A stretch of 64,000 nt of DNA from an uncultured Pirellulaceae bacterium (lineage in GTDB: Bacteria > Planctomycetota > Planctomycetia > Pirellulales > Pirellulaceae). A program made the position numbers and the translations under genes. Below the pieces are notes generated by a model, which saw only the letters and a list, made by a program, of their open reading frames with translations, was not told the DNA's origin and did no database searches. Within the stretch, counting starts at the first letter, position 1; every line of letters starts with the position of its first letter. This document shows positions 1-64,000 of the stretch, in pieces. The stretch is from positions 42,632 through 106,631 of the forward strand of contig CAJQQR010000038.1 in the NCBI GenBank assembly GCA_905480545.1, in the 5' to 3' direction.

Positions 1-91
1 GCAAGGCCTTGCGAGGATTATCGAATCCGAGAAGATGACGGTTCTTTGTAAAAAACTCGCTGACGGAAATACTTTTTTGGTCGGCTGCCAT
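1..91 (-). CDS. top6B: DNA topoisomerase VI subunit B, N-terminal fragment
   Basis: The minus strand reads M-A-A-D-Q-K then SISVSEFFTKNRHLLGFDNP and R-K-A-L before leaving the window. This matches the conserved start of the topoisomerase VI B subunit (SxxEFFxxN..LGF..P..AL), just before the GHKL ATPase domain with its ENSLDA-type motif, which would lie outside the window. Topo VI is an A2B2 type IIB topoisomerase; B binds ATP and A (Spo11-like) cuts DNA. The frame stays open upstream to a TTG at 193, which would add a basic leader (about 34 codons containing TKPRRRR), so the true start may be 193 rather than the ATG at 91. Only about 30 to 64 residues are visible, so the call rests on one strong motif. 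Confidence 0.75.
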   Translation of the reverse strand, partial: MAADQKSISVSEFFTKNRHLLGFDNPRKAL

Positions 92-193
92 GGACTCGGC
101 TGTGGCCCGGCGGCGACGCGGCTTGGTTGCGGTTGGCAACGTTTGATTCTCCTCAATGATTACGGTGCGATCCGTCGAATCGCCACCGATCAA

Positions 194-725
194 ATCTAAT
201 TGAGGGGATGGCTATTTGACGGCGAAGCGATTTCTATACTCCCAAAAGCATCGGTCTAAATGCTTTTGATTTTCAATCGCACGCTTCTTGATTGTTCTAG
301 GTTTGCTGTTTGGTGTGGCTGTGGTTCGGACACTTTGTTCGGACACTTTATGGACTGACTATTTTCTGCTTCTCAGGTCTAGTCAGCACCAACATTGGAT
401 CTGGACAAAAGATCAACGTGGATGTCAAAAAGAAATCGGAACGAAGGTGCCAATTATAGCGATTCCAGATATTCGGGCACAGTCGGTTTTAACGATTGTA
501 AAACACCTGCATCGGAATTCGCCGATCGAATCAGATGATTCCCTCAGAACCATTCTCGGCATCGCCGAAGAAGTAGATACTTTCACAAGATTTTGAAGTT
601 TCGGCTGGCAATTTCCACACGCGTTTGCCAGCAATGTTTTCGCCTGACGGATCAGGTCAAACAGCCATTCTGCAAATTCACTTGGTGCAGCGAAATCTGC
701 CACCGTTAAAGTTCAGGAGAGAACG
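194..725. other. Intergenic region, no convincing gene
   Basis: About 530 bp separate the divergent topoisomerase gene and the secreted-protein gene. Short open frames exist on both strands (288-596 plus, 425-703 minus), but neither has a recognisable motif or clear ribosome-binding site, and their composition looks random. It contains a perfect 13-bp tandem duplication at 324-349. Both promoters should lie here; I could not place them with confidence. Confidence 0.5.
324..349. repeat. 13-bp tandem duplication
   Basis: GTTCGGACACTTT occurs twice head to tail (324-336, 337-349) without mismatch. It is noncoding as far as I can tell. Confidence 0.85.
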
Positions 726-1286
726 ATGAAAAAGACCCTAAAACAACTCTCGTTGGTGGCCATCATCGCGTTATCGTGCTGGCAGTCAAGCTCTGCTCAA
801 GAGAAACCCGCGACGCCACCAAATCCGATTGCCCAGCCGGAGTCTGCCGCGTCCATCACCTCGGCACCAAAGGCTGCTTCAGGCACGCAGACACCACTTT
901 CCGCGGCAAGCAACACGCCCCTGCCAATGAACAGTCGCCCCGATGTTTTTTATAACTATTACTTGCAACCATCGATGGACGGAACGGCTGCGTCGATGTA
1001 CCCGGCGCCGTATCCCGTGCCTACAAATGTCGGCCGAAGTCACTACACTTATCAGCCACTTCTACCGCACGAATACATGTATCGTCACAACCGCGTTTAC
1101 TACACACCGCACGGTACACGTGACAACTTTTATGTCGATCCTTGCACTGATCGTGCAAATGGCACGTCCTATACCAAAACGTCTGTTAGGTACACATACG
1201 GATCAAACCGTCTGTCGCCAATGCCTTTCTCTCTCCCAAGCTTTGGTCTAAAACTGAGAAACGTTTCCGGTGCAACGTGTCGTTAG
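726..1286 (+). CDS. Small secreted Tyr/Pro-rich protein
   Basis: 186 residues beginning with a clear Sec signal peptide (M-K-K-T-L-K, hydrophobic core LSLVAIIALSCW, cleavage near SSAQ). Residues about 25-75 are Ala/Pro/Ser/Thr-rich and likely disordered. The rest is rich in Tyr, Pro and His with motifs such as YYLQPSMDGTAASMYPAPYP and TYQPLLPHEYMYRH. A GGAGAG ribosome-binding site lies a few bases before the ATG. No enzyme motif is visible. From memory, proteins with this QPSM.GTAA.MYPAP pattern recur in planctomycetes, often next to a second protein like the one that follows here, but I cannot name a function. A cell-surface or cell-wall role is inference only. Confidence 0.7.
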   Translation: MKKTLKQLSLVAIIALSCWQSSSAQEKPATPPNPIAQPESAASITSAPKAASGTQTPLSAASNTPLPMNSRPDVFYNYYLQPSMDGTAASMYPAPYPVPTNVGRSHYTYQPLLPHEYMYRHNRVYYTPHGTRDNFYVDPCTDRANGTSYTKTSVRYTYGSNRLSPMPFSLPSFGLKLRNVSGATCR

Positions 1287-1458
1287 AACAACCTGTTGTC
1301 GTGGGCAACTTGAACTTCGTGCAAACCCTCAAAGGCAGCCCGACGACTGCCTGTTAGGATTTTACGGCAGTCCGCCCCAGTCACCCCATCCATGTGAATA
1401 AGCGAATCAGGTTTCGCCGTTGCTCATTCACCGATCCGATTTTACTGAAGGAAAATTG

Positions 1459-1962
1459 ATGAAAACGAAAAGCTTCTTTTTCGCTTCAATCGTGATTGCG
1501 GGAGCAGCGGTATTTACTGCCGACGTTGCCGCCCAAGATTGTAGCGATGGAATTAATTGCGGAAAATACGGGAAATTCCAGGCGTTCCCTATCCGCGCCA
1601 AAAAAATGCTGAGCAGCGTTGGGCATCCGCATCCCGTTTATGCCCACAGTCGCGGCGGAATTACCGCAACAAGAACCCATCGCTGGAATCAAGCGCAAGC
1701 TCAACAACACTCTTGGCACCAGGGCTATTACCATCCCCAATACGGGCAACCGCTTGCATTGGTCGTTCCGCCAACAGCCAGTTTCCAAAGCTCTTATAGC
1801 TGGGGCGTAGGCAATACGCGAAGCATGCCGATCTACCACCAATATGGACGTCCATACCCGGGCACTGCTGGTGGAGCACACCCAGGCATGTACCAGCCGA
1901 CCCCAAGCCAACCGTGGAGCACCGATCAATTCGGAGTATATTACTCGCGAGCGCCGTGGTAG
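1459..1962 (+). CDS. Small secreted His/Tyr/Gln-rich protein
   Basis: 167 residues if started at the ATG at 1459, which has AAGGAAA upstream and opens a signal peptide (KTKSFFFASIVIAGAAVFTA, then DVAAQ). An in-frame start at 1420 would put the signal peptide inside the protein, so I prefer 1459. The mature part has two early Cys (DCSDGINC), a basic stretch and a Pro/Gly/Tyr-rich C-terminus (VVPPTASFQSSYSWGVGNTR, HQYGRPYPG). It is probably exported with its upstream neighbour and may share its role, since the two are co-directional and a strong terminator follows. Function unknown. The stop codon lies within a 15-bp tandem duplication. Confidence 0.7.
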   Translation: MKTKSFFFASIVIAGAAVFTADVAAQDCSDGINCGKYGKFQAFPIRAKKMLSSVGHPHPVYAHSRGGITATRTHRWNQAQAQQHSWHQGYYHPQYGQPLALVVPPTASFQSSYSWGVGNTRSMPIYHQYGRPYPGTAGGAHPGMYQPTPSQPWSTDQFGVYYSRAPW

Positions 1963-1990
1963 AAGCATCCGTGGTAGAAGCATCCGTGGT
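1956..1990. repeat. 15-bp tandem duplication over a stop codon
   Basis: GTGGTAGAAGCATCC is present at 1956-1970 and 1971-1985, followed by a partial third copy (GTGGT). The first copy contains the TAG stop of the preceding gene, so the duplication does not lengthen the protein. Confidence 0.85.
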
Positions 1991-2058
1991 TACGGGAGCT
2001 CGACCAACCGGCTTGCATTGTATGAAGTCATACAAGTCGATGACATGAACTCAAAGAG

Positions 2059-2089
2059 AAAAAGGCGAGCCACTGGCTCGCCTTTTTTG
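2059..2089. terminator. Bidirectional rho-independent terminator
   Basis: An 8-bp perfect stem (GGCGAGCC at 2064-2071, GGCTCGCC at 2075-2082, 3-nt loop) is flanked by an A run upstream and six T downstream. It lies between the convergent secreted-protein gene and the SEC-C/TPR gene and can serve both. Confidence 0.9.
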
Positions 2090-2118
2090 TTTGAATCTAT
2101 TCTGAGCACAATGCCCCA

Positions 2119-4296
2119 TTAGTCCATTCCTGGAATCCAGAGTTTTTTCTCTTGCTTTGCCTCGGCCTTGGTTTCAGGTTCAGCAGCAACACCCGCTCCG
2201 CCCATTCCCCCATCCGGCGCCCAGGCGTACTGCGATTCGCTTGGCCCGGCTTGTTCATTCATCGCGGCCGGAGCACCCGCTTGTGAACGAGGGTTCCCCT
2301 GAGGGTCAACAATTCCGAATCGGACTAGCACTCGCATCAGTTCACTGGAAATCCCCGGTTCACTTATGTATTTTGTTTCGATCTCCCGAATCAAATCTGG
2401 CACTCGATCAAAATCGCTTCTTTCAATCCGCGTTTCTAATTCTGCAATTAAGGTTCTTGCAGGTGATTGCTTCTTGCCAATGCAATAACTTCGGGCTTTT
2501 TGAATGTAGCCAATTGCATCATCGAGCTTGGTTTGCATTCGCGAAAGCATCAGATAAACGCTCGATTTATCGATTTTCTCTTCAAGTGAATCTCGATTCA
2601 ACAGCTCGTGACAAATGCCGGTCAATGCACTCCAGGCAGCAGTCATTGCTGCCCGTTGAAATAACGCCACCAGTTCATCATCCGGAACACCGGCGAGTTC
2701 AAGCTGCGACATCCGGACGATCGACAAATGCCGATAGTCTTCGATTTCCTCATGCTTGAACGTCTTCCGGACCGGAACCTCGAGCTTTTGCCTGACCTCA
2801 TCCAAATCGACTTCAATTGCAACCTGATGATCGGTCGAAAGCTCAAGCAATAACACCGACGCTGCTAACGCAATTCGATATTTTTCCTGACCGATGACGT
2901 CAATCGGTGCTTTGTCACCCAGCGAAGCTTGAGGCAGTTTTGGCCAAACTTCCAACATGATTTCCCGGCGTTGCTCTTTGAGCAATTGGTTCTGAGTTTC
3001 TTGCGATGTACCTTCCGGGAAACGCCAATCCCAAGTTAACGCATCTGAAAGCTTGGTGACCTGAGAAATGACTTTCGATTCTTTTTCATCGCTGATGCAA
3101 TCACCGACGACCTCCTTCAGCTTTGTGATCTTGTCGTCATATTGGTCGTTCTTGGTCGTCATGACCAGGATGCGAGCCTCAGCATCGGTTTGCTTCCCGA
3201 AAACATAAAACGAAACACAAACATTGGGAACGTCTTCTCGGGTTAGATTTTCCACCGATTCAGGGCTGACTTTATCAAACACGAGATAAGCACTTCGCGG
3301 CTTGGGTTGATCGCCGGGAAATCTCTCTTCGTCAACGGGAATGCTTTCACACCGCTTATCTGACACCAATATCTCATTCAACTTTTCCTGATCAGTAATT
3401 TCAAAAGTTGCAGCGACAACATCAAGCAATTCTGATTCCAATTCCGGGTCGATCAACTGCGCAAAGGCTTCTGCCTCAACCGCATCTTCAAACTCAACGC
3501 CAGGCGTATGAGCGTAGTCACTCCAAGATTCAGCCATATCTTCCGCGGTGCCAAGGCAGTTTTGAAAGACCGCAATATTTCGACGAATCACCGGCTCGTT
3601 AGGATATTTTTCATCCACTTCTTGCAGCAGCTCAACCGCACTCAACCAACGGCCGCGGCTTCCCAATTCCAGAGCCGTTTGACAATCATTCTTCCAGGGT
3701 GCATCCTCCGGCGGAGTTGATGTCGGATTTTCTACCTTCATCAACAAAGGAATTTTCGGACTGGTATAGGTTTGCATAATCAGACGAGAAATCTTTTCGT
3801 CTTCTTCCTGACTGTAGCCTTGGTACAGCTGTAAATGGTTTCGAGCCGCAATCACACGGCCGGACTGCAAAAGCGAAATGCCGACAATTCGGATTGCCTC
3901 AATGACCGAATAAGGAATATTGTCGCCAATTAAATCGAGACATTGCTGCAGTTTGTCAACGGCGTTGTCGAGCTCCCCCGCCGCAGCGTCGAGCAATCCG
4001 TGGTTCGCAAGGGCAATCGGATTGTCCGGGTTCTTTTTCAGAACTTGCTTTGAAGTCTCCCGTGCTTTTTCTTCCTCGCCAAGCTGCAGCAGAATATTCG
4101 TTTTGATATTCAGCAAGCAATCTTTGTCACCCTTCTTTTCGATTGCGTTGTTGACGTGATCCAATGCAGCGACGCGTTGGTCACCCTGAAGTGCTGTCAG
4201 GACCTTATTGATTTCCGGCAACACGTCCCGCGCGCAACAAAACTTCACCTTTTTGTTGCTACCGCATGGGCATAGTTGATATTGATCGATACTCAT
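2119..4296 (-). CDS. SEC-C motif and TPR-repeat protein
   Basis: 725 residues. The N-terminus holds a SEC-C zinc motif (CPCGSNKKVKFCC, residues about 9-21), the metal-binding element also found at the end of SecA. It is followed by TPR-like helical repeats (about 25-280, e.g. NPDNPIALANHGLLDAAAGE), a middle region without recognised motifs, another helical block, and a low-complexity tail ending KLWIPGMD. No signal peptide, so it should be cytosolic. SEC-C modules usually mediate interactions, for example with the translation or export machinery; the partner cannot be told here. The gene stands alone with a strong terminator behind it. Confidence 0.75.
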   Translation of the reverse strand: MSIDQYQLCPCGSNKKVKFCCARDVLPEINKVLTALQGDQRVAALDHVNNAIEKKGDKDCLLNIKTNILLQLGEEEKARETSKQVLKKNPDNPIALANHGLLDAAAGELDNAVDKLQQCLDLIGDNIPYSVIEAIRIVGISLLQSGRVIAARNHLQLYQGYSQEEDEKISRLIMQTYTSPKIPLLMKVENPTSTPPEDAPWKNDCQTALELGSRGRWLSAVELLQEVDEKYPNEPVIRRNIAVFQNCLGTAEDMAESWSDYAHTPGVEFEDAVEAEAFAQLIDPELESELLDVVAATFEITDQEKLNEILVSDKRCESIPVDEERFPGDQPKPRSAYLVFDKVSPESVENLTREDVPNVCVSFYVFGKQTDAEARILVMTTKNDQYDDKITKLKEVVGDCISDEKESKVISQVTKLSDALTWDWRFPEGTSQETQNQLLKEQRREIMLEVWPKLPQASLGDKAPIDVIGQEKYRIALAASVLLLELSTDHQVAIEVDLDEVRQKLEVPVRKTFKHEEIEDYRHLSIVRMSQLELAGVPDDELVALFQRAAMTAAWSALTGICHELLNRDSLEEKIDKSSVYLMLSRMQTKLDDAIGYIQKARSYCIGKKQSPARTLIAELETRIERSDFDRVPDLIREIETKYISEPGISSELMRVLVRFGIVDPQGNPRSQAGAPAAMNEQAGPSESQYAWAPDGGMGGAGVAAEPETKAEAKQEKKLWIPGMD

Positions 4297-4651
4297 AAAC
4301 TCTTGTCTTTGAAGGGCAAATTCTTCTTGAATTCACCAAATATGAAAATCTTGATCACATCGATCAAGCAATGGAGAATCGCGTTAAACACTTGAATTTA
4401 CGCGATTTCGAGTCATTTCGAAAGTCGATCGTTTGAGATAAGTCGTTAATTAATCTGGCTATTTCCGATGCAAATACGAACACGGTCCACCAAAGGACAC
4501 GAGACCGAATTCAAACAGTGTTACAAATTGCTTACAAAATGAGAGCACCAAAAGCGTGATCAACATTTCCCGGAATGGTAAAACGGCATAACATTCACGA
4601 CAGAGTCGCTTCGAAATTTTTACCGAACGCCACAGAATCGCTGAGGAATCG
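4297..4651. other. AT-rich divergent intergenic region
   Basis: Divergent promoter region between the SEC-C/TPR gene and the secreted peptidase gene. I see no gene, strong hairpin or repeat in it. Confidence 0.5.
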
Positions 4652-5668
4652 ATGCAGAAAAACATGTTTTCAGCTCAACGCCGCTTTGACCCATTGTGCC
4701 TTTTGATTGTTCTTCTATTTCAAATCGTGTTTGGTGAAAAACTGTTTGCCCAAACTAATATCAACCACTCAAAACTCAGCTCGGAAAACCTCAGCTCGGA
4801 AAACCTGGCGAGACCCCTCTACATTGCGACGTCACATAAGGCCAATGCCATCGTCCCTACGGATGTCGCGTCAAACGTAAATGAGTTCACGACCGCAGAT
4901 TACCAAAAACACGTCGGCGAACTGCGGAAAAAAATCCCCTCCAATGATTTTCACATCGTTTTGCAAAAACCGTTCATTGTGATCGGCGATGAGTCTCTTG
5001 AACGCGTACGAAGTCGCTCCCTCTACACAGTTAAATGGGCCGTCGATTTATTAAAAAAGGACTTCTTCAAAAAGAACCCGAATCAAATCATTGACATTTG
5101 GTTGTTCAAAAACAAACGAAGCTACGAGAAACATTGCAAAGAAATTTTTGATATCACGCCCTCAACGCCTTACGGTTTTTACTCGTCGACCAAAAAAGCA
5201 CTCATCATGAACATCTCAACGGGAGGCGGAACCCTAGTTCATGAGATCGTTCATCCATTTATCGAATCGAACTTCCCAAATTGTCCGTCTTGGTTTAACG
5301 AAGGACTTGCGTCACTCTACGAACAAAGCAAGGAAGAAAACAAGAAGATTGTAGGTTTAACCAATTGGCGATTGCGTGGCTTGCAAATCCATATCAAAGA
5401 CAACAAAGTCCCCTCCTTTAAAGAACTTTGCTCCACATCGACCTACCAGTTCTATCAACAAGACCCCGGTACGAATTATTCGCAGGCCCGGTACCTGTGT
5501 TATTTTCTCCAACAAAAGGGGAAATTGCGAACGTTCTATCACGAGTTTGTCCGAAATTCAAAATCTGATCCAACCGGTTTTGAGACTTTGAAAAAAGTGC
5601 TAGGCGAGACCGACATGGATGACTTCAAGAAGAAATGGGAGAGGTCGACCATGGAATTACGCTTCTGA
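4652..5668 (+). CDS. Secreted HExxH metallopeptidase (peptidase MA / DUF1570-like)
   Basis: 338 residues with a signal peptide (hydrophobic core LCLLIVLLFQIVFG, cleavage near LFAQ). The active-site motif is HEIVH, preceded by GGGTLV, and about 18 residues further on WFNEGLASLYE supplies the third zinc ligand Glu: the HExxH...E arrangement of gluzincins. The protein is therefore probably an exported zinc peptidase. The region just after the signal peptide carries a duplicated pentapeptide (LSSEN twice) from a 15-bp DNA duplication. GAGGAATC precedes the ATG. Substrate unknown; the neighbours give no clue. Confidence 0.75.
   Translation: MQKNMFSAQRRFDPLCLLIVLLFQIVFGEKLFAQTNINHSKLSSENLSSENLARPLYIATSHKANAIVPTDVASNVNEFTTADYQKHVGELRKKIPSNDFHIVLQKPFIVIGDESLERVRSRSLYTVKWAVDLLKKDFFKKNPNQIIDIWLFKNKRSYEKHCKEIFDITPSTPYGFYSSTKKALIMNISTGGGTLVHEIVHPFIESNFPNCPSWFNEGLASLYEQSKEENKKIVGLTNWRLRGLQIHIKDNKVPSFKELCSTSTYQFYQQDPGTNYSQARYLCYFLQQKGKLRTFYHEFVRNSKSDPTGFETLKKVLGETDMDDFKKKWERSTMELRF
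4775..4804. repeat. 15-bp in-frame tandem duplication
   Basis: CTCAGCTCGGAAAAC occurs twice exactly (4775-4789, 4790-4804) inside the peptidase gene and duplicates five residues near the mature N-terminus. Confidence 0.85.
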
Positions 5669-6599
5669 ATTAACCACCATTATTTCCGCTGAAATCAAAG
5701 GCAATATCTACGGCACCTCACACGCCAAAGGACATCGTAAGCTTTGTTCTGAGCTTCCCGCCCCGAGAGATACCGTGGTAAATGTCACTTAAAAATCGCG
5801 ATCAAAGATTGCATGAGAAACACATCGGCCTGCATCGCCCATATCCAAGCGGATGCCTACATCCATCCACCACTGCAACGCAGTGACTCACTGGAGCCAA
5901 GGGTGCAATCCACCGGTTTTCGTCGTCAACAAAATGGAACCACCAATGTGATGGCATTCAAGAAGTTGAAAAATGACGTATCGAAGATTATCAAAATCGG
6001 AATTGGGCATGTGACGAACGCACCCCAACGAAAATTGATGTCGCAGCAATTTGTATCACAAGCACCGCAGTGACTTCCTAATACTGACCGCCGTGATCAG
6101 CGTTACAGCTCCTGCGGGAGGTGGTCGGACCAACGGCTGTGATTCTCTTTTATTTTTCCCCAACCGATGCTGATTGTCGGTGATAGATCCACATTCCACT
6201 GACGACTAAAAAAGTAAAAACGCAATAGGAAATCAACAGCATTAGATTCAACCTTCGAAGAACTTTTCAGATGACGAAGGCAATGGAATAGCAACCACAA
6301 TGCCAATTTCGTTTTCAGCAACGGAAACATCGAATATCGCGGGTTTTTTCGCCTTGGCAGCATCCCATTATGAAAATTCCATGTTGCCTTTCCACATCAG
6401 GTTGCTTTTTCGAAACACCAATACTCCCCGAACCTCGATGGGACAGCGTTGGTTACATCGCGCTGAAAACCGCTGCTATCTTTTTTGCAACCCCGCGACA
6501 TCAAGACCACTCCGATACTTCGGTTGATTGCTCACTTTCAATCCCATCACGCGACCGATGCACACCCTGTCCTTGCCAAGCAGTGCAATGGTGATAAAT
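5669..6599. other. About 0.9 kb without a convincing gene
   Basis: Open frames of about 86 codons exist (5813-6073 plus, 6103-6363 minus) but have no recognisable domain, no good ribosome-binding site and irregular composition. It may hold decayed sequence; I found no insertion-sequence ends or tRNA. Confidence 0.45.
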
Positions 6600-6667
6600 T
6601 TTCAATTATATGAAACATTTCTTTCACAAAGCGATTGAAAACAATCGTCTTTCGGTGCATACTTTCA
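6600..6667. promoter_or_regulatory. Cluster of TTTCA/TGAAA half-sites, candidate DeoR operator
   Basis: Upstream of the regulator gene are TTTCA-N6-TGAAA (6600-6615) and TTTCA-N9-TGAAA (6622-6640), plus one more TTTCA at 6663-6667. DeoR-family sugar regulators bind repeated or inverted TTTC/GAAA-rich elements, so autoregulation and control of the BMC operon through this cluster is plausible. It is inference from half-site clustering only. Confidence 0.4.
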
Positions 6668-6701
6668 TCATTCGACCATTCAGGCAATCTAGGGAAAATA
6701 G

Positions 6702-7460
6702 ATGACTGACAATCGACGTTCTCATTTGCTTGAAATCGTGCGGACTAAAGGCTTTGCGTCAACGCAAGAGTTAGTTCGAGTGGTTGACGGATCGGAATCC
6801 ACGATTCGCCGTGATTTGGAGCATTTTGAGAATTTAGGCGAGATCAAACGGACTCATGGTGGTGTTTTTTACACTGGATCCGAACCCAAACTTGCACATT
6901 TTGAACGAAATCAATCACAGAACATCGACAAAAAGCGAGAAATCGCAGCCTTAGCGGCGGACCTTGTCGACGACGGTGACACAATATTGCTTGACGGCGG
7001 AAGCACAACATTTGAATTAGCGCAGCAACTGTCGGGACGGCCACTTCAGGTCGTCACAAACTCGTTGCCCGTTTCGAATCTTTTCATCGCGAATCACGAT
7101 GCTGACTTGGTGATGCTTGGCGGAAACGTTCATTTGCGAACAGGAACAACGATTGGCCCTTACGCAAATCAAATGTTGGGTGAACTCAATTGCCGGCTGG
7201 CATTTTTAAGTGTGGCCGGAATCCACGATGATGGTTTCTACAACAGTAATTTCCTGTTGGTCGAAACCGAGAAGGCGATGATGGCGGCTGCAGACGAGGT
7301 CATCGTGATCGCAGACAGTACAAAGTTCGGAAAAAAGTCGCTTGCACGATTGTGTGAGCTAAGCTCAGTACAAAAGCTTGTCGTAGATTCTGGAATCGAT
7401 GACGAGTGGAAAAACCGAATAACCGATGCAGGCGTCAAATTGATTGTATCAGGCGTGTAA
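6702..7460 (+). CDS. DeoR-family transcriptional regulator of the BMC locus
   Basis: 252 residues, usual for the family. The N-terminus is a DeoR winged helix-turn-helix (about 5-57, with RRDLEHFENLGEIKRTHGG). The C-terminal sensor domain has the DeoR signature DGGSTTFELAQQL, then TNSLPVSNLF and the sugar-phosphate-binding fold of the phosphosugar isomerase type. Such regulators usually repress sugar catabolism genes and are released by a phosphorylated intermediate; here a fuculose/rhamnulose phosphate or lactaldehyde-related signal would fit. It is co-directional with and about 90 bp upstream of pduL. Its position at the head of a microcompartment operon matches the arrangement known from other planctomycetes. 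Confidence 0.9.
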   Translation: MTDNRRSHLLEIVRTKGFASTQELVRVVDGSESTIRRDLEHFENLGEIKRTHGGVFYTGSEPKLAHFERNQSQNIDKKREIAALAADLVDDGDTILLDGGSTTFELAQQLSGRPLQVVTNSLPVSNLFIANHDADLVMLGGNVHLRTGTTIGPYANQMLGELNCRLAFLSVAGIHDDGFYNSNFLLVETEKAMMAAADEVIVIADSTKFGKKSLARLCELSSVQKLVVDSGIDDEWKNRITDAGVKLIVSGV

Positions 7461-7480
7461 AAAAAGTGCACAAACATCTT

Positions 7481-7510
7481 TTTTGAGCGTCCACTCATTT
7501 GTACTCAAAA
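7481..7510. promoter_or_regulatory. Inverted repeat between regulator and BMC operon
   Basis: TTTTGAG (7481-7487) and CTCAAAA (7504-7510) form a 7-bp inverted repeat with a 16-nt spacer in the 90-bp gap before pduL. It could be an operator or part of the operon promoter region. The arms are short, so chance cannot be excluded. Confidence 0.3.
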
Positions 7511-7550
7511 CACAAACTAATCGAAACAACCTCGACAAGAACTCGACACA

Positions 7551-8246
7551 ATGAATTCGACTACAATCGACCGAAACACGATTGAGAAAATCGTGCGACA
7601 ACTTGTCTATCAACAAGACAATACATCTGAGTCCTCATCGACCAAACCCGAACTGCGAGTCAGCATTTCTGCACGACACATCCATCTGACCGATGAGCAT
7701 GTCGAGCAACTATTTGGCCCGGGCAAGACGCTAACTCCTGAAAAGGATTTGTATCAAGACGGTTTTTTCGCTGCTGCGGAAACGGTCATGGTCGTTGGTC
7801 CACGCAAACGCATGCTTCCCACGGTAAGAGTTCTGGGGCCTACTAGAAATTTCTCTCAAGTCGAATTGGCCTACACGGACGCAATCTCTTTGGGCATCGA
7901 CGCACCGATTCGGCATAGCGGTGATATCGAGGGAACTCCGGGCTGCCTTTTGGTCGGCCCTCATGGCGCGGTCGAATTGAAACAGGGTGTGATCCGCGCC
8001 GCTCGGCATGTGCACATGAACCAAGATCATGCTGGTTACTTTGGTGTGAAAAAAGGCGACTTCATGAAACTGAAGATCAAGTCACCTGAATGCTCAGTCG
8101 TTTTCGAGGACGTACTCGTTCGAGCCGACGACACCAGCAAACTCGAAGTCCACATTGATACAGATGAAGGCAACGCCTGTGCTCTTGATCTGGCATCCAA
8201 AGTCGAACTGGTCAAACAGGACTGCTCATGTGGCTGCAAAAAATAA
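7551..8246 (+). CDS. pduL: PduL-type phosphotransacylase (microcompartment cargo)
   Basis: 231 residues. It converts acyl-CoA plus phosphate to acyl phosphate plus CoA, recycling CoA inside the shell; here lactyl-CoA or propionyl-CoA is the likely substrate. The two PduL half-domains each carry a histidine zinc motif: SARHIHLT (H43, H45) and AARHVHMN (H153, H155, with H160 nearby). Residues 1-22 form an amphipathic helix ([16 protein letters not shown]) followed by a Ser/Thr-rich linker, the typical N-terminal encapsulation peptide. An unusual feature is the extreme C-terminus, which ends C-S-C-G-C-K-K with three closely spaced cysteines. First gene of the BMC operon, followed by the shell genes. 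Confidence 0.93.
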
Positions 8247-8304
8247 CGAAGACAATTTTTCTGACGATTTAGAACAACTTTCACTTTTTTCGGAGACCTA
8301 TCAA

Positions 8305-8613
8305 ATGGCCAAAGCCTTACAGTCGCTGGGCATGATCGAAACCAAAGGCTTCATCGCCTTGATTGAAGCCTCGGATGCGATGCTTAAAGCTGCAGACGTG
8401 CAATTCCTTGGTTGGGACAAAGTTGGCAGCGCACTTGTTGCTGCGTTTGTCACCGGTGATGTTGCAGCGGTAAAAGCTGCGACCGATGCTGGCGCTGCTG
8501 CTGCAAGCCGCGTTGGCGAAGTCGTGAGCGTTCAAGTCCTTCCACGACCTCACGAAGACCTACCAACTATTTTGCCTAAGCTCAAATTCGGAACTTCGCG
8601 AGCAGCAAAGTAA
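8305..8613 (+). CDS. BMC-H hexameric shell protein (PduA-like)
   Basis: 102 residues from the ATG at 8305; an open frame further upstream overlaps pduL and is not credible as protein. The sequence follows the BMC-H fold closely: [37 protein letters not shown] and [15 protein letters not shown]. The central pore loop reads KVGSALV where PduA has KIGSGLV, so the pore should be small and polar. These subunits form the flat hexagonal facets and let small metabolites through. The C-terminal tail after the fold ([10 protein letters not shown]) is basic. It lies 58 bp after pduL and 100 bp before a second, shorter BMC-H gene. Confidence 0.93.
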
Positions 8614-8713
8614 CGAATCCAAGCCAAGCATCAGATCTCTGATGTATCGCGTCAACATTCAGCAAAACATCATTGCCAATAAACGTTAATTAAAACAAAT
8701 CAAGGAAAGCAAA

Positions 8714-8977
8714 ATGCAATCTGCTATCGGACTTATCGAAACCAAAGGCCTGGTTGGCCTAGTTGAAGCAACCGACGCAATGGCCAAAGCAGCCAACGTC
8801 AAAATTGAAAAACGAGTCGACATCGGCGGCGGACTAGTCACCACCGTGGTATCGGGTGACGTTGGAAGTGTTCGTGCCGCTGTTGAAGCCGGTGCCAATG
8901 CAGCCACGCAAGTCGGCGAACTGATCGGCAGCCACATTATCCCACGTCCAGCCGAAGGCCTGATGGAAAGCTTCTAG
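8714..8977 (+). CDS. BMC-H hexameric shell protein
   Basis: 87 residues, a minimal single BMC domain: SAIGLIETKGLVGLVEATDA, GDVGSVRAAVEAGANAATQV, IIPRPAEGL. The pore loop reads DIGGGLV, an all-glycine pore that differs from the GSA pore of the preceding paralogue, so the two facets may differ in permeability. A purine-rich AAGGAAAG precedes the ATG. With the 102-residue paralogue and three vertex proteins this gives a shell with no tandem-BMC (trimeric) protein, as known for the planctomycete-type compartment. Confidence 0.94.
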   Translation: MQSAIGLIETKGLVGLVEATDAMAKAANVKIEKRVDIGGGLVTTVVSGDVGSVRAAVEAGANAATQVGELIGSHIIPRPAEGLMESF

Positions 8978-9051
8978 TTGATTGGCTTGAGTTCGAATAA
9001 CGATCGCACTCAAGCCAATGACCACCCCGTGAAAGAAAAGGATTTTCAATC

Positions 9052-10236
9052 GTGAAAGTACTCGTTGCCAATCTTGGTTCAACCAGCTTTAAGTATCGCT
9101 TGTTCGATATGACAAACGAAGCACAGCTTGCGCGCGGAGGCGTCGAGCGAATTGGAGAAGATCTCAGTCCTTGTTTTGTCGAGATCGGTGAACATCGAAG
9201 TGAAATGGAAACGCCCGTTCCTGATCATGCCGTCGCGGTCAAGCAATGTTTGACGCAACTGACAGATCCAGAACAGGGGTGCCTTCAAGACGCTTCGGAA
9301 GTCAGCGCGATTGGTTTCAAAGCGGTACATGGTGGCCGAATTAGCGGTGTCCACAGAGTTGACGAAAACGTTCTCGAAGCAATGACGGAGATGAACGAAA
9401 TCGCACCAGCTCACAATCCTCCGTACATCAATGCGATGCGGACCCTTTCGGAAAAGCTTCCGGAGATCCCACTGGTTGCGGCGTACGAAACGGGTTTCCA
9501 CCAAACGAATCGAGATGCGGTCAAATATTACGGCATCCCCTTCGAATGGGCGGAAGATTTCCATGTCAAACGATGGGGGTTTCACGGTGCAAGTCATCGT
9601 TATATCGCAAATCGAATGGCAGAGCTTTTAGGTCGAGAAGATGCACGAGTGATTTCATGCCACCTCGGCGGATCCAGCAGTCTCTGTGCGATTCGCGGAC
9701 GAGAAAGCGTGATGACATCAATGGGAATGAGTCCGCAAACCGGTCTCCTTCACAATAATCGATGCGGTGACTTCGATGCGTTTGCCATACCCATGCTAAT
9801 GGAAAGAACTGGCAAAACGCTAACGGAAGTCATTGATGAGCTTTCGAGCAAGAGTGGACTTTTGGGACTTAGTGGCGTCAGTGGTGATTGTCGAGATCTA
9901 GAAGAAGCTGCAGCCAACGGAAACAAACGAGCACAACTTGCTCTGGATGTTTTTGTTGCGGACATACGGAGATACATCGGATCGTTGTTGATCGAACTTG
10001 GTGGATTGGACGCATTGGTTTTTACCGGTGGCATCGGGCAAAACGGGCAAGGCATTCGCCGTGATGCATGTGCGGGACTAAGCGAATTGGGAATCGATTT
10101 GGACAACGAAAAGAACTCAGTACGAGGTGAAGAATTTTCGGTGCATTCCGATTCGTCGCGAGTGTCGATTTGGGTCGTTCCTACGAATGAAGAACTGGTC
10201 GTCGCAAGGCAGACAAAGGAACTTTTGGAAGGTTAA
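9052..10236 (+). CDS. ackA: Acetate/propionate kinase family protein
   Basis: 394 residues, full length for the ASKHA acetate kinase family. It starts at a GTG behind AAAGGATTTT. Visible signatures are [17 protein letters not shown] (phosphate 1), the FHGASHRY region with active-site residues, [13 protein letters not shown] (phosphate 2) and [16 protein letters not shown] (adenosine). It converts acyl phosphate plus ADP to acid plus ATP. In this operon it would use the lactyl or other acyl phosphate made by PduL and supply the ATP yield of the pathway. Only two bases separate it from the next gene (a vertex shell protein), so they are co-translated. It has no obvious encapsulation peptide and probably acts outside the shell. 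Confidence 0.93.
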
Positions 10237-10238
10237 TC

Positions 10239-10550
10239 ATGTTCATTGCAAAAGTCACCGGTTCAATGGTCTCGACTCAAAAGGTCGAATCGATGGTTGG
10301 GCACAAGTTAATGATCGTCGAACCTTTTCGACTTGCATCTGGCTCACGCAAAAAGCTTGAGACCACCGGTCGCACGTTTGTTGCTGTCGATACCCTAGGC
10401 TCAGGCGTTGGTGATTTTGTTCTGATCACACAAGGCTCCAGCGCACGACTAACTCCCGAAACAAAAAACATGCCGATTGATACGATCATCGTCGGGATCG
10501 TCGACACCGTAACCGTTGAAGAAAAAAGTGTTTACAACCGCGAGGATTAG
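10239..10550 (+). CDS. BMC-P pentameric vertex protein (EutN/CcmL family)
   Basis: 103 residues with the EutN/CcmL fold: start FIAKVTGSMVSTQKVESMVG, then KLMIVEP, VAVDTLGSGVGDFVLITQGS and IIVGIVDTV. Pentamers of this family cap the twelve vertices of the icosahedral shell. It lies 2 bp after the kinase gene. It is one of three paralogous vertex genes in the operon and is longer than the 85-residue copy, with an insertion around SGSRKKLETT. Confidence 0.93.
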   Translation: MFIAKVTGSMVSTQKVESMVGHKLMIVEPFRLASGSRKKLETTGRTFVAVDTLGSGVGDFVLITQGSSARLTPETKNMPIDTIIVGIVDTVTVEEKSVYNRED

Positions 10551-10610
10551 ATCCAAGCGAAGAAATTCGCCGCAAACTTAATCCGTCCGAAAACAAAATA
10601 AGCAAGAATC

Positions 10611-12047
10611 ATGAATCAAATCAACGAAGCACTTATCCGAAACGTCGTGACTCAAGTGTTGGCTGAGGTCAACAAGGGTGCACACGCTGCTCCCAAATCG
10701 CATGCTGGCAAGCATGGCGTTTTTCACGACGCCAATGAAGCCGTCGCTGCCGCGCACGAAGCGTTTGAGCAACTTTCAACGCACGGGATAGAAACCCGAA
10801 AGCGAATTATCGATCACATTCGACGCATCTCAATCGATCAATGTGTTGAACTTGGCACCATGGAGATGGAAGAGACCAAGATTGGGCGCCTCGAGCACAA
10901 GATTGAAAAGCTCAAGACATTGGGGGCACGATCGCCCGGAACCGAATTCATGTCCAGCCAGGTCTATAGCGGTGATCGCGGACTTGCCGTGATTGAACAT
11001 GCACCGTTCGGTGTGATTGGTGCAATTACACCCGTCACTCACTCACTCCCAACGATCACAGGCAACTCAGTCAGCATGATCGCGGCCGGAAACACCGTTG
11101 TTGTCAATCCACATCCGAGTGGCAAAAAGGTTGCCGCCGAAGGCGTTAGACGATTCAACGAAGCCATCTACAATGACATTGGTATCGATAATTTGATTTG
11201 CGTTATTGCCGAGCCAACACTTGAAACCGCTGACATCATTTTTAAACATCGTGACGTCCGTTTAATTTGCGTAACGGGCGGACCAGCAGTGGGCCGGGCT
11301 GCACTTCGATCTGGCAAACGAGCAATCGTTGCTGGCCCGGGGAATCCTCCCGTTGTTGTGGACGCGACAGCCGACCTCGACCGAGCGGCCCAATCCATTA
11401 TCGCCGGCGCGGCATTTGACAATAACTTGTTATGCATTGCAGAGAAAGAAGTTTTTGTTGTTGAATCGGTTTTCGATCAAATGATGAATGCGATGGAACG
11501 TGCCGGTGCCCTTCGATTGAACTCTACGGAAGTCGATCGCTTAACCAGCCAAGCGATCGTAAAAGTTGGCGACGACAATCACGACGCTGCCGCAAAAGAA
11601 TTTCTGGGCCAAGACGCATCGAAACTCGCGCAAGCGGCCGGCAAATCATTCACAGGTTCGCCTGAATTGGTCTTTGGCGAAACCGACGAATTCAACCCCT
11701 TTGTTCCTGTCGAACAAATGATGCCATTCCTGCCATTCGTCCGGTGCAAAAATGTCGACGAAGCAATCGAAAAAGCCCGCGAATACGAACATGGCTTCCG
11801 ACACACCAGCATCATCCATTCGCACGATGTTCGAAGCATGACTCGAATGGGCAAGATTCTCGATACAACTTTGTTTGTCAAGAACGGACCATCAATGGCC
11901 GGACTTGGTCTCGGAGGCGAAGGTTACTTGTCGTTTAGCATTGCAGGCCCAACTGGCGAAGGCGTCACGACTCCATTAACTTTCACTCGCGAACGCCGCT
12001 GCTCGATCATCGAGGACTTGTGCATTATTGGCAAACCAAAAGACTAA
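10611..12047 (+). CDS. pduP: CoA-acylating aldehyde dehydrogenase (PduP-like)
   Basis: 478 residues. It oxidises an aldehyde with NAD+ and CoA to acyl-CoA; lactaldehyde is the expected substrate here. Residues 1-20 ([20 protein letters not shown]) form the N-terminal encapsulation helix, followed by a short Ala/His-rich linker. The ALDH core shows [37 protein letters not shown] and the catalytic cysteine in [12 protein letters not shown] (C275). The NNLLCIAEK form is typical of EutE/PduP rather than of hydrolytic ALDHs. It lies between two vertex-protein genes, 60 and 48 bp away. Key signature enzyme of the compartment. Confidence 0.94.
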
Positions 12048-12095
12048 CGAAAACAGGTCAGGACCGCTTTTAGATCACTCACCCAATGAAACAAA

Positions 12096-12353
12096 ATGTT
12101 AAAAGCCACCGTGATTGGTCGTGCAACCGCGACCGTCAAACACCCAAGCATGAGCGGGCAGAAACTTTTGATCGTTCAGCCGCAAATGAAAAACGGATCG
12201 CCTGAAGGCGACCCTTTGATTGCGATTGATGGATTTGGCGCAGGGGTTGGTGAGGTGGTCATCATCACAAGCGACGGCAGAAATGCCCGTGCGATTTTGG
12301 ATGCCGATGCAACGCCAGTACGCTGGTCAATCATCGGGATCAAAGACGAATAA
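12096..12353 (+). CDS. BMC-P pentameric vertex protein (EutN/CcmL family)
   Basis: 85 residues, the compact form of the family: LKATVIGRATATVKHPSMSG, KLLIVQP, AIDGFGAGVGEVVIITSDG and WSIIGIKDE. It should form pentamers at shell vertices. The presence of three paralogues suggests mixed or specialised vertices. Confidence 0.93.
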   Translation: MLKATVIGRATATVKHPSMSGQKLLIVQPQMKNGSPEGDPLIAIDGFGAGVGEVVIITSDGRNARAILDADATPVRWSIIGIKDE

Positions 12354-12382
12354 CTTACACAACCAAAAAAACTTTACGAATT

Positions 12383-13090
12383 GTGAGCGCAACAATCCAA
12401 CAACACGATCCCAAAATCGTTGAAACGATTGTTCGCGAAGTATTGCTTCGTTTGAAATCGGATCTTTCGTTTGAAAATCCGGTCAGCAGCAAGCCGATAC
12501 GACACACGAGTACAGACGAAACGAACGGTAATCATTCAGTTTGCTTAACGGACAAAGTGGTTACCCTTGAAAGCTTGCGAGGCAAACTTTCCGATACAAA
12601 ACAAGTGCGAGTGCAGTCATCAGCAATTGTCACTCCAGCAGTAAAAGATGAACTTCGTCAGCTAAAAATCGAGTTGATTTTTAACGCGAAGAAGCAAGAT
12701 CGAAACAAAAATCGTCAGCTTTGCGTTGCTCGACTGACCGATCATTTCGTTGCAACGGAATGGTTAAAGCCAATCGGTTCCGTTTCGGTTTGTTGCGGTG
12801 ACAACTATGAACAAGTCGCAGCCAATTTGGTCGATCAACTTTGCCTCGATCGAAATACTGCTTCGGAAAGACATGAAGACGCAAAACCTGAAAAAGCGAT
12901 TTGCATCGCGGCACACCCATTCGTAGCCGGCGCCTTGCTTAATCGGGAGCAACAATTGAGAGCAGCATTTGCACGAACGGAACGTGAAGTTTCGGAAATC
13001 AAAGCAACGCTCAACGCGAATGTATTGATTCTTGAATCCAATCAAAGTCGGAGTGATCAATTCAAGCTGATTGAGAGCTTCTTGAAGTAA
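12383..13090 (+). CDS. BMC operon protein of unknown function, cargo candidate
   Basis: 235 residues from a GTG start 29 bp after the vertex gene. The N-terminal helix (DPKIVETIVREVLLRLKSDL, about 9-28) closely resembles the encapsulation helices of PduL and PduP in this operon and is followed by a hydrophilic linker. Next comes a stretch of the form VVTLESLRGKLSDTKQVRVQ then SSAIVTPAVKDELRQLKIEL, a pattern I associate with several BMC accessory proteins (EutQ/EutT-like ends). The C-terminal half includes CIAAHPFVAGALLNREQQLR and EIKATLNANVLILE, faintly reminiscent of RpiB-type sugar isomerases, but I cannot confirm that. It has no signal peptide. A luminal enzyme, scaffold or chaperone are all possible. 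Confidence 0.7.
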   Translation: MSATIQQHDPKIVETIVREVLLRLKSDLSFENPVSSKPIRHTSTDETNGNHSVCLTDKVVTLESLRGKLSDTKQVRVQSSAIVTPAVKDELRQLKIELIFNAKKQDRNKNRQLCVARLTDHFVATEWLKPIGSVSVCCGDNYEQVAANLVDQLCLDRNTASERHEDAKPEKAICIAAHPFVAGALLNREQQLRAAFARTEREVSEIKATLNANVLILESNQSRSDQFKLIESFLK

Positions 13091-13116
13091 CCGTTCAAGG
13101 GATTAGTGAAAACAAA

Positions 13117-13428
13117 ATGAGAATTGCCAAGGTTGTCGGAAAAGTCACTTTGAATCGCTGCCATCCGTCATTTGACGGAGCAAGCTTGCGTTTAGTGATT
13201 CCACAAACCCTGGCCAACTTGACGGGGAAAAGCCAATCTGATTCGGACTCGCTGGTTTCATGGGATGAAATGGGAACCGGAGAGGGATCTACCATTTCCA
13301 TCGCCGAAGGGCCTGAAGCTTCACAACCGTTTCGCCCCGAAGTGAAAGCGGTCGATTGTTATGTGTCAGCAATTCTCGATGAAGTGTCGCTGGATAAAAC
13401 AGCACTTAAACAAATCAAAACAAAATAA
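13117..13428 (+). CDS. BMC-P pentameric vertex protein (EutN/CcmL family), divergent
   Basis: 103 residues; MRIAKVVGKVTLNRCHPSFD, LRLVIPQ, VSWDEMGTGEGSTISIAEGP and YVSAILDEV follow the EutN/CcmL pattern. It is the most divergent of the three copies: the usual GAG.GD...... motif reads GTGEGSTISIAEG and there is an acidic insertion (KSQSDSDS). It lies 26 bp after the unknown cargo-like gene and 39 bp before the aldolase gene, so it is clearly part of the same operon. Confidence 0.9.
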   Translation: MRIAKVVGKVTLNRCHPSFDGASLRLVIPQTLANLTGKSQSDSDSLVSWDEMGTGEGSTISIAEGPEASQPFRPEVKAVDCYVSAILDEVSLDKTALKQIKTK

Positions 13429-13467
13429 CGAATCAAATCCAAAAGAAATTCAACCACGGAAAAAACC

Positions 13468-14340
13468 ATGGAAAACGTCTTTAAATTGAAGCAGGATATC
13501 TGCGACATCGGCAAGCGGATTTACGATCGCGGATATGCCGCAGCGAACGATGGTAACATCACCGTCCGTATCGGCGAAAACGAAGTCCTCTGCACACCGA
13601 CAATGACTTGCAAAGGATTCCTGAAAGTCGATGACATCTGCACGATCGATATGACGGGTAAACAACTCTCGGGTCGAAAGAAACGCTCGAGCGAGGCACT
13701 GCTTCATCTTGAAATCATGAAGAAACGGCCGGATGTCAAAAGCGTCGTTCACTGTCACCCGCCGCACGCAACCGCATTTGCCGTTGCTCGCGAACCCATT
13801 CCACAATGCGTTCTTCCCGAGGTTGAAGTCTTCCTTGGCGAGACGCCTATCACCAAATACGAAACACCCGGCGGTAAAGAATTCGCCGAAACCGTATTAC
13901 CATTCGTTGAAAAAACCAACGTCATCATTCTCGCGAACCATGGCACGGTAAGCTACGGTGAAAACGTCGAGCGGGCCTACTGGTGGACCGAAATCCTAGA
14001 TTCCTATTGCCGAATCTTGATGCTTTCCAAGCAACTTGGAAATGTCGAATACCTGAACCAGCAAAAATCTCAGGAGTTGCTGGACCTTAAAGAAGCTTGG
14101 GGATGGAAAGACCCTCGCAATACCAAAGAGTATGAAGATTGCGATATCTGTGCGAACGACGTCTTCCGTGAAAGCTGGAACGATACTGGCGTTTCCCGAA
14201 CCGCATTTGATGCTCCACCAGCGATGTCAAAAACACCAGACGCACCGACGGCAGCTTCTGCTGCGTCAAACATTGACCAGGAAGCACTCGTCAAAGCAAT
14301 CACTGACCAAGTGATGCAACGACTGCAGGCCAACAGTTAG
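13468..14340 (+). CDS. Class II aldolase (fuculose/rhamnulose-phosphate type) with C-terminal targeting helix
   Basis: 290 residues. The catalytic domain is of the L-fuculose-phosphate aldolase/adducin family: GYAAANDGNITVRIG, the Glu in KKRSSEALLH (E76), VVHCHPPHATAFAVA (H95, H97) and ANHGTVSYG (H158), giving the complete Zn2+ ligand set. The expected reaction is cleavage of fuculose-1-P or rhamnulose-1-P to dihydroxyacetone phosphate and L-lactaldehyde. After residue about 235 comes an Ala/Pro/Thr-rich linker and a terminal helix (NIDQEALVKAITDQVMQRLQ) that resembles the N-terminal encapsulation helices of PduL and PduP, so this is a C-terminal encapsulation peptide. That implies aldol cleavage happens inside the shell and confines lactaldehyde. 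Confidence 0.92.
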   Translation: MENVFKLKQDICDIGKRIYDRGYAAANDGNITVRIGENEVLCTPTMTCKGFLKVDDICTIDMTGKQLSGRKKRSSEALLHLEIMKKRPDVKSVVHCHPPHATAFAVAREPIPQCVLPEVEVFLGETPITKYETPGGKEFAETVLPFVEKTNVIILANHGTVSYGENVERAYWWTEILDSYCRILMLSKQLGNVEYLNQQKSQELLDLKEAWGWKDPRNTKEYEDCDICANDVFRESWNDTGVSRTAFDAPPAMSKTPDAPTAASAASNIDQEALVKAITDQVMQRLQANS

Positions 14341-14442
14341 GCATCCGCTTCGTCCGGATTGCGACCAACTTATACAACGCGTCAAAAGCAAAGTTTGATC
14401 GCGAACAAATCAAAAACTCAAACCACGACATAGGCAAGTAAA

Positions 14443-15384
14443 ATGAAAGTTAGCATTATCGGCGGAGGCGGGTTAGTCGGTTCATGTGCGGGGTTCGCAA
14501 TACAATGTGGCGGAATCGTTCGAGAAATCGCGCTACTTGATGTGAATGCTGATCTTGCGGGCGGCCAAGCCCTCGATATGCTTCACGGCGGACCAAGTAT
14601 TGCGGACCAAGTCATTTCATCAGGCGGATATGAGCACATTCCAGATAGCGATGTAATTTGCATCACCGCTGGACTTCGCCGTCAACCAGATGAAAGCAGA
14701 CTTGACCTGATCAATCGAAACACCGATTTGTTCATGTCGATCTTAAATGACGTCAAAGCAGCTGGTCCCAAAAGCTCAGCTGTTGTGCTCGTTGTTTCTA
14801 ACCCAGTCGACATTCTGACTTATCTTGCCGCACAGCGATTGGGACTTCCATCCAATCAAGTCATTGGATTGGGCACGCAACTGGACACCATCCGCTTCCA
14901 AAGCCTCATCGCTCAAGACCTTGGAATTCAACCAACTCAAACGTCCGCGATTATCTTGGGTGAACATGGCGAAAGCATGGTCCCGATCTGGTCGAGTGCA
15001 ACAGTCAACGGACTGCCGCTTGATAAGTTCCCAGGCTGGAATGCAAACAAAGCGACTGAACTTTTCACTCGTACGAAAGGGTCGGGAGCAGAAGTTATCA
15101 AAAAGAAAGGTGGCGCAGGATTCGCAGTCGGAATTGCAATCCGCGATGTGATTCACGCCGTGGCACTCAACTCAAATCAAATCCTTCCTGTCTCATCTGT
15201 GCAAGACGGAAAGTGTTACGGCATTCGCGACGTTGCACTTTCGGTACCGACAGTGGTTGGAACCGGCGGCGTGATTGCTCGTCACGAAATCGCACTTTGG
15301 CCCAAAGAAGAACAGGGACTTAAACGTAGCGGCAGTGTTCTGCGACAAACGCTGGAAACAGTAATGAAGCGAGTCGGAGCGTAA
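14443..15384 (+). CDS. LDH/MDH-family NAD-dependent dehydrogenase
   Basis: 313 residues, full length. A Rossmann start (VSIIGGGGLVGS), then the mobile loop TAGLRRQPDESRLDL, NPVDILTY, the LDTIRF motif (D148, R151) and the catalytic His in LGEHGESMVP (H175). At the position that separates lactate from malate dehydrogenases (Gln102 versus Arg102 in LDH numbering) it has Arg (R80), the malate-type residue. In the BMC context it should balance NAD+/NADH, but the natural substrate is open: lactate/pyruvate, malate/oxaloacetate or another 2-hydroxyacid. It has no targeting helix. Last gene of the operon, 102 bp after the aldolase. Confidence 0.88.
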   Translation: MKVSIIGGGGLVGSCAGFAIQCGGIVREIALLDVNADLAGGQALDMLHGGPSIADQVISSGGYEHIPDSDVICITAGLRRQPDESRLDLINRNTDLFMSILNDVKAAGPKSSAVVLVVSNPVDILTYLAAQRLGLPSNQVIGLGTQLDTIRFQSLIAQDLGIQPTQTSAIILGEHGESMVPIWSSATVNGLPLDKFPGWNANKATELFTRTKGSGAEVIKKKGGAGFAVGIAIRDVIHAVALNSNQILPVSSVQDGKCYGIRDVALSVPTVVGTGGVIARHEIALWPKEEQGLKRSGSVLRQTLETVMKRVGA

Positions 15385-15410
15385 CACGAACCGGATCCTG
15401 ATCATTTTGC

Positions 15411-15431
15411 CCGGACAATTCGAATTATCGG
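15411..15431. promoter_or_regulatory. Imperfect 21-bp palindrome before purU
   Basis: CCG..AATTCGAATT..CGG, with a perfect 10-bp centre (AATTCGAATT, 15417-15426), lies in the 112-bp gap between the BMC operon and purU. It could be an operator or promoter element of purU. No T-tract follows, so it is not a good terminator. Confidence 0.25.
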
Positions 15432-15496
15432 CTCCCCTTCCAGCGGAGATGTTTTACTGCCGATACTGAGATACGATTCATTACGGCAAGAGTTCC

Positions 15497-16360
15497 ATGG
15501 AAATTATTATCACTGCAGTTGGTCCTGACCACAAAGGCCTGGCCGACCCGATCGTTCACCATGTCACCGAAATTGGGGCGAACATTTCTGAGATTCAGAT
15601 GTTCGATCACCGCGAGGAAGCGATCTTTGCGATGATGCTGCGAATGGATTGGGATATCCAATCCAACGACGAAGCTATCGAAAAGCTGCGCGGCGTGATG
15701 ACGCAAATTGCGGCAAACAAAGAACTCTCCATCCGAGTTTGGTCACCCGACGAGCGAGCTGACAAACCGAACATTGCCATCTGCGTGACTCACCGCTTAG
15801 AAACTCCGCTCGCCATTTTGCACGCGATCAAAAGTGGAGAATTGAATGCAAACCCTGCGGTCATGATCGGAAACCGCGATACCTGCAAAGAGATCGCCGT
15901 TCAAAACAATATCAATTGGCACAACATCGGTGATGAAAATGGAACTGCAGACGACGAGAAGATGGTCGAGCTTTTCGATCAATACAAAGTCGATTACGTA
16001 GCGTTGGCGAGATATATGCGGGTCCTACCTGCAGAAAGTTGTTGGAAGTATGCGGGCGGAAGAATCATCAATTTGCACCACGGTTTGCTTCCCAGCTTTC
16101 CCGGGCTCAAACCCTACCACGACGCATACTCGGTCAACATGTTGACCTTTGGATGTACCTGTCACTTTATCATTCCAGAACTGGATGCTGGAAACCAGAT
16201 TATCAATCAGTCGACATTCAGCGTCCTGCCAGGAACGCCACTGAAAAAAATCATTCGCATTGGCCAAGCTGACAATGAACCCAAATGTTTGGTCGAAGGG
16301 CTACGCCGCGTCGTCAACCGCGAAGTCAAATTGCACTTTCATCGTGTCGTTGCAACATAG
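15497..16360 (+). CDS. purU: Formyltetrahydrofolate deformylase
   Basis: 287 residues, the usual length. An N-terminal ACT domain (about 1-80, IIITAVGPDHKGLADPIVHH) is followed by a formyltransferase-like hydrolase domain. Catalytic-region motifs are INLHHGLLPSFPGLKPYHDA (Asn and His) and FIIPELDAGNQIIN (Asp). It hydrolyses 10-formyl-THF to formate and THF, setting the balance of one-carbon units. In place of the common HHSFLPSF it has HHGLLPSF, a conservative change. It follows the BMC operon in the same direction but after a 112-bp gap, and no role in the compartment is known, so I treat it as a separate unit. Confidence 0.85.
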   Translation: MEIIITAVGPDHKGLADPIVHHVTEIGANISEIQMFDHREEAIFAMMLRMDWDIQSNDEAIEKLRGVMTQIAANKELSIRVWSPDERADKPNIAICVTHRLETPLAILHAIKSGELNANPAVMIGNRDTCKEIAVQNNINWHNIGDENGTADDEKMVELFDQYKVDYVALARYMRVLPAESCWKYAGGRIINLHHGLLPSFPGLKPYHDAYSVNMLTFGCTCHFIIPELDAGNQIINQSTFSVLPGTPLKKIIRIGQADNEPKCLVEGLRRVVNREVKLHFHRVVAT

Positions 16361-16395
16361 CAATTCAATGCCGAAGAATCAGAGATGACCATTAT

Positions 16396-18729
16396 CTACT
16401 TTGAAAACTCGTCATTCATAATCGGATAAGATTTCCAATCTTTGTAATCGAAGTGCCACCATTCGAATTGGTAAATGGTAAAGCCCTCGGATTCCATCGT
16501 TCGGCGTAGCAGTTCGCGATGCCAGCGAGCCCAAGAAGAATCAACTGGGTAGTTTGGAAATGAGCGTGTTGAGAATTCGTCGTAACCGGCACCCATCCAT
16601 AGCGGTTGACCGGTTTTCAAATCGTAAAGCGTAAGATCGACCGCACAACCGCGGTTGTGTCGGGAACCACTTTTAGGGTTTGCCACAAAGATTTTCATAT
16701 CAGCTGGCGTTGCGTCCCAAAACATTTTGGTCACAAACCAAGGGCGATATGCATCGTGAATTAGCAGACCATACCCTGCTTTTTTTAGCTTGCGGTGCGC
16801 CCGAACCAATGCCTCGGCCGCCGATTTTTGCATGAATGCGGCTTCCCGAGAATAAAAGGTCGCGTTCATGAAGTTGTTATCCGACGCATAACGAACATCG
16901 AGTTTGATTGAGTCATCGAGCTTAACAAGCTCAACCAATTCGGGCTTCCGAAGATCGCGTGACTCTTTCGGTGGCAAACCTGCTTTAGCAATTGGGCGCA
17001 GTTCGTCGACAGGCGTCACTGGAACGATTTTAAACGTTTCGCCGTTTTTTGTTCCGACTTCTCGGCGTTTAAATACAACTTTGGCTGCCTCGACCTGACT
17101 TGCCGACCCATCATTATCGGCAAAGATCAATTGCTCGCCATGATAAAGACCATAGTCAGGGAATTGAAAAACATTATCGGAAATTTCAGTCAACGGATAC
17201 TGAAAGAACCACTCAATCGTACACCACAATTGGCCATGTTTTTCGTAAACAAACAGTGCGTTGTGATCCCAACCGTATTCGCCAAATAACCGCTGCAATT
17301 TGGCTGGAGGTTTCTCAGGTTTATCATTTTCAATTCGTGAATAAGTGGAGTTTCCTATTTTGAGTTTTTGATCGCCTGCCAATTCAATCGTCGGGCCAAA
17401 TCCAAACTCATCGTCGCAGATCATTGATGATTTTTCCGAACGAACGTCTCGAATGTATTCACCCAAATCGACAACAAGCTTTTCATTTCGCTTGAAGAAC
17501 TCGATGCGTTTACCTTGATCCGATTGATATGCCCCGACCAAAGTCCTCGCGCGAATATCGTCTACCGCACCACTAACCTTGTAGCCTGGCGAATCCATCC
17601 CTCCGCTTATCGCGATCAACTCGTTCAACGCGTATTTACTGATTCGAGAAACGACGCCGTTGGTGATGTCTTTGGAAGACGCCGCTATCACCCCTATTTT
17701 TTTACTGGGTAGAGCCAACCAATGTGTTGAATAACCATACACTGCACCGCCATGACCGATCGCAAGGTTGCCTTCGAAATCAGAAAGCGCGAATCCAATT
17801 CCAAATGCGTTCTTTTGTTTTGAAAATTGCGGCTCAACCATTTCGGCAAATCGTTTTTCCGAAATAATCCTAGCCTTCTCCCCTACCCCGCCGTTAAAAA
17901 TCGCCATCATGAATTTGCTCAAGTCATGGACGCTGGAGTAAAGATTTCCTGCTGGCGCGATCCCCAGTTTGAAATTAGGTGCTTCAAATGTTCGACCATC
18001 GTAAGTCCACATCTGACCGACCGCCAATTTTGATTTCACGCGATCATCAAAATTGAAACTGCTTTCATTCATCCCAGTGGGTTCAAGTATCGACTCCTTA
18101 ATGACCGTTTCGAACGGCTTTTCGGTCACGTTCTCCAGAACCCGACCAACAACCGTGATGCCAGCGTTTGAATATTTAGTTTTTGATTCTGGCTCATAAA
18201 CCAGTGTCGTACCATTCAAACTTTCGACGGTCGCTTTGACACTCGGTTCATCGGGATCAAAGTAATGCCCGACCGGCGACTCACGAACCAATCCAGAGCG
18301 GTGCGACATTAATTGGCGAAGCGTAATCTTCTTATCGTAAGGATTTTTCGGATTGAATTCTGGAGCGTATTTGCGAACGTCTTCATCCAGATCGACTTTT
18401 CCTTGATCAACCAATTGCATCATCGCAAGATCGGTGAACAACTTCGAGACGGAACCAACACGGTATACCGTATGTTCATTGGCAACTCGATCAGATTTTG
18501 TGGCAGCATTTGGTTTTGCAGTGCCAAATCCTTTCTCGAACACAATTTGTTGATCAACGACTAATGCTATCGAAAAAGCAGGAATCGACTTTTCTTCGAT
18601 TTCTCGAGATATTATTCCGGAGAGCCGCTCGGCCAGTTTCGCATATTTCGTGGCATCAACTTGTGCGCGACTTGTAGAAAAGAAGAGAAAAACCGACAAC
18701 AAAAATCCCAATATCGTTTTCAACGGCAT
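16396..18729 (-). CDS. Class C beta-lactamase-type serine hydrolase fused to VanX-type D-Ala-D-Ala dipeptidase
   Basis: 777 residues from the ATG at 18729; a TTG six codons upstream is possible. A signal peptide (PLKTILGFLLSVFLFF, cleavage near SRAQ) sends it to the periplasm. The first domain (about 30-380) is a serine beta-lactamase/D,D-peptidase: SVSK (about 93-96) as SxxK, YSNAG as YxN, and GHGGAVYGYS as the third motif. A middle beta-rich region (about 390-560) matches the DUF3471-like tails often seen behind such domains. The C-terminal domain (about 575-775) has the M15D signatures: the SxHxxGxAxD zinc motif as SRHNRGCAVD, and EWWH as ExxH. A two-enzyme peptidoglycan hydrolase is the natural reading; substrate order is inference. 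Confidence 0.85.
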   Translation of the reverse strand: MPLKTILGFLLSVFLFFSTSRAQVDATKYAKLAERLSGIISREIEEKSIPAFSIALVVDQQIVFEKGFGTAKPNAATKSDRVANEHTVYRVGSVSKLFTDLAMMQLVDQGKVDLDEDVRKYAPEFNPKNPYDKKITLRQLMSHRSGLVRESPVGHYFDPDEPSVKATVESLNGTTLVYEPESKTKYSNAGITVVGRVLENVTEKPFETVIKESILEPTGMNESSFNFDDRVKSKLAVGQMWTYDGRTFEAPNFKLGIAPAGNLYSSVHDLSKFMMAIFNGGVGEKARIISEKRFAEMVEPQFSKQKNAFGIGFALSDFEGNLAIGHGGAVYGYSTHWLALPSKKIGVIAASSKDITNGVVSRISKYALNELIAISGGMDSPGYKVSGAVDDIRARTLVGAYQSDQGKRIEFFKRNEKLVVDLGEYIRDVRSEKSSMICDDEFGFGPTIELAGDQKLKIGNSTYSRIENDKPEKPPAKLQRLFGEYGWDHNALFVYEKHGQLWCTIEWFFQYPLTEISDNVFQFPDYGLYHGEQLIFADNDGSASQVEAAKVVFKRREVGTKNGETFKIVPVTPVDELRPIAKAGLPPKESRDLRKPELVELVKLDDSIKLDVRYASDNNFMNATFYSREAAFMQKSAAEALVRAHRKLKKAGYGLLIHDAYRPWFVTKMFWDATPADMKIFVANPKSGSRHNRGCAVDLTLYDLKTGQPLWMGAGYDEFSTRSFPNYPVDSSWARWHRELLRRTMESEGFTIYQFEWWHFDYKDWKSYPIMNDEFSK

Positions 18730-18925
18730 GGACCAATCCGCTTTCAAATAAGAACTGAAATGACCAGTAGTACGTCAGACCTGAATTGCAATGTTGCGAG
18801 AGTCGAACCGACTTTGGAATTCCACGCTCTGGCGAGCGTAGCTACCGGTCAATTCAAAATTGATGAACCACTAGCGTTATTTTAGCGTCGAAGATATCCG
18901 AAACAAAACTCAGGACGAAATCGTA

Positions 18926-20665
18926 CTATCGAGCGTTCGCGTCGATCCATTGCGCCATCTTTTTCAGAACTTCTTCAGAAAACGTCTCTTCGATTAGATT
19001 GTATTCAGCCGGGGCCCCGGTTTTGCATACCTGAAACAAATGATTTAGGTTTGGATATTCGACGACCTCAAAATTCGTTTTTTTTGCCGATTCAAAAACT
19101 GATTTGATGGCAGGAATGTTTAGCTTCGGATCAACTTGAGTATCTTTTGCTCCGTTCAACACCAAAACTGGACATTCGGTTTTCATTAAACTGGTCGACG
19201 GTTCATACGAAAAAAAATACTTCATCCACGGGCTCTTCAATCGTGCAATCCCCGCCCCGACGTTTGTGATTAAAGCATCGCGTTCATTTTTATTGTCAGG
19301 ATATTTCTTTAAGAATTCATCGACTACCATTTCGATTCGCTCCTGGGTTATCTCCGCATCATCCTTAGCTTTTTTCACCAATTCAATCATTTTTCGTTGA
19401 ACGAATTTTGCTTCTGCGATTGCCTCTGGTTTTTCACCGCTAGCGGCAAGGATCAAACCGATTTGGTTTTGCAAGATTTTCTCGCCGTTGACACCTGGAC
19501 CTGCAAGCATGATCAAAAACGCGATATCGTTTCTCGAGGCGGCAACCATGGGCGCGATCAAACCGCCTTCACTATGTCCACACAATCCAATTTGATCACT
19601 CGCGATTTTTTTGTGAGTTTTCAAAAAGTCAACAATCGCTGAGACGTCGGTGGCAAAATCGGCGCTGGTTGCGGTCGAATGATCACCTGTTGATTTTGCA
19701 GTGCCACGATCATCAAAACGAAGAACCGCAATTCCGCGTCGAGTCAAGAAGTCGGCAATTACAAGAAACGGCTTGTGGTCCAATAGAGTCTCGTCCCGGT
19801 CCTGAGCCCCGGATCCACTAATCAACACGACGCATGGTGATTTTTCGTCGGTGATCGGCATCGTCAGCGTGGCCGCCAACGTCAGCTTGGCCGATTTGTT
19901 TTCAATCTCGACTTCTTCAGACTCGTATGGAAAAGGGGCCTTTGGCGTTTGCGGTCGCTTTGGTGGCTCAAGTTTTTTTTGCGCCTCCGCGGCAGAGACT
20001 TTTTTTAGTTCGATTGGAAAATCGATCCCCTGATTCCAAGTCCCTTTTAATGTCTTTTTATCTTCAGACAATATTGCCGTGAGCTTACCCCGCAATGCAG
20101 GAATCGAAAAAAACATCTTACCTTCGGCGTTTTGCGTTGTTCCGGTGAAACCTCCAACGCGCTGAGTGACACTATCCATCACGACAGGGTATTTCGATTT
20201 TTCATCAAACAACTTAAATCGAAGCTTCAGCTTCTGAACACCGGTGTTGATTTCACCTTCCCAAATCTCGGTTGTATTTTCATCGGGCGTTTTCTCGACA
20301 AGCAAAAAATTCAAATCAAGTTCGTTGCCGCCTTGCTTCCATTTACCGACAAATTGATTCTTGTCCTTGTTGAACGAACCAGAATACTCAGCAACCGTTC
20401 GTTTTAATTTAAACGACATTTTGTCGCCAATTGAAAAATCCTCCAGTTTGAAAACCTGCTGGCCTTCATCCAGACTTTTCAAGGTAGCGGACGAGTTGTC
20501 TTCCGCAACCGAGACAACGAATCGGAAGACTCGTAACTTTGCATCGAGAATGCCATAGTAATTTTTCGTCTTACTGTCGGCTTGTTCTTGGCCAATGAGC
20601 AATGTTGGAATAATTATCGCTGCGAAAACGAATACAAATGCAGTTTTCAAAATGGCTCGAGACAT
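18926..20665 (-). CDS. Secreted alpha/beta hydrolase with N-terminal beta domain
   Basis: 579 residues from the ATG at 20665, chosen because it opens a signal peptide (SRAILKTAFVFVFAAIIIPT, cleavage near LIGQ); an in-frame start at 20734 would bury it. Residues about 30-240 are a beta-rich accessory region in repeated form (KGTWNQG-like and KWKQGG-like strands). The hydrolase domain follows: CVVLISGSGAQDRDETLLDH, RRGIAVLRFDDRGTAKSTGD, nucleophile elbow GHSEGG, Asp in LVLNGAKDTQVDP and the His in YPNLNHLFQ, so the Ser-Asp-His triad is complete. It is likely a periplasmic esterase or peptidase of the S9/DLH-like kind; substrate unknown. Confidence 0.82.
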   Translation of the reverse strand: MSRAILKTAFVFVFAAIIIPTLLIGQEQADSKTKNYYGILDAKLRVFRFVVSVAEDNSSATLKSLDEGQQVFKLEDFSIGDKMSFKLKRTVAEYSGSFNKDKNQFVGKWKQGGNELDLNFLLVEKTPDENTTEIWEGEINTGVQKLKLRFKLFDEKSKYPVVMDSVTQRVGGFTGTTQNAEGKMFFSIPALRGKLTAILSEDKKTLKGTWNQGIDFPIELKKVSAAEAQKKLEPPKRPQTPKAPFPYESEEVEIENKSAKLTLAATLTMPITDEKSPCVVLISGSGAQDRDETLLDHKPFLVIADFLTRRGIAVLRFDDRGTAKSTGDHSTATSADFATDVSAIVDFLKTHKKIASDQIGLCGHSEGGLIAPMVAASRNDIAFLIMLAGPGVNGEKILQNQIGLILAASGEKPEAIAEAKFVQRKMIELVKKAKDDAEITQERIEMVVDEFLKKYPDNKNERDALITNVGAGIARLKSPWMKYFFSYEPSTSLMKTECPVLVLNGAKDTQVDPKLNIPAIKSVFESAKKTNFEVVEYPNLNHLFQVCKTGAPAEYNLIEETFSEEVLKKMAQWIDANAR

Positions 20666-20845
20666 AATCTTGGATGCAAAGTGAAGGGAGAAGACGCTAC
20701 AGTGCATTCGGTCGACACGCACTTTTATGGACAAAAAACCGAGACGGACAAAAAATTCAGCATAAACCCTTGACCAAAACCAGCTTGGTCGTCGGTCTAA
20801 GAAGCAATCAACAGCGTCAATCTATGTTTTACTCAATCGAAATTT

Positions 20846-22126
20846 TTATCGAATCGCGTAAAGTGCTTTGAATGTCCGAATATAAATCGTTCCGTTGGAG
20901 ATTGCGGGCGAGGCAGTCGTTGGTTCACCCAGATCGTTTTTTGAAATGACTTCAAATTCCCTGCCAGCTTTTACAACCGTGACGGTACCGTTACGAGCAG
21001 TCAAATAGACTTTTCCATCGGCATAGACCGGTGAAGCGCGATGACGATCTCGAACAGTTCGTTCTTCATATAATTTTTCGCCAGATTTGGCGTCGACACA
21101 AACCAAGTTTCCGTTTTCGCGACAAAGATAAACCAGACCATCATAATAAAGCGGGCTGGGAACGTCAGGCGTTCCACGCTCGTGTCTCCATAACATGGCA
21201 TCCGAATCCGCAGAAACGTCTCCTTTAGAATTTGGCTTGATACTAACCACTGGCCCGTTCTTGGCGGATGGAACAATAATCATGCCTTGAGTCGCCAAAG
21301 GTGAAGAAACAAAACGCAGCGTCGGATGATACTTTTCACCCTGCGGATTTAGACAGTACCGCCATATTTCTTTTCCGTCGCTCAACTGATGTGCGATCGC
21401 AAAATCGCCACCATGGGTGATTAAGTATTCATGAGTGGCGTCTTTATAAATCATTGGCGAAGCATAAGAGTGCTCGTTCTCTTTACTCGCACCAGTGACT
21501 CGGTCAATTTTCCAAACTTCTTTGCCTGTTACCGCATCAAGACAGACAACAATCGCCTCTTGAGTTTGAGCGCGACCTTCACCGTGAATCAACTGAACAT
21601 AAAGTTTTCCACCATGAAGAACTGGCGTTGCGGTCATCCCGAATTGGATCTTGAATTTGCCGTAACGCTCTTGAAGATCAAATTTCCAAACCTCTTGACC
21701 GTCCACTAAAAAGCAAGCAATGATCCCATTGGCCATTGTTGCCCAAACATGCTTTCCATCGGTAGCTGGGGAAGGAGATGCTGTATTTCCTTCGTCCGTG
21801 CGAACGTTCCGGTTCCCCTCACCAAGCTTTGCACTCCAAAGCTTGTTTCCGGAGGTCGAAACGGCCATCAACAACAGATCATTACCGTCGATGCTTGTTA
21901 AAAAAACCTTGTCTTCCCAAATCGCTGGGGTCGAACCGGCAGCTCCAGGCAAATCCAATTTCCAGGCAACGTTTTTTGTTTTATCCCATTCAGCGGGAAT
22001 GTTCTTTTCCGTGCTGACGCCATCTCCAATTGCACCTCGCCACTGCGGCCAGTTGTCGGCAAGGAGAGAGCTTGAAATAAATAGAAAGAGAAGCGCTGAG
22101 CCTGCTGCGATATGAAAATTCATCAT
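20846..22126 (-). CDS. Secreted PQQ-like beta-propeller protein
   Basis: 426 residues from the double ATG at 22126/22123, which opens a signal peptide (FHIAAGSALLFLFISSSLL, cleavage at LADN). The start of the mature protein, NWPQWRGAIGDGVSTEKNIP, is characteristic of planctomycete PQQ-like proteins. Several blades of the form VYVDAKSGEKLYE or VVCLDAVTGKEVWKIDRVTG are visible along the whole length, giving a complete 7- or 8-bladed propeller related to BamB/PQQ dehydrogenase folds. No dehydrogenase catalytic residues stand out, so a structural or binding role is as likely as an enzymatic one. Confidence 0.82.
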   Translation of the reverse strand: MMNFHIAAGSALLFLFISSSLLADNWPQWRGAIGDGVSTEKNIPAEWDKTKNVAWKLDLPGAAGSTPAIWEDKVFLTSIDGNDLLLMAVSTSGNKLWSAKLGEGNRNVRTDEGNTASPSPATDGKHVWATMANGIIACFLVDGQEVWKFDLQERYGKFKIQFGMTATPVLHGGKLYVQLIHGEGRAQTQEAIVVCLDAVTGKEVWKIDRVTGASKENEHSYASPMIYKDATHEYLITHGGDFAIAHQLSDGKEIWRYCLNPQGEKYHPTLRFVSSPLATQGMIIVPSAKNGPVVSIKPNSKGDVSADSDAMLWRHERGTPDVPSPLYYDGLVYLCRENGNLVCVDAKSGEKLYEERTVRDRHRASPVYADGKVYLTARNGTVTVVKAGREFEVISKNDLGEPTTASPAISNGTIYIRTFKALYAIR

Positions 22127-22249
22127 TGAGTTGATCGGAAGAAAAGAAGACCTGAACTTGTTTGCTCTTACATTACTTGATGGCAGCGGCCGAAGCAATC
22201 AATTCAATTGCACACGACAATCGGATGGATAAAATCAGGGAGTGAAACA

Positions 22250-22426
22250 ATGACAAAACACATCAGTCCGCAAGATGCCGCGATTCTTGAACTGCACGAT
22301 TCCACTTCCGTAAAAAGTGAATCAATTGATTTTACAAGCAAGTTTCTAAACCCCAAAGAAACAACTTCGCAATTCAATCTTGAAAATACAGGTGATGAAA
22401 ACCATAATCTCGAAATAATTCCTTGA
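22250..22426 (+). CDS. Possible small protein, 58 residues
   Basis: A frame starting with ATG at 22250 behind CAGGGAGTGAAACA, a fair ribosome-binding site. It is hydrophilic, polar and acidic (T-K-H-I-S-P-Q-D-A-A-I-L-E-L-H at the start), without membrane segment or known motif. It diverges from the propeller gene. Codon pattern looks acceptable but the frame is short, so it may be spurious. Confidence 0.3.
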   Translation: MTKHISPQDAAILELHDSTSVKSESIDFTSKFLNPKETTSQFNLENTGDENHNLEIIP

Positions 22427-22847
22427 TGATTTCGAATTCGACTTTCAAAACTGAAGAAATTCCAGCGTCTTTCAGCTTCTCTCCAAACACCACGATGGCT
22501 TCGGAACGATAACGGTAAAACCTTTTCGGCCATTATTCGTTTGGGCCTAATTTTGGAAATTCCTAGCCACGAACATTTAGTTCTGAGAGCCTATTGGCAA
22601 TTTCTTCCACTTCGCCCTTCTTGGCCTTCGCATCGTCGGCAGCCTTGTTAGACGAAAGAAGGATGTAAAGCTTCTTAAACTCATTGCTTCATCCTCCATG
22701 AATTTATACTGAGAATCTCCACCGAAACCAATAAGTATCATAAGTAGAAACCCTCCTGGGCCTAATCTACTCAGCGTTCTGGTTGAATCATGAACTATAG
22801 ATTTTACCTTTTTTTATTGTCATGCGAGACGTAGAAAAATGCGCGCA
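22427..22847. other. Intergenic region with a possible gene remnant
   Basis: About 420 bp downstream of the rRNA operon. On the minus strand a frame from about 22688 to the stop at 22563-22565 reads FKKLYILLSSNKAADDAKAK then K-G-E-V-E-E-I-A-N-R-L-S-E-L-N, which looks protein-like but has no start codon. An ATG lies just upstream in a different frame (ATGAGTTTAAG), so it could be the end of a frameshifted small gene. The rest shows nothing recognisable. Confidence 0.3.
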
Positions 22848-22882
22848 AAAAAAAGCCCCGACACAATGTGTGGGGCTTTTTA
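22845..22882 (-). terminator. rRNA operon terminator
   Basis: On the minus strand, AGCCCC-ACAC-loop-GTGT-C-GGGGCT followed by at least eight T (A run at 22847-22854 on the plus strand). It lies immediately after the 5S gene. The stem has one bulged base. Confidence 0.9.
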
Positions 22883-22888
22883 AAATAA

Positions 22889-22995
22889 TCCGGCAATACC
22901 TACTTTCACGCTTGCAGCACTATCATCGGCTCGAAATGCTTAACTACTGTGTTCGAGAAGGGAACAGGTGTGACCATTTCGATATAGTCGCCGGA
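22889..22995 (-). rRNA. rrf: 5S ribosomal RNA
   Basis: The minus strand begins TCCGGCGACTATATCGAAA and ends with the matching GGTATTGCCGGA, so the ends pair as helix I. Conserved internal parts (GGGAACAGGTGTGACC-type and CCGATGATAGTGC-type stretches, read on either strand) match bacterial 5S. Length about 107 nt. It closes the operon, about 325 bp after the 23S 3' end. Confidence 0.92.
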
Positions 22996-23321
22996 AGAAG
23001 AGCAGTCGATCTCTAAACCGAACTGCCCTTGTCTTCCTGACAAGCGATCTAACTTAGACCGCTCAATCTTTGACTGACTCGTGGATTGATGGCATCTTCA
23101 CAACCAACAATTAATATATTTTCTAACTAGAAAAGTACCTTAATCTTACGCCGAATGGAGCAATCCATTCAAACAATTATTGTGAACTCGCAATACAATG
23201 TATTTACGAAATTCGACCACGTTACATATGATCTTTTATTGATCAAAATTACATCTTCTACTCTGGAAACTCCTGTTCACAACCCGCAAAGCTACGAATT
23301 GAGAACGAGTATTGGATATAA
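22996..23321 (-). other. 23S-5S spacer
   Basis: An AT-rich spacer of about 325 bp, long for a 23S-5S spacer. It holds no tRNA. It includes one copy of TCACAACCAACAA (23098-23110), also found upstream of two genes elsewhere in the window. Confidence 0.7.
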
Positions 23322-26179
<2,858 letters not shown>

Positions 26180-26821
26180 ACATATATCCAACACTCGAAA
26201 ATTTGCAAACGCCTAAGAAAGACTATCACAAATCAACAAGCATAAAATCAATGCTCAAGACCACATGGTAACGATGCTCGAATTTATTTGACTCCAAAAT
26301 TAAAAGTCTAAACTTTCAACTTCGGCGCTATTAGTTATGGAAATTGTTTTCAACTAAACCATACCACTTTACCACTCCCAGATTGCCCGAAGACAAACCA
26401 GACTTAGCCAAGCACTACAGCCCAGAATTAAACAACTCTATTTATTAGATGCCATCTAATTATCTGAAGATAATTATTAATTATCCACGAATCTAAATTG
26501 TCAAAGATCAAAATGTGCCCTAGGCCGAAACCGTAAAACACAACGCCAAAAAGACGAGAAAACAACTCTTAAATCTGCCAAGCAACACGCCTAGACAGAA
26601 CGTTTTTTAAAAGTGGATTTCTCGGCCCTTAAAGCTTTTAAGAAAAAGTCTTAAGTTGAAGGAGTCCTAATTTAGCGACCATGAAAAACATGGTCAATGG
26701 CCAAAATCATTTTTTAAAAAATTAATTTTGACTGCCGAAATCCGTTTCAGAATGCCTCTCTCACAAGCAAAGATTCTCTCAGCAATCGCGGAAAAGATCA
26801 ATGCCTAAAATAAAAAAATAA
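26180..26821 (-). other. tRNA-Ala to 23S spacer
   Basis: About 640 bp of AT-rich leader between tRNA-Ala and the 23S 5' end. It would contain the processing stalk for 23S. I see no additional tRNA and no protein gene. Confidence 0.65.
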
Positions 26822-26894
26822 TGGACCCGATCGGGATCGAACCGACAACCTCCGCCTTGCAAGGGCGGCGCTCTCCCAATTGAGCTACGGGCCC
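26822..26894 (-). tRNA. tRNA-Ala (anticodon TGC)
   Basis: The minus strand gives a 73-nt cloverleaf starting GGGCCCGTAGCTCAATTGGG with anticodon loop CTTGCAA and T arm GGTTCGATCC. The 3' CCA is not encoded (the sequence after the discriminator A is TTATT). Confidence 0.96.
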
Positions 26895-26933
26895 GGATTT
26901 TGAATTGCAATTTGAATAAACAGCAATTCAAAG

Positions 26934-27007
26934 TGGGCGTACCAAGATTCGAACTTGGGACCTCATCGTTATCAGCGATGCGCTCTAACCAACTGAGCTA
27001 TACGCCC
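26934..27007 (-). tRNA. tRNA-Ile (anticodon GAT)
   Basis: The minus strand gives a 74-nt cloverleaf starting GGGCGTATAGCTCAGTTGGT with anticodon loop CTGATAA and T arm AGTTCGAATCT. CCA is not encoded. It is the first gene of the operon, 39 bp before tRNA-Ala. The Ile-Ala pair is normally found between 16S and 23S, but here no 16S precedes it. Confidence 0.96.
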
Positions 27008-27025
27008 TCAAAATCAGAGTCCCGT

Positions 27026-27053
27026 ATTGTACTTTTGACGCTTTGCTAGTCAA
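27026..27053 (-). promoter_or_regulatory. Sigma70-type promoter of the tRNA-23S-5S operon
   Basis: On the minus strand TTGACT (27053-27048), a 16-bp spacer and TACAAT (27031-27026) lie just before tRNA-Ile. Transcription would start about 10 bases before the tRNA 5' end at 27007. Both boxes differ from consensus at one position. Its location argues that the operon starts here, without a 16S gene. Confidence 0.75.
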
Positions 27054-27789
27054 TGGTTGATTAACAGCAAAAAAATAATATCGCCCGGATTTCTACGCCA
27101 CTCTAGTCAAATGGCTGATTTTCTTAAACATTACCGTGAATCAGCCATCCATCGATGATTTCGCAACACGCTTCGAGAGCCTCAATCACACCATCGCCCA
27201 GCTCAGCTTTCGCTCTTTTGTAGCAACCGAACGCTTGCTTCCTCCAAACGCTACTTTGCCACAAAAAACAACCGCGGCACGAAAAACAGCTCAAACCAGA
27301 AATCGCGAAGGTTCACGGCATGCCGAATAATTCAATCGTCGCCCGATTCTCCCTTCTTTTCTGAAATGGAAACGAAGGAGCCAAGGAGCCAAGGACGATA
27401 TCATCCGCATTTTCCCCGCCAGGGGTGATTTTTGCACGGCGATCCCTGCGTAGTGTTCGCGCCCAGCCAAAACCAACTCCGCGGACCAACAGGTGCCGCC
27501 TCCCCCAAAAGATCCCAAAAAATCTCTAAGGACCCATTCAAAACAACTCAATCCATCCGATGGACTCCATCACCTGCGATACGAGCCATCAACACCCACA
27601 CGTGACCTGAGGACGCCTGAATGCTCACCTACGGCAACAATCGATTCAACACCCCAGTGCCCCACACAACCACCTGCGGATCCAGCATGGGCCGCCTAGC
27701 TCGCTTAATAACAAAAAACGAATGTGCCGTAGTCGCGAACGCCGATCCACAAAGCCGAGTCGCGTCATCACATCACATGGCTTTATCAA
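27054..27789. other. Region upstream of the 23S operon, no 16S gene
   Basis: About 740 bp. On the minus strand a 16S gene would put its 3' end (anti-Shine-Dalgarno CCTCCTTT) here, but no such sequence or conserved 16S 3' segment is present. Short open frames have no recognisable content. An 8-bp tandem repeat (AAGGAGCC) lies at 27375-27394. Confidence 0.7.
27375..27394. repeat. 8-bp tandem repeat
   Basis: AAGGAGCC twice plus a partial third copy (AAGG), noncoding. Confidence 0.8.
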
Positions 27790-30192
27790 TCAATTCCCTG
27801 GCGTACCACCTCCACCGCCACCTAGGCCACCTCGATTGCCGCCTGGACCACCATCACCAAATCCACTCATGCCTGATTTTTTCTTGGTGGGCTTGGGCGT
27901 ATCGCTTTCAACATACGTGAGACGATTGAAGTCGCCGACATCATCCAACTCATTGCGGAGCGAAAACCGGCCACTTCCATCGAACACCAATACTTCGCCT
28001 GGGGTGACGTATTCATCTTTTGAATTCACGGCCTTGATCGTTCTCGTAGGCGTCACATCGAGCACAATCCCGCGAGAATTGAATAAATAATCTGTGAATT
28101 TGCCATCGATCGGCTCTCCATCTTCGCCAACCTGCGGATCGCCAATAATTCGAATCGTGGAATCGAGCGGGTTAAAAATCTCCGCTTGTGAAGAAAACAC
28201 CAACGGGGAACCAGCAGATACATCGGTCTTACCCGGCACACTCAAAGCGATCTTCGGATCCTGTACCAATACAACCATTTTCGCTGTTGGATCGGCGTCG
28301 AAAAATTCAACGTTTTGAGCTCGACGAATAGTCAACGGATCGACGCCGCCGGAAACGAATTGGTCAGACAATGGGGCGAACGTGACTGGCTGGGACACAC
28401 CACTTTCGGGGCCAATCATTCCATATTTTTTGACGATGTCTTTATCCTCCAAATCAGCCGGCCCCAAGGCTTTGATCTTTAAAATTTCTGGACGGACGCT
28501 TCCAGCCAAATCGCTATCAGAGATCGCTTCGTTGCCCAACATTTCTAATTCAATGGTGGCCTTCAACTCCGCAATTTTATTCCGATTGTCTTCTTCACCT
28601 TCTTTTCCTGAACCGGAACCGGAACCGCCGCTCATTCGACCGTCGCCGGTCATATTGCCGCCGGCACTTTCGCCATCTCCTGCTGACGCACCACTGCCGC
28701 CACCGCCGGAAGACGGACCTTCACGACCGCTATTCATGCCGCCCATCCCAGAAACCATCTTGCGTTTTTCACCCTTGACAAAAGCCATCGGGAGATTGGG
28801 ATTGGAAAGAATAACACTTACTTTATATTCGAGCTTATCACCCTCTTTGATCTTGGGAGACTGCCCCGTCAGAAGGTCAAAGAACCTCACCTGCTTGAAT
28901 TCGGGCGAGGTGCCAGACGTTGGGTACTTTACGACTTTTTTCGCATCACCATTCTCATCTTCCTCATCTTCCTCGCCTGAACCGTTAAAGTTGTTTAGGT
29001 TGTTAAAACCCGAGGAACCTTCATCACTCGATTCACCGCCGTCGTCTTTTTCGGCATCCATCCCGACCAAGAAATCTCTGACTTTCAACTTTGGATGCGT
29101 GACAAAATCGTCAAAATTGGTCATCAAAATCGATGGAATGGGGGCATTGATAAATGGATCGTATTTGTCAGCTTCGACCAAATTTGGGACCAAAACGGGG
29201 GTTACAAGCTCGTTAGCCTGCTTCACTGCATCGGAGACATCGACCCATTCGCCACCATTAATCCGCCGATAAACGATCAACCCGATGTATTTTGGATAGT
29301 CTATTTCAGGACTGTATTTTCTTGTGCCAGCCAACGCCTTTTCGTATGCCTCAAACTGCTTCTTGAATGGAATCAATCCGGTGACACTTACCATTTGCCT
29401 CTGAATCACACCACCATTTTCGATGCCACCTGCTGGAACGCCTTCCATTTCAGCCAAGAGGTAGCTGGGCACAGACTTTGTTGGATAGGTTGGACCAGCG
29501 GATTTATTACCACCAGCACCCATTCCACCATTACCACCCATCCCACCGGCACCCGATCCGGATCCAGCGCCACTTCCATCTTGCATGCTACCGTTACCCG
29601 ACATTCCACCAGCACCTGACCCGGATCCACCACCAAGTCCGCCACGCGAACCGCCGCTATTTGATTTTTTCTCTGGTCGCTCCTCTTCAACGACAAGAGG
29701 CGCCATCGCAAGTTGATTGATCGCGCCGCCACCAATCTTCTGACCTGCAAGATACTGGTAGCCAAACTGGGCGTTCACATCCTGAACAGCAAACACTTCC
29801 GGTTTCATGCGTTTGGGCTTTGACGATTCCTGAAGGTTTCCGATGGGCGGTGCGGGATAAACTGACGCATCAATCTTGTCCGCCAACAAACGCTCAACCT
29901 TTTTGGGAATACCCAAGTTAGGAACCCGATAGGTTTTGAAGCTGGGTTCTTCATCGGAACCGGTATCTTCGTCCCATTTCGTGGACGCAATGTTGTTCTC
30001 CGACCTTGCGGCCGAGTCAATCAACTTCTTCGGGCTAACCTTACTATCATCGAATACTTCACGGGAGAAACCGAAATAGACAAACAACAACAATAAGACG
30101 GCGCATGTTGCGAAAACCGCCTTCTCGCAATGTCTGACGGCCATTTTTTTAAGGCCGTCACTGCTCAAGTCAAGTTTTGCTTTTTTTGCCAT
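27790..30192 (-). CDS. Single-pass membrane protein with Gly/Ser/Met-rich regions, linked to PilM
   Basis: 800 residues. A short cytosolic N-terminus (KKAKLDLSSDGLKKMAVRHC) precedes one membrane segment (AVFATCAVLLLLFVYFGF, about 25-42), so most of the protein is outside the membrane. Low-complexity stretches rich in Gly, Ser, Met and Asn (about 185-240, 485-540 and the C-terminus) separate beta-rich segments without known motif, such as IVYRRINGGEWVDVSDAVKQ. It is third in a set with PilM-PilN and a PilO-like protein and shares the Gly/Ser/Met-rich style with the second. A role as a periplasmic part of a type IV pilus or secretion-like machine is inference from position. Confidence 0.7.
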   Translation of the reverse strand: MAKKAKLDLSSDGLKKMAVRHCEKAVFATCAVLLLLFVYFGFSREVFDDSKVSPKKLIDSAARSENNIASTKWDEDTGSDEEPSFKTYRVPNLGIPKKVERLLADKIDASVYPAPPIGNLQESSKPKRMKPEVFAVQDVNAQFGYQYLAGQKIGGGAINQLAMAPLVVEEERPEKKSNSGGSRGGLGGGSGSGAGGMSGNGSMQDGSGAGSGSGAGGMGGNGGMGAGGNKSAGPTYPTKSVPSYLLAEMEGVPAGGIENGGVIQRQMVSVTGLIPFKKQFEAYEKALAGTRKYSPEIDYPKYIGLIVYRRINGGEWVDVSDAVKQANELVTPVLVPNLVEADKYDPFINAPIPSILMTNFDDFVTHPKLKVRDFLVGMDAEKDDGGESSDEGSSGFNNLNNFNGSGEEDEEDENGDAKKVVKYPTSGTSPEFKQVRFFDLLTGQSPKIKEGDKLEYKVSVILSNPNLPMAFVKGEKRKMVSGMGGMNSGREGPSSGGGGSGASAGDGESAGGNMTGDGRMSGGSGSGSGKEGEEDNRNKIAELKATIELEMLGNEAISDSDLAGSVRPEILKIKALGPADLEDKDIVKKYGMIGPESGVSQPVTFAPLSDQFVSGGVDPLTIRRAQNVEFFDADPTAKMVVLVQDPKIALSVPGKTDVSAGSPLVFSSQAEIFNPLDSTIRIIGDPQVGEDGEPIDGKFTDYLFNSRGIVLDVTPTRTIKAVNSKDEYVTPGEVLVFDGSGRFSLRNELDDVGDFNRLTYVESDTPKPTKKKSGMSGFGDGGPGGNRGGLGGGGGGTPGN

Positions 30193-30258
30193 CGTTTTTC
30201 TCCGAAAATTGCTGGCGAACTAAAAATGTGTTTTGAATTAATATGCGAGGAACTGCGA

Positions 30259-31797
30259 CTAAGGAGTCGGGTTCGTCTGATCGTCGCCGTTGCTTTCAAA
30301 CAACGCCTGATCGACTTTGTTATACAGGTAGACGTAGCCATAGATTTCAACAGGCTTTGTGTATCCTTCATCGTCAAGGGCCATTGCTTGCCCTTGCGAC
30401 TTGCGATTACCGCCACCACCGCCGCCGGCCTCGCCTGCCGATCCGCCGCTTCCACCCGCGCCGCTTGGACCGTTCATCCGGTCATTTCCACCACCAGCTC
30501 CGCCAGCTCCACCAGCTCCGCCGCCAACTTTCCCCCCCGCCTCAGAGATGTCTTCCGGCGTATGAAGGTTTACTTTTAGCTTGCGGACTTCCAGCGGAAA
30601 ACTCGCGTTGGAACAGTTGGCTAGAAGATTTTGAATCTCACGAGAGTCCATTTGCAGACCAATTCGAATCTTCACTCGCTTGGCGATCTTCCACGGAATC
30701 TTTTTCTTATCGGTTGATTTAGAGGCGTATATCGCCCGGTAATCCTTCGAAGCAATATCTTTCCCATTGGCATCGACGTAGCGTCCTTCGATCGGATCCT
30801 CGGACTTTGCACGCTTTGATCCGCTGGCTGCCCCCATACCACCCGCACCAGAGCCAGATCCACCAGCAGCATTCATTCCTCCAGCACCCATGCCACTTCC
30901 TGAACCACCTGCCTTGCTACTGCCTGCTGAGCGAGTTGACTCCGGAATGTCTGCTAATTTGCCGATCAAGATGTGATCGACTCGCTTAATTGGCGAAAGA
31001 TCATTTGCATAAACGTCACCCTTGGCAAACGCTGTTTTCCGGACGATGTCTTGTAGCACCGATTTCAAAATCCAAAGGTCTTCCGTCCGGTAAAGCACTT
31101 GTAAACTGTAAGGAATGTTTCGCCCGTCTGGATCAATATTCCAAGTGCTCTTGTAATTGGTAAAACGATCCTGCCAAAACTCCTGATTCTGCTTTCTCCA
31201 AATGATAATTTCGTCGTCCATGGCCGCGTCTTTTTCAAAATTTGGCTTCCATTGTGCTCCGATGATTCCCGCTAAACCCGGAAGGACTTTCTTAATTTTT
31301 TCACCGTAGTTGATCCGAATGGTTTCAGGAATGACTTCCTTCTCGACGTTGGTGTCGGGGTCAAATTTGATCGATTCAGCGGGAAGCAGTGCACGAAAAT
31401 CAAAATTTGCAACTTCGATTTCCTTTTTCGGAAAGACCTGAATCGCCTCTTGCGTCTTGTACTTTGCTCCCCATGCGGAACCGGTCGCAGCTGCCGCCTT
31501 CGCCAAAACCAGCTTCATTTGCTCGGTGGTTTCTTCATTGGGGTGCCGTTTCAGGTCAACGCCTGCGCCCCCATCTTTGCCGCTATCATCCTTGGGACTG
31601 ACATCCACACCGGCGTTTTGCAAACTCTTTGCGGTACTGTCGGTCTGTTTAATCGCTGCAATGCGATCTTGTTCCTGTTTATAAATCCCACCGTTTGCGA
31701 TGTAATAAACGACAGTACAAGCAATCAACGTCAAACAACAAAATATCCAAAACCAATGTTTCTTCATGCCGTCGATGAGCGGTTTTATCTGATCCAT
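30259..31797 (-). CDS. PilO-like membrane protein with Gly-rich linkers
   Basis: 512 residues. One N-terminal membrane segment (HWFWIFCCLTLIACTVVYYI, about 14-33) is followed by a helical stretch, as in PilO. The C-terminal part has KIRIGLQMDSREIQNLLANC then SNASFPLEVRKLKVNL, which resembles the ferredoxin-like domain of PilO, where a short strand and helix precede FPL.V..L.V. Two Gly/Ser/Met/Asn-rich segments (about 290-330 and 425-475) are inserted. It lies 147 bp downstream of the PilM-PilN gene and 66 bp before the 800-residue protein. PilO assignment is plausible but not secure. Confidence 0.6.
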   Translation of the reverse strand: MDQIKPLIDGMKKHWFWIFCCLTLIACTVVYYIANGGIYKQEQDRIAAIKQTDSTAKSLQNAGVDVSPKDDSGKDGGAGVDLKRHPNEETTEQMKLVLAKAAAATGSAWGAKYKTQEAIQVFPKKEIEVANFDFRALLPAESIKFDPDTNVEKEVIPETIRINYGEKIKKVLPGLAGIIGAQWKPNFEKDAAMDDEIIIWRKQNQEFWQDRFTNYKSTWNIDPDGRNIPYSLQVLYRTEDLWILKSVLQDIVRKTAFAKGDVYANDLSPIKRVDHILIGKLADIPESTRSAGSSKAGGSGSGMGAGGMNAAGGSGSGAGGMGAASGSKRAKSEDPIEGRYVDANGKDIASKDYRAIYASKSTDKKKIPWKIAKRVKIRIGLQMDSREIQNLLANCSNASFPLEVRKLKVNLHTPEDISEAGGKVGGGAGGAGGAGGGNDRMNGPSGAGGSGGSAGEAGGGGGGNRKSQGQAMALDDEGYTKPVEIYGYVYLYNKVDQALFESNGDDQTNPTP

Positions 31798-31944
31798 AAC
31801 TTACATCCGATGTTTAAAATTTAAGCTTCGTTTGCTGTGTGGCCAATCACCCGAAAACATTTAAGCAAAGGGCAACCAACCGTGTGAGTTCTCAATGGGC
31901 CATCTTGCCACCCTTAATGTTGAAGCAAGATCGCAAGCTTGTCA

Positions 31945-34443
31945 CTAATTTTGTTTTGGCGGAGCAGACTGCCCTGCCCCTTTCTTTGCATCGCCGCTTC
32001 CTGCAGGACCACCCTTTGGAGGATTTTGCTTGCCCGGATCTTGCTTGCCCGGATCACTGGCGGCAGGGCCTTTTGCGTTTGCATTCTTACCAGGTTGATT
32101 TTTCCCAGCTTTACCTGCCGCATTCTTTCCGGCTCCCTTGGTACTTGCTTTTTTGCCCGCAGCGTTTTTGCCCGCAGCGTTCTGGCCCGCATTTCCACCG
32201 TTTTGCTGTTTGGCCTTTTTCTTGTCTTCGGCTGCTTTCTTCTTTGCAGCTTCCTTACGATCGTTCTCTCGATCTTCAAAAGTTTTGGGAGTCCAAGCGA
32301 TTTCCAAACGAAATCGATAACGCAAGACTTCCCAAGTGGGAGAATATTTTCGTTTTTCTTCATCGGTCCAAGTGGACGGATCGGTTTCGGGGACCTTTCC
32401 GTCCTCCAAAAACTTTGCGTAGTAAGGATTGTCGATCTCAACCGGTTGCGGAATATCATTTACGCCAGGCAAAACCACAATCGTCGGGTACGTCAACCCA
32501 ATGCTGGGAAAGTCCGTCTCTTCTCCCTGAAAATTCATTTTCCCGTAAAGCAAATTTCTGATCAGGGTGTTTCGAACGTACTCACGACCCCGGTCCTTCG
32601 CATCCTTATATTTTTCCCCATCGTTATGGTCGTGATAGCAATTGAGAACTAAAACTCGCCCTGGCCCCTTCAGATCAGCACCAGGTGCTGGCCCTTTTGC
32701 GGCGTTTCCAGCACTATTTTTGTCGTTTTTAGAGGCATTTTTCTTCTCTGATCCGTTTGCGTTCTTGTCACCTTCTGCACCGTCGCCCGACTCTTCACCA
32801 ACTGCACTCGGGTCAGGAAAGGGCTCCAACCCGCGGACGGTCGTGGTGTAATCACCAAGCGATTTATTCCTATCGCCCACAAGCTTCCACCAACTATCCA
32901 TCTTGTCGTATTGGACCCATTCAAAATTATCTACGAGAATGACTTCGCGGTCACTGTGATCCTCGTTCAGTGGGTTAAAAAGCTCTCCCATCTTTCCGTA
33001 GGCCGGAAAAGCCTGATAAACAGCTGAATAAATCTCTGGCGCCAATCGGAACTGATCGCGAGGCTGTGCCAATTCTCGGTTCAAGGCTTTGTAAAGTCCG
33101 TGCTGCTTGGTCTGTTCTTCATCCAGCTTGATCCACCGTTGGCTGATTCCGGAGACGCGTGCTACGGCCGAGTCCGCTTGCCCCCAAGTTTTACCCTCGA
33201 TTACGCGTTCAGGGTGGACTTTCCAATACCCATTGGCGGAAAACAATAGCGAACAGGTCAACCCAACCATCAGTGCGCCCAATGACGCCAATGCCCAAGG
33301 CTTTTTTGCCCGAACCAATCGCTCAATCAAAAACTCCTGCGGAAGCAGGTTTGTCTCAATCCGCGATTCATTCAAACCTTGAAGGCACAAACCATACGCG
33401 ACGTTAAAACTGAGAATGTTCTCCGTGAAGGTCTTTTGGTTGATGACAACGTCACCCTCCAAAGTCGGAAACTTGTCGAACTTTACGATCTCGGTTTCCA
33501 AACTTTTGATCAAAAACTGACGCAAACCAGGCAATTTGGCGGCATTTCCAACCATGACCATCCGGCCAATGGTCGCATTCTTATTGATCCCACGAAAATA
33601 GGACAATGAACGCTGAATCTCCGTGACCAAATCATTGAAAACCGGACGCATCGCTTGAAAAAGCGTTTTCGGATCTTCCGCCAAACGCGTATTGCGTTTC
33701 AGATGCTCTGCTTTCGTGAAAGTAAGTTTAAGCTCCCTTGAAAGCTGCTTAGTAAAGTGGTTTCCACCAATGGGGATATTTCGCATCCACAAGTTGACAC
33801 CATTGGTGACGACCAAGTCCGTCGTTTCTGTACCCAACGCCAGCAACACGAGTGATTCAGGTGGATTTTCCGGATCAATTTCATCATCTTCGGAAACATC
33901 ACCCAGAATATCGCGAACGACAAAATTGAATGCTGAAAGCGGAGAAAGCTGAATGTAGTCGACTTCAATTCCAGAGTCAGTGAACGGTTGAAGTGCCCGG
34001 TAAACCGCCTCACGCTTCATTGCGAACAGGCCGACTTCAGCATCGACGATTAGTCCATCAACTTCATTTCCACCAATTTTCTGGTAATCCCAAATCACGT
34101 CCTCGAGCGGAAACGGAATCTGTTGTTTTGCTTCGTATTTTACAATGTCCGGCAGGGTCTTCGTGTCGACCGGTGGTGGCTTGAAGAATCGCGAAAGTCC
34201 CGCTTGTCCCGTCACGGAGATAGCAACTTTGTCTCCTTTTACATCATTTCGGGACAAAAACTGCTCTAACGCCTCTTTAATGAGCTCCTCGGGCTCGACA
34301 TCGGGCTGACTGAGGATCTTGGGATATTCGACGAAATCAAAAGCATCAGCGATGACTTCGCCGTTTTCACCGGGGACGCATCGAAGTGCTTTCAAAGAGC
34401 ACTGTCCAATATCAATACCCCAAACTGCTTGAACCTTGGCCAT
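31945..34443 (-). CDS. pilM: PilM-PilN fusion, type IV pilus inner-membrane platform protein
   Basis: 832 residues from the ATG at 34443. Residues 1-355 are the actin-like ATPase PilM: WGIDIGQCSLKALRC (phosphate 1), SVTGQAGLSRFFKPPPVD, KYEAKQQIPFPLEDVIWDYQ, MVGNAAKLPGLRQFL. The chain then continues with ETNLLPQEFLIERLVRAKKP (about 363-382) and a membrane segment (WALASLGALMVGLTCSLLF, about 383-401). NLLP is the peptide by which PilN normally docks on PilM, so both proteins are joined here. Behind the membrane segment come about 430 residues, including a long Lys/Ala/Gly/Asn-rich low-complexity C-terminus (with two 15-bp duplications). Free PilM is about 350 residues, so the extension more than doubles it. 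Confidence 0.85.
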   Translation of the reverse strand: MAKVQAVWGIDIGQCSLKALRCVPGENGEVIADAFDFVEYPKILSQPDVEPEELIKEALEQFLSRNDVKGDKVAISVTGQAGLSRFFKPPPVDTKTLPDIVKYEAKQQIPFPLEDVIWDYQKIGGNEVDGLIVDAEVGLFAMKREAVYRALQPFTDSGIEVDYIQLSPLSAFNFVVRDILGDVSEDDEIDPENPPESLVLLALGTETTDLVVTNGVNLWMRNIPIGGNHFTKQLSRELKLTFTKAEHLKRNTRLAEDPKTLFQAMRPVFNDLVTEIQRSLSYFRGINKNATIGRMVMVGNAAKLPGLRQFLIKSLETEIVKFDKFPTLEGDVVINQKTFTENILSFNVAYGLCLQGLNESRIETNLLPQEFLIERLVRAKKPWALASLGALMVGLTCSLLFSANGYWKVHPERVIEGKTWGQADSAVARVSGISQRWIKLDEEQTKQHGLYKALNRELAQPRDQFRLAPEIYSAVYQAFPAYGKMGELFNPLNEDHSDREVILVDNFEWVQYDKMDSWWKLVGDRNKSLGDYTTTVRGLEPFPDPSAVGEESGDGAEGDKNANGSEKKNASKNDKNSAGNAAKGPAPGADLKGPGRVLVLNCYHDHNDGEKYKDAKDRGREYVRNTLIRNLLYGKMNFQGEETDFPSIGLTYPTIVVLPGVNDIPQPVEIDNPYYAKFLEDGKVPETDPSTWTDEEKRKYSPTWEVLRYRFRLEIAWTPKTFEDRENDRKEAAKKKAAEDKKKAKQQNGGNAGQNAAGKNAAGKKASTKGAGKNAAGKAGKNQPGKNANAKGPAASDPGKQDPGKQNPPKGGPAGSGDAKKGAGQSAPPKQN
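32026..32055. repeat. 15-bp in-frame tandem duplication
   Basis: TTGCTTGCCCGGATC twice exactly, within the low-complexity tail of the PilM-PilN gene; it duplicates the pentapeptide DPGKQ. Confidence 0.85.
32150..32179. repeat. 15-bp in-frame tandem duplication
   Basis: TTTTTGCCCGCAGCG twice exactly, in the same tail; it duplicates the pentapeptide NAAGK. Confidence 0.85.
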
Positions 34444-34960
34444 CAAAATTCCTCAAGAATTGCCGCTTCTAAGTCAACAACGTGCAAACGCCGGCTGTAT
34501 TTCAACCATTTTCGTTTTCCACGTTGATTCTAGTTGTGATTGTGCGTCGTTGCGACCAGAATTGTCGCAATTTGTGACGAGTCGGTAATTAAACCGTATT
34601 AATTAACTCTACAAGACCAAGCAGTTTTCTGTCAATTATTTTGGGTGCTGCCGTGCACTTCGGTCTGAAACCGTTGTCGTCAATTGACATTCGCGGTAAA
34701 ATCCGCGTTTTCGTTAGGTTTTTGCCGAAAGTTGACCATACACAAGGCGCTTTCGATCTATGCTAAACCATGCGAAGCCGATCAACTCAAACGACATTGT
34801 TTCTACAGCATTGACTTGATTCGTTGGCTTCGTTTGAAGAAAAAGCTTTTCTGATGCGGCAGTTTCCCCCCGTAAACGCATTTGCCATTTCCCGACCAAT
34901 CATCGGATTGCGACGGACCTTGGGAAAACTCGAATCGCTTTTACGCCCCTTGAAGTTGCC
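34444..34960. other. Divergent promoter region
   Basis: About 515 bp between the pilus gene set and the GH38-like gene on the opposite strand. It must hold both promoters. Small open frames look spurious; no hairpin or repeat stands out. Confidence 0.5.
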
Positions 34961-37771
34961 ATGAAGTATAAAAATCTCGCCATTTTACTCACTTGTCATA
35001 GCCTCGAAGACTTCCCTGTTCATCATGAGGGGGAAGAAGCAGAGAGTCTTTTGGCGAACTGGACCGCACTTTGGCATCCGAAATTGATCGCCGATGCCGA
35101 AAAACTCCCCGAGTGGCTACGCACCTTTGAAGTCCCAGAAGATTGTTCGGGGTACTTATTGCTCTGCCCGATCACAAGCGATACCGAATTGCAAACCGGT
35201 TTCGCTCAGCGTGCGAAAGAAGAAGGCGGGAAACTAATCCGCCGAAAAACCGATCGAACGGAAATTCTGGATTTGATTTTCGAGGATTCGGACCAGATCA
35301 ATATTTCTGACGAGCTGGTCGCCGATTTCCTGGCGCTTGGCTATTGCTTTCTCCAAATTCAGCTGCTGACCAGGCAACTTCGATATTCAAGTAACTTAGA
35401 TGAAGTTTATTTTTCAAGCTTGGTGGTCGCCGGTGCTAAAGCAGCCGTCGCCAACGAAGACCAACTTGCAACGGAAAAACTTCAGGCGGCATTCGATTTA
35501 CTTATGGAAGAGCGGGACAACTATTACCCCGTTAATGCCCTTTTAATCGATTTGACATTGGTCGCAGAAACGACGTTAGGAAAACGCTTCCAATCGCAAC
35601 TGGAAAACCAATCGCATCCAACCAATTTACTTGTCACCGGTGAAGTCGCCGATCGCATTGCCGCCGATCCTGCGTTGAGAGAAAAAGTTTCGGATCTGAT
35701 CCAATCTGAAAAACTTTCTATCGTCGGAGGAACACAAACCGAATCGCGAATACCGCTTCTTTCCACTGAATGCCTGATCGATGAATTTGCCCGCGGACAA
35801 GCGACGTATCAAAACGCCCTGAATGCAAAAGTGGATTTCTTCGGACGACGACGATTTGGTCTGGCGACCAGCTTGCCACAACTCCTGGAACATTTCGGAT
35901 TCAAAGGTGCCTTTCATTTCACTTTGGATGACGGGCGCTTCCCTGAGGGCATGCAGATCAAGTCCTTCTGGGAAGGCGACGGAGAAGCTCGCGTCGAAAT
36001 TTTCGGAAAGATTCCCTTTGACGCCAATCAACCTGGGCATTTTCTGAACTTGGGCGTGAAGATCGGTGAATCGTTTGACATGGATCACTCGGCAGCGATT
36101 TGTTTTGTGCATTGGCCTGGCCAAAACTGCGTTTGGTTCGATGACCTAAAACGCATCAGCAAATTTGGATCAGTGCTTGGCAAATTCGTCTCACCAGCGG
36201 AATTTCTTTCCGAAATGGATGAGCCTTACCAACATGATCGATTTACGACAGACCAATATCAGTCGCCCTACTTCAAACAAGCCATCATTCGCAACCAAAG
36301 TAATCCGATTTCACGGTCAATCGATTACTGGAGGCGAATACAAAAACTGGATGGAATCAAAACACTTGCGTTCCTCACTTCGATTTTTTCGAACGATGAA
36401 TCCGCCGCAAAATTTGACGCTGTTCATCGCCATCAAATCATCAACGACTTCGAATCGTTAGACAATGATCGAAACGAGTCGCTCGACAACACACTGGATA
36501 AGAAACAATCGGAGTTCGCTGCAAAATTTGTCGAAGCAATCTCGCACGACGCCCCAGGCGTCCACCCATCGGAAACCAAATGGGTTGCCCTCAATCCAAG
36601 TAGCTCAGTCGATCGCAAATCGTTGCTTGTTGAGCACGAAGCGGGGATACCGAATGTTGAAAAACCTATTTACGCCACTTCGTTCGTTGACGAAAACAAA
36701 TCACAAGCCCACGTTATTTGCGATGTCCCATCCATGGGATACGTTTCATTTTCCACAACAAAAACGAACGCATCTTCGCCCAAGAACTCTTTGATTGTCG
36801 AAGAGCAGGCTCTGCGAAACGAATTTATCGAAGTCATTATCGATCGATCCACTGGTGGAATTCGCGCCGTTCATGATTACAAGACTCGAGGCAATCGGAT
36901 TTCCCAAGTCTTGGCATACCGGGCCAAATCCAAGCATGATGATTCACGCTTCGTCTATTCCAAAATGGAAATCGACTCTTGCGAGACGACAAAAAACTCA
37001 ACGACATTAGGCGAAATTACTACCTCGGGACGATTGATGTTCGGCAGCGAAAAAGTTGCGACAGTGAAACAAAAGTTTCAGCTGTTTCGAGGCAGCCGAG
37101 TGATTCAATTCGAGTGCGAACTTTCGGAATTAGACACTCCCAAAAGTGACCCTTGGAACTGGTACTTTGCATCTCGTTTCGCCTACAACGATGAAAGCTC
37201 TTTGATTTCGTCCACCGTCAATCAAACGCGACAATCGATTGAGACCAATCGTTTTGAAGCCCCTCATTACATCGATCTCGAAACGCTAAAGTCCCGGACG
37301 ACGATTTTAACCGGTGGCGCGCCCTATCATGTTCGACGTGGGGACCGATACATTGATTCGATCTTAATTGTCAAAGGCGAACAAAAGCGGAAGTTCAAAT
37401 TTGGAATCGGTGTGGATCTTCCCAATCCACTTTCCTATGCAAACAGCTTGTTATCGGACCCATTGCTTGTTGCAACGCACCAAAGCTTAAAACCCGAATA
37501 CTGTTGGCTTTTCCACCTGGACTCCAAAAATGTGTTGGTGACAAACTGGTCGCCCTTATTTGAAGATGGAAAAGCAATTGGATTTCGAGCTCGAATGATC
37601 GAAACGATGGGCCGTGAATCGAAATTCAAATTGAGCGCCTTTAAGGAAATCAAATACGCCAACCGAGTGAACTTCGCAGGTAAGGTGGCTTCAGAATTGA
37701 AAGCCAAAGACGGCAAAATAGCGATCCATTTGGCACCCAATCAACTGATGGAAATCGAGGTGAAATGGTGA
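34961..37771 (+). CDS. GH38-like (alpha-mannosidase-related) protein
   Basis: 936 residues without a signal peptide. The C-terminal half has features of the GH38 beta domain: NEFIEVIIDRSTGGIRAVHD, RVIQFECELSELD and a final beta sheet. The N-terminal half resembles the GH38 catalytic barrel in layout (SIVGGTQTESRIPLL, FGRRRFGLATSLPQLLEHFG, GAFHFTLDDGRFPEG), but the early metal-binding His-x-Asp of true mannosidases is not evident: the corresponding start reads LTCHSLEDFPVHH. It may be a divergent or inactive relative. It overlaps cmk by 7 bp, so they are translationally coupled, an unexpected partner for a glycosidase. Confidence 0.65.
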   Translation: MKYKNLAILLTCHSLEDFPVHHEGEEAESLLANWTALWHPKLIADAEKLPEWLRTFEVPEDCSGYLLLCPITSDTELQTGFAQRAKEEGGKLIRRKTDRTEILDLIFEDSDQINISDELVADFLALGYCFLQIQLLTRQLRYSSNLDEVYFSSLVVAGAKAAVANEDQLATEKLQAAFDLLMEERDNYYPVNALLIDLTLVAETTLGKRFQSQLENQSHPTNLLVTGEVADRIAADPALREKVSDLIQSEKLSIVGGTQTESRIPLLSTECLIDEFARGQATYQNALNAKVDFFGRRRFGLATSLPQLLEHFGFKGAFHFTLDDGRFPEGMQIKSFWEGDGEARVEIFGKIPFDANQPGHFLNLGVKIGESFDMDHSAAICFVHWPGQNCVWFDDLKRISKFGSVLGKFVSPAEFLSEMDEPYQHDRFTTDQYQSPYFKQAIIRNQSNPISRSIDYWRRIQKLDGIKTLAFLTSIFSNDESAAKFDAVHRHQIINDFESLDNDRNESLDNTLDKKQSEFAAKFVEAISHDAPGVHPSETKWVALNPSSSVDRKSLLVEHEAGIPNVEKPIYATSFVDENKSQAHVICDVPSMGYVSFSTTKTNASSPKNSLIVEEQALRNEFIEVIIDRSTGGIRAVHDYKTRGNRISQVLAYRAKSKHDDSRFVYSKMEIDSCETTKNSTTLGEITTSGRLMFGSEKVATVKQKFQLFRGSRVIQFECELSELDTPKSDPWNWYFASRFAYNDESSLISSTVNQTRQSIETNRFEAPHYIDLETLKSRTTILTGGAPYHVRRGDRYIDSILIVKGEQKRKFKFGIGVDLPNPLSYANSLLSDPLLVATHQSLKPEYCWLFHLDSKNVLVTNWSPLFEDGKAIGFRARMIETMGRESKFKLSAFKEIKYANRVNFAGKVASELKAKDGKIAIHLAPNQLMEIEVKW

Positions 37772-38430
37772 TCGTAACCATTGATGGGCCAGCCGGTGCA
37801 GGAAAAAGCACCGTTGCCAAACTCTTGGCTCGTGAATTGAACTTTCAGTATCTCGACACGGGTGCGATGTACCGCGCACTCGTTTTTTCAGCAATTCAAC
37901 GGAAGATTGATTTTTCCGATCCAGAATCGCTCGTCAAAAATTCACACAGCGTGAATCTGCGATTGGAATCAGAGAAGGTGATCATTGACGGCGTCGATGT
38001 ATCGACCGAAATCCGACTGCCCGAAATCGCGAAATACATTCGTTTTGTCGCAGACAATGAATTGATTCGCGAGCACCTGGTCAACATGCAGCGGCAAATC
38101 GCCGCCCACGACAATTTCGTTTGTGAGGGGCGTGATCAGGGGACGGTTGCATTCCCCGATTCCCAGTGCAAAATCTTTTTGACGGCGTCATCGACAGAAC
38201 GGGCGATCCGGCGACAACGGGATTTGGCCAACAAAGGGATCGTGATGGAGGTTGACGAAATCAAAAAAGATCAGGACGAACGCGACCAGCAGGATTACAA
38301 CCGAAAAGTTGGAAAATTAATCAAGGCTGATGACGCGATCGAAGTCATTACCGACGGACTTTCGCTGCAAGAGGTTGTTGAAACGCTTACTAGACTGGTC
38401 AATCAAAAATCTTCCGCAAACAACTTTTGA
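37765..38430 (+). CDS. cmk: Cytidylate kinase
   Basis: 221 residues. Phosphorylates CMP/dCMP with ATP. It has the P-loop IDGPAGAGKSTVAKLLAREL, then FQYLDTGAMYRALVF, the CMP-binding insert region, CEGRDQGTVAFPDSQCKIFL and the lid segment with ERAIRRQRDL. Family signatures are complete. In the common CEGRDIGT motif the Ile is Gln. It overlaps the GH38-like gene by 7 bp and lies 42 bp before plsC, a frequent cmk-plsC arrangement. Confidence 0.95.
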   Translation: MVIVTIDGPAGAGKSTVAKLLARELNFQYLDTGAMYRALVFSAIQRKIDFSDPESLVKNSHSVNLRLESEKVIIDGVDVSTEIRLPEIAKYIRFVADNELIREHLVNMQRQIAAHDNFVCEGRDQGTVAFPDSQCKIFLTASSTERAIRRQRDLANKGIVMEVDEIKKDQDERDQQDYNRKVGKLIKADDAIEVITDGLSLQEVVETLTRLVNQKSSANNF

Positions 38431-38472
38431 TGTGGATCAATTGCACATCACCGACCACTTAGCACCAACCGT

Positions 38473-39132
38473 ATGGCAAAAGAAAAAAAACATTCGCTAT
38501 TCAAACGACTGGTTTACATTTTCTGTAACAGTGTCACTCAATTGTTTGCGCTCGTCTATTTTCGATTTCGAGTCCATAAATCCGAGCGTTATCCACTCGA
38601 TGGCCCGGTGTTAATCTGCGCGAATCATCAAAGCCACATGGACCCCATTCTGGTTGCCAACGGTTGTACGCGCTATGTGGGTTTCGTAGCTCGCGAATCA
38701 CTGTTTAAGTTTAAACCATTCGGCTGGTTGATCACCACGCTGGGAGCCTTTCCGATTAATCGAGATGGTGGAATTGCGGGCATCAAGGAGACTCTCAAGC
38801 GGCTGAAACGCGGCGAAGTCGTTCTGATTTTTCCGGAAGGAACGCGGACGCCCGACGGAACGATTCAAAATTTCAAATCAGGATTCTGCGCAATTGCGAG
38901 GCGTTCAAAGGTCCCGATCGTTCCTGTGGCAATTGACGGCGCATACGATGCCTGGCCAAAGAATGCCGTGTTACCGCGTCCACGCTCGATCAAATTAAAA
39001 GTCGGCCATCCGATCAGATTCGAGGAATATGATTCGCTCTCCGATACCGAAATCACTGATCGTGTTCAAAGGAAAGTCGCCACATTGCAACAGGAACTCA
39101 ATTCGAAACCCTCGGAAAACATTCCCAATTGA
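38473..39132 (+). CDS. plsC: 1-acyl-sn-glycerol-3-phosphate acyltransferase
   Basis: 219 residues. A short hydrophobic N-terminus (YIFCNSVTQLFALVYF) anchors it to the membrane. Motif I is NHQSHMD (HX4D), motif III is FPEGTRTPDG, and VPIVPVAIDGAY gives motif IV. It acylates lysophosphatidate to phosphatidate in phospholipid synthesis. It is part of the cmk-plsC unit. Confidence 0.92.
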   Translation: MAKEKKHSLFKRLVYIFCNSVTQLFALVYFRFRVHKSERYPLDGPVLICANHQSHMDPILVANGCTRYVGFVARESLFKFKPFGWLITTLGAFPINRDGGIAGIKETLKRLKRGEVVLIFPEGTRTPDGTIQNFKSGFCAIARRSKVPIVPVAIDGAYDAWPKNAVLPRPRSIKLKVGHPIRFEEYDSLSDTEITDRVQRKVATLQQELNSKPSENIPN

Positions 39133-39359
39133 CTCAAAATACGCAATTCGCTCGCCAGTCCACTGCCAACGCCTCACGTGAGCGTTGAGTTAACAAAACC
39201 CGAAGATCATTCATTCCTATTTTGCTTACTATTTGACAGATTGTCGATTTCGACTAACTTTCACGATTTGCACCGGCGCCCCAATACCTGCTTTTGACGC
39301 GGGTTATCGAAAATTCCAAAACCCGTTGCCTCCCAACCAACTCAATTCATTCCAAAAAT

Positions 39360-40655
39360 ATGCGTAGAAATATCGTTCACGAAGGTGCGGAAAACCTGAA
39401 ATACGAAATCCGCGAGATTGTCTCCGTTGCCACCCAGCTGCAGGACATGGGTGTCCAAATTACTTGGGAAAACATTGGTGATCCGATTGAGAAAGGTGAA
39501 GCGCCACCGACTTGGATTCGCGAAATCGTTTCGGAAATTGCTGCCGATCCGAAATCTTGGGGTTATTGCAACACCGCTGGTGTCTTGGAAACTCGCGAAT
39601 TTCTGGCCAATCAAGTCAGTGAACGCGGCGGAGTCAAAATTACGCCCAACGAAATCAACTTTTACAATGGACTTGGTGATGCTGTCGCAAAAGTCTACGG
39701 ATTATTGCGTAGAGAGGCCCGGATTCTGGGCCCTTCGCCTGCTTACAGCACACATTCGTCCGCGGAAGCTGCGCACTCGGGTTATAGCCATACTACGTAT
39801 AAGCTCGATCCGAAGAATGGATGGATGCCGGATATGCAAGAGATCCGCAAGAAGGCAAAACACAACGATTCGATTGCCGGGATCCTACTGCTCTCACCGG
39901 ACAACCCAACGGGTGCGGTTTACCCCAGAGAAATATTAGATGAGTTCGCAGCAATCGCCAAGGAAAATGATCTATTTATCATCGCCGATGAAATTTATGC
40001 AAATATCGTCTTTAACGGTTCGCCTGCATTGCATGCGAGCGAATGGATCGGCGATGTTCCGGCGTTGGCGATGAAAGGAATTTCGAAGGAGTATCCGTGG
40101 CCCGGCTCCCGATGCGGATGGCTAGAAATTTTAAACAAGGACAAGGACGCAAACTTTGCTGCCTACGCGGATAGCTTGTTAGCGGCAAAACGACTCGAAG
40201 TTTCCTCCACGACTTTACCCCAACTTTCCATTCCGAAAGTCATGGGCGATGCACGATACCCAGATCATCTTGAGCGTCGAAAATCACAATTCGCCGATCG
40301 AGCCAACGAAGTCGAATCAACATTTTCGGAAGTTGATGAAGTCATTGTAAACAAACCAGGTGGTGCGTTTTATTACACCGTGATGTTTAAGGACAACGTT
40401 TTGAATGATTCTCAGACGTTATCCATCAGCGATCCTGCCGTGAAGAAACTGATCGAAGATAAAGTCGAGAATGTCGAACCCGATAAACGTTTCGTTTACT
40501 ACTTGATGGGTGCAACCGGCATTGTTGTTGTTCCGCTCTCAGGGTTTCAATGCAAACACCCGGGCTTCCGCGCAACTTTGCTGGAGCACAACGATCAAAA
40601 GCGAGCTTGGATTTTTAAAACTCTGCGAGAAAAAATCGCCGAATACATCGGTTGA
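39360..40655 (+). CDS. Class I/II PLP-dependent aminotransferase
   Basis: 431 residues from the ATG at 39360; a longer frame from 39294 adds a Ser/Thr/Asn-rich leader with no homology and is not preferred. Fold-type I features are NFYNGLGDAVAKVYGLL, LLSPDNPTGAVYP, FIIADEIYANIVF (PLP Asp and Tyr) and the Schiff-base Lys in AMKGISKEYPWPGSRCGW. The SKEYPWPG context is typical of alanine/aspartate-type aminotransferases. It stands after cmk-plsC with a 227-bp gap, so it is probably transcribed separately. Substrate not determined. Confidence 0.88.
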   Translation: MRRNIVHEGAENLKYEIREIVSVATQLQDMGVQITWENIGDPIEKGEAPPTWIREIVSEIAADPKSWGYCNTAGVLETREFLANQVSERGGVKITPNEINFYNGLGDAVAKVYGLLRREARILGPSPAYSTHSSAEAAHSGYSHTTYKLDPKNGWMPDMQEIRKKAKHNDSIAGILLLSPDNPTGAVYPREILDEFAAIAKENDLFIIADEIYANIVFNGSPALHASEWIGDVPALAMKGISKEYPWPGSRCGWLEILNKDKDANFAAYADSLLAAKRLEVSSTTLPQLSIPKVMGDARYPDHLERRKSQFADRANEVESTFSEVDEVIVNKPGGAFYYTVMFKDNVLNDSQTLSISDPAVKKLIEDKVENVEPDKRFVYYLMGATGIVVVPLSGFQCKHPGFRATLLEHNDQKRAWIFKTLREKIAEYIG

Positions 40656-41146
40656 TCGCTTGGCGATATGCTGCCATGCACTCTTCGACGAGTCCTCCCC
40701 TGATCCGCTCGATGTGGCACAGTTGCAATAGAGTGGCACAGTTGCAATATGCAATAGAGCGATAGAGTTGCAAGAAGTGGACCATGATCACTTGGTCTCT
40801 CATCGCCAATCGAGTTCCGCAGCATAGTGTTTTCCCTATGCGTTCTTGGTAGCCCAATCGAACAATAGTTTGGCAACGCTAGCAGAAATCGTTGCTTTTC
40901 CAAACGCATACGCAAGATATTCGCCTCGTATTAATTCTTTTTCTTTCTTAAACTCAACTGTTAACTGCATGGAAATAACGTTTTGTTGCTGCTGATCATT
41001 CTTCAGCACCGCAAACGCCCAAACATTTGTTCAAACTTACCACTCAAAAAGACGATATGACCATTCATAAGTGGAATAATCAGACGGATCGGTCTATCTA
41101 TGACAATCGGCCAGATCGACATGCAGTATTGTTGGGGGAAATATTT
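40656..41146. other. Intergenic region with a 19-bp tandem repeat
   Basis: About 490 bp with no convincing gene. It holds two copies of a 19-bp unit (40714-40749) followed by further fragments of it (TGCAATAGAG, ATAGAGTTGC). Confidence 0.5.
40714..40749. repeat. 19-bp tandem duplication
   Basis: GTGGCACAGTTGCAATA recurs with a 19-bp period (40714-40730, 40733-40749), and degenerate pieces of the same unit continue to about 40771. Noncoding. Confidence 0.8.
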
Positions 41147-42127
41147 ATGGATCAGAATGTAACGACGTCAAACCCATGCTGCCTGACGGGTAGCCGCGAT
41201 GGCTTAATTGTCTGCAATAAGGACCGACACGGTCAGGATTTGCGGACGGTCATCTGCAGAGACAGCGGCCTGGTCTTCACTGACCCGCGTCCCACTCCCG
41301 AGCAAATCAAAAGATTCTATTCGGACGAGTATCGTCAAAGCTACAAAGGCACCATGACCCCGAAGCCAAAACATGTGCTCCGCGCTGGACGATTGGCTCA
41401 GGAACGATTGGAAGAAATCAAAGACTTCCTAAAACCTGGGTCATCAATTCTCGATGTTGGATCGGGAGGGGGTGAGTTTGTTTACACATGCAAATTAAAC
41501 GGGTGGGATGCGTCCGGAATCGAGCCCAACAAGGGTTACGCGAATTTTTCCGTTGACGAATATGGAATCGATGTCGATTGCAATTTCTACGACGAAGTCA
41601 AATTCAAACAAGAATCATTCGATACGATTACGATGTTCCACGTTTTGGAGCATTTGGAAGATCCGGTTGGCTCAATCTCACAACTGACAAAGTTCCTCAA
41701 GACAGACGGAACATTTATCGTTGAAGTCCCCAATGTGGAATATACAGACACTGCTCCCAATCAAAAGTGGCATGTCGGTCATCTATACAACTTCAATCTT
41801 CAAACGCTGCAAGCTGTCGGCTTAAAAGCTGGCCTAGAGCCAATTCGCACCTACTTCACTGGATTCGGTTCCAGTTTGTTTACCGTCTTCCGCAAGACAG
41901 ATAAACCGCAAAGTATTTCAATGGCTGAAATGCTCAAGGGTAGTTTCGAAAACAGTTTGGAAATCCTGAAACGACACACAACTCTTTCCCATTATATGCA
42001 TTTACACGTTCCAATTCGCCGATGTGTTTCAAGGATATATCGCACAATTAATGAAAAAATTGCGACTCGAAATTCGGGCAAACCGAGAGAAATTCTTGAA
42101 TCACTCGTAACAGCCCCAACCGTTTGA
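41147..42127 (+). CDS. Class I SAM-dependent methyltransferase with N-terminal Cys-rich segment
   Basis: 326 residues from the ATG at 41147, chosen for the GGGGGAAA just upstream; in-frame starts at 41057 (ATG) and 41027 (TTG) are possible. Residues about 10-50 contain several Cys (PCCLTG, IVCNKDRHG, TVICRDSGLVF) resembling the zinc-ribbon front of sugar-modifying methyltransferases. The Rossmann core has SSILDVGSGGGEFVYTCKLN (motif I), GIEPNKGYA and FHVLEHLEDP (motif for methyltransf_23). It may modify a sugar or lipid of the cell surface; substrate unknown. A strong terminator follows. Confidence 0.8.
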   Translation: MDQNVTTSNPCCLTGSRDGLIVCNKDRHGQDLRTVICRDSGLVFTDPRPTPEQIKRFYSDEYRQSYKGTMTPKPKHVLRAGRLAQERLEEIKDFLKPGSSILDVGSGGGEFVYTCKLNGWDASGIEPNKGYANFSVDEYGIDVDCNFYDEVKFKQESFDTITMFHVLEHLEDPVGSISQLTKFLKTDGTFIVEVPNVEYTDTAPNQKWHVGHLYNFNLQTLQAVGLKAGLEPIRTYFTGFGSSLFTVFRKTDKPQSISMAEMLKGSFENSLEILKRHTTLSHYMHLHVPIRRCVSRIYRTINEKIATRNSGKPREILESLVTAPTV

Positions 42128-42173
42128 TAGTTCGGTAGGATGCGTCAACTGCGAAACCAAAAACTGAATACAG

Positions 42174-42204
42174 AAAAGGCGTCCATAGTGGCGCCTTTTT
42201 TTTT
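42174..42204 (+). terminator. Rho-independent terminator
   Basis: AAAAGGCG...CGCCTTTT with an inner CCA/TGG stem and a run of nine T, 47 bp after the methyltransferase stop. Confidence 0.9.
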
Positions 42205-42579
42205 GGCAATCCAAGCGTTTGTCACTGTGTCAAAACACACCCGATGTCGATTGCCAGACACTCGTATTGGTGGTACTGAGTTTGACAGATGCATCTACGC
42301 GATTTGGGATGGCAACGCCATTCCGAAAGTACTTGATGCCTGAATCTCGCGTGACGAATCGGTTATCGCTTTTTGCAAGACAGCAAGGACGAGCGCCACG
42401 CAACCAACTTTGGCAACCAACTTTGGCAACCACGACTGGCAGGGTAAATCAAGCTGCAGCATTACGCATCGATCTTCAGCCAGATCATACTTGAACCGTC
42501 AAGTTTGAGGACCTGAAACCCAAGACTCCTCCATGTAAAGCGATACATCCTGAAGGAGGGGACAAACAAACTTGCGGTC
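42205..42579. other. Intergenic region
   Basis: About 375 bp between the terminator and the convergent channel gene. It holds a 13-bp duplication (42401-42426) and no convincing gene. Confidence 0.5.
42401..42426. repeat. 13-bp tandem duplication
   Basis: CAACCAACTTTGG twice exactly (42401-42413, 42414-42426), noncoding. Confidence 0.85.
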
Positions 42580-43020
42580 CTAACGCTTTTTCTCGGCATC
42601 GAAACGACGGTGCCAAACCCGTTCGACAACCGAGAACAACAACGCTGTGCTCCATCCGAACACTAACAGTCCTGTCATGGCTTGGCAGGCACTAAGCATT
42701 CTCCACCTTCCATCGATCACAATGTCACCGTACCCAAGTGTCGTAAACGTAACCGTTGAAAAATAAACAGCCTCTTCGAAATTTGCGAATTCCCTTCCAC
42801 CGACGGCTATTAAGTAGGTGGTTGCCCAGACAGTCGTCTCACAAATATGAATGACCAGAAGTCCAGATGCCGCAATCGACAACGCCTTTAAATCACCAAA
42901 TCGGTTTTGAAAGGATACGGCTTTGCTTTGAAGCAAACGGATCAGTGCGGCAGTTCCCACCGCGTGAATCGAAATTGTGACGACTGCAAGTAAGAATCCG
43001 ATTCCAATGGCGATCAGCAT
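42580..43020 (-). CDS. Small potassium-channel-like protein
   Basis: 146 residues with an N-terminal membrane segment (MLIAIGIGFLLAVVTISIHA), a second (ALSIAASGLLVIHICETT), a pore loop with the K+ selectivity filter (TVTFTTLGYGD), and a final segment (AMTGLLVFGWSTALLFSVVE). The TxGYG filter makes ion selectivity for K+ likely. It has no cytosolic regulatory domain (no RCK). It is a single gene, read away from the alcohol dehydrogenase gene by about 175 bp. Confidence 0.85.
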   Translation of the reverse strand: MLIAIGIGFLLAVVTISIHAVGTAALIRLLQSKAVSFQNRFGDLKALSIAASGLLVIHICETTVWATTYLIAVGGREFANFEEAVYFSTVTFTTLGYGDIVIDGRWRMLSACQAMTGLLVFGWSTALLFSVVERVWHRRFDAEKKR

Positions 43021-43195
43021 TTTGGCAATTCGATTAAATAGGGTTGCGTGTTGTTAACAAGTAAAATTTCGTGCATTCGATCTCGCGGCCGGGTTGCAAT
43101 CCAGAGTGAATTAAAGTGGTTCAGGGTGGATCGCATTGGCAAAAACGACCGCTGATCGCTCATTTGCGGACAACGTCATCAGAAACGATCCTGCC

Positions 43196-44164
43196 TTATT
43201 CAACTTCAATTACTGCCTTGATCAAATTCGGGACATCGCGAAGGTTTTTGAATTCGCTTTCGACTCCGGCCAGACTCAGACGGTGATTGATCCAGGGGGC
43301 GGTATTGATCGCGCCATTTTCGATTTTGGAAATGATCTCAGGAAACATCCCATAACTGTTTCGACTGGATAACAACGTCATCTCACGGCGATGAAACGTC
43401 GGATCGTGGAACGAAATATCGCCCTGAATCAAACCGACAAGCACTAATTTTCCGGCAAAATGAACGAGTTCAAAACTCTTTTCCATCGCACCCTTATTTC
43501 CGGTTGCGTCAAAGACGACCTCGAATCGATCGCTCCCTACATCCGTTGTCACTTTGGCTCCCATTGATTCTGCGAATTCCAGCCGTGAAGCGGAGATATC
43601 CAACATATGAACGTCAGCCCCATTGGCCAAGGCAAACTGCAATACAGCCAGGCCGATCGGCCCGGCGCCAACAATCAAAACCGATTGTCCCGCTTGAATG
43701 TCCGCCCGTTTAACCGCGTTCGCTCCAATCCCAAGCGTTTCAACAAGTGCGAGTTGATCGACAGTGAGATCAGATGATTTAAAGAGCAACTTTGGGTCAA
43801 CGGACAGAAACTTTTGCATGCCGCCATCTACGTGAACGCCCAGCACTTTCAACGACTCGCAACAATTTGATCTTCCCAATCGACATGAATGGCAGTCACC
43901 ACATGCCAGATACGGCTCGACCGCACACAAATCTCCGGCAACAACGCCACATCCGTCAGGCGCATTCAACACTTCCACCCCCAACTCATGCCCTAGCACG
44001 CGAGGATATTCGAAAAACGGCTGACGCCCCGCAAAGGCGTGAAGGTCCGTACCGCAGACTCCGATACTTTTGACTTGAACCAACGCCATATCGACACACG
44101 GTTTTGGCTCAGCGATGTCGTGCGTAAAAAATTCACCCGGTTGTTTTAATACAATTTGCTTCAT
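43196..44164 (-). CDS. Zinc-dependent alcohol dehydrogenase (MDR family)
   Basis: 322 residues. GroES-like N-terminal domain with the catalytic-zinc ligands in GVCGTDLHAFAG and LGHELGVEV, and the structural-zinc cluster CGDCHSCRLGRSNCC. The Rossmann half shows VLIVGAGPIGLAVLQFALAN. It oxidises or reduces a secondary alcohol; the subfamily resembles RspB/sugar-acid dehydrogenases (about 340 residues) but the substrate cannot be read from sequence. It lies just upstream of the channel gene on the same strand. Confidence 0.88.
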   Translation of the reverse strand: MKQIVLKQPGEFFTHDIAEPKPCVDMALVQVKSIGVCGTDLHAFAGRQPFFEYPRVLGHELGVEVLNAPDGCGVVAGDLCAVEPYLACGDCHSCRLGRSNCCESLKVLGVHVDGGMQKFLSVDPKLLFKSSDLTVDQLALVETLGIGANAVKRADIQAGQSVLIVGAGPIGLAVLQFALANGADVHMLDISASRLEFAESMGAKVTTDVGSDRFEVVFDATGNKGAMEKSFELVHFAGKLVLVGLIQGDISFHDPTFHRREMTLLSSRNSYGMFPEIISKIENGAINTAPWINHRLSLAGVESEFKNLRDVPNLIKAVIEVE

Positions 44165-44241
44165 CGCAGCTTTCGATTTTTTAAATTAATTTTGCAATAC
44201 GCGAGTCACATTTCCGGCACAAAGTGTTGACCACAAGCCAG

Positions 44242-46626
44242 CTACTTGATCGCATCCAAGACGTTGGAAAAATCATCGGTCCACGGAACGCCACGGCTGG
44301 ACTTCTTTGTCGGTTTCCAGTTTGTTTGAGCTCCGATCGGCAATCCTGTGGCCGAAAGCTCCTTTGCCATAACGACATAACTGGCAGCTGCCTTACCCGT
44401 ACTGAATTCTTCCTCAGTCACTTCACGATCATGGAACGTAGCCGATTGCAGTTCAGCAGCCACCGCAAGATCCCCCAGAATGGGCTCAAGGTCAAAGAAT
44501 TGATTGCTGATGTGAAATGCCATCAATCCGTTTGGCGCTAGTTTCGTGCGATAAGTTTCGATCGCTTCATTCGTCAAAAGATGCATTGGAATCGCATCTG
44601 AACTGAACGCATCAAAAACGATTAGATCAAACTTGCCATCTGTTGCGCCCGCCAACTTCAATCTTCCATCCCCAAGAACAATTTCATAATTTTCTGTTCC
44701 GCAGTTGCTAAGAAACGTGAAAAACTTTGGATTTTCAGCGATCTCTTTTACCACCGGATCGATTTCAAAAAAAGTAAAATACTGACCCGGTTTCCAATAA
44801 CATGCGGCAGTCCCGGCACCCAACCCGACAACGCCAACCTCTTTGAACATGCGTCTTTGTTGCCCTAAATCAAAGATCTCTCCGAGCGGTCCATTGCGGT
44901 GATAATAAGAGGTTGGCTGCTGCAGTAATTCCGGTCGATCTGGATCGGTCGTCTGAAGCCCATGCACAGTCTTGCCGTGATATAAACGCTTTTGCAAACC
45001 TGCTGGACCGTCAACGACTCGGTTCACACCGAAAAAGCTGCGTTTCGTGTAGAGTACCGTTTCGCCGGCCTGCGGTGGTTCAAGCTGCGAAAAGATCAAC
45101 AAAAAACCGAGTGGAAACGCAAACCACCGGGGTTGGTTCATAAAATAGCAGGCGCACAAAAGTCCCAGCGAAACAATCGCGACAATCGTCAAGGATAAAG
45201 TTCCTTGAAATTCGAAAATCTGCGCCATCACGGCAATGGTGATTCCGAAAATCAAAAACAAGCCAAGCTGTAATTTTTTTTCCGCTTCGCCGTCGTCTAC
45301 GTCCGACGTTCGTGCGTCCGTTTTTAAAATCTTTGACGAAGGCGTTGACCGGTTTTTAAGCTGCGAAGTTTTTTTCCGTCTACTTTTGTTTGGCGAAGTA
45401 TTTTGAATTTCAAGTGATTGAGTCGAGTTGGTTGTTTCGACGTCAATCGAAGCCCCACCCGAACCAAAAGTCGGCCGCAACAAACAGGCAACCATCAACG
45501 TAATTGGATACTCTAAAACCCAAGGAAACAAAATCGGTGCAATGAGTCCGTTGAACACGCCGCCCAGTAAGCCGCCAAATGAAACCCAAAAATAGAATTC
45601 GGTTAGATCCTTCGCCGCCGGTTTCCTACTTGCAAGCTCAAGGTGACAAACCATTGATCCCACAAAGAACACCAACAAATGCAATCCCATCAAAGGAATC
45701 CCCGCATTGAAAATTGTCGAAGCTGCCAGGATCAACATCACGATTGGAAACGCCCGTGAAACCCACGAGTAGCGAATGAAGGGTTGGTCAGAAAACGCAA
45801 TGATGAAAGTGATGAGATAAAGCGTGAGAGGAATGATCCAGAGAATCGGCATAGGAGAAATGTCGGTCGTCAAGTAACTCGTCACACCCAGCATCCAACT
45901 GGACGGCACAAACGAAAGTGCAATCCATAAAAGACGCGAAGTCCAGCATATGTCCTGCTGTGGTGCGACCTTCAGATCAGGTTCATTGCCAACTTCTTCC
46001 GTAACACCATCAGATTTGACGGCGGCTTTTTCGCGTTTCGCCACCAAAACAAAATAGGCGCAGACCCCCATCGAAATCACAAACAGGATGTAACCATATT
46101 TCCAAGTTAATGTCTGCATTTTCAATCGCAGAATCCGTTCGACCAAAAACGGATACGACAACAATGCGACCATACTGCCAATGTTGCTCGCCGAATACAA
46201 AAAATACGGATTTCCCGACCGTTGATGATTCGTGGCCGCAAACCATTGCTGAAGCATTGGACTGGTCGCCGAAACCGCAAAAAACGGACCACCAACCACC
46301 AAAAACAGTAATCCAAGCAACGAAAAGATCGGTGTGGTACCGGTTGGTGGCACCCAATCATTTGGAATTGAAATGACTGGCAAAAACAAAATGGCGATTA
46401 GCACAAACAAATGCAATACCGCCTGCGATCTTGTGCCCAGCAACCTGTGGGTGGCGTGAGCATAAGCGTATCCGGCCAACAGAATGCCTTGAAAGAACAG
46501 CATGCAAGTGTTCCACACGGCCGGTGAACCACCCAACAGTGGCAATACCATTTTCGCAAACAACGGCTGAATCAGAAACAGAAGCCCGGCGCCAAGGAAA
46601 ATCGCAACTCGAAAAAAATGCAGCAT
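44242..46626 (-). CDS. Polytopic membrane protein with spermidine-synthase-like domain
   Basis: 794 residues. The first two thirds are hydrophobic, with many predicted membrane segments (from FFRVAIFLGAGLLFLIQPLF on) broken by a charged loop rich in Lys/Ser/Thr around residue 400-440. The C-terminal about 270 residues form a spermidine synthase-like Rossmann domain: GVVGLGAGTAACYWKPG, FFEIDP, VLGDGRLKL and VFDAFSSDAIPMHLL. Such fusions of a transporter-like part with an aminopropyltransferase-like domain are common in environmental bacteria and have no proven substrate. It is likely in the inner membrane. The next gene is about 78 bp away on the same strand. Confidence 0.85.
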   Translation of the reverse strand: MLHFFRVAIFLGAGLLFLIQPLFAKMVLPLLGGSPAVWNTCMLFFQGILLAGYAYAHATHRLLGTRSQAVLHLFVLIAILFLPVISIPNDWVPPTGTTPIFSLLGLLFLVVGGPFFAVSATSPMLQQWFAATNHQRSGNPYFLYSASNIGSMVALLSYPFLVERILRLKMQTLTWKYGYILFVISMGVCAYFVLVAKREKAAVKSDGVTEEVGNEPDLKVAPQQDICWTSRLLWIALSFVPSSWMLGVTSYLTTDISPMPILWIIPLTLYLITFIIAFSDQPFIRYSWVSRAFPIVMLILAASTIFNAGIPLMGLHLLVFFVGSMVCHLELASRKPAAKDLTEFYFWVSFGGLLGGVFNGLIAPILFPWVLEYPITLMVACLLRPTFGSGGASIDVETTNSTQSLEIQNTSPNKSRRKKTSQLKNRSTPSSKILKTDARTSDVDDGEAEKKLQLGLFLIFGITIAVMAQIFEFQGTLSLTIVAIVSLGLLCACYFMNQPRWFAFPLGFLLIFSQLEPPQAGETVLYTKRSFFGVNRVVDGPAGLQKRLYHGKTVHGLQTTDPDRPELLQQPTSYYHRNGPLGEIFDLGQQRRMFKEVGVVGLGAGTAACYWKPGQYFTFFEIDPVVKEIAENPKFFTFLSNCGTENYEIVLGDGRLKLAGATDGKFDLIVFDAFSSDAIPMHLLTNEAIETYRTKLAPNGLMAFHISNQFFDLEPILGDLAVAAELQSATFHDREVTEEEFSTGKAAASYVVMAKELSATGLPIGAQTNWKPTKKSSRGVPWTDDFSNVLDAIK

Positions 46627-46704
46627 AAGGTTTGTTTAGTTTCTAACGTAACGCGACCGAATAACGCATCGAGGAAAAGCCAATGTCAATTGTCATACTG
46701 AACC

Positions 46705-47865
46705 TCAAACCAATGCACCGCGCATTGAAAACTGCACGTTCTTCAGTGGCAAACATTTACGGTGTCGCGTGATGAGTCGTTCGATTTCCGAAAGTTCATG
46801 AATCGCAGTAAAACCTAATTTTTTCACCGCGATTTGATTCGTACAAATAAAGATATTCTGGCTGTCCGAGTCCAGCACCTCGCTCGGATCAAAATCGCTC
46901 GCTTCACCATCAGCGAAACTCTCCAGTGTTCGATCATCGTTCCAAAGCACAACGCAAGTCCCATCCGCACTGCAATAGCTTTTGACCAAATCAACAAGCT
47001 TGATCACTTCGGCGGCGCTACCATACAAATGCGGGCCAATCTCAGCGATAACCAGATCCGCCAATGTCGCGTCGTCGTCCGCCGGGCGATTCGATGAAGC
47101 TGAATTCGATGAAGCGCGATTCGAATCCAATTGCATTCCTTTGAGCGCGTCGATCGCCGCTTTCTGGATCTTCGCTTGAGCACCGATCAAAACGTGATCA
47201 ACATTGGTCCCGTTGTTTGACACAACCAAGGTTCCGAAGATGTTTCCCAGCCAGCGAGAGACTTCTTTTCCAAACGACACCTTCGACCGATCGTTCAATT
47301 TGAAGAACTTCTTTTGACTTTCCCGATCCGAAAAATAGGGATAAAGAAACTCGATTTGGCTCTTCCAACCGTCTCTCTTCGCCATCCCAATCGGAATCAC
47401 AAAATCGGCGTGAACCAATCTGGCGTTCAACAGGATCGCGTCTCCCGATTCGCTCGCAGACAAAAAACCGCTTGCTGCCCGGTCTACCGAATCATGAATC
47501 ACCACACCAACAGACTCCATCCCTGCGTCCGCTAACTCTGCTTCCAACGCTGAAATCGTTGATTTGCCTGTGCCCTCGGCAAGCAAAACGCAAATATTCT
47601 CTGCTTGCACGCCAATATTCTGGACCACCAAAATCACTTCGCGTGCAATCTCAATGCCACATGGCGTCCCCGATTCCAAAACGATACAGACAGTATCCTC
47701 AGGCAAAATCGCGAACTCTAACTGCGGAAATTCAATTGGCGCATCAAGCCCCGCCCGAACCGCTTTCAACACGTCGAAATCAGATTTATCTGCATCACCC
47801 AATTCCACGGCAAGTTTAGCAGGCGGAATTAATTCAAGGACATCGGAAATTTTTATTGCTGCCAT
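46705..47865 (-). CDS. Divergent LarA-like (lactate racemase family) protein
   Basis: 386 residues from the ATG at 47865 (MAAIKISDVLELIPPAK). The longer frame to 48012 overlaps the divergent neighbour and adds a polar segment without homology, so I use the shorter start. The order VCIVLESGTPCGIEIAREVI, ICVLLAEGTGKST, ILLNARLVHADFVIPIGMAK follows the LarA fold, but the usual DxTRP and TGTHR residues that bind the nickel-pincer cofactor are not present. It may bind another ligand or be inactive. A 15-bp imperfect duplication (47089-47118) encodes NRASS-NSASS. Confidence 0.55.
   Translation of the reverse strand: MAAIKISDVLELIPPAKLAVELGDADKSDFDVLKAVRAGLDAPIEFPQLEFAILPEDTVCIVLESGTPCGIEIAREVILVVQNIGVQAENICVLLAEGTGKSTISALEAELADAGMESVGVVIHDSVDRAASGFLSASESGDAILLNARLVHADFVIPIGMAKRDGWKSQIEFLYPYFSDRESQKKFFKLNDRSKVSFGKEVSRWLGNIFGTLVVSNNGTNVDHVLIGAQAKIQKAAIDALKGMQLDSNRASSNSASSNRPADDDATLADLVIAEIGPHLYGSAAEVIKLVDLVKSYCSADGTCVVLWNDDRTLESFADGEASDFDPSEVLDSDSQNIFICTNQIAVKKLGFTAIHELSEIERLITRHRKCLPLKNVQFSMRGALV
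47089..47118. repeat. Imperfect 15-bp in-frame tandem duplication
   Basis: ATTCGATGAAGCTGA (47089-47103) and ATTCGATGAAGCGCG (47104-47118), with ATTCGA again after it. It lies in the LarA-like gene. Confidence 0.7.
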
Positions 47866-48041
47866 AAATTCATGATAACGCTGAGCCGTTTTTTCGGTAA
47901 CCGGCAACCGCGATGCAATTTGCGAACCGGGCTCCCGGATTGGGGATTGAGTCAGCAATCCGATTTCTCGATAATTCCGGGAACGCACATTTTGACAATG
48001 ATAGGGCTGCAATTTTGGCGATTACCCACAACGGCATTATT

Positions 48042-49421
48042 TTGAATCGGAATCATCCAATACGATACTTCGTTTACGTCTTCTTCGGTTGGGTATTGGT
48101 TTTCGCGATTCTTGGCTGTGGTGCCGCCGATGAACAGGGCAAAAAAGACGGAGAATTGAAAGCAAGGCTAGATATCGCCGCCATTAAGGAGAGATATTCT
48201 TCCGCCGAGTCCTATTCTGACAAGGCACGTTTGATATTCAGTTACACACTCAATGGCGTTCCATTCCAAGAATCTCATCCGTTTAGCTGCAAGTTGACTC
48301 GAGCAAAAGTTGCCCAACTCAACTGGTTCCGATTTCAAATCTGCTCAACAGGAGAGCATTCGATTGGACGCGTGCTCGATGCAGAGACCCAAAACTTCGA
48401 CGGTCAAGCCATCGTGACGGATCAGAATTTATCGTCCATGTTTTCGAAATTGTCCGACGACTCCATCGCGGTTCATTTCGTTTCCGGACGAAAAGATCTA
48501 CCTTGGAAATTTGCCGAAAACGACTTAATACCAATTATCGAAATGCTGGGCGTTGCCTATTGCAACTTCGTCAAGCGAAGGTCTTTGTGGTTTACTGAAG
48601 GGAATTTGGTTGAACAGAAATCGCAAATCGTTGATGGCAAGACTTTCATTGATGCAAGCTTTCGATCACCGTACGGGACGGTTTCCTGTCGCATTGATCC
48701 AACGGAAAAACTAATACTGGGAATCCGCTTGCCCAAATCGATGCTGTCTGACAAAACAACCCAATCCTCCGCGATCAAGGATGTTTCGCTTTCATTGCTA
48801 CTTGAAAACGCACATTTTGCAGCCAAGCCGGCGATCGTGACCAAACTCGTTGAGGGCGAGAAACCGGTCAACCATTTTGTCGTTCTGCCGGAAGAATTCC
48901 CTAATGAAGCCATCGGAAAAAAACTTGAAAATTGGAATATAGACGACAAGAACGACAAGGCATTCCAAGCAGACTCTGCATTAGGCGCTATTAGCCTTTT
49001 CTTTTATGGCGAACTTTCCGCGGTGGATCAAAAACAAGTTACTCGGATTGACGCGTTGTCGAGTGCCCACCGAGATGTCAATTTTGCTTGGATCACCCCC
49101 CCCACTCTTCCGTTAAAGAACGTCAAAACCCCCTTTGGCAGAATGGGCTTTTTCAACGACAAACAAAGTGAAGTCTTAAATTTTTTTCAGCCGAAATGGC
49201 CAACATTTTTGTTTGTTACGAATCAAGAAGGAACAATTCAGTATTACGCTCGCATTTCTGAAAAAGGGCTCGCCAACGCAGACGGAGTCATTCGACGGAT
49301 TGCCAAAGGCGAAAACGTCGCGGTGGAAATGCACAGCGAATACGCAAATTATTTTGCGAAATACCAGGCCGATTTAGAGAACGCTCAACCCACCGAATCA
49401 GTCGTCACCCCCCTGAAGTAG
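48042..49421 (+). CDS. Lipoprotein with thioredoxin-like C-terminus
   Basis: 459 residues from a TTG at 48042, which gives a clean lipoprotein signal (IRYFVYVFFGWVLVFAILGC, lipobox ILGC). The only upstream ATG (47913) adds 43 residues that precede the signal and run into the divergent LarA-like gene, so I do not use it. The N-terminal domain (about 40-290) is beta-rich; the C-terminal about 150 residues (GAISLFFYGELSAVDQKQVT, WPTFLFVTNQEGTIQYYARI) look like a thioredoxin-fold domain without the CxxC pair. It should sit in a membrane facing the periplasm. Function unknown. Confidence 0.6.
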   Translation: MNRNHPIRYFVYVFFGWVLVFAILGCGAADEQGKKDGELKARLDIAAIKERYSSAESYSDKARLIFSYTLNGVPFQESHPFSCKLTRAKVAQLNWFRFQICSTGEHSIGRVLDAETQNFDGQAIVTDQNLSSMFSKLSDDSIAVHFVSGRKDLPWKFAENDLIPIIEMLGVAYCNFVKRRSLWFTEGNLVEQKSQIVDGKTFIDASFRSPYGTVSCRIDPTEKLILGIRLPKSMLSDKTTQSSAIKDVSLSLLLENAHFAAKPAIVTKLVEGEKPVNHFVVLPEEFPNEAIGKKLENWNIDDKNDKAFQADSALGAISLFFYGELSAVDQKQVTRIDALSSAHRDVNFAWITPPTLPLKNVKTPFGRMGFFNDKQSEVLNFFQPKWPTFLFVTNQEGTIQYYARISEKGLANADGVIRRIAKGENVAVEMHSEYANYFAKYQADLENAQPTESVVTPLK

Positions 49422-49534
49422 CCTCCGCATTTCCTGGCTATTTTGTAACGACCGAGTCGAAGCCCCACACCGCGACTTATTTCGACTATCTTATAGAGTT
49501 CCGTTTGGTGACATTCTCCGTACTCTGCTTAGTG

Positions 49535-49547
49535 TCACAACCAACAA
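49535..49547. repeat. Recurring 13-mer TCACAACCAACAA
   Basis: This 13-mer occurs here, about 100 bp upstream of the Nramp-like gene, in the 23S-5S spacer (23098-23110) and, on the minus strand, directly before the HD-GYP gene (53132-53144). Meaning unknown. Confidence 0.5.
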
Positions 49548-49645
49548 CCATCCCCAACGATAACAATTGGGTTGAGCAGAATGTGATTTCCTGCTCGGTA
49601 CAAATTCATTCTGGAATAACCCTTCCTACAACGTGATAAACAATC

Positions 49646-51463
49646 ATGGCTAACGAAAACAAAATTGTCGCTGACCGCGAAATCTTAACAGCGGCGAATC
49701 AAAAGGGTGCACTCGCAACCTTCTTTGCATTTTTTCGACTTTCCGGACCAGGCTGGTTGCAAGCTGCGATCACTCTTGGTGGTGGATCACTCGGTAGTGC
49801 ACTTTATTTGGGCGTACTTAGCGGAACATCGATGCTTTGGCTCCAGATGGTGGCGATCATTGCGGGGGTCATCATGCTTTCAGCAATTGCCTACGTTACG
49901 CTTTCGACAGGTAAGCGGCCCTATCAAGCGATCAATGAGTACATCAACCCGGTTTTGGGCGTCGGCTGGATCGTCGCAACGGTGTTGGCAAACATGATCT
50001 GGATCATGCCGCAATTCAGCCTCTGTTTTGATGCAATCAACACAAACTTTGCAAATGACACACTGAAAGAGAAAGACGTAGCCAAGTACGGAATCTCGAT
50101 CGGACTATTTGTTCTCGCCGGTGTACTGGTCTTTCTCAGTTCAAAAAAAGGATTGCTCACAAAGCTGTTCGACTTGTTTTTGAAACTGGTAATTGGCGTG
50201 ATTATTGTTTGTTTCGTCGCTGTCGTTGTCATTCTTTTCAGAAATGGCGAAGTCGACTGGTCGACGATCTTTAACGGATTGGTGCCGGATCTTCGTCAAT
50301 GGTCAAATCCATCTGAGCAAATTCAAATGCTGATTGAAAGCTTGTCGGAGGAGAAGCAAAAAATCTGGACCGACACCATCGTATCACGTCAGCGAGAAGT
50401 CATGATTTCAACTGCAGCAACTGCAGTCGGATTGAATATGACATTCTTGTTGCCTTACTCTTTGCTTGCACGTGGTTGGGATAAACCATTCAGAGGCCTT
50501 GCCCGATTCGATTTGGTGACCGGCATGGCGATTCCATTCATTTTGGTTACGTCGTGCATTGTGATCGCTTCTGCCCATAGTTTTCACGGCAAAACGGATG
50601 AAGCCTTGCTCAGCAAAGAATCCGATGTCGTGAAAACCAGCATGTTCTTCAAAGGCGCAGCGCCGATTATCCGTGACAATATTTTGAAGAAAGACGACCA
50701 GTATTTATCGTCACTAAAATCCATCCAAGATTTAGAGGCTGATATCAAAGTCTTAAAGGACCAGCTAGAAAAAAACTGGTTCGACAAAGAATTGACGGGA
50801 GAACTCGCCGAAAAAAACAAACAACTAGCGAGCGAAACCAATGACGTCGTTTCAAGAATTGCCCCTGACCTTAGCGACGAAGAAAAAATCCTAGCGACCG
50901 TTCTGGTTAAACCCAATGCAAATCAACTGGCAAAATCACTGCAGCCCTTCCTGGGAGATCGAGGCGCAAACCTCGTTTTCGGGGCAGGTGCGTTGGCGAT
51001 GGGTTTCTCAACCATCATTATTCTCATGATGATCAATGGTTATGCGATTCGAGAGATGTTCGGCAAACCCGAAAGCCAATCCTTGTTCATGACCGGCGCT
51101 GTTGCGGCGGGGATTGTTGGCATCTGCTACCCACTTTTCTGGGGCGGTGTTTCGAAAACCTGGCTCATTATCATGGCATCGGTATTCGGCGCAATGCTAC
51201 TGCCAATCGCGTACATTGCCTTTTTACTAATGATGAACAATTCACAACTGATGGGCGACAATAAGCCTAAAGGGGTCTGGTTAGTGATTTGGAATGTATT
51301 GATGACATTCGGTGTGATCGTAGCACTCGCCGCCGCTGTTTCCGCAATTTCAATTAAACTCGGTAGCGAACAAGGCATGTTCGTTTTAGGTGCGGCAATC
51401 ACGTTCGTGATATTGGCGATCTTTGGATTCTCAGCGAGATACCGCAAACCCATCGAGGATTGA
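49646..51463 (+). CDS. Nramp-family transporter without the canonical metal motifs
   Basis: 605 residues, longer than typical Nramp (about 420). Its membrane-segment pattern and GPGWLQAAITLGGGSLGSAL at TM1 align with Nramp, and GLNMTFLLPYSLLARGW at TM6. The metal-binding DPGN of TM1 is replaced by LGGGS and the MPH of TM6 by LNMTFL, so the usual Mn/Fe site is missing. A roughly 100-residue charged insertion (about 330-430, rich in Lys/Glu/Leu, helical) lies between two membrane segments. Substrate could be another ion or a non-metal; some divergent Nramp relatives carry Mg2+ or Al3+. A terminator follows. Confidence 0.7.
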   Translation: MANENKIVADREILTAANQKGALATFFAFFRLSGPGWLQAAITLGGGSLGSALYLGVLSGTSMLWLQMVAIIAGVIMLSAIAYVTLSTGKRPYQAINEYINPVLGVGWIVATVLANMIWIMPQFSLCFDAINTNFANDTLKEKDVAKYGISIGLFVLAGVLVFLSSKKGLLTKLFDLFLKLVIGVIIVCFVAVVVILFRNGEVDWSTIFNGLVPDLRQWSNPSEQIQMLIESLSEEKQKIWTDTIVSRQREVMISTAATAVGLNMTFLLPYSLLARGWDKPFRGLARFDLVTGMAIPFILVTSCIVIASAHSFHGKTDEALLSKESDVVKTSMFFKGAAPIIRDNILKKDDQYLSSLKSIQDLEADIKVLKDQLEKNWFDKELTGELAEKNKQLASETNDVVSRIAPDLSDEEKILATVLVKPNANQLAKSLQPFLGDRGANLVFGAGALAMGFSTIIILMMINGYAIREMFGKPESQSLFMTGAVAAGIVGICYPLFWGGVSKTWLIIMASVFGAMLLPIAYIAFLLMMNNSQLMGDNKPKGVWLVIWNVLMTFGVIVALAAAVSAISIKLGSEQGMFVLGAAITFVILAIFGFSARYRKPIED

Positions 51464-51532
51464 TTCATTTTCTTTTGCGGATCGGTCAGTATCCTCTTGA
51501 TGTAACCTGAAACGATTTCATTCAGTCGGTTA

Positions 51533-51567
51533 TAGAAAAAAAGGGGACGCAAATGCGTCCCCTTTTT
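51533..51567. terminator. Bidirectional rho-independent terminator
   Basis: AAAAGGGGACGC-AAAT-GCGTCCCCTTTT: a GC-rich stem with A and T runs on either side, between the convergent Nramp-like and SUMF1-type genes. Confidence 0.92.
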
Positions 51568-51630
51568 AGATTCTACATCCTGTCGGCCATTTAGGCATTA
51601 AAGCCAACTTGTCGCATATCAATCCCGATT

Positions 51631-52827
51631 TTAATTTTTGGATTTAAGTTCCAGGATCGCCTTAGGCAGGTCTTTATCAACAATCCCATAAGAACCTCGC
51701 CCGTTAGCCTGGATTCGCTGTTCCGTATTTAATTGTGACTCCTCTACGTCCGGCCCCCAAAATTTCTCTTGAGCAATCGCATCTTTAGGTGCATCAAGCG
51801 GTCGAATGATTCGCATCCCCACACCGGTCGCTGGTTCCGTTGTAAACCACCAGGGGCTCAGTGGAATGTTTGGATCGTAATCTTTCCAATCCTCTTCTTC
51901 GGTGGTCATGAACGATGCGCTTCTGCATTCTTCGGCGTCCAATTCAAATGACCCACCACGAACGATTTGGTTGTTGAGCGTTTTAGGCCAACGAATATCT
52001 TTATCTGCATCAATGGTCTTGTCTTTCCATGCTGCGTAACCATCTTCGGAATCTGTATCGATCACCCATTCAGCAGCACTCCCGTGCATGTCATAAAGAC
52101 CCCAAGGATTCGGTTTTTTTTGGCCAACATCTTTTCGTTCGTCATCAGAATTTTCTGAGTACCACGCGTAGTCATCCAGCATCGAAGCGTCGTCGCCAAA
52201 GTGATAGGCCGTTTTGGTTCCAGCACGACATGCATACTCCCACTCAGCCCCCGTTGGAAGACGAAAAAAGCTTCCCGAAGTCTTGCTCAACCACTTTGTG
52301 TATTGGCGAGCGGCATACTGCGTCATCGTGACTGCTGGTTGATCCGGTCCATCGCCTTTCTCAAACGTGTGGTCTGGTTCATACAATCCTGATGGGGCAG
52401 AGATCGCATCGATTGCGTTTTCCTTGGTTACCAAGCGAATATTTGCCGCTTCGAATGCCTTGAATTTATCATCCAAGCCCATGTACTCCATGTACTCTTT
52501 CCAGGTCACTTCATGCTTACCCATCCAAAAAGGCTTGACCTTCACTTTGATTTGCGGCCCTTCATTCTTAGATCGTCCCGCTTCACCACCGGGACTTCCC
52601 ATTAAATACTCGCCGCCGGGAATAGGCACCATTTCGAATTCAATATCGCTTCCCGGAATCTTGGTCTTATAGGGAACCATGTAACCCGATTCAATTTTGA
52701 CAAATCGCCCCGAGGTAGGTTTCTTTTTTACGATCCCCAATGGCTCATCCGCACAAAGGTTTCCGTAGATCAGAAGCCCCAAAAGAGTGAAAGTGCTCAG
52801 CTTCGCATTCAGTGTTTTCTTATTCAT
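51631..52827 (-). CDS. Secreted SUMF1/FGE-type protein
   Basis: 398 residues with a signal peptide (LNAKLSTFTLLGLLIYGNL). The formylglycine-generating-enzyme fold is clear: MVPIPGGEYLMGSPGGEAGR, KPFWMGKHEVTWKEYMEYM, FRLPTGAEWEYACRAGTKTA, GLYDMHGSAAEWVID and IVRGGSFELDAEECRSASF. The catalytic cysteine pair of true FGE is not present at the expected positions, so it is probably one of the many non-FGE members, which often bind ligands or modify secreted proteins. The gene stands alone with its own terminator. Confidence 0.82.
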   Translation of the reverse strand: MNKKTLNAKLSTFTLLGLLIYGNLCADEPLGIVKKKPTSGRFVKIESGYMVPYKTKIPGSDIEFEMVPIPGGEYLMGSPGGEAGRSKNEGPQIKVKVKPFWMGKHEVTWKEYMEYMGLDDKFKAFEAANIRLVTKENAIDAISAPSGLYEPDHTFEKGDGPDQPAVTMTQYAARQYTKWLSKTSGSFFRLPTGAEWEYACRAGTKTAYHFGDDASMLDDYAWYSENSDDERKDVGQKKPNPWGLYDMHGSAAEWVIDTDSEDGYAAWKDKTIDADKDIRWPKTLNNQIVRGGSFELDAEECRSASFMTTEEEDWKDYDPNIPLSPWWFTTEPATGVGMRIIRPLDAPKDAIAQEKFWGPDVEESQLNTEQRIQANGRGSYGIVDKDLPKAILELKSKN

Positions 52828-53146
52828 TTCCTATTCCGGTCCGGTTGTTACTCTTTTTCAGGTTATTTCCATGTTATCGATATGTAAACCGATGAAATCG
52901 ATCCGCCGTCAAGTTCTTGTTTCGTTTTCAGGAAAACATCCACAAAACGATGTTAACGAGTTTCATCGCCGAGTGAACGGCAATTCTAAGCTCGGAGGTC
53001 CTACAATCGGTAAAATCCTTTTAATTTGCGAGACAGTTTCCCAACTCAGAGAAAACACTTCTGAATTGAAAACCAGTACCCAATCTTCCTCCCGCCCCAA
53101 CTTCGCATACTAGATTTAATTACGTACCGAATTGTTGGTTGTGACA
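52828..53146. other. Divergent promoter region
   Basis: About 320 bp between the SUMF1-type gene and the HD-GYP gene. An open plus-strand frame (52787-53113) is antisense to a signal peptide and is not credible. The last 13 bases are the recurring TCACAACCAACAA (minus strand, 53132-53144). Confidence 0.5.
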
Positions 53147-54214
53147 ATGACACGCTTTCAGCGATCTTTCTTTTTAATCATTTTAGCGCAAGCGTTTTGC
53201 TTGATCGTCGGGCTATGGATCAACAACCGCTTGATCAATGCTCTCTCTTCGGACGAATTCCTTGCTGCCCAAGGCACTTCAGTGAAGAGGACTGCAAACC
53301 CGGCGTCGGATCTTTCCACAGCTTTTGCATACACGAACGGAGTCGAAATTTCTGAAAAACAAATCTCGACGTCGAAGCTCAACACTTCAACATCAATATT
53401 TGCGGCCAATGGCTTTACCTTCATTTGGGTTATCGCCATTCAGGCCGTATTGGTTTACTTCGTTTTAAACCGAGTTAAAACAGAGCTCGATACCGAGAAC
53501 CAAAAAAACTACCACGAATCGCTCGCTAAAACGCGAGATTTATCACAGACTCGTGACGCAATTATTTTTGGATTGGCGCAGCTCGCCGAATCACGAGACC
53601 GCGACACCGGCCAACATCTGGAGCGAATCGCTTTGTACTCGACGAGGCTCGCAAGCGCTGTTCGGCACGATCCAAGATTCCAGAAGCATGTCTCGCCATC
53701 ATTTGTTCGATTGATCGGCATCAGCTCTGCGTTACACGATATTGGAAAAGTCAGCGTTTCTGATTCAGTGCTTCTGAAACCCGGGCCGTTGACGGACGAA
53801 GAGCGAAGTGAGATGCAAATGCATGCCAAACGAGGTGCCGAGTGCATTCAAAACATTGAAACACAGTTAGGACAGTGCAACTTCTTGCAAATGGCCAAGG
53901 AGATCGCCAGCTCTCACCACGAAAAGTGGGATGGGACAGGCTATCCGTCTGGTTTACGAGGCAAACAAATACCTTTATCGGCAAGAATCGTTGCCATCGC
54001 TGACGTCTATGATGCGCTCCGTTCACGTCGAGCCTACAAGGACTCGCTCAAGCATGAAACAGCAGTCGAGATTATCGAAGCAGGATCAGGCAGCCAATTC
54101 GATCCGGCTCTGATCGATATCTTTCTAAAGATTCAATTTCATTTTTTTGAAATTTCCGAGGCACTTGCAAACGGATCAACACCAGACGAAACCCTAGAAT
54201 TACAAAATGTTTAA
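53147..54214 (+). CDS. Membrane-bound HD-GYP phosphodiesterase
   Basis: 355 residues from the ATG at 53147 (a TTG five codons upstream also fits). Two membrane segments (about 8-28 and 90-108) enclose a roughly 60-residue outside loop, a sensor-like arrangement. The cytosolic HD-GYP domain is complete: DTGQHLERIALYS, LHDIGK (H197, D198), HHEKWDGTGYP (257-267) and DVYDALRSRRAYK. Enzymes of this class hydrolyse c-di-GMP or related cyclic dinucleotides. It overlaps the next gene by 8 bp, and that gene has a degenerate HD-GYP domain, so the two are coupled and likely interact. Confidence 0.9.
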   Translation: MTRFQRSFFLIILAQAFCLIVGLWINNRLINALSSDEFLAAQGTSVKRTANPASDLSTAFAYTNGVEISEKQISTSKLNTSTSIFAANGFTFIWVIAIQAVLVYFVLNRVKTELDTENQKNYHESLAKTRDLSQTRDAIIFGLAQLAESRDRDTGQHLERIALYSTRLASAVRHDPRFQKHVSPSFVRLIGISSALHDIGKVSVSDSVLLKPGPLTDEERSEMQMHAKRGAECIQNIETQLGQCNFLQMAKEIASSHHEKWDGTGYPSGLRGKQIPLSARIVAIADVYDALRSRRAYKDSLKHETAVEIIEAGSGSQFDPALIDIFLKIQFHFFEISEALANGSTPDETLELQNV

Positions 54215-55181
54215 CCTGTTCAGTCAAAATAACCCCTCGGATACAAAGCGAAGAACCAAAGAATGGGTGCTCGAAATCGCTTTAATCGCCATCTCGCTTG
54301 GCCTGTCAATTGCAATGTGGCGATCGCAAGGCTTTCAATTTCTCGTGCTTTATCTTTTCTTCTTACCGGTTGTGTTCGCCTCGTTTTTTCTTGGCCAGTA
54401 TCGCGGCGGAGTTCTTGCCTTCTTCTGCGTTATTACGGCTGGTTTGGTCGTTTCAAACGACTTCAATCAATTTGGAGAAACCAGTTCACCACTTTTCACC
54501 ATGGTCGCGTTGACGATCTGGGGAGCAACGCTAGGCCTCACATCACTTCTGATTGGAACCTTGCGGGATCACCTTTCGAACAAAATCATTGACTCACATG
54601 AAGCCCACATCGGTGTCATCGAAGTCCTTTCGCAGTATTTGAAATCGGCAAATCCAAATTGGCAAACTCGGTCAAAGCGAGTCGCTGAAATCTCGGAAAA
54701 AATTGCTCGCCGGATGAAATTATCCGAATCAGAAATTGGCAACGTTCGCGTGGCCGCAATGTTAGTGGATATCGAAAACGTAGAGATCACCTCACGAGTC
54801 ATCCGCAAAGCAGTTGGCGAGTTAGAATCCGCTGGCCAAGAACAAGAGCATTCGTTTTACGGTCGAGAGTTGGTTCAATCGCTCGGACAAGTCATCTCCG
54901 GAATTATCCCCTTGCTCCTCGAACAAGAGACGGGTGGAGCCCCCAATGGAAAATATGATTGCGAATCTCAATTGGGTGCAGAAATTGTCCGCGCCGCTCG
55001 CGGCTTTGACCGTTTGTTAGCTAGCCCTTGGAGTGAATACGCGGACCGTCCATTTGACGCACTGGAGGAAATGCGAGGTGATGTTGATGCCCACTATCAC
55101 CCTACCATTTTGAATTGCCTTGAACACATCGCCTTGGGCGAGGGTGGAACCATCGAGAAATACCAAAACATCTTCTTGTAG
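54207..55181 (+). CDS. Membrane protein with degenerate HD-GYP domain
   Basis: 324 residues. An N-terminal block of about four membrane segments (LEIALIAISLGLSIAM, FLVLYLFFLPVVFASFFLG, VLAFFCVITAGLVVS, LFTMVALTIWGATLGLTSLL) resembles MASE1/DUF4118-type sensor domains. The C-terminal domain aligns with the upstream HD-GYP protein, but each catalytic motif is lost: NWQTRSKRV for DTGQHLERI, AAMLVDIENVEI for SALHDIGKVSV, and no HHExxDGxGYP (IIPLLLEQETGGAPNGKYD there). It should be a non-catalytic partner or receptor. The overlap with the active copy argues for co-translation. Confidence 0.8.
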   Translation: MFNLFSQNNPSDTKRRTKEWVLEIALIAISLGLSIAMWRSQGFQFLVLYLFFLPVVFASFFLGQYRGGVLAFFCVITAGLVVSNDFNQFGETSSPLFTMVALTIWGATLGLTSLLIGTLRDHLSNKIIDSHEAHIGVIEVLSQYLKSANPNWQTRSKRVAEISEKIARRMKLSESEIGNVRVAAMLVDIENVEITSRVIRKAVGELESAGQEQEHSFYGRELVQSLGQVISGIIPLLLEQETGGAPNGKYDCESQLGAEIVRAARGFDRLLASPWSEYADRPFDALEEMRGDVDAHYHPTILNCLEHIALGEGGTIEKYQNIFL

Positions 55182-55224
55182 CCTTCCACTCAAACGACAC
55201 AAAAAACCTCAGATTTCGGCGTAA

Positions 55225-58200
55225 TCATCGAAACAAGAGTAATTGTTCGTTGCGGAAATCTGGTTTAAAAACACGGCCTGAGGATGCACCGGCTTCTTTC
55301 GATACCGCATCAACAATCCATGCGGTGCCCTTTCCCACTTTCCAATTTTCATCGGCCGTATCCACTAGCTCATTCAGTGGAATCGCAATCTCCGCTGTCC
55401 AATGGGAAGCACTTCGCGCGGAAGCGATGTACCATTTCGGATTAAAAAGTTGATCGTTGGTATGCGGGTCGCGCCAAAGACTGTCGTTGCAACATCCACG
55501 CTCGTCCACCACAAACTGGTATGCACTCGCGTAGTCTCGATCAACATCAATGCGAATTTCCATCCTGGAAAAATTTGTTAAGTCGTCGTCTCGCGTCCTC
55601 GCATCAGGAATCGAAAGCTGGGCTCCGTTACTGCGCTTCTGGCGAATCGCGATATAAAGGTGCTCGTCGTCATAGGCAAATTTCAACGACGAATTTGTGT
55701 CGATTTTCCGACTTGTGACCTCCTCAGCTTTCAGCTTATCTTGCTTGGCTGAATTGGCATTCCACGCCTCCTCGTTGAAGAAGCCGTCCAAGACGAATTT
55801 CGAATCGTTCGTAGCTTTGCATGGCGTAAAATGGATCGATTCTTGTTGATCCAGTTTTAACAATTGCCGTTCACGGTAAATACGGTGCAACCAAGCATCT
55901 TGCCCCGTCGGTTCGCTGGTCATGTTGTCAATTAATCGGTCCATCGCTGTAGGACTTCCATTTAGCGATTTGACGCGTGCCACGCGAAATTCGTATTCAG
56001 GCGTTATCGAAATGGCCGGGAATTGAGTCTGAAACATTTCCACCAAGACGACAGAATTTCGAATCGTCGATTGCGTTAACTGCCGGGTCAAATCCTTTTC
56101 AAATTGCGACTTAGCGGCAGTCAATGTCGCTCGGTCCGCCACCGAGCCAAGGCGTCCATTGGAGCCTCCGTCTCTGCCGGTCGCAGAATTCGGTTTTGAA
56201 AACGAGTCCTTGAAAATGCTCGCGTTTGACAGATTTGATTTACCTTCGTTTAGATCACCAAGAGCAGGATCGTTGAAGCCCGCCTGCATCACCTTCGGAT
56301 CCCAAATGCGTGTTTCGGGTTGTTGAGCAAGTTTCGATCTCAAAACGTTTTTTAACAACTGAATCGATTCGTAGCTGGAATACCGATGAATCAATTTCAA
56401 TAGTGACTCGTCAGCGATTTCTGATTGCGGTATTCGCTGGACAATCTTACGCTCCGTCATGTCTGACATATCCGGCTTGCCGACCATGACATATTCAAAG
56501 GCGAGCTCTCTCAAAAAGAGTCCAAGGGATATTTCATCCATCCCAGATGTGGCCGCGGTAATGGACTCGAGCCAGCTTTTCTCATCTAAAGGACTATTTA
56601 CGTTGAATTGCAATAGTCGCTCGATGTTTTGTTTTTGTTTCGAAATCGCCTGCAAGGTTTGCAGATTGTCAATTTCAAGCTTTTTCCGCGACCTATTACA
56701 ACTGGGGTCGTACTTGCAGCGGGTTCCGGTCGTGAGTCCCTTCTCGGCGACATTCTCCGCCAGCGATGTTGTTACCAGGTTCCAACCAAGTTTGTCGTGC
56801 GTGGGCCGGACCTTTGAAAACTTCGAAAACAACATTCGCGCGTATTGCGATTGCTGTGAAACCGGTCTACCCAGCGTTGCTGAAAATTGATCGATCGCGA
56901 TCACATGATCTGTTCGCAATGGATCACCTACTGATATCACTTTTTCGACCTTCCAGGAATTCAAACCCCATTCAGCGTGTTGCGGAAAAGCGCTTTCTTT
57001 CTCCGCCAAATCAACGGCCGAGGAAACGAGCTTCATCAATTCGCCGTCCGCAGAATCCAGCACAACGACCGAAGGTTTCCGATGCCGAATCGCTCGTACC
57101 AACTGCCGTTGAATATCAGACCCTTGCCCCAAACTCATACGCCCAACCGTCGATCCCCCAACGCGATTCATTGCCTGTTCAAAAACGAAACTGGATTTCT
57201 CCCATCGATCCGATGCCGTCAGTAATTCAACCCCGCTAATATTTCCAAATGACCCCGACAATAAACAAATCGTATCAATCGCTGCTTTGCTTTCCGATGT
57301 TGCAATATTCAGCATGGCGAGTCGTTTACCGGCGTTTCGTTGTGGCACCCAAGTCTTGCCGCCATCTTTGGTTGATAAAACCTTGCCCAAGTCACCAACT
57401 GCCCAACCACGATCCTTATTCAAAAAGAAAATCGACTGCAAAGGAGACGATTCCGGAATTCGATACGTTTGCCAACTTTTCCCATGATCGGCGCTATGTG
57501 CCACAAGACAGCCGGGATTACCAATCAGCCATATGTTCTGCTCAAATATTGAGATAGAGTTCCAATCGAATTCGTCCAACCCGCTCGGCAATTTACAACG
57601 GATCCAGTTCGCCAAATCCAATGACACCTCAACGCCGCCACGATCGCCCGCTCGAACGGAAAAACCAGTGCGTTCGACTTGAACATCGTTAACGAATGCG
57701 ACTTGTTGCGTTGCGTCATTTGGTCGCATCGAATTAACGAATTGCTTTCGTTGATCGACCCCAAAGATCACACCGGGATTGGCAGCGTCTGCTATGACAA
57801 TTGGGGAATCTGACATCTTGGGGGCGGTCATCCATGTGGCACCACCATCTTTGGTAACCACCATGCCGGTCGGAAAAAGCTGATTTGAATCACAGAGCAT
57901 CCAACCGTTTAAATCATCGAAAAACTTTATTCGTTTGACCTGAGCAATCCCGCTTCGCGAAACGTTTTTCCACGTGTTGCCGCCATCTCTGGTCTCAATC
58001 ACGACGCCAACACTTCGTTGCAACCCGCCCCGATAAAACCCTCCAGCAATCCAACCAACCTGTTCATTCAAGAAGAACACGTCATTCCAACGCATATCTC
58101 TCGGTGTTGTGAACGAAACCCAGGATCGACCTCCATCCTCAGTGCGAATAATGGCACCTCGGTCACCAACCGCCCATCCGACATCCAAGTCAACAAAGTG

Positions 58201-58332
58201 CACATCGCGAAGCGTGCTATCACCATCCCAACCTTGTGGAAATTCCAATTGACCATAACCCTTGGTTACAGTGAGCAGAAAACATGCTAGCAGAATCACC
58301 AGAGGTGAACGTCGTGATCGTGTCGCGAACAT
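55225..58332 (-). CDS. Secreted Ycf48-like propeller protein with C-terminal CBM9-like domain
   Basis: 1035 residues from the ATG at 58332, which opens a signal peptide (SPLVILLACFLLTVTKGYGQ). The N-terminal third has repeats of the Ycf48/BNR type (VHFVDLDVGWAVGDRGAIIR, TEDGGRSW; IFFLNKDRGWAVGDLGKVLS, TKDGGKTW). The middle (about 330-520) contains an alpha/beta segment with RKPSVVVLDSADGELMK, weakly reminiscent of a LmbE/PIG-L deacetylase but without its metal motif. The C-terminus (about 870-1035) is a CBM9/DOMON-like sandwich (LKFAYDDEHLYIAIRQKRSN, ARSASHWTAEIAIPLNEL). A cell-surface carbohydrate-linked role is inference. Confidence 0.75.
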   Translation of the reverse strand: MFATRSRRSPLVILLACFLLTVTKGYGQLEFPQGWDGDSTLRDVHFVDLDVGWAVGDRGAIIRTEDGGRSWVSFTTPRDMRWNDVFFLNEQVGWIAGGFYRGGLQRSVGVVIETRDGGNTWKNVSRSGIAQVKRIKFFDDLNGWMLCDSNQLFPTGMVVTKDGGATWMTAPKMSDSPIVIADAANPGVIFGVDQRKQFVNSMRPNDATQQVAFVNDVQVERTGFSVRAGDRGGVEVSLDLANWIRCKLPSGLDEFDWNSISIFEQNIWLIGNPGCLVAHSADHGKSWQTYRIPESSPLQSIFFLNKDRGWAVGDLGKVLSTKDGGKTWVPQRNAGKRLAMLNIATSESKAAIDTICLLSGSFGNISGVELLTASDRWEKSSFVFEQAMNRVGGSTVGRMSLGQGSDIQRQLVRAIRHRKPSVVVLDSADGELMKLVSSAVDLAEKESAFPQHAEWGLNSWKVEKVISVGDPLRTDHVIAIDQFSATLGRPVSQQSQYARMLFSKFSKVRPTHDKLGWNLVTTSLAENVAEKGLTTGTRCKYDPSCNRSRKKLEIDNLQTLQAISKQKQNIERLLQFNVNSPLDEKSWLESITAATSGMDEISLGLFLRELAFEYVMVGKPDMSDMTERKIVQRIPQSEIADESLLKLIHRYSSYESIQLLKNVLRSKLAQQPETRIWDPKVMQAGFNDPALGDLNEGKSNLSNASIFKDSFSKPNSATGRDGGSNGRLGSVADRATLTAAKSQFEKDLTRQLTQSTIRNSVVLVEMFQTQFPAISITPEYEFRVARVKSLNGSPTAMDRLIDNMTSEPTGQDAWLHRIYRERQLLKLDQQESIHFTPCKATNDSKFVLDGFFNEEAWNANSAKQDKLKAEEVTSRKIDTNSSLKFAYDDEHLYIAIRQKRSNGAQLSIPDARTRDDDLTNFSRMEIRIDVDRDYASAYQFVVDERGCCNDSLWRDPHTNDQLFNPKWYIASARSASHWTAEIAIPLNELVDTADENWKVGKGTAWIVDAVSKEAGASSGRVFKPDFRNEQLLLFR

Positions 58333-58432
58333 CTTCACGTCCAAAAAATTTCATTTGCAAAAACGCGGAGAGTACCAATTAGCTTCCCGTTCAGTAAGGC
58401 GAATCAGTGTCGTCTTGTGGCAGTTCTGGTGT

Positions 58433-58458
58433 ACACCTTGAAAACACACCCTGAAAAC
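58433..58458. repeat. 13-bp tandem duplication, one mismatch
   Basis: ACACCTTGAAAAC followed by ACACCCTGAAAAC in the intergenic region between the Ycf48-like and dehydrogenase genes. Confidence 0.7.
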
Positions 58459-58540
58459 GACGATCGATCTTGCTGCCATATTCCGGAGTTGATAGGCTTC
58501 GACGATTATCTTTTCCACGCACCGGTTTTGCATTGATGCA

Positions 58541-61500
58541 ATGCGTCAACTCGTAACGACAAACGACAAAAAAATGACTAATCGTTCAAACAAAGCGGCC
58601 ACGTTCTTATTTACCGACGGGTTTTTCTGCGACAAACGCATCGCTCTAGCGAAGCCCGTTTTTCTCGCCGTGGTTGCAACATCGCTTCTCTTCTCAACGC
58701 CGGGATTCTGTCAAGAGGCAGAGTGGATCTGGCATCCGAATTGGGAACAGAAGAGCATTCCCAAAATCGCAACGTTCTATCGAAAGATGTTCAAGGTAGA
58801 CGAGGTCGAAGAGGGGCAAATCATCATTGCCGCAGACGACAAGTACGAGGTTTTCATCAACAACCGTAAGGTTGGCTCCGGATCGGGAACCGACACTCTA
58901 GACAGATACAGTACGACCAAATTTTTGAAAAAGGGCAACAATCTAATCGCGGTAAGGGCTGAAAACACTGACGGTTCGACGGCAGCGATCGCTGCTCGGG
59001 TTCAAGTCAAAGAAAAAGGAAAAAACTGGCGTTCGTTCTCGACGGACTCATCATGGAAAACGCACACGTCGACTCTTCCGATTTGGAAAATGCAATTCTA
59101 CAACGATTCCAAATGGCGCAACGCCAAGAGTTTTGGAAAACTGGGCGCAACCCCTCCATGGGACAAGGCAGTCACCGTTGCGAAACAAAAACCGCAACCT
59201 TTGAATCGATCACTTGCTAATAATTCAAACAAAGCGGGCGCTCCGTCTTCAACAGAGATGCTTCAATCGGAAGAGATTCCCGCCGAATTCGCAGTGGAAG
59301 AAGTCTTTGGCGATGACGAACTGGGTTCAGTCATTGCTTTCGAATTCAATGAGTTTGGAAACATCATTGCCTCGCTTGAGACCGGCGGCCTTGTCATGTT
59401 GAATCCAAACGCAAAATCCAAGAGCGATCGGGTCAAATACCTCACAAAAGAGGTCAATGCCATTCAAGGTATTTTGCCCCTCAATGGTGACATTTATGTG
59501 ACTGGTGTTTATGCAAACAAACTGGGTTTATACCGACTGAGTGACAAAGACGCGGATCAGCAGATCGAAGAGATCAGCGAAATTGTCTCGCTCAAGGGAT
59601 ATCCAGGAGAGCACGGACCGCATGGTGTTACACTTGGCTACGATGGAAGTATCTACATCACCATTGGCAATCATGTTTCATACGACGGAAAGCTAGGCAA
59701 GAATAGTCCATTTCAGAACTTCTATGAAGGCTCGATTGTTAAACGCTACGAAGATCCGGGCGGGCACGCCAAAGGGATCAAAGCTCCGGGTGGAACGATA
59801 ATCCGGACGGATTTGGACGGAACCAATGTCGAAGTGTATGCCGGTGGCATCCGCAACTCCTACGATATTGCATTCAATAACAGCGGTGACTTGTTTACGT
59901 ACGATAGTGACATGGAAACCGATCGTGGTCTTTCCTGGTATCGGCCAACCAATCTATATCACGTGGTCGCCGGTGGTGAATACGGCTGGAGAAGCGGCTG
60001 GGCAAAGTGGCCGAGCTATTACTTTGATGGCCTACCAGCAGCAGCGGACACAGGACGCGGCTCGCCAACGGGAATGGTCTTCTACAATCATGTGATGTAT
60101 CCACTGCGATATAAGGGCACGATGTTTATCGCTGATTGGTCAGGCGGAAAGATCTATAATATCGCGTTCAAACGCGAAGGTTCATCGTACAAGTTGGAAA
60201 AAGAGCTGTTCGTGGAAGGAAGTCCGTTAAACGTTACCGATCTTTCAGTCGGACCCGATGGTGCACTTTATTTTTCGACGGGTGGTCGAATGACCAGTGG
60301 TGGAATCTTCCGCGTCCGTTGGAAAGGAAGTCCTCCGAAATCGTACACCGAACTTAAAGACAATCTCAGCAAGATCATTCGGCAGCCTCAACCACAAAGC
60401 GCGTATGGGCGACAAAACCTAGCAGAACTTCAACATCAACTCGGGACCGAGTGGGACAAGATCGTTTTGGGTGTGGCAATGAGCGATAAAAACCCGGCCG
60501 ATTATCGGCTTGCCGCCATCAACTTAATGATCCTCTACGGACCAACCGCCGACTCGGAACTATTGATTCGATTGAGTCAAGACGATGACGAAGTCATTCG
60601 GGCCAAAGCAGTTCGTGCGATGATGCTTGATCCAACCGAGTCGGTTACCGACCGGCTGATTGAGATGTTAAAGGACGAAAGTCCGTATGTTCAGCGAATC
60701 GTCTGCGAAGCGATGTCGTACAACAAAATCCCGACGAGCTACACCTCCATTCAACCACTCCTGGATTCCGACGATCGTTTTATGGCGTTGGCCGCAAGGA
60801 AACTGCTGGAAACTTTGCCGCCGGAAGAATACCGAACCAAGGTCCTGACAACCGGCAATCAACGTGAATTCATTCAGGGCGCTCACGCTTTAATTTCCGG
60901 CAATCCTTCGGCAACAAACAGTTATGCCATTTTGGCTCGCGTTGCCGAATTCTTTGATGAATTCATCTCAGACAAAAACTTCCTTGACATGCTTCGTTTG
61001 GTTCAAGTCGCGATTGAAATTGGCGAGATCGATGCAGAAAAAATCCCTGCTTTTGTCGATCGCATCGCTGAAGAATTCCCGTCCGGCAATTCCTTAATGA
61101 ATCGTGAGCTCGCCAAAATCGTTTCCAATTTGCAAGCCACTCAAACCATTGAACGCTTTTGCGACTTTCTCAAATCATCGCGGGCGTCCAATGCCGACAA
61201 GCTCGATATCGCGATGCACATTCAACTGATTCGAACCGGCTGGTCATCGTCGCAGAAATATCAGCTTGTTGATTACCTCGAAAACCAAATCCGTTCTGAA
61301 ATCGAAGGTAATTTTTCCGCGTTTATTCGAATCGCGGTAAGAGAATTTGCGAGAGAATTCAATGAAGAGGAAGCGATCACTGCGATTAAACGAGGGAAGT
61401 TCTGGCCCAACGCTGCTTTCAGTGCCTTCTATAAACTTCCGAAAAAATACAGCCCGGAACTGGTCAAGGACTTAAAGAGTCTTGATATCAGTATTCGCGG

Positions 61501-62473
61501 TGAAAATGGCGAAACATACGAATACATCAAGCGGGGCGTGATTGCGATGCTTGCACAGTATGGTGGTGATGAGGGCACCGAATACCTCAAGGAAATCTGG
61601 CGGCGCGATGAAGCCCGTCGAAAGGATGTTGCAATCGCATTCTCCGTGAAACCATCGCCTGATACTTGGCCCTATTTGCTGGCCAGCATCAACGAGGTCG
61701 AAGCTGAAGCAGTCGAAGTCATGAACGCTTTGGCAAAGATCCCACAAAAACCACAAGAAGCGTTTTACTATCGCATGGTTATCGTTAAAGCTCAAAAGCT
61801 GGACAACCTCGGAAAATTTGCGGCCATGAATTTGCTGGAATTCTGGACGGGCAAAGCGAGTGAAAACAAATACGAGCCTGAGTCCGGGATTCAAAGTTGG
61901 CAAAACTGGTTTGCCGAAACCTACCCAGATGAATCGCCGGCCACACTATCTGAGGAATCGACCGAACAAAAGTGGACCGTCTCGTTGTTACTGGAGGTTT
62001 TAAACGATAAGAGTGCTTCGAAAGGCTCCAAAGTAAACGGCAAGAAAGTGTTCAAATCAGCACAATGCTCGAACTGTCACCGAAACTTGAATTTCGGTGA
62101 TTCCGTTGGACCAGATCTGACCACAGTTTCTCGTAGATTCACCAATCGTGAGATAATTGAGGCGATCGTGCATCCTTCTGATGTCATTTCCGACCAGTAT
62201 CGCTCAGAACTCATCGCGACAATCGACGGTCGCCAGCTAACAGGTCTAACATCACTTGGTCCCAACGATACGGTATCGATTCTTACCGAAGATGGAAAAA
62301 AGACCCAATTGGAAAACGACGAAATCGAAGCAAGAAAGAAAAGCAAAAAAAGTGTGATGCCCGAAAACTTGCTTGAAAAATTGTCACGTCAGGAAATCAT
62401 TGATCTGTTCACCTACATGGGCCTGAAGGACGAAAACAGAATAGCAGGCAAACAACGTTTTCGAACTCGCTAA
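58541..62473 (+). CDS. Secreted dehydrogenase-type propeller with HEAT repeats and cytochrome c domain
   Basis: 1310 residues (an ATG at 58574 is an alternative start). A signal peptide (about 34-60, AKPVFLAVVATSLLFSTPGF) is followed by a galactose-binding-like beta sandwich (65-200, EWIWHPNWEQKSIPKIATFY, DDKYEVFINNRKVGSG), a sorbosone/glucose dehydrogenase-type propeller (about 255-610, GEHGPHGVTLGYDGSIYITI, GIRNSYDIAFNNSGDLFTYD), HEAT-like helices (620-1130) and a c-type heme domain with CSNCH, GDSVGPDLTTVSRRFTNREI and the late Met-containing region (SVMPENLLEKL). This is the known PVC-type dehydrogenase/HEAT/heme architecture. It is expected to oxidise an extracellular sugar-like compound; its substrate is unknown. 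Confidence 0.88.
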   Translation: MRQLVTTNDKKMTNRSNKAATFLFTDGFFCDKRIALAKPVFLAVVATSLLFSTPGFCQEAEWIWHPNWEQKSIPKIATFYRKMFKVDEVEEGQIIIAADDKYEVFINNRKVGSGSGTDTLDRYSTTKFLKKGNNLIAVRAENTDGSTAAIAARVQVKEKGKNWRSFSTDSSWKTHTSTLPIWKMQFYNDSKWRNAKSFGKLGATPPWDKAVTVAKQKPQPLNRSLANNSNKAGAPSSTEMLQSEEIPAEFAVEEVFGDDELGSVIAFEFNEFGNIIASLETGGLVMLNPNAKSKSDRVKYLTKEVNAIQGILPLNGDIYVTGVYANKLGLYRLSDKDADQQIEEISEIVSLKGYPGEHGPHGVTLGYDGSIYITIGNHVSYDGKLGKNSPFQNFYEGSIVKRYEDPGGHAKGIKAPGGTIIRTDLDGTNVEVYAGGIRNSYDIAFNNSGDLFTYDSDMETDRGLSWYRPTNLYHVVAGGEYGWRSGWAKWPSYYFDGLPAAADTGRGSPTGMVFYNHVMYPLRYKGTMFIADWSGGKIYNIAFKREGSSYKLEKELFVEGSPLNVTDLSVGPDGALYFSTGGRMTSGGIFRVRWKGSPPKSYTELKDNLSKIIRQPQPQSAYGRQNLAELQHQLGTEWDKIVLGVAMSDKNPADYRLAAINLMILYGPTADSELLIRLSQDDDEVIRAKAVRAMMLDPTESVTDRLIEMLKDESPYVQRIVCEAMSYNKIPTSYTSIQPLLDSDDRFMALAARKLLETLPPEEYRTKVLTTGNQREFIQGAHALISGNPSATNSYAILARVAEFFDEFISDKNFLDMLRLVQVAIEIGEIDAEKIPAFVDRIAEEFPSGNSLMNRELAKIVSNLQATQTIERFCDFLKSSRASNADKLDIAMHIQLIRTGWSSSQKYQLVDYLENQIRSEIEGNFSAFIRIAVREFAREFNEEEAITAIKRGKFWPNAAFSAFYKLPKKYSPELVKDLKSLDISIRGENGETYEYIKRGVIAMLAQYGGDEGTEYLKEIWRRDEARRKDVAIAFSVKPSPDTWPYLLASINEVEAEAVEVMNALAKIPQKPQEAFYYRMVIVKAQKLDNLGKFAAMNLLEFWTGKASENKYEPESGIQSWQNWFAETYPDESPATLSEESTEQKWTVSLLLEVLNDKSASKGSKVNGKKVFKSAQCSNCHRNLNFGDSVGPDLTTVSRRFTNREIIEAIVHPSDVISDQYRSELIATIDGRQLTGLTSLGPNDTVSILTEDGKKTQLENDEIEARKKSKKSVMPENLLEKLSRQEIIDLFTYMGLKDENRIAGKQRFRTR

Positions 62474-62488
62474 CCAAGAAACAAAAAA

Positions 62489-62523
62489 AGCGAAGGGCGT
62501 GGTGATTCAACCACCCCATCGCT
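62489..62523 (+). terminator. Weak hairpin after the dehydrogenase gene
   Basis: AGCGA / TCGCT (62489-62493, 62519-62523) with an inner GTGGT / ACCAC stem, preceded by an A run but without a good T run. A second hairpin (GGGACCCGAC...GTCGGGCCC) lies at about 62560-62596 and may terminate the convergent gene. Confidence 0.45.
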
Positions 62524-62593
62524 GTTTCGGAATTTCTCTTAAGTCTATTGCGACGCGAGCTTGGGACCCGACCTTATCAGTTAGTCAGTCGGG

Positions 62594-62624
62594 CCCTTTA
62601 TCTCGGCGGCCCTTATCTCGGCGG
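62594..62624. repeat. 15/16-bp tandem duplication
   Basis: CCCTTTATCTCGGCGG then CCCTTATCTCGGCGG, differing by one T, in the gap before the phosphoesterase gene. Confidence 0.8.
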
Positions 62625-62635
62625 GTTGGTCATGC

Positions 62636-64000
62636 TTATTCAACAATTCGGAAAAGTTTTTTTCCGTAATGTACTTTTCCATTCATATCGGTCGATTTGA
62701 TGGATATCAAATGCGTTCCCAGTGAAAGCGTTTTTGGAAGACGGCCTTTCCATAAATGCGGACATTGCTTTGGTGATGGAAGATTTGGAGCATCCCGTTT
62801 CTTCATTGCACGATCTTCTTTGACCATCTCGACGTAAAGCGGATCGAAACTAACCACCTTCTTCAGCTTGACCTTTTCTTCTGAGCCATCGATTGACATC
62901 ACAACCGTCGATTTTTCCGAACCATTGAAAACATTGATGAAGACTTCCGTTTTTTCAAGTTCAGTGATCTTCACCTCCTCAGCAATTGCAATTCGCATTT
63001 GGTAATCCGCCGGTCGACCAGCCGCCTTAAAATCAAGCTGATAGTCTTTGCCATCGAATGACAAAATCGAATAACCATTGGGTGCTCCATCAGACATCGT
63101 TGAATGAGGAATTCCTCGTTCGTCTTTCTTGCCCGACCACCAACTGCCACTAACGGTCACATTGATAATATGGTGATGTGGTTTCTCTCCATTGAATCCA
63201 TCTTTTTTACCAATAAAGACATGTTCATGGTGATGGGTGTGTCCGGAGATCGAAACCGTTAATGGCCGATCCTCAATTAACTTATACAAGGCAGCACGGT
63301 CCTTCACTCCGATGATTGGAATGTGCATCATCAAGCAAACAAACTGATCCTTGGGAATCATTGCCAGGTCGTTTTTGACAAACTCAAGCTGCTCTTCGCC
63401 AAATCCGCCCGTGTATCCAAATCGCTTGCGGTCTTTGTTATAGACCCAGTCGATGTCATCCAAAACGATAAAGTGCGTTGTGCCGTAGTCAAACGAATAG
63501 TAGCTGGGGCCAAACGTTTTTTCAAAAGTCTGATTCAGGTCATTGCGATTTTTTGCATCGGTGTTGATATCATGATTTCCGATCACGTTGTACCAAGGAA
63601 TACCCATCATCGCGATCATTTGATTGTTTGACTTAAACAGCGAAAGATCATCGAACATGATGTCACCCAACGTCACGCCCAATGCAGCATCCGTTCCGAT
63701 CAATTCCTCGACAACGTCATGTCCGATGTAGTCTACCTCTTTTTGATTTCGGGGCTGCGGATCACCGAACATGATCGCTTTGAAGGTTGCCGGCTCCTCT
63801 TGTTTGTAAAGCGGAAAGTCAACAGAGTCAGGCAACGGCCCCGTCGGTTCGATGCCCTTAAATTTCAAATCGGGTGACCCATTGGGCTTGTGACTGTAAT
63901 AAAACCGCGGCAACTTCGTTTCAGAGAGAGGGGTGCGATAGCCACTCGGCTTGATCACAAAGATGATCGTGTCATCGGTGACAGCCAACGAATACTTTCC
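62636..64000 (-). CDS. Calcineurin-like phosphoesterase, 5' part outside the window
   Basis: About 454 residues are visible; the frame stays open to the right edge (it reads GKYSLAVTDDTIIFVIKPSG at the upstream side), so the true start and probably a signal peptide lie outside. That segment is the N-terminal metallophosphatase-associated domain. The catalytic domain follows: MFGDPQPRN (Asp and Gln in place of DxH), GVTLGDIMFDD, VIGNHDIN, MMHIPII and SGHTHHHEH, all metal ligands present. A beta-rich C-terminal domain (about 330-450) follows. This three-domain form (N domain, phosphatase, C domain) is a recognised secreted type; substrate unknown. Confidence 0.85.
   Translation of the reverse strand, partial: GKYSLAVTDDTIIFVIKPSGYRTPLSETKLPRFYYSHKPNGSPDLKFKGIEPTGPLPDSVDFPLYKQEEPATFKAIMFGDPQPRNQKEVDYIGHDVVEELIGTDAALGVTLGDIMFDDLSLFKSNNQMIAMMGIPWYNVIGNHDINTDAKNRNDLNQTFEKTFGPSYYSFDYGTTHFIVLDDIDWVYNKDRKRFGYTGGFGEEQLEFVKNDLAMIPKDQFVCLMMHIPIIGVKDRAALYKLIEDRPLTVSISGHTHHHEHVFIGKKDGFNGEKPHHHIINVTVSGSWWSGKKDERGIPHSTMSDGAPNGYSILSFDGKDYQLDFKAAGRPADYQMRIAIAEEVKITELEKTEVFINVFNGSEKSTVVMSIDGSEEKVKLKKVVSFDPLYVEMVKEDRAMKKRDAPNLPSPKQCPHLWKGRLPKTLSLGTHLISIKSTDMNGKVHYGKKLFRIVE

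Follow-up and report, generated by a model that had tools for sequence, protein, structure and literature searches.

Among the microcompartments described so far, the one closest to our locus is the pvm cluster of Planctopirus limnophila, which is of the PVM type (Axen 2014, Sutter 2021). This cluster is named pvmABDEGHIJKLMNO (13 letters) and serves rhamnose and fucose (PMC11958385). Our results demonstrate that the window, by which we mean the whole stretch of 64,000 nucleotides that was analysed, carries a standard PVM-type microcompartment operon, a kind of operon that is already known. With a probability that we put at roughly 0.6, this complete operon encodes an organelle that splits a 6-deoxyketose 1-phosphate into DHAP and lactaldehyde, and in which a protein with a PduM-matching module, here called protein X, is the link between enzyme core and shell. 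What the sequence shows directly is the set of genes, the order they have in relatives and the match of the module. Should X be a core-shell linker, docking could be put to the test in a phylum open to genetics and in an organelle built from few genes.

The 12 operon genes, 11 that could be named and the gene for X, all lie on the + strand at 6702 to 15384, separated by 2 to 102 bases, as expected from the earlier note, which had called the genes that it listed co-directional with short gaps. They encode a DeoR-family regulator at the pvmA position (6702..7460; Pfam DeoRC 164 bits, HTH_DeoR 52 bits), a PduL phosphotransacylase with an N-terminal amphipathic helix (7551..8246; Pfam PTAC 244 bits; NCBIfam NF011652 249 bits, cut-off 209), BMC-H shell protein 1 (8305..8613; Pfam BMC 89 bits; the ATG at 8305 was adopted as start, the ORF list giving a TTG at 8155), BMC-H shell protein 2 (8714..8977; Pfam BMC 91 bits), an acetate kinase (9052..10236; Pfam 359 bits; NCBIfam TIGR00016 355 bits, cut-off 293), BMC-P vertex protein 1 (10239..10550; Pfam EutN_CcmL 101 bits), a PduP-like CoA-acylating aldehyde dehydrogenase with an N-terminal amphipathic helix (10611..12047; Pfam Aldedh 120 bits; NCBIfam NF011927 622 bits, cut-off 403), BMC-P vertex protein 2 (12096..12353; EutN_CcmL 87 bits), protein X (12383..13090), BMC-P vertex protein 3 (13117..13428; EutN_CcmL 59 bits), a class II aldolase of the fuculose/rhamnulose-1-phosphate type with a C-terminal amphipathic helix (13468..14340; Pfam Aldolase_II, PF00596, 156 bits), and an LDH/MDH-family dehydrogenase with Arg at the LDH-102 position (14443..15384; Pfam Ldh_1_N/C 115/115 bits). 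For each of the 11 named genes the Pfam matches exceed the curated cut-offs, and the places and strand given for these genes in the earlier note agree with the Pfam and NCBIfam results. Also in line with that note, Pfam revealed neither a diol dehydratase nor a glycyl radical enzyme in the operon proteins or in the further window proteins that were scanned. The twelfth gene, that of X, was missing from its list. Scans of the stretch for promoters and terminators gave no more signal than shuffled sequence.

The operon has the features by which the PVM type is recognized: a class II aldolase as signature enzyme, a DeoR regulator together with acetate kinase, PduL and a core aldehyde dehydrogenase, and an LDH/MDH-family gene that replaces the alcohol dehydrogenase. 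Three BMC-P and two BMC-H genes make up its shell complement. The operon content is the same as that of the P. limnophila cluster, with 12 genes set against the 13 letters in its name (PMC11958385); the window genome differs in an additional satellite tandem-BMC gene and in that isomerases were not found. We compared the locus with 80 fetched relatives, whose record titles are mostly Pirellulaceae and other planctomycetes. The order of all 11 named genes is identical in 52 of them, and two more have a single swap; gene content and relatives thus uphold the call of an aldolase-driven microcompartment of planctomycete type. The LDH/MDH gene was not seen in four of the 80 loci; in two of these (L039 and L051) the contig ends within 0.2 and 1.3 kb, and in the other two (L034 and L044) the sequence continues for about 10 kb past the aldolase. 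The adjoining PurU gene was considered as an operon member and rejected, no match above 33% identity being present among the 80 relatives.

Searched alone, X gave no match in Pfam at E 0.001, in NCBIfam at 0.1 or in the PDB at 5; at a laxer limit, Pfam LacAB_rpiB appeared at E 0.055. About residues 50 to 103 form a module of some 50 residues that matches the PduM, TIGR02536 and EutQ models. The module HMM reached E 4e-4 against PduM, in a test that was not blind because the PduM and TIGR02536 models were picked for having already matched, and the module-plus-RpiB proteins P0101 to P0119 were likewise retrieved with the same profile. The X homologue of locus L028 aligns to residues 118 to 160 of the 162 in PduM, i.e., to its C-terminal module, with 14.5 bits against a cut-off of 50, so the PduM family threshold is not reached. 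Among 38 X proteins the best E value with the PduM model is 8.7e-4, and, with the limit set at E 5, 11 of the 38 touch that model; the window X itself has no NCBIfam match. N-terminal to the module, an amphipathic helix is modelled at residues 10 to 28. It appears targeting-like, and its profile weakly matches the N termini of diol dehydratase and ethanolamine lyase subunits (E 0.04 to 0.07). The C-terminal domain is predicted to have an RpiB fold.

X and PduM share an N-terminal helix, which in X is targeting-like, the module, a gene position directly upstream of a BMC-P gene and a proposed core-shell role. They differ in that the module lies at the C terminus of PduM but in the middle of X, that the RpiB-fold domain is present only in X, and that X scores far below the cut-off. 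To our knowledge, little is known about how the core of metabolosomes is tied to the shell outside the Pdu system. The open-access papers that were searched, which sample the PduM literature in part, describe no PVM counterpart of PduM.

The predicted fold raises the possibility that X is an active sugar-phosphate isomerase, supplying the missing isomerisation inside the shell. RpiB isomerases occur in SPU-type loci, according to PMC4207490 and PMC8217296, and in those of SPU-type and similar microcompartments the module precedes the RpiB fold just as in X; intact module-plus-RpiB proteins exist elsewhere (P0101 to P0119), and the window X retains a DH pair where its first RpiB strand draws to a close. 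However, compared with P0101 to P0119, X has lost most signature motifs (GxGxG, the GGRHxRR tail and the His of REHNNANVL), most relatives do without the DH pair, and the entire RpiB-like domain is absent from X in 13 of 75 loci, which makes catalysis of this kind highly improbable. A frameshift was rejected as the cause of the short forms: the 13 loci were read in three frames, and the BMC-P3 gene is directly next in 12. In L039 the RpiB-like part continues beyond an in-frame stop, and L052 was set aside as ambiguous, the X frame running on into BMC-P3. The predicted model of a short X has a pLDDT of 67.5.

X is a fast-diverging protein. This divergence, like the loss of the C-terminal domain in those 13 loci, would also fit a cargo enzyme remnant that is carried along by its helix and has no role in assembly. 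We consider this unlikely, since the module is present in 75 of 80 loci, its residues T84, P85 and D89 are the same in all 38 aligned proteins, and one relative, P0099 (a single record), is a fusion to a BMC-P vertex protein. The core-shell linker that we favor would work together with the amphipathic helices on four proteins (PduL, the PduP-like dehydrogenase, X and the C terminus of the aldolase): the helices would bring the four together as a core, and X would couple the core to the shell, probably near the vertices. As a tentative extension, to which we give somewhat less than an even chance, the linker may be a general building block that moves between proteins, made of a targeting helix and a VTPAxxDEL module of about 50 residues; it would lie at an end of PduM, TIGR02536 and EutQ, occur also in microcompartment RpiB enzymes and be joined here to a dead RpiB domain. 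Planctomycetes would then have converted a former isomerase into a scaffold for docking the core on vertex proteins, in an organelle that runs in many species without a known deoxysugar isomerase.

The aldolase motifs SE, HCH and NHG are kept in all 81 aligned sequences. From known enzymology, the aldolase would act inside the shell and release lactaldehyde there. Its oxidation to lactoyl-CoA with NAD+ would fall to the PduP-like enzyme, and PduL would form lactoyl-phosphate, from which acetate kinase would yield lactate and ATP. The return of NAD+ is less certain. At the position of LDH residue 102, all 73 sequences of the LDH/MDH enzyme carry an Arg of the malate-dehydrogenase type. Judged from this one residue position, the enzyme may regenerate NAD+ with a 2-oxo-dicarboxylate such as oxaloacetate and not with lactaldehyde or pyruvate. 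The whole sequence is nearest to L-lactate dehydrogenases (TIGR01771 263 bits, cut-off 304; the best PDB chains are LDHs). A review gives lactate and 1,2-propanediol as the products in P. limnophila (PMC12078418), which implies a lactaldehyde reductase and counts against oxaloacetate. How the organelle regenerates NAD+ is the question that the MDH-type residue raises. Fe-ADH (PF00465), tried as the recycler, was uninformative because it matched in 149 of 149 genomes.

Deoxysugars, rhamnose and fucose among them, are the likely substrates of the organelle. The earlier note had made the same assignment, placing the kinase and isomerase elsewhere in the genome and naming their absence as grounds against it. 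A rhamnulokinase-like gene is indeed present (508 bits, just under the cut-off of 528), although family genomes that lack the organelle can have such a gene too. The RhaA, FucI and two RhaI models, however, found no match in the genome itself, which is 87.6% complete, nor in a same-genus relative. No strong match to RhaA, FucI or RhaI was present in 76 of the 120 family genomes that encode the PVM aldolase, so the deoxysugar substrate is here inferred; 58 lack even a weak PF02952 match, among them 7 of the 17 single-contig genomes. By eye, no isomerase was seen near the rhamnulokinase genes in 21 stretches. These findings raise the question of which substrate supplies the organelle in many of the family's species, and they would fit an organelle that, in the window species, acts on another ketose 1-phosphate (yielding, e.g., acetaldehyde or glycolaldehyde), fucose and rhamnose not being the main substrates. 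The top PDB matches of the aldolase point the same way: 6voq and 6vop ("Aldolase"), which we take to be DHAP-shunt aldolases, stand ahead of fuculose-phosphate aldolases. We regard this reading as doubtful, given the kinase-like gene and the chance that an isomerase comes from a family outside the four models. Crateriforma sp. HD03, presumably a member of the Pirellulaceae, also speaks for deoxysugars. This marine planctomycete grows on both rhamnose and fucose according to PMC12628686, and the operon content is that of the P. limnophila cluster serving both sugars (PMC11958385).

The statement that no tandem-BMC protein is present holds for the operon but not for the genome, which has one tandem-BMC gene elsewhere. 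Like PduT and the engineered tandem 6ner, its product has two PF00936 domains in one chain; unlike them, it is encoded by a lone satellite gene outside the operon. Of the family genomes, 63 of the 120 that have the PVM aldolase carry a tandem-BMC gene, versus 6 of the 29 that lack this aldolase. Seventeen of the 20 fetched stretches surround the satellite gene, and in these no conserved neighbours were found, sharing being restricted to pairs (such as L148/L152 and L154/L163) or scattered clusters of two to four loci. In the linker between the two domains, E, NPLI, Q and V are invariant in 25 of 25 aligned sequences.

Our results agree with the earlier note in its first reading of this locus as a planctomycete microcompartment (BMC) operon, a known kind of organelle. 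The 12 genes (window 6702-15384) lie on a single strand with intergenic gaps of 2-102 bases, 11 of them belong to clear Pfam families above cut-off, and 3 additionally pass NCBIfam cut-offs. For BMC-H 1, the ATG at 8305 was chosen as the start over the TTG of the ORF list. When the aldolase was used to query the genome collection, 297 stretches were matched and 276 encode a relative. Among the best 80 of these 276, the order of all 11 named operon genes is kept in 52 loci, with one swap in 2 more; many of the remaining 26 are short contigs or contig pieces. In Planctopirus limnophila, the cluster is denoted pvmABDEGHIJKLMNO, with PvmA, a DeoR regulator, described as its presumed repressor (PMC11958385). 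What is new relative to the known organelle is likely a PduM-like linker for a gene of previously unassigned role, here X. The locus has three loose ends, namely, a satellite shell gene, a missing isomerase, and an MDH-type residue. The odds of this picture are slightly lowered by three points that speak against parts of it: an LDH-like whole-sequence match, a report of propanediol, and weaker tandem-gene statistics.

X (12383-13090) consists of an N-terminal targeting-like helix, a PduM/TIGR02536-type module of ~50 residues, and a C-terminal predicted RpiB fold. Judged from its sequence, X probably lacks enzymatic activity. The motifs ADHGG, GxGxG, REHNNANVL, and GGRHxRR, which in RpiB are catalytic or phosphate-binding, are all present in the intact module-plus-RpiB proteins (P0101-P0119). 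In the alignment of relatives, the last three are absent from X; at about the ADHGG site, a DH pair occurs in the window protein but is not kept in most X relatives. X stops no more than 40 residues past the module in 13 of the 75 module-bearing loci (one of the 13, L046, adjoins a run of N), so that the helix and module form the constant part of the protein. The predicted structure of the short form alone, a low-confidence model, has an unchanged order of helices and strands. In locus L039 (7546-7857 and on), an in-frame stop separates the module from the RpiB-like part.

We infer from the following observations that X may be a core-shell linker. In P0099, a relative of X, the helix and module come after a BMC-P2 domain (Pfam, 6.8e-24; P2 HMM, 2.2e-43) within a single chain. 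A BMC-P gene lies directly downstream of X, as it does of the TIGR02536 gene and of pduM. Salmonella PduM is reported to reside in the core, and its loss to partly separate core from shell (PMC9132943, PMC12108088).

Four proteins carry terminal amphipathic helices: PduL, X, and the dehydrogenase at the N terminus and the aldolase at the C terminus. Because stretches within other N termini and the LDH/MDH C terminus score highly in the same scan, the amphipathicity measure alone is not specific. A contrast set was assembled from 13 stretches around aldolase homologs (48-58% identity) in genomes without any match in the BMC search, 12 of which had a called aldolase gene. Among these 12 genes, a cargo-tag-like C-terminal helix is present in 2 (L219 and L220), 9 stop before it, and the contig runs out within 1 (L231). 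In 9 of the 13 stretches from these organelle-less genomes, inspection by eye places a purN-like gene near the aldolase homolog. Directly after the operon, the window carries a PurU-like formyltetrahydrofolate deformylase gene (15497-16360, +; 161 bits to NF004684, cut-off 223), for which no match above 33% identity was found in the 80 operon relatives.

The note had also placed sugar isomerase and kinase genes elsewhere in the genome. Three FGGY kinases are present in the organism's own genome: a glycerol kinase, a xylulokinase, and a rhamnulokinase-like protein (508 bits, cut-off 528). The last kind exceeds 400 bits in most family genomes, including the operon-less G047, G049, G059, G105, and G181. 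For the isomerase, none of the four models (RhaA, PF02952, and two RhaI models) matched in the own genome (87.6% complete) or in its same-genus relative (G001). Across the 149 family genomes, RhaA is strong in 46 and weak in one; PF02952 matches 61 at any strength and 19 at 100 bits or more; the Gram-positive RhaI model gives 35 matches, 2 strong and none over cut-off; and the rhizobial RhaI model gives 13, the strong ones being the same 2. Of the 120 genomes whose aldolase match reaches at least 66% identity, 44 have a strong isomerase match and 76 have none; with weak PF02952 matches counted too, the split is 62 to 58. Among 17 single-contig genomes, 8 are without a strong match and 7 without even a weak PF02952 match. 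Two readings fit these counts: isomerization by an enzyme from some other family, or a different substrate. An aldehyde dehydrogenase gene (L151, 3604-5031, own-genome contig C1) lies some 4 kb away from the one for the rhamnulokinase-like protein, and its closest model is a lactaldehyde dehydrogenase of methanogens (442 bits, cut-off 650). A Gfo/Idh-type oxidoreductase-looking gene, identified by eye in 12 of 21 stretches (e.g., L198, L200, L202, L205, and L206), mostly adjoins the rhamnulokinase-like gene.

The satellite shell gene encodes a tandem-BMC protein of 229 residues with two BMC domains (contig C228, 14831-15517, -; locus L003), on a separate contig from the operon. Relatives (E of 1e-30 or lower) occur in 69 of the 149 family genomes, in four of them as two pieces. 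The gene is present in 63/120 aldolase-bearing versus 6/29 aldolase-less genomes (Fisher P = 0.003, kinship ignored) and in 66/127 genomes with a further BMC match versus 3/22 without (P = 0.0009, kinship ignored). By these counts it goes with the organelle, although about half of the organelle-bearing genomes are without it. The three genomes with the tandem gene and no further BMC match (G122, G172, and G176) are 82-89% complete, and G176 has the aldolase. A comparison of stretches around the relatives revealed no fixed neighbors. Satellite loci were defined by Sutter 2021, who suggest a possible permeability change; the portions of the main text available to us make no mention of a tandem gene for PVM.

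The whole sequence of the operon LDH/MDH enzyme is nearest L-lactate dehydrogenases, though under their cut-off, and its loop reads ESR as in LDH, not MSR. Lactate and malate dehydrogenases are separated at position 102, which is Gln in LDH and Arg in MDH. The operon enzyme has Arg at this position in 73 of 73 sequences, as do ten other family MDHs, and Arg109, the carboxylate-binding Arg171, and His195 (LDH numbering) are kept. From the Arg at position 102, we tentatively read the substrate as a 2-oxo-dicarboxylate. The ESR loop and the overall closeness to LDHs speak against this reading, which also conflicts with a proposed alcohol dehydrogenase role (PMC4207490) and with 1,2-propanediol, reported as a product (PMC12078418). 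The 19 genomes without a BMC-search match have one PF00056 gene in 17 cases, none in G130, and two in G143, where the aldolase is present; operon-bearing genomes often have at least two, with exceptions down to none. The operon copy thus seems to be associated with the organelle. Two loci (L011 and L059) have two LDH/MDH matches past the aldolase, not one. A gene ~31 kb from the operon (46705-48012, -) encodes a protein that matches the N-terminal domain of lactate racemase (36.8 bits, cut-off 23.3) and could have a bearing on lactate stereochemistry. Elsewhere in the window, a single chain (16396-18747, -) combines a serine beta-lactamase-type domain (208 bits) with an M15 domain of the D-Ala-D-Ala dipeptidase kind (117 bits).
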